A DNA stretch of 11,918 bases, from contig JBDRGX010000081.1 of NCBI GenBank assembly GCA_043817485.1, forward strand, positions 1-11,918. The letters are read 5' to 3'. A model generated the notes under the pieces. That model was not told the origin of the DNA. It did no database searches and was given only the letters and a program-made list of their open reading frames with translations. This stretch comes from JBDRGX01 sp043817485 [NCBI: bacterium]. GTDB lineage: Bacteria; JBDRGX01. Numbering within the stretch: position 1 is the stretch's first letter; every line of letters begins with the position of its first letter. Of this stretch, positions 1 through 11,918 are shown in pieces. The translations under genes were made by a program, and so were the position numbers.

Positions 1-216
1 TCTTTATATATACAATTGATAATTAATGGCAAAACTATCCCATATATAGTATTTATTGCTAATATTGGCACAACATTGTATACTTCTCATGCCAAATTTC
101 TATTGCGACACAGTCTCCATGAATTGCCCTTTACAACAACACGGGCTCAGCATTCGTCCTTACCAATTGAACAAAAGATAAAGATGAAAATATTAAAATT
201 GAAATTTCCAATTTAA
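1..216 (+). other. Left-edge region, no gene confidently called
   Basis: One + frame is open from base 1 to a stop at 214-216, with a TTG at 16, but the peptide has no domain I recognise and no ribosome site precedes the TTG. Base composition in 61-180 is visibly richer in G+C (25 of 60 bases in 121-180) than the genes around it, and resembles the membrane-protein gene at 2715-3734. On the - strand a short piece reads EVYNVVPILAINTIYG, faintly like a polysaccharide flippase segment, but stops interrupt it. It is most likely the tail of a decayed or foreign gene. Bases 217-339 hold only AT-rich spacer before the permease. Confidence 0.25.
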
Positions 217-303
217 TTTTTTTCATTGTTTCGAATTGAATTCAACTTAGTATAAAAATATCTGTTAGGAACAATATATCGGTGAACAAAAAAACATATT
301 ATC

Positions 304-332
304 TTGACAAGCATTATTTTTATCATTATTAA
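304..332 (+). promoter_or_regulatory. Possible promoter directly before the permease start
   Basis: A perfect TTGACA -35 hexamer lies at 304-309. After a 17-base spacer comes TATTAA (327-332), a 4-of-6 match to the -10 consensus. Transcription would begin at about 339-340, essentially on the ATG at 340, giving a leaderless or nearly leaderless mRNA. This fits the lack of any Shine-Dalgarno before that ATG. The TTG of the -35 hexamer is also in frame with the permease, so an automatic caller could mistake it for the start codon. In DNA this AT-rich a chance match is possible. Confidence 0.3.
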
Positions 333-339
333 CAAATAT

Positions 340-1185
340 ATGAATGAAATTATAACTACTTATGAACCAGACAATTCTTTAAAAAAGGGCTATTTATTTA
401 TTTTCAAGGAAATATTTAATGAATTTAAAAATAATAGATGGCTTATGTATCAATTATTTAAAAGGGATTTTTGTGCTTTATATAAGCAAACTTTAATTGG
501 TATTTTTTGGACTTTTATTATTCCTTTAATAAGTATTGGAACTTTTGTTATTTTTAATTATGCTGGAATATTCACTATTAGCGATATTCCATTTCCTTAT
601 GCTATATATGCTTTGCTTGGAATGGCTTTTTGGCAAATATTTTCTATTGGATTAATGGCTGGATCAAATTCATTAGTAAAAGCTGGTTCAATGTTAGTTA
701 AAATTAATTTTTCTAAAAAATCATTAGTAATTGCTTCTTGCCTTCAATCAATCACTTCTTTTATAATTCAATTTATTTTAGTAATTATATTGTTATTTTG
801 GTATAAAATTACACCAAGTATAGCAATTTTATTCGTCCCTATATTTATAATACCAATAATATTACTCACAATAGGATTTAGTTTAATTTTATCTTTATTA
901 AATGGAATTATGAGAGATATTGGAAATAGTCTTTCATCTATTATCACCTTTTTAATGTTTTTAACTCCTATTTTTTATAAAAAACCAACAACTGGAATAC
1001 TTTCAACGATAACAAAATATAATCCTTTGTATTATTTAATTTCAACCTCAAGAGAAATTATCTTAACAGGAACAACTACAGAATGGATTGGTTTTTTATT
1101 TTCAATTATTATTTCAATAATTATTTTTACATTATGTTTAATTATATTTCATTTAACCGAAACGAGAGTAACAGAAAGAATTTAA
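340..1185 (+). CDS. wzm: O-antigen ABC transporter permease (Wzm-like)
   Basis: Inner-membrane subunit of an ABC-2 exporter that moves a completed, lipid-linked O-antigen or similar polysaccharide to the periplasm. The 281-residue product has the family layout: a short cytoplasmic N-terminus, then a conserved block with RDF, YKQT and GIFW just before the first membrane span, followed by about six hydrophobic spans, with small polar loops such as NGIMRDIG between spans and YNPLYYL before the last ones. An in-frame TTG at 304 would add 12 residues, but it sits inside a TTGACA box and has no ribosome site. I therefore prefer ATG 340, which also gives a normal family length. The ATPase gene starts 4 bases after the stop, so the two are probably translationally coupled. 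Confidence 0.88.
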   Translation: MNEIITTYEPDNSLKKGYLFIFKEIFNEFKNNRWLMYQLFKRDFCALYKQTLIGIFWTFIIPLISIGTFVIFNYAGIFTISDIPFPYAIYALLGMAFWQIFSIGLMAGSNSLVKAGSMLVKINFSKKSLVIASCLQSITSFIIQFILVIILLFWYKITPSIAILFVPIFIIPIILLTIGFSLILSLLNGIMRDIGNSLSSIITFLMFLTPIFYKKPTTGILSTITKYNPLYYLISTSREIILTGTTTEWIGFLFSIIISIIIFTLCLIIFHLTETRVTERI

Positions 1186-1189
1186 AAAT

Positions 1190-2454
1190 ATGAGTATAAA
1201 AGTAGAAAATGTAGCAAAAAAATATTGTAAATCATTAAAAGATCAATGTTATATGGTATTACAGATATTACTAAAAATACATTTGGATTAAGTTCTCATT
1301 CTGAAAAATTAAGAAAAGATGAATTTTGGGCTCTTAATAATATTTCTTTTGAAATTAAAAAAGGTGAAATATTTGGTATTATTGGTGCTAATGGATCAGG
1401 AAAAACAACTCTTTTAAAATTACTTAATGGTATTTTTTGGCCAGATAAGGGTAAAATTTCCATTAAAGGAAAAGTAAGTGCTCTTATTGAAGTAGGTGCT
1501 GGATTTCATCCAGATTTAACAGGAAAAGAAAATATTTATATAAATGCTGCTATTTTAGGAATGACAAAAGAAGAAATAAATAAAAAATTTGATGAAATCA
1601 TAGAATTTGCTAATATTGGTGAATTTATTGATACACCCGTAAAATTTTATTCTTCAGGAATGTATGTTCGTTTAGGATTTTCTGTAGCAATTCATTGTCA
1701 GCCAGATATTTTGTTAGTAGATGAAGTATTGGCAGTAGGTGATAGAAATTTTCAAGCAAAATGTTATCAAATAATGAACGAAATTAGAAAAAAGAAAAAT
1801 ATGACTATGGTTCTTGTTTCTCATAACTTATTAACTATAGAAAGATTTTGTGATACAGGATTATTGCTTGATAAAGGAGAAATTAAAAGTCAAGGAGAAA
1901 TTCACAAAATAATTTATGATTATCAAAAACAATATAATCAATTATTAGAAAACCAAAAAGAATTTTCTAATATTGATTTTGGAATGCCTGTAGGAACAAA
2001 AGAAGTAAAAATAATAAATGTAGAATGTTTAGATAAAGAAAATAAAAAAACAGAAATATTTGCTCATGAAGATAAATTTGGAATAAAAATAGAATATTAT
2101 GCCCAAAAAACTATTTTAAATCCTATATTTGAAATTTCTCTTAATAATATAGAAGGAATTCGTATTGCTACTTTTGAATCTCATTTTGATAATATTCCAA
2201 TAAAATATATAAATGGAAATGGTGTTATTGAATGTTGGATAGATAAATTACCTCTTTTATTAAACAAATATTATTTATCTATTGAAATTTATGACGAAAC
2301 TTATAATATTCTTTTTGATTATTGGAATGGGTCTGTTTTAAATAAATATTTTCAAGTATTGCCAAATCAAATTAGTACTAAAATGGCTGAATATACAGCT
2401 ATTTGTCATTTTTCTTCTCAATGGAATATAAATGGAGAAATATTTAAAAAATAA
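1190..2454 (+). CDS. wzt: O-antigen ABC transporter ATP-binding protein (Wzt-like), frameshifted near the 5' end
   Basis: ATPase partner of the permease that powers O-antigen export. From ATG 1190 the frame reads MSIKVENVAKKYCKSLK, the usual Wzt N-terminus, then fails. The rest (from 1240 on) continues one frame back as RSMLYGITDI. Adding one A to the AAAA at 1237-1240 restores a continuous 421-residue protein. As written, the only intact frame starts at ATG 1246 (402 residues) and lacks the first beta strand. In that numbering the motifs are Walker A GANGSGKTT 47-55, signature YSSGM 135-139, Walker B ILLVDE 155-160 and the H-loop His193. All are intact. Residues about 240-402 form the extra C-terminal domain that in Wzt proteins can bind the glycan end. 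It is either a sequencing error or a real or recoded frameshift. Confidence 0.85.
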
Positions 2455-2464
2455 TATTTCACGA

Positions 2465-2645
2465 GCAATAATTTTTTAATAGCTGTGGGAATGATTAAAA
2501 CCACTTACAAATTCTTGAACATACTTTTCATACCTTCATGAAATATGGAATAAAAAATATACTTATTGTAGTAAGATATTTAGGAAAAACTGTTATAGAA
2601 AAAATTGGAGAAAAATATGGTGTTAAATTTGATCCACAAGTTTAA
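2465..2645 (+). pseudogene. Decayed nucleotidyltransferase 5' end
   Basis: Pieces of a sugar- or choline-phosphate nucleotidyltransferase N-terminus can be read across shifting frames. AIIF at 2465 matches the start of the usual MKAIILAAG, followed by AVGMIK and then a KPLT-like stretch. From 2499 a single frame gives LQILEHTFHTFMKYGIKN, and from ATG 2538 it continues ILIVVRYLGKTVIEK to a stop at 2643-2645. Family members have the order nucleotide-binding glycine loop, KPL, then GI(K)-I-VV-Y. Here the glycine loop and the segment after KPL are shortened, and nothing follows the stop. This is what remains of an activated-sugar gene of the polysaccharide locus. The family match is by eye only. 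Confidence 0.5.
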
Positions 2646-2659
2646 TGACAACATTCTGT

Positions 2660-2677
2660 AATATTTGACTAAATATT
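2660..2677. terminator. AT-only hairpin between convergent 3' ends
   Basis: AATATTT (2660-2666) and AAATATT (2671-2677) form a perfect 7-bp inverted repeat around a GACT loop. It lies between the end of the + strand remnant (2645) and the end of the - strand membrane-protein gene (2715). The position suits a bidirectional terminator, but the stem has no G:C pairs and such repeats arise by chance in this DNA. Confidence 0.25.
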
Positions 2678-2714
2678 TTACATAGACTATATTGCGAATA
2701 AATATTTATGATGA

Positions 2715-3734
2715 TTACACATGTTCTTGTGTTTCTGAACAAATGCAAATACCATTTGTTTTTAAATCTCCTTCGCAAAGAACTTGTAAAGATATGATTG
2801 CTGATGGAAGCATAAGTAATAGAATGGGCATCTCAGCACGAATTTCTATGAAATTTGTGGTAAAAATAAGCAATACACATAGCAGAATTCCAAATACTAC
2901 AGAAGCACGTGAAAATCGATCAGCTCTGCGAAAACCAATAATTGCAAGGCTGATAGGAATAAAAAGACCAAGAAGTGGTGGATAGCTAAATTGGGTTTCG
3001 CAAATGTTTTTAAGGTTTTTAAACAATAGATCGATGATATTTACATTTTTAAAACCATCAGGTGAAAAAATATACAGACTAATCAATGTTCCTAACGAAA
3101 CCGAAAACATAATTATTGAGCGTAAAACAATGCGGAACCAATTACCCCAAGTTATATTGGCAAGAATGTAAAGCCCGGGAAGCAAAACTGTATCATACTT
3201 AACAGTAATGGTGATGACAAGCAAACTTGTGAAAAAAATGAGTCGCTTCGACCGTAGAAGCATAAGCAGTATAATCCATAATGCTAATGACACGCGATCC
3301 CAAGGGTGAAAATACGCGAAGAAGTATGTGAGTGGGAGAATTGCTGCAACATACAAAAGACCAATAAGCGAATATGATAATGAACTTGTTTTCCGTAAGT
3401 AAGCAAAAAGAAGTAAAAAAGAAGCAAAAATAGCAATCGTGTCAATCCACTTATAGATTGTCAAAATATTGAAATTGGTAACTCGATGAATTCCCTCTGC
3501 AAAGTAAACCGTTGCAATTCTAATGTTGACACCATTTGCACCCAACTCAGTCCACGTGGTATGACCAGGAGGAAGCAAATTATAAAGAATAGCCTTGTGA
3601 AGCACCTGTTTTCGTCCGCAAAACGATGGTTGGTAAAGAGTTACACTACCTACCCATTTTTGTAAAATAAGCGTTAATGATCCTGCAAGTAGAATCAAAA
3701 AAAAAAGAGAATAGATACGATGACGTTTAATCAT
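2715..3734 (-). CDS. Multi-spanning membrane protein, function unknown, foreign composition
   Basis: A 339-residue protein with about nine hydrophobic segments: roughly 8-25, 98-113, 119-141, 148-160, 165-177, 205-222, 255-268, 279-293 and 302-318. A long loop at about 26-92, probably outside the membrane, contains HTTWTELGANGVNIR. The single N-terminal span, large first loop, later spans and the charged EIRAEMP before the last span recall GT-C type glycosyltransferases or lipid-sugar membrane enzymes, but no acidic catalytic motif is clear, so I give no function. The ATG at 3732-3734 is preceded by AAAAGG (3743-3748). G+C reaches 42-45% in parts, far above its neighbours, and codon choice differs. 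It points against the surrounding genes and lies between two pseudogenes, suggesting recent acquisition. Confidence 0.75.
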   Translation of the reverse strand: MIKRHRIYSLFFLILLAGSLTLILQKWVGSVTLYQPSFCGRKQVLHKAILYNLLPPGHTTWTELGANGVNIRIATVYFAEGIHRVTNFNILTIYKWIDTIAIFASFLLLFAYLRKTSSLSYSLIGLLYVAAILPLTYFFAYFHPWDRVSLALWIILLMLLRSKRLIFFTSLLVITITVKYDTVLLPGLYILANITWGNWFRIVLRSIIMFSVSLGTLISLYIFSPDGFKNVNIIDLLFKNLKNICETQFSYPPLLGLFIPISLAIIGFRRADRFSRASVVFGILLCVLLIFTTNFIEIRAEMPILLLMLPSAIISLQVLCEGDLKTNGICICSETQEHV

Positions 3735-3742
3735 ATATTTAT

Positions 3743-3780
3743 CCTTTTATAAAAAGAAAGCTAACTAACAAGTAATTATA
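3743..3780 (-). promoter_or_regulatory. Candidate promoter -10 and ribosome site for the membrane-protein gene
   Basis: Reading the - strand, a perfect TATAAT lies at 3780-3775, about 40 bases before the ATG. AAAAGG at 3748-3743 is a reasonable ribosome site. No good -35 hexamer lies 16-18 bases upstream of the TATAAT. A separate TTGACA on the same strand (3824-3819) is too far from it to be its partner. The ribosome site is more secure than the promoter. Confidence 0.35.
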
Positions 3781-3818
3781 CAATTTCTGTATAGTTTTAT
3801 TTCATAATTGAATTTAAA

Positions 3819-4487
3819 TGTCAATAAAAAAGTTGATAAAACCGTAATGTTTCAATTATCAGGTGTAAATGGAAAAACCTGAATTTCATTGTTTAATATA
3901 ATTATTTCCAAAAAAAATCAAATAAAATCAAAATAATGATTGATATTTTTTATATTGGTTGTTTGAAAGAAATAGGTAGAATTTATCATCATGGCTTATG
4001 ACTGTTTTTTTTCTTTTAGTATGGCAAAAAATTATGCTAACAAAACTGTGATTACTTTTTTTAATTTTGTGGATAATCATTTTGTTGAAAGATTTGTAGG
4101 AGTGAAAATAAAAAGGCTTCAGACTGTAGAACAGATTAAACAAAACTATTTTAGATGAATTTTATTTTTTAACTTTTAGAAAAAAAGGGATGGAAGTATA
4201 AAAGAGATTAAAGTTGATTTATATGAATTTATGAACTATTATAATTACAGAAAAAAGGGATATAAATTGAAAGAAAAAGGTTATAATACACCAGTAGAAG
4301 CACATTTATTAACAAATTTAACAAAAGATTTGACAAAAAAATTGATAAGCAATAAAGTAAAAACAGTAATGGGAAATGAAAAAAAGGAATGGAGAGAAAA
4401 AATAATTTTAGTAGATGATTTTATTAGAAAAGGAAGTAAAAAAGAAGAGGTTTTGGGATGTTAATTTGTAACTACATCTTAAAGACA
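3819..4487. mobile_element. Possible extent of the dead insertion sequence
   Basis: The transposase remnant is bounded on the left by TGTC at 3819-3822 and on the right by GACA at 4484-4487, as expected of terminal inverted repeats starting TGTC. Only about half of the first 24 bases match between the two ends, and no target-site duplication is visible, so these limits are tentative. At about 670 bp it would be shorter than intact IS481 elements, in keeping with internal loss. Bases 3735-3935 hold no gene. Bases 4465-4579 hold only AT-rich spacer before the next gene. Confidence 0.25.
3936..4464 (+). pseudogene. Broken IS481-like integrase/transposase (rve domain)
   Basis: Three consecutive pieces of an integrase-core (DDE) transposase lie in order but in different frames. 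The first, from 3936, reads MIDIFYIGCLKEIGRIYHH, with the first catalytic Asp in IDIFYIG. The second (3997-4158) reads YDCFFSFSMAKNYANKT and ends KIKRLQT followed by VEQIKQNYF. The third (about 4186-4464) reads VDLYEFMNYYNY and GYKLKEKGYNTPVEAH, the usual C-terminal Tyr-Asn and GY-TP-EA pattern. In intact relatives QT is followed by DNG(S/T)EF. Here the second Asp and the Glu are lost, and frameshifts separate the pieces. The N-terminal helix-turn-helix part is absent. It is a dead, internally deleted element. The call is by eye from the integrase pattern. Confidence 0.7.
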
Positions 4488-4579
4488 TGATATACCATAG
4501 ATACACATTATAATTTTATAACTGATGAAAATCATTTTTTTTCAGATAAATTGTTTATTATTTGGAAAGGAATTAAAAA

Positions 4580-5344
4580 ATGAAAAATATTCCTAAAGTA
4601 AGTATTATTCTTCCTACATATAAAGGTAAATATATTCAACAATCTATAGATAATTGCTTAAATCAAACATATAAAAATATAGAATTAATTATTGTTGATG
4701 ATGCTTCTTTTGATGAAAAACTTGATGAAATTATTAATTCTTATGATAATAAAAAAATAAAATTTATAAAGCATAAAGAAAATAAAAAACTTCCTGAAAC
4801 TCTTAATACTGGTTTTTCAAATGCTACTGGAAATTATTTAACATGGACATCAGATGATAATTATTATGATTCTCAAGCAATAGAAATTTTAGTTAACTTT
4901 TTAGAAACACATTCTAAAATAGATTTTGTTTATACTAATTATTATGAAATTGATGAAAATGAAAAAATATTAAATAAAAAAGAAGTATTGTCTTCTGAAA
5001 ATTTAATTTATCATAATTGCATTGGGCCTTGTTTTTTATTTAGAAAAAAAGTGTATGAATCTATTGGTTTTTTTAATAAAGATTTTTTTGGAGCAGAAGA
5101 TTATGATTATTGGGTTCGTGTATATAAAAATCATTTTAAAATGAAAAAAATAGATAATTTTTTATACTATTATAGATTACATAAAAATAGTATGACGAAT
5201 CAATATTCTTCTATTATTTCTCTTAATACACAAAAAATAATAAAAAAATATTTTCCTTTAAAAAGTATAAAAACTAAAATACATTTAACAAAAATGTTTT
5301 TAAAAAAGGTTTTTAATTGTTTTTTTCCCTTAAAAAATAATTAA
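4580..5344 (+). CDS. Family 2 glycosyltransferase
   Basis: A cytoplasmic GT-A fold glycosyltransferase that transfers a sugar from a nucleotide donor during polysaccharide assembly. The sequence starts with KVSIILPTYKG, and the nucleotide-binding VDDAS has Asp40-Asp41. The metal-binding site is TSDDN (Asp92-Asp93), and the acceptor-side acidic motif is GAEDYDYW (Glu173-Asp174). The length of 254 residues is normal for a single GT2 domain, with no membrane span. The ATG is preceded by AAAGGA about 8 bases upstream (4566-4571). The next glycosyltransferase starts 5 bases after its stop, so they form a pair. The sugar and linkage cannot be told from sequence. Confidence 0.9.
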   Translation: MKNIPKVSIILPTYKGKYIQQSIDNCLNQTYKNIELIIVDDASFDEKLDEIINSYDNKKIKFIKHKENKKLPETLNTGFSNATGNYLTWTSDDNYYDSQAIEILVNFLETHSKIDFVYTNYYEIDENEKILNKKEVLSSENLIYHNCIGPCFLFRKKVYESIGFFNKDFFGAEDYDYWVRVYKNHFKMKKIDNFLYYYRLHKNSMTNQYSSIISLNTQKIIKKYFPLKSIKTKIHLTKMFLKKVFNCFFPLKNN

Positions 5345-5349
5345 ATATT

Positions 5350-6285
5350 ATGAATATACCTAATTTTAGTATAATTATTCTTAATTATAATGGATTGGAA
5401 TTACTCAAAGAATGTCTTTTTTCTGTTATTCAATCTGCTAAATATAGTAATAGCGAATATGAAATAATTATAGTTGATAACAAAAGTATTGATAAAAGTA
5501 TAGAATTTGTTCAAAATAATTTTTCTGAAATAAAAATTATTCTTCTTGAAAAAAATGAATATATGAAAGGATTTGTTTATGGAGTACAAAAAAGTAAATA
5601 TAAATATGTAATTTTGTTAGATAATGATATTAAAGTTAAACAAGATTGTATTCCATATTTACTTGAACATTTTCATGATAAAAATGTTTTTGGAGTAATG
5701 GGAAAAGTATTTCTTTTTGATAAAAAAACTATTCAAATTTCAGCACAAAAATCTATTTTCAAAAAAGGTTTTTTTCGTTTAGAAAAAAAAATAAATCAAA
5801 AAAAAACAACATCTACCTTTTATATTTCTGGAGGATCATCTGCTTATGATAAAGAAAAATTTTTAGCATTAGGAGGATTTGATGAATTATTTCAACCAGT
5901 ATGTTGGGAAGATGTAGATATATCATATAGAGCATGGAAACAAGGATGGAAATTAATATTTGAGCCTAATGCTATATTATATCATAAACTACATGGAACT
6001 TTCGGCAAAAAATATTCTTCAAAGGATCTTGAAAAATACAATTTAAGAAATCAATTTTTATTTATTTGGAAAAATATAACAGATATTAAAATACTTTTTT
6101 ATCACTTTTTATTTTTACCTTTGTGGTTAATAAAAAGTATACTTATTGGAAATAGTATTTTTTTAAAAAGTTTTATTGCAGCGTTGTTTAAAATACCATT
6201 AATTTATAAAAGAAAAAAAGAAAATAAAAAATCTAATATTTCAGATAAAAATATTTTACTTCTTACAAATGTAGAAAATTTATAA
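5350..6285 (+). CDS. Family 2 glycosyltransferase (rhamnosyltransferase/WbbL-like type)
   Basis: A second GT2 enzyme of 311 residues. It has FSIIILNYNG at the start, VDNKS around Asp43 and the DXD-type site LLDNDI (Asp91, Asp93). Further on, SGGSSAYDKE precedes GGFDELF and the WEDVDIS acidic motif (Glu187-Asp188), then GWKLIFEP. This order is that of WbbL-like rhamnosyl- and related O-antigen transferases. Residues about 245-285 are hydrophobic and probably anchor or dock it to the membrane. No clear ribosome site precedes ATG 5350. With a 5-base gap from the upstream gene, translation is probably coupled. The sugar donor is not decidable here. Confidence 0.88.
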   Translation: MNIPNFSIIILNYNGLELLKECLFSVIQSAKYSNSEYEIIIVDNKSIDKSIEFVQNNFSEIKIILLEKNEYMKGFVYGVQKSKYKYVILLDNDIKVKQDCIPYLLEHFHDKNVFGVMGKVFLFDKKTIQISAQKSIFKKGFFRLEKKINQKKTTSTFYISGGSSAYDKEKFLALGGFDELFQPVCWEDVDISYRAWKQGWKLIFEPNAILYHKLHGTFGKKYSSKDLEKYNLRNQFLFIWKNITDIKILFYHFLFLPLWLIKSILIGNSIFLKSFIAALFKIPLIYKRKKENKKSNISDKNILLLTNVENL

Positions 6286-6315
6286 AAATTGCAATAAATA
6301 TTAATTTAGCAATTT
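6286..6315. terminator. Bidirectional terminator-like hairpin between convergent genes
   Basis: AAATTGC (6286-6292) pairs with GCAATTT (6309-6315). Inside it TAAAT (6295-6299) pairs with ATTTA (6304-6308) around ATTA, giving 12 pairs with a two-base bulge. It fills the 34-base gap between the + strand glycosyltransferase stop (6283-6285) and the - strand gene stop (6320-6322). On the - strand the stem is followed by TTTATA. The stem is weak but the placement is right for both transcripts. Confidence 0.42.
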
Positions 6316-6319
6316 GTTA

Positions 6320-6964
6320 TTATGCAGGAATAATTTCTAAAAACCAATTTTTATCTTTTTCTATTTTTTCTCCAATTTTAAACTCTACTGGTTTTTTAAA
6401 AATAGGACCATCATAAACAAAAGTATGATATTCTCCATTTTCTCCACAAACATCTATATCTAATGTTTTAATATCTGTTATGAAATTATAATCAATTTTT
6501 CTACCCAACCATTCTTTTCCTAATTTTTCTTTTTGCGTTGCTACTATAATTGCTTTAAATCCAGAATCAATAAATTCTTTTATTAATTTTTCTCTTTCTT
6601 CTTTCCATAAAGGTAATATTGGGTTTATGTTTTGCTCTTTACAAACTCTTTCTACCCAATCTCTATGTGGCTGTACATCAATATCTCCAAAAATACCATG
6701 AGTAATTTCTTTTTCTTTAAGTTCTAAAAGTGCTTTTTTGTATGTTTCTTCATAATTTTCCCAAGTAGTAGCTTTTTGAATAATTGAAACACCTATTGCA
6801 TCTGCTTGAGCTTTTAAAAAAATAGATTTTATTCCATGTGAACGAGAATATTCATTATTTTCTGCTATCATATTTAAAAAACAATAATTTTCAAAATTTT
6901 CTTTTTCCTTGTAAAAAGCCATTGTTCCATCTTTTCCTCCGCTCCAAGAAACAAATGCTTTCAT
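6320..6964 (-). CDS. Dph6-like ATP pyrophosphatase (diphthine-ammonia ligase family)
   Basis: A PP-loop (N-type ATP pyrophosphatase, HUP fold) protein of the Dph6 family. In eukaryotes and archaea Dph6 amidates diphthine on elongation factor 2. Bacteria lack diphthamide, so the bacterial substrate is unknown. Counting from the chosen start, the PP-loop SGGKDG is at 8-13, GDIDVQPHRDWVERVC at about 93-108, and the family hallmark GENGEYHTFVYDGPIF at about 174-189. The length of 214 residues is normal for the short form without extra C-terminal domains. An ATG four codons earlier (6974-6976) exists, but GGAG at 6971-6974 sits 6 bases before ATG 6964, so I choose the latter. It is the last gene of the - strand group, separated from the previous one by a repeat-rich spacer. 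Confidence 0.85.
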   Translation of the reverse strand: MKAFVSWSGGKDGTMAFYKEKENFENYCFLNMIAENNEYSRSHGIKSIFLKAQADAIGVSIIQKATTWENYEETYKKALLELKEKEITHGIFGDIDVQPHRDWVERVCKEQNINPILPLWKEEREKLIKEFIDSGFKAIIVATQKEKLGKEWLGRKIDYNFITDIKTLDIDVCGENGEYHTFVYDGPIFKKPVEFKIGEKIEKDKNWFLEIIPA

Positions 6965-6970
6965 ATTTTT

Positions 6971-6974
6971 CTCC
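6971..6974 (-). promoter_or_regulatory. Ribosome site deciding the Dph6-like start
   Basis: On the - strand GGAG is followed by AAAAAT and then ATG at 6964-6962. The alternative upstream ATG (6976-6974) overlaps this GGAG and is itself preceded only by AAGAATAAT. Confidence 0.55.
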
Positions 6975-7005
6975 ATATTATTCTTATTAAAATAAAATAA
7001 ATTTA

Positions 7006-7037
7006 TTTATACCAAGTTGCATTTAAAAGTAAAACAA
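7006..7037 (-). promoter_or_regulatory. Candidate extended -10 promoter for the Dph6-like gene
   Basis: The - strand reads TGGTATAAA, where TATAAA is 7011-7006 and the TG-N extension is 7014-7012. This is an extended -10 element about 40 bases before the ATG at 6964. TTGTTT (7037-7032) is a partial -35 but sits 20 bases away. Extended -10 promoters tolerate poor -35 boxes. It suggests the gene is transcribed independently of the upstream operon. Confidence 0.4.
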
Positions 7038-7049
7038 GAAATTAGAATA

Positions 7050-7073
7050 CAAAATACAGGAGTCAAAATACAG
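7050..7073. repeat. Short direct repeat CAAAATACAG
   Basis: CAAAATACAG occurs at 7050-7059 and again at 7064-7073, a 14-base period, with related AGAATAC and CAGAATG on either side. The string looks like a low-complexity intergenic repeat rather than coding sequence. Confidence 0.6.
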
Positions 7074-7098
7074 AATGAAATTTTGAATTAAAGAATTC

Positions 7099-7146
7099 CA
7101 CCCCCGTCCTAACGGACAAACCCCCGCCAGCGGGGGATATTAGGAG
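7099..7146. repeat. G+C-rich nested palindrome
   Basis: CCCCCGC (7121-7127), a CA loop and GCGGGGG (7130-7136) form a perfect 7-bp G:C hairpin. Around it TCCTAA (7107-7112) pairs with TTAGGA (7140-7145). GTCC/GGAC (7106-7109 and 7114-7117) and CCGT/ACGG are alternative small stems on the left side. This is the only G+C-rich patch in a spacer that is otherwise almost pure A and T. It looks like a REP-type mobile palindrome. It follows the asparagine-synthase-like gene and could stop or stabilise its transcript, but no long U tract follows. Confidence 0.6.
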
Positions 7147-7150
7147 TATT

Positions 7151-7167
7151 AAAAAATTTAATTTTTT
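7151..7167 (-). terminator. Weak A/T hairpin after the asparagine-synthase-like gene
   Basis: AAAAAATT (7151-7158) and AATTTTTT (7160-7167) form an inverted repeat with a one-base centre, 11 bases after the stop on the - strand. It could act as an A/T-tract terminator, perhaps with the G+C palindrome just beyond. The very tight loop makes this uncertain. Confidence 0.28.
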
Positions 7168-7173
7168 CAAACC

Positions 7174-7239
7174 AAAATCTAAAATTGCGATAAATTGGGA
7201 AATTTCATATTTTCTATTTTCAATCTAAAATCTAAAATT
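7174..7239. repeat. 13-base direct repeat overlapping a gene 3' end
   Basis: AAAATCTAAAATT is found exactly at 7174-7186 and 7227-7239, with a partial extra copy (CAATCTAAAA) at 7221-7230. The first copy contains the stop codon of the upstream gene (7179-7181). The second covers the codons just after its zinc ribbon. Confidence 0.65.
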
Positions 7240-8144
7240 CTTACATAGCCACAAATTTTACAATGAAAAGATGCTTTATTCATACCTGCTCCACAACCTA
7301 AACATTTATTTTCATCATTTTTAGAAAAAGGTATTTCTCCAACTTCTTTTCTATAAATTTCATAATAATAAAGATGTTCTTTATTAAAAAATTTTATTTT
7401 ATAAATATTCTTTTTTTCTTGAAATTCTTTATCAGAAATTTTTGCACTAATAATTTCTCTTATTTTTGTCATTCCAGATCCATATTCTAATGGTCTTTTA
7501 CTTTGCCAAATAATATGAGATGGAATTATATCTTCAAATGATTTTCTTAAAATCCATTTTCCATAACCATCTTTAATTTTAAATTCTGGTAAAATATTTA
7601 AAGCAAAATCAATAATTTCTTTATTTAAGTAAGGTTGAATTATTTTTATATTAAAAAAATTAGATAATTCATTAGAACTAAAAACAAAAAATGGAACTAA
7701 TTTTTCAATATAAGCATTTAAATTTTCTATTTTTGTCATAAATTCATATCCACCAAAAAGTTCATCAGCACCATCTCCAGTTAATATTTTTTTTATTCCT
7801 AAATTTTTAGCATATTTTAAAGCAAAATAAACAACTAAATCATTAGGAATTGCTGGATCAAAAGTTTTAAGAATTTTTATAACTTCTGGAATATAAGATA
7901 AAGCTTCATCGATAGATATAAATAAATGATGATGATTTTTTAAATTCAAATCCTCTTTTATTATATTAGAATATTTTAAATCTTCTCCAAAATTTTCTAA
8001 ACTAACAGTAATTGTTGAAGCATTCGGATTTAAATAAGCAAAAATACTTGTATCTAACCCACCCGAAAAAAGTATTGTTGCAGAAGAATTTATTTGAATA
8101 ATTTCTTTTATTTTGCTTTTTAAAAATGTCATTTTATCTATCAT
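7179..8144 (-). CDS. Asparagine-synthase-like ATP pyrophosphatase with C-terminal zinc ribbon
   Basis: A stand-alone synthetase domain of the asparagine synthase class. It activates a carboxyl group by adenylation for attack by ammonia, but it lacks the N-terminal glutaminase domain of AsnB, so it would need free ammonia or a partner. The PP-loop FSGGLDTS is at 26-33, TGDGADELFGGY at 122-133, and the substrate-side SKRPLEYGSGM at 215-225. Residues 281-298 form a CxxC-x10-CxxC ribbon (Cys281, 284, 295, 298), unusual for AsnB but seen as an added module in many small ligases. It overlaps the protease stop by 4 bases (ATGA), so the two are coupled. The last 19 residues are encoded by spacer repeats. 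The true substrate is unknown; asparagine is possible. Confidence 0.8.
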   Translation of the reverse strand: MIDKMTFLKSKIKEIIQINSSATILFSGGLDTSIFAYLNPNASTITVSLENFGEDLKYSNIIKEDLNLKNHHHLFISIDEALSYIPEVIKILKTFDPAIPNDLVVYFALKYAKNLGIKKILTGDGADELFGGYEFMTKIENLNAYIEKLVPFFVFSSNELSNFFNIKIIQPYLNKEIIDFALNILPEFKIKDGYGKWILRKSFEDIIPSHIIWQSKRPLEYGSGMTKIREIISAKISDKEFQEKKNIYKIKFFNKEHLYYYEIYRKEVGEIPFSKNDENKCLGCGAGMNKASFHCKICGYVRILDFRLKIENMKFPNLSQF

Positions 8145-9592
8145 TTTGATATTTTTTCTTTCAAATATTTAATTGCTTCTTGAACATTTATATCCCATTT
8201 AATAAAATATTTAGAAGATGTTTCTTCTCCTTCAGCAATCATTAAAATATTTGTTTTTAATAATTTACAAATTTCTAATTTATTTTTCGTTAAAAATTCA
8301 GAAAATAAATCTATATTTTTTTCTTTTAAAATATCAATAAGATCTTCATTAGTAACTAATTCTTTTACAAAATCAAAATTATCTTTTTTAACAATATCTA
8401 TAAATTGTTCAAACATATCTTCAGTAATTTCAATTTTTTCATCAATTTTTTTATTTTTTAAAACAAAATTTTCTGCAAATTTTCTAAAATAATCTTTTCG
8501 CATAAAATGATATATTAATTGAGAATATTGTTTTTCTTTTACTTCTATATCTGGATTAATTCCTTTTCCATCTATACATTCTCCAGAAGGAAGATAATAT
8601 TTTGCAATAGTTAATTTAAGTGCTGTATTTTCTGTTAAATTAACTATTGATTGAACAGAACCTTTTCCAAAACTTTTTTTTCCCATAAGAATTGCTTTTC
8701 CATGATGTTTTAATGCTCCAGCTACAATTTCTGAAGCACTTGCAGTACCTTGATTGATTAAAATTACTACTGGTTTATTATATGGATTGTAATTAGAAGA
8801 ATAGATTACATCATTATTATTTTTCTCTTTTGTGCGAGTAGAAACAATTTCTTTATTGTAATCAAGAAAAATTTCTGATATTTTAATTGCTTGATCTAAT
8901 AACCCTCCTCCATTATTTCTTAAATCTAAAATAATTCCTTTTGCTTTTTGTTTTTCTGCTTTATCAAGAATTTGTTTTAAATCTTTATCAGCATTTTTTT
9001 GAAAATCTACAAGTTTAATATAAAATATTTCTTTATCTACAAAATAAGCAACTGGAATACTTTTTAACTGAATTATTGCTCTTGTAAGAGTAAATTTCAA
9101 AAAATCTTTAAATCCATTTCTATAAATAGAAATATTTACTTTAGTATTTGGATCTCCACGCATTTTTTTCACTGCTTCAGAAAGTTTAATTACTTTTGTT
9201 GAAACACCTTCTATTTCTACAATTTGATCTCCAGATAAAATACCAGCCTTTGCTGCTGGACTACCATCAAAACATGAAATTATAGTTAAAATTTCATCTC
9301 TAAGAGTAATGATAATTCCTAATCCACCATATTTCCCTTCTGTTTGAATAGAAAATTCTTTATATAATTCTTCATCTAAAAATTCTGTATAAGGATCAAG
9401 ACTTTTTAACATTCCAGCAATACTATCATTAATAAGAACTTTATAATCTATTTTGCTCTCATCTACATAATTTTGTTTTAAAAGATAAAGAATTTGTTGA
9501 TAACTATCTAAATATTTTTTAGGACTTTGTTGCGAAAATAAATTAAAACTTAAACATAAAATCAAAAATATTATAAAAACTATTTTTTTCAT
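8141..9592 (-). CDS. ctpA: S41 carboxy-terminal processing protease with PDZ domain
   Basis: An exported serine protease of the CtpA/Prc family that trims C-terminal tails of envelope proteins. Residues 1-20 are a signal peptide (KK, a long hydrophobic core, then LFSQ) without a lipobox Cys. The PDZ domain spans about 85-170 with GGLGI and GSPAAKAGILSGDQI. The S41 core at about 180-350 contains ILDLRNNGGG and GTASASEIVAGAL. Ser285 and Lys310 (in KSFGKGS) are the expected Ser-Lys dyad, 25 apart as in characterised members. After the core there is an extra acidic/basic helical tail of about 120 residues (360-483). The total of 483 is somewhat long. The ATG is followed in the same strand by the asparagine-synthase-like gene with a 4-base overlap. 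Confidence 0.92.
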   Translation of the reverse strand: MKKIVFIIFLILCLSFNLFSQQSPKKYLDSYQQILYLLKQNYVDESKIDYKVLINDSIAGMLKSLDPYTEFLDEELYKEFSIQTEGKYGGLGIIITLRDEILTIISCFDGSPAAKAGILSGDQIVEIEGVSTKVIKLSEAVKKMRGDPNTKVNISIYRNGFKDFLKFTLTRAIIQLKSIPVAYFVDKEIFYIKLVDFQKNADKDLKQILDKAEKQKAKGIILDLRNNGGGLLDQAIKISEIFLDYNKEIVSTRTKEKNNNDVIYSSNYNPYNKPVVILINQGTASASEIVAGALKHHGKAILMGKKSFGKGSVQSIVNLTENTALKLTIAKYYLPSGECIDGKGINPDIEVKEKQYSQLIYHFMRKDYFRKFAENFVLKNKKIDEKIEITEDMFEQFIDIVKKDNFDFVKELVTNEDLIDILKEKNIDLFSEFLTKNKLEICKLLKTNILMIAEGEETSSKYFIKWDINVQEAIKYLKEKISK

Positions 9593-9609
9593 TTTTTCGA
9601 AAAAACTCC
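9592..9609 (-). promoter_or_regulatory. Ribosome site with a palindromic spacer before the protease
   Basis: On the - strand GGAG (9609-9606) is followed by 13 bases before ATG 9592, too far for a normal Shine-Dalgarno. The spacer plus the A of the ATG is the perfect palindrome TTTTTTCGAAAAAA (9605-9592). If it folds, it would shorten the effective distance or mask the start. No alternative start exists in frame between GGAG and the ATG. Confidence 0.45.
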
Positions 9610-9653
9610 TTTTTTTAAAATTGTGAAATGTAAATATCTATTTTTTAAAAAAA

Positions 9654-10652
9654 TTAAACAAATTGTGAAATTCGTAATTTATATTCTAATATATTTTTTT
9701 TAATTTCTTCTTTATTAACAGTTGCAACACCTAATTTTCCTACAACAACACCAGCTGCATAATTAGAAATATAAGTAGCTTGTTTTTTATCAGCACCAGA
9801 TACAAGAGCCAAAGTAAAACAAGATATTACAGTATCTCCAGCTCCACTTACATCATAAACTTCTTGAGCCATAGTAGAAACAGAAGTAATGCTTCCATTT
9901 TTTTCAAACAAAACCATTCCTTTATCTCCCCTTGTAATAAGAACACTTTGACAATTAAGTTTTTTTAAAATTTTTTCACCAACTTTATAAAGAGATTTTT
10001 CATCAATTATTTTAATTCCAGTTATTTGTTCTGCCTCAGATTGATTAGGTGTAATAGTATCTACTTCTTTATAATAATTAAAATAATTTATTTTAGGATC
10101 TACTGTGATAATTTTTTTATTGGCTTTACATAAAGATAAAACATTTTTTAACAAATTTTGTGTAATTATTCCTTTTCCATAATCTTCAATAATAACTCCA
10201 TCTACTTCTTTAATTAAAGAAATAATATATTCAAGAATTTTTTTTTGTATAGAATGATTTACATTTTCGACTTTTTCTTTATCAAACCTTACTATTTGTT
10301 GATTATGAGCAATAATTCTTGTTTTAACAATAGTAGGTCTTGAAGAATCAATGATTAAACCATTATAATTAATAGAATTTTTACTTAATTCTTTTTTTAA
10401 AATTTGAGCATCTTCATCTTGTCCTATAACTCCACATAAAAAAGCAATTCCTCCTAAAGAAGCAATATTATTTGCTACATTTCCAGCTCCTCCAGGCATA
10501 TATGATTCTTTTGTTACTTTTACTATTGGAATAGGTGCTTCTGGAGAAATTCGAGAAACTTCTCCCCAAATAAATTTATCTAATAAAACATCACCAATTA
10601 CTAAAATTTTTTTCTTTTTAAAATTGTCTATTATTTTAAATAATTCTTTCAT
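9654..10652 (-). CDS. rfaE1: D-glycero-beta-D-manno-heptose-7-phosphate kinase (RfaE1/HldA)
   Basis: Phosphorylates heptose-7-phosphate at C1 on the way to ADP-heptose, the core sugar of LPS. The product is the kinase domain only: 332 residues, without the nucleotidyltransferase half found in fused HldE, which must be elsewhere. This is the PfkB/ribokinase fold. GEVSRISPEAPIPIV at 30-44 and PGGAGNVANN at 53-62 are typical of RfaE1. TPNQSEAEQITG lies at 201-212, and the signature DVSGAGDTVISCFT at 267-280 carries catalytic Asp273. The ATG overlaps the end of the upstream DHS-like gene by 17 bases and is preceded by GGGAG. This implies coupled translation. It supports an LPS-bearing outer membrane. 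Confidence 0.93.
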   Translation of the reverse strand: MKELFKIIDNFKKKKILVIGDVLLDKFIWGEVSRISPEAPIPIVKVTKESYMPGGAGNVANNIASLGGIAFLCGVIGQDEDAQILKKELSKNSINYNGLIIDSSRPTIVKTRIIAHNQQIVRFDKEKVENVNHSIQKKILEYIISLIKEVDGVIIEDYGKGIITQNLLKNVLSLCKANKKIITVDPKINYFNYYKEVDTITPNQSEAEQITGIKIIDEKSLYKVGEKILKKLNCQSVLITRGDKGMVLFEKNGSITSVSTMAQEVYDVSGAGDTVISCFTLALVSGADKKQATYISNYAAGVVVGKLGVATVNKEEIKKNILEYKLRISQFV

Positions 10653-11584
10653 TTATTTTCTCCCAAATAATATAACATAAAAGAGGAATCATTATTTCAT
10701 GATGACCTATAATATTGTATCCTTTTCCATCATTAGAAATAGGTCTTTTAACTACATTTTGTAATGGTCTATAATGAGAAATCATATCAAAATTTGCTGT
10801 AGTAAATCCTTTTACTTTATATCCAAGATTACGAGTAATATTAAGTGCTTTTAAAAATACTTCTGGCAAAATTACCGATGAACCAATATTTAAAAAAACA
10901 CCTCCATTTTCTAATTTTGAAATTGCAGAACAAAGAATTTTAAAATCAATAAAACTTAAATTTGCCATTTTTCCTGGATTAAAACAAGGATGTTGTTGAA
11001 TTACATCTGTACCTATAGCAATATGAACAGTAATAGGAACATCATATTTAATACCAGCTGCAAATAAACTATGTTCTTTATATTTTAAATTTTCTTTTAT
11101 AATAAATTTACCTATTGTTTCTCCTAATCCTTCTTTTTTAGAATATTTAATTGCTTTATGAATTAGCTCTGCTGTTTCTCCTTTTATTCCAAAATTTCCA
11201 TCTTTAAGCCCAGATTCTACATCTTCTGATGTTTTTCCTTGATATGCAATTTCAAAATCATGAATAAGTCCAGCACCATTTAATGCTATTGTTGTAATAA
11301 TTTTTTTTTTTCATAAGTTCAATTAAAATTGGATTTAATCCACATTTAATTACATGAGCACCCATAGCAAAAATAATTGGCTTTTGTTTTTGATAAGAAA
11401 TAATAATGTCATCAATTAAATTTTTGAAATCATTGGCTTTTAAAATATCAGGAAGGTAATCAATAAAATTTTTTAATAAAATATTTTTTTGAGGCTGTTT
11501 AGCAAAGTTTTTTATATTTACTTTACATTCTTTATTTTCTGATGAAAATTTTACTTTTTTTAAATCAAGAGGTTTATATTTCAA
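10636..11584 (-). CDS. Deoxyhypusine-synthase-like protein, frameshifted at an A11 run
   Basis: The reading frame runs from TTG 11584 to the A11 run, then continues one frame over to the stop at 10636-10638. Removing one A gives a continuous 315-residue protein. Successive recognisable blocks are AMGAHVIKCGLNPILIELM, then across the shift IALNGAGLIHDFEIAYQGKT, VPITVHIAIGTDVIQQHP, GGVFLNIGSSVILPEVFLK and NFDMISHYRPLQNVVKRP. This is a bacterial family that I take to share the deoxyhypusine synthase NAD-binding fold. The stretch corresponding to the catalytic VVKHH of true DHS appears to read VILPEVF, without the Lys, so hypusine synthesis is unlikely and the reaction is unknown. Its stop overlaps rfaE1. 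It is probably the first complete gene of that operon. Confidence 0.75.
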
Positions 11585-11591
11585 AATTATA

Positions 11592-11597
11592 TCCTTT
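11592..11597 (-). promoter_or_regulatory. Ribosome site supporting a TTG start
   Basis: AAAGGA on the - strand lies 7 bases before TTG 11584. An in-frame stop occurs a few codons upstream (TAA, 11600-11602) and no ATG or GTG lies between, so TTG is the only reasonable start. Confidence 0.6.
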
Positions 11598-11677
11598 ATT
11601 TATTAAAACATTTTCTTATTTTTTTGTAGGAAAATTTTTGAAAAATAGTTTAAAAAATATTCTAATACTAAAAGCAA

Positions 11678-11918
11678 TCATTTAACTTTTTTTATAAAAA
11701 TAAAACTTTTTTTAAATTCTAATAAAAAAGCATTTTTAATTCCATATTTTTTGATATTTTCAATAAAGCACATTGAAAAAAAATATATTTCATATTTCCA
11801 TTTATTTAACCAATATCTAATAAATAATGACTCGTTTCGTTTAGCACTTTTTACTATAATACTTTCTACTTTTTGTTCAGAAAGAATATCAGGATATAAA
11901 GAAAAAATATTAAGATTA
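11678..11918 (-). CDS. 3' end of an unidentified gene, cut by the window edge
   Basis: One - strand frame is open from the right edge to TGA at 11678-11680, encoding 79 residues. It begins NLNIFSLYPDILSEQ, passes through VKSAKRNESLFIRYWLNKWK, and ends in Lys/Phe-rich sequence. The rest of the protein lies outside, and it contains no start codon that would suggest a complete short gene. Amino-acid use (K, I, N, F) and composition match the surrounding genes, which supports it being real. I do not recognise the family. It is 93 bases upstream of the DHS-like gene in the same direction and could be its operon partner. No clear promoter is visible in the gap 11585-11677. Confidence 0.55.
   Translation of the reverse strand, partial: NLNIFSLYPDILSEQKVESIIVKSAKRNESLFIRYWLNKWKYEIYFFSMCFIENIKKYGIKNAFLLEFKKSFIFIKKVK

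Follow-up and report, generated by a model that had tools for sequence, protein, structure and literature searches.

A predicted deoxyhypusine synthase-fold protein family of heptose operons and its possible role as a replacement for HldD

Deoxyhypusine synthase (DHS) borrows its cofactor and does not consume it: in the mechanism set out in parts of PMC10042821 and PMC7226451, NAD oxidises the substrate, an imine intermediate forms on Lys329 and is reduced afterwards, and His288 acts as the proton acceptor and donor. The structures of DHS and of the cyclodeaminase AgrE have both been solved with NAD. NAD is borrowed by AgrE in a similar manner. HldD (RfaD), the canonical ADP-L-glycero-D-manno-heptose 6-epimerase and a protein of the SDR fold, epimerises C6 by a similar borrowing of the cofactor, with NADP.

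The GSU2086 family (NF052581), represented by GSU2086 of Geobacter sulfurreducens, is described in NCBIfam as a 'hypothetical cytoplasmic protein in sugar biosynthesis operon', a name that assigns no function. Table 1 of PMC5585712, on Tn-seq of G. sulfurreducens during growth on electrodes, gives log2 values of −3.1 for GSU2085 (hldE), −3.2 for GSU2086 and −3.7 for GSU2087 (gmhA); since the genes lie in one operon, the defects may be polar. The stretch of DNA analysed here, referred to as the window, is a contig of 11,918 nucleotides (JBDRGX010000081.1, assembly GCA_043817485.1). It carries a member of this family and shares the heptose operon setting of GSU2086, but in the window a homopolymer interrupts the gene, which adjoins a stand-alone RfaE1 in place of HldE.

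The split gene and its family

The gene lies on the minus strand in two frames. The N-terminal frame (11258..11584) has a TTG start, and its homology stops at a T run; the C-terminal frame (10636 to about 11313) contains GSSVILPEVFLKAL, HYRP, VVKRP and GHHE. The frame changes at 11 consecutive T (A on the coding strand) at 11301..11311; the window, with a GC content of 24%, contains no A or T run longer than this. The preliminary description of this DNA had also read through the break, giving 315 residues; the product has 316, with one extra Lys. The 17-base overlap between the end of this gene and the start of rfaE1 (10636..10652, minus strand) is as first described, the DHS-like frame ending at 10636. 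The rfaE1 gene, on the same strand at 9654..10652, encodes an hldA-type D-glycero-beta-D-manno-heptose-7-phosphate kinase, is open throughout, and matches PF00294 and TIGR02198 (9.7e-118; 393 bits against a cut-off of 345).

The repaired protein scores 378.2 bits against NF052581 (cut-off 250, E 3e-113), with residues 5–304 aligned to profile positions 1–299 of 301. This is its sole NCBIfam match at 0.01; TIGR02197 (HldD) gives no match in that scan, and a sequence relation to HldD was rejected. A Pfam scan gave no match at 1e-3. The profile search proposed in the preliminary description thus found a family for the protein, NF052581, and not PF01916, the DHS family. An alignment built from two plasmid relatives retrieved at least 540 confirmed matches from the genome collection, of which the best 80 were retained; because these were chosen by similarity to the query, the set favours Omnitrophota. 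The nearest relatives among the matches listed belong to Candidatus Omnitrophota, with 57% identity. No relatives were found in viral_contigs and phage sequences. In the PDB, a single-sequence search returned just one match, weak and to an unrelated enzyme, and a search with the family profile returned weak matches throughout, the best being 6lrh (E 0.013).

Could the window copy be a pseudogene, with no product from this particular record? The frame is broken at the 11-base run, and the alignment of relatives shows two private changes of the window copy at near-invariant columns. No stop interrupts the translation of any of the 55 aligned relatives, which makes the break unique to the window record within this set, and a MAFFT alignment with the read-through protein places a one-residue gap at the break site in both relatives. 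However, a homopolymer of 11 is a frequent place for sequencing error or slippage, protein-level conservation continues across both halves of the gene, with 57% identity to the nearest relative, and the adjoining rfaE1 and protease genes are both open. Private changes are also found elsewhere in the alignment, three in the row of L080 and 11 and 12 in two divergent plasmid rows, and judged by this alignment the two of the window copy are unexceptional. A pseudogene is therefore unlikely, and a sequencing error or slippage site is the likelier cause of the break than old decay of the gene.

Other genes of the window include a Wzm/Wzt-like polysaccharide ABC exporter pair (304–2454), below the NCBIfam cut-offs, and two glycosyltransferase genes (4580–6285). 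A Dph6-like ATP pyrophosphatase gene (6320–6976; PF01902, 190 bits), below the NCBIfam cut-off for diphthine-ammonia ligase, sits in this contig of bacterial appearance. The product of 7179–8144 has an asparagine-synthase-type domain without the glutaminase half, and its C-terminal stretch contains cysteine.

Fold and active-site region

The intact relative L003 stands in for the window protein in an AlphaFold2 model (53-row alignment, pLDDT 91.3). Its top Foldseek matches are deoxyhypusine synthases, and VIA-align gives Z scores of 20.3 to 8put, 19.9 to AgrE 6lrg and 19.2 to LOR/SDH 3c2q, with identities of 12–17% in the listed rows. The likeness to DHS (PF01916; 8put, 7cmc, 1dhs) extends over residues 20–313 of the model (rmsd 3.8 over 272 aligned residues for 8put), at 13–14% identity between DHS and the family. 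The DHS fold suggested in the preliminary description is supported by this model. PF01916 matches occur at E≤1 in 48/55 relatives (best 3.9e-9), and some reach its gathering score of 27, for example L003 with 27.1. When the family profile is compared with that of true PF01916 paralogs, the N-terminal half alone aligns (E 7e-6), including a (T/N)GA..HD motif in common; hhalign on the C-terminal halves of the family and these paralogs gave no usable alignment.

The C-terminal NAD domain of AgrE/ArgZ and LOR/SDH 3c2q (PF21570 and relatives) also have a fold like that of the model. PF21570 matches in the relatives are weak (50/55 at E≤1, best 4.1e-7; L003 16 bits against a gathering score of 27), and 6lrh, the best weak PDB match of the family profile, belongs to this group. 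The GSU2086 family differs from AgrE/ArgZ in having no arginine-hydrolase domain and in its gene setting.

Of 43 carrier genomes examined, 11 have true PF01916 genes (E≤1e-10) separate from the GSU2086 gene. The 11 paralogs end in E-x-x-x-W-x-K, mostly E-A-x-S-W-G-K, with the Glu, Trp and Lys each present in 11/11, whereas the GSU2086 family does not have the SWGK motif. The models of L003 and of the DHS control, the latter a less reliable model (pLDDT 78) with poor confidence around the short helix, have the same order of elements: strand-helix-strand-short helix-strand-helix. By this order, VILPEVF of the window protein starts the first helix, at the place of VPKNF in DHS, which, by residue number, we take to be the human Lys287/His288 region. 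SWGK, the motif that contains Lys329, comes two elements after the VPKNF helix in DHS, and the earlier placing of the catalytic lysine at VILPEVF was rejected on that ground. The short helix of the GSU2086 family, VVxRP, has its Arg in all 55 relatives and in the window protein. Because this helix adjoins the SWGK place of DHS, the catalytic lysine is probably replaced by the Arg of VVxRP, a correspondence derived from secondary-structure order and not from residue-level superposition. The absence of the catalytic lysine thus probably stands, at a position other than the one first proposed.

The HYRP and GHHE motifs are kept as first reported, in 50–55 of the 55 relatives for each residue scored: R277 and P278 in 55, Y276 in 53, H299 in 50, H300 in 55 and E301 in 53. 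An invariant lysine, K250 (55/55; numbered, as is H300, in L003), lies one helical turn past the P-E-V of VILPEVF. Three Arg and three Lys columns are conserved in at least 90%, and such columns would suit an anionic sugar phosphate; this charge argument is weak, since ten acidic columns are conserved equally well.

Heptose neighbours and the distribution of HldD

In 61 of 82 loci, rfaE1 is found downstream of the GSU2086-family gene at a distance of no more than 1 kb, a count which, like those that follow for these loci, is a lower bound in GC-rich loci, where the ORF picking misses genes such as the rfaE1 beside L051. The arrangement is found in 45/45 Omnitrophota, 8/10 Geobacterales, 3/3 loci labelled Deltaproteobacteria or Desulfobacteraceae, 2/2 Elusimicrobia, and 3/5 remaining loci (three Desulfuromonadales, two plasmids). 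No rfaE1 was seen within 1 kb in Zixibacteria (0/5), Poribacteria (0/6) and six other loci (0/6, including Chlorobi 0/1 and Ignavibacteria 0/1). The usual order in Omnitrophota is GSU2086-rfaE1-kdsB-kdsA-kdsD-kdsC, the kds names being assigned from Pfam. In the Geomonas phylum, 76 of the 89 genomes with both genes have gmhA no more than 1 kb from the GSU2086 gene, with a median of 60 bases between the profile matches, and rfaE1 is rare as a close partner (2/84). The pairing with rfaE1 in the preliminary description is borne out in Omnitrophota and is too narrow for the Geomonas phylum. Strict dependence on an rfaE1 neighbour was rejected, as the partner differs by phylum and is missing in some.

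Two plasmid cassettes (L001 and L002) hold GSU2086-, HldE/RfaE1- and GmhA-like genes together, and loci such as L031 and L054 have the order gmhA-GSU2086-hldE. The gmhA and hldE genes do not always need the GSU2086 gene, since in four genomes (L252–L255), which group with Geomonas on the rpoB tree described below, gmhA lies directly beside hldE with no GSU2086 gene; two of them have HldD and two have neither. In the Geomonas genome G023, which carries the GSU2086 gene, gmhA adjoins a GmhB-like gene, so named from a HAD profile; as both of these genes are present, HldD alone seems to be missing. The Omnitrophota genome G269 has HldD and no GSU2086 gene. Its order is hldD-rfaE1-kdsB-kdsA-kdsD, with hldD about a dozen bases before rfaE1, in the slot occupied by the GSU2086 gene in other Omnitrophota. 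Such an in-place exchange was seen in one of 20 Omnitrophota HldD loci inspected, some of which end at contig edges.

Several further arrangements were noted in these loci. In 19/82 loci (for example L013 2907–3707), the 1 kb upstream of the GSU2086 gene includes a gene for DUF3108 (PF11306); these loci come from Zixibacteria, KSB1, Bacteroidota, Chlorobi, Ignavibacteria, Elusimicrobia, an uncultured bacterium and six Omnitrophota. At L113 1559–3148, a GSU2086 domain shares a single open frame with a portion of RfaE domain II; this is possibly a GSU2086/RfaE fusion, and what remains of HldE lies in a different frame. A divergent subfamily (L001 7149–10576, L002 6336–9417, L114, L116) occurs on plasmids and in genomes, also in one of the Chloroflexota, in cassettes that pair an atypical HldE or PfkB kinase with a SIS isomerase; the kinases of L002 and L116 have the nucleotidyltransferase domain first. 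The subfamily perhaps serves a different heptose or a use outside LPS. At L249 3477–5623, in a genome from the Omnitrophota sample, a DHS gene of PF01916 type lies directly against an HldD-like gene of low score.

In 43 carrier genomes, picked for having the GSU2086 gene, rfaE1 was found in 43 (E≤1e-40), gmhA in 41 (E≤1e-24), rfaE2 in 41 (E≤1e-20), and HldD over its cut-off in two; the locus L024 lies outside this count. The GSU2086 family was found in 0/14 named control genomes, and HldD over cut-off in two of them, E. coli and Caulobacter. We also used two phylum samples in which the gene was not a criterion save for each centre genome, 148 genomes of the Geomonas phylum and 145 of Omnitrophota. 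The former contains GSU2086 in 94, gmhA in 124, rfaE1 in 135 and HldD in 31. The GSU2086 gene is associated with gmhA (89/94 carriers versus 35/54 non-carriers, p 4e-6) and shows no association with rfaE1 in this sample (84/94 versus 51/54, p 0.38). HldD occurs in 8/94 carriers versus 23/54 non-carriers (p 1.8e-6; p=2.4e-4 with high-scoring HldD only), and among the 113 genomes with both gmhA and rfaE1 in 6/79 carriers versus 22/34 non-carriers (p 6e-10). The Omnitrophota sample contains GSU2086 in 48 and HldD in 86 at E≤1e-70, 83 of them over cut-off; HldD occurs in 5/48 carriers versus 81/97 non-carriers (p=5.8e-18 outside any tree; p=1.3e-5 with high-scoring HldD only). The two genes are thus nearly mutually exclusive, which is the strongest finding of the analysis: both are present in 6/113 of the Geomonas-phylum genomes with gmhA and rfaE1 and in 5/145 Omnitrophota genomes, and neither in 12/113 and 16/145, respectively.

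Ten of the 94 Geomonas-phylum carriers have no rfaE1 match at 1e-60. There are 13 genomes without such a match, and 10 of the 13 have GSU2086 and gmhA (G046, G050, G125, G130, G134, G154, G163, G167, G185 and G186); their assemblies may be incomplete, or they may use a different kinase.

The exclusion was also examined on an rpoB tree (FastTree, own script) of 110 of the 113 Geomonas-phylum genomes with gmhA and rfaE1, the three without an rpoB match being left out. The GSU2086 gene needs 14 changes on this tree and HldD 11. A Pagel test gives a likelihood ratio of 18.0 (p=0.0012), and none of 2000 simulated independent histories is as negative as the observed correlation of −0.62. The independent-pairs sign test on the same tree is not significant (about four opposite, none the same, median p 0.125), which indicates few independent switches.

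Proposed function

The DHS fold, the heptose operon and the near-exclusion of HldD together make the GSU2086 protein best read as a replacement for HldD. We put forward, tentatively, that it is an NAD-dependent enzyme of the heptose pathway, probably a 6-epimerase and a non-orthologous replacement of HldD. An NAD-binding fold of the DHS superfamily would have been recruited to the D-glycero-D-manno-heptose pathway, in an enzyme encoded with RfaE1 in the window and with GmhA/HldE elsewhere. The substrate would be a heptose phosphate or ADP-heptose, C6 of which may be oxidised and then re-reduced on bound NAD, and the protein would thereby catalyse the step, epimerisation at C6, for which other bacteria use HldD. 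Its proposed role and pathway would be those of HldD, to which the protein is unrelated. That the DHS fold provides, in several Gram-negative phyla in which the final enzyme of the heptose pathway seems to be missing, a second and unrelated solution to the HldD reaction is a somewhat more tentative statement of the same proposal. The open-access literature searched yielded nothing that ties deoxyhypusine synthase to heptose, nothing on a non-orthologous replacement of HldD, and no LPS heptose configuration for carriers of the GSU2086 gene.

The near-exclusion of HldD would be equally expected if a different heptose were made, and the main rival is an enzyme that makes a heptose altered by oxidation, reduction, deoxygenation or some other change, which replaces the L,D-heptose of HldD. 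The synteny fits this equally well. The divergent subfamily lies in cassettes with atypical HldE/PfkB kinases and SIS isomerases, that of L002 beside pseudaminic-/neuraminic-acid-type genes and that of L001, on a Chloroflexota plasmid, beside genes for sugar transport; these settings suggest that more than one heptose is made. The hldD swap upstream of rfaE1 in G269 is, however, simplest if the product is the same, and we hold a different product to be rather doubtful. The linkage to gmhA would likewise suit a protein that acts at an earlier step, with sedoheptulose 7-phosphate or the product of GmhA as a possible substrate, or one that partners or regulates GmhA/RfaE1; the HldD exclusion would then mark lineage-specific types of pathway. 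That gmhA is tightly linked in one phylum and rfaE1 in another, and that there are few independent switches on the rpoB tree, speak for such a role. It is made improbable by the recurrence of the same exclusion in two phyla, with the Pagel result in the one tested, and by the four genomes in which gmhA adjoins hldE without a GSU2086 gene.

The preliminary description had proposed a different reaction linked to LPS heptose or polyamine metabolism. The link to heptose is upheld by synteny, co-occurrence with gmhA, the published Tn-seq values in Table 1 of PMC5585712 and the near-exclusion of HldD, and no support was found for the link to polyamines. A true deoxyhypusine or homospermidine synthase, in a neighbourhood that is incidental, would agree with the fold and with the PF01916 matches in the relatives. 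Nevertheless, the SWGK motif, of which the Lys, Trp and preceding Glu are invariant in the PF01916 paralogs, is absent, those paralogs are separate genes in the carriers that have them, and the heptose linkage recurs; a polyamine role was rejected as very improbable.

If the GSU2086 protein does replace HldD, a family of at least 540 genomic matches, so far without an assigned function, would gain a specific and testable role. It would also be, to our knowledge, the first protein of the DHS superfamily to use a sugar and not an amine. The case warns against labelling such bacterial proteins deoxyhypusine synthases. The replacement would also fill the missing HldD step in Geobacter-type genomes and in many genomes of Omnitrophota.
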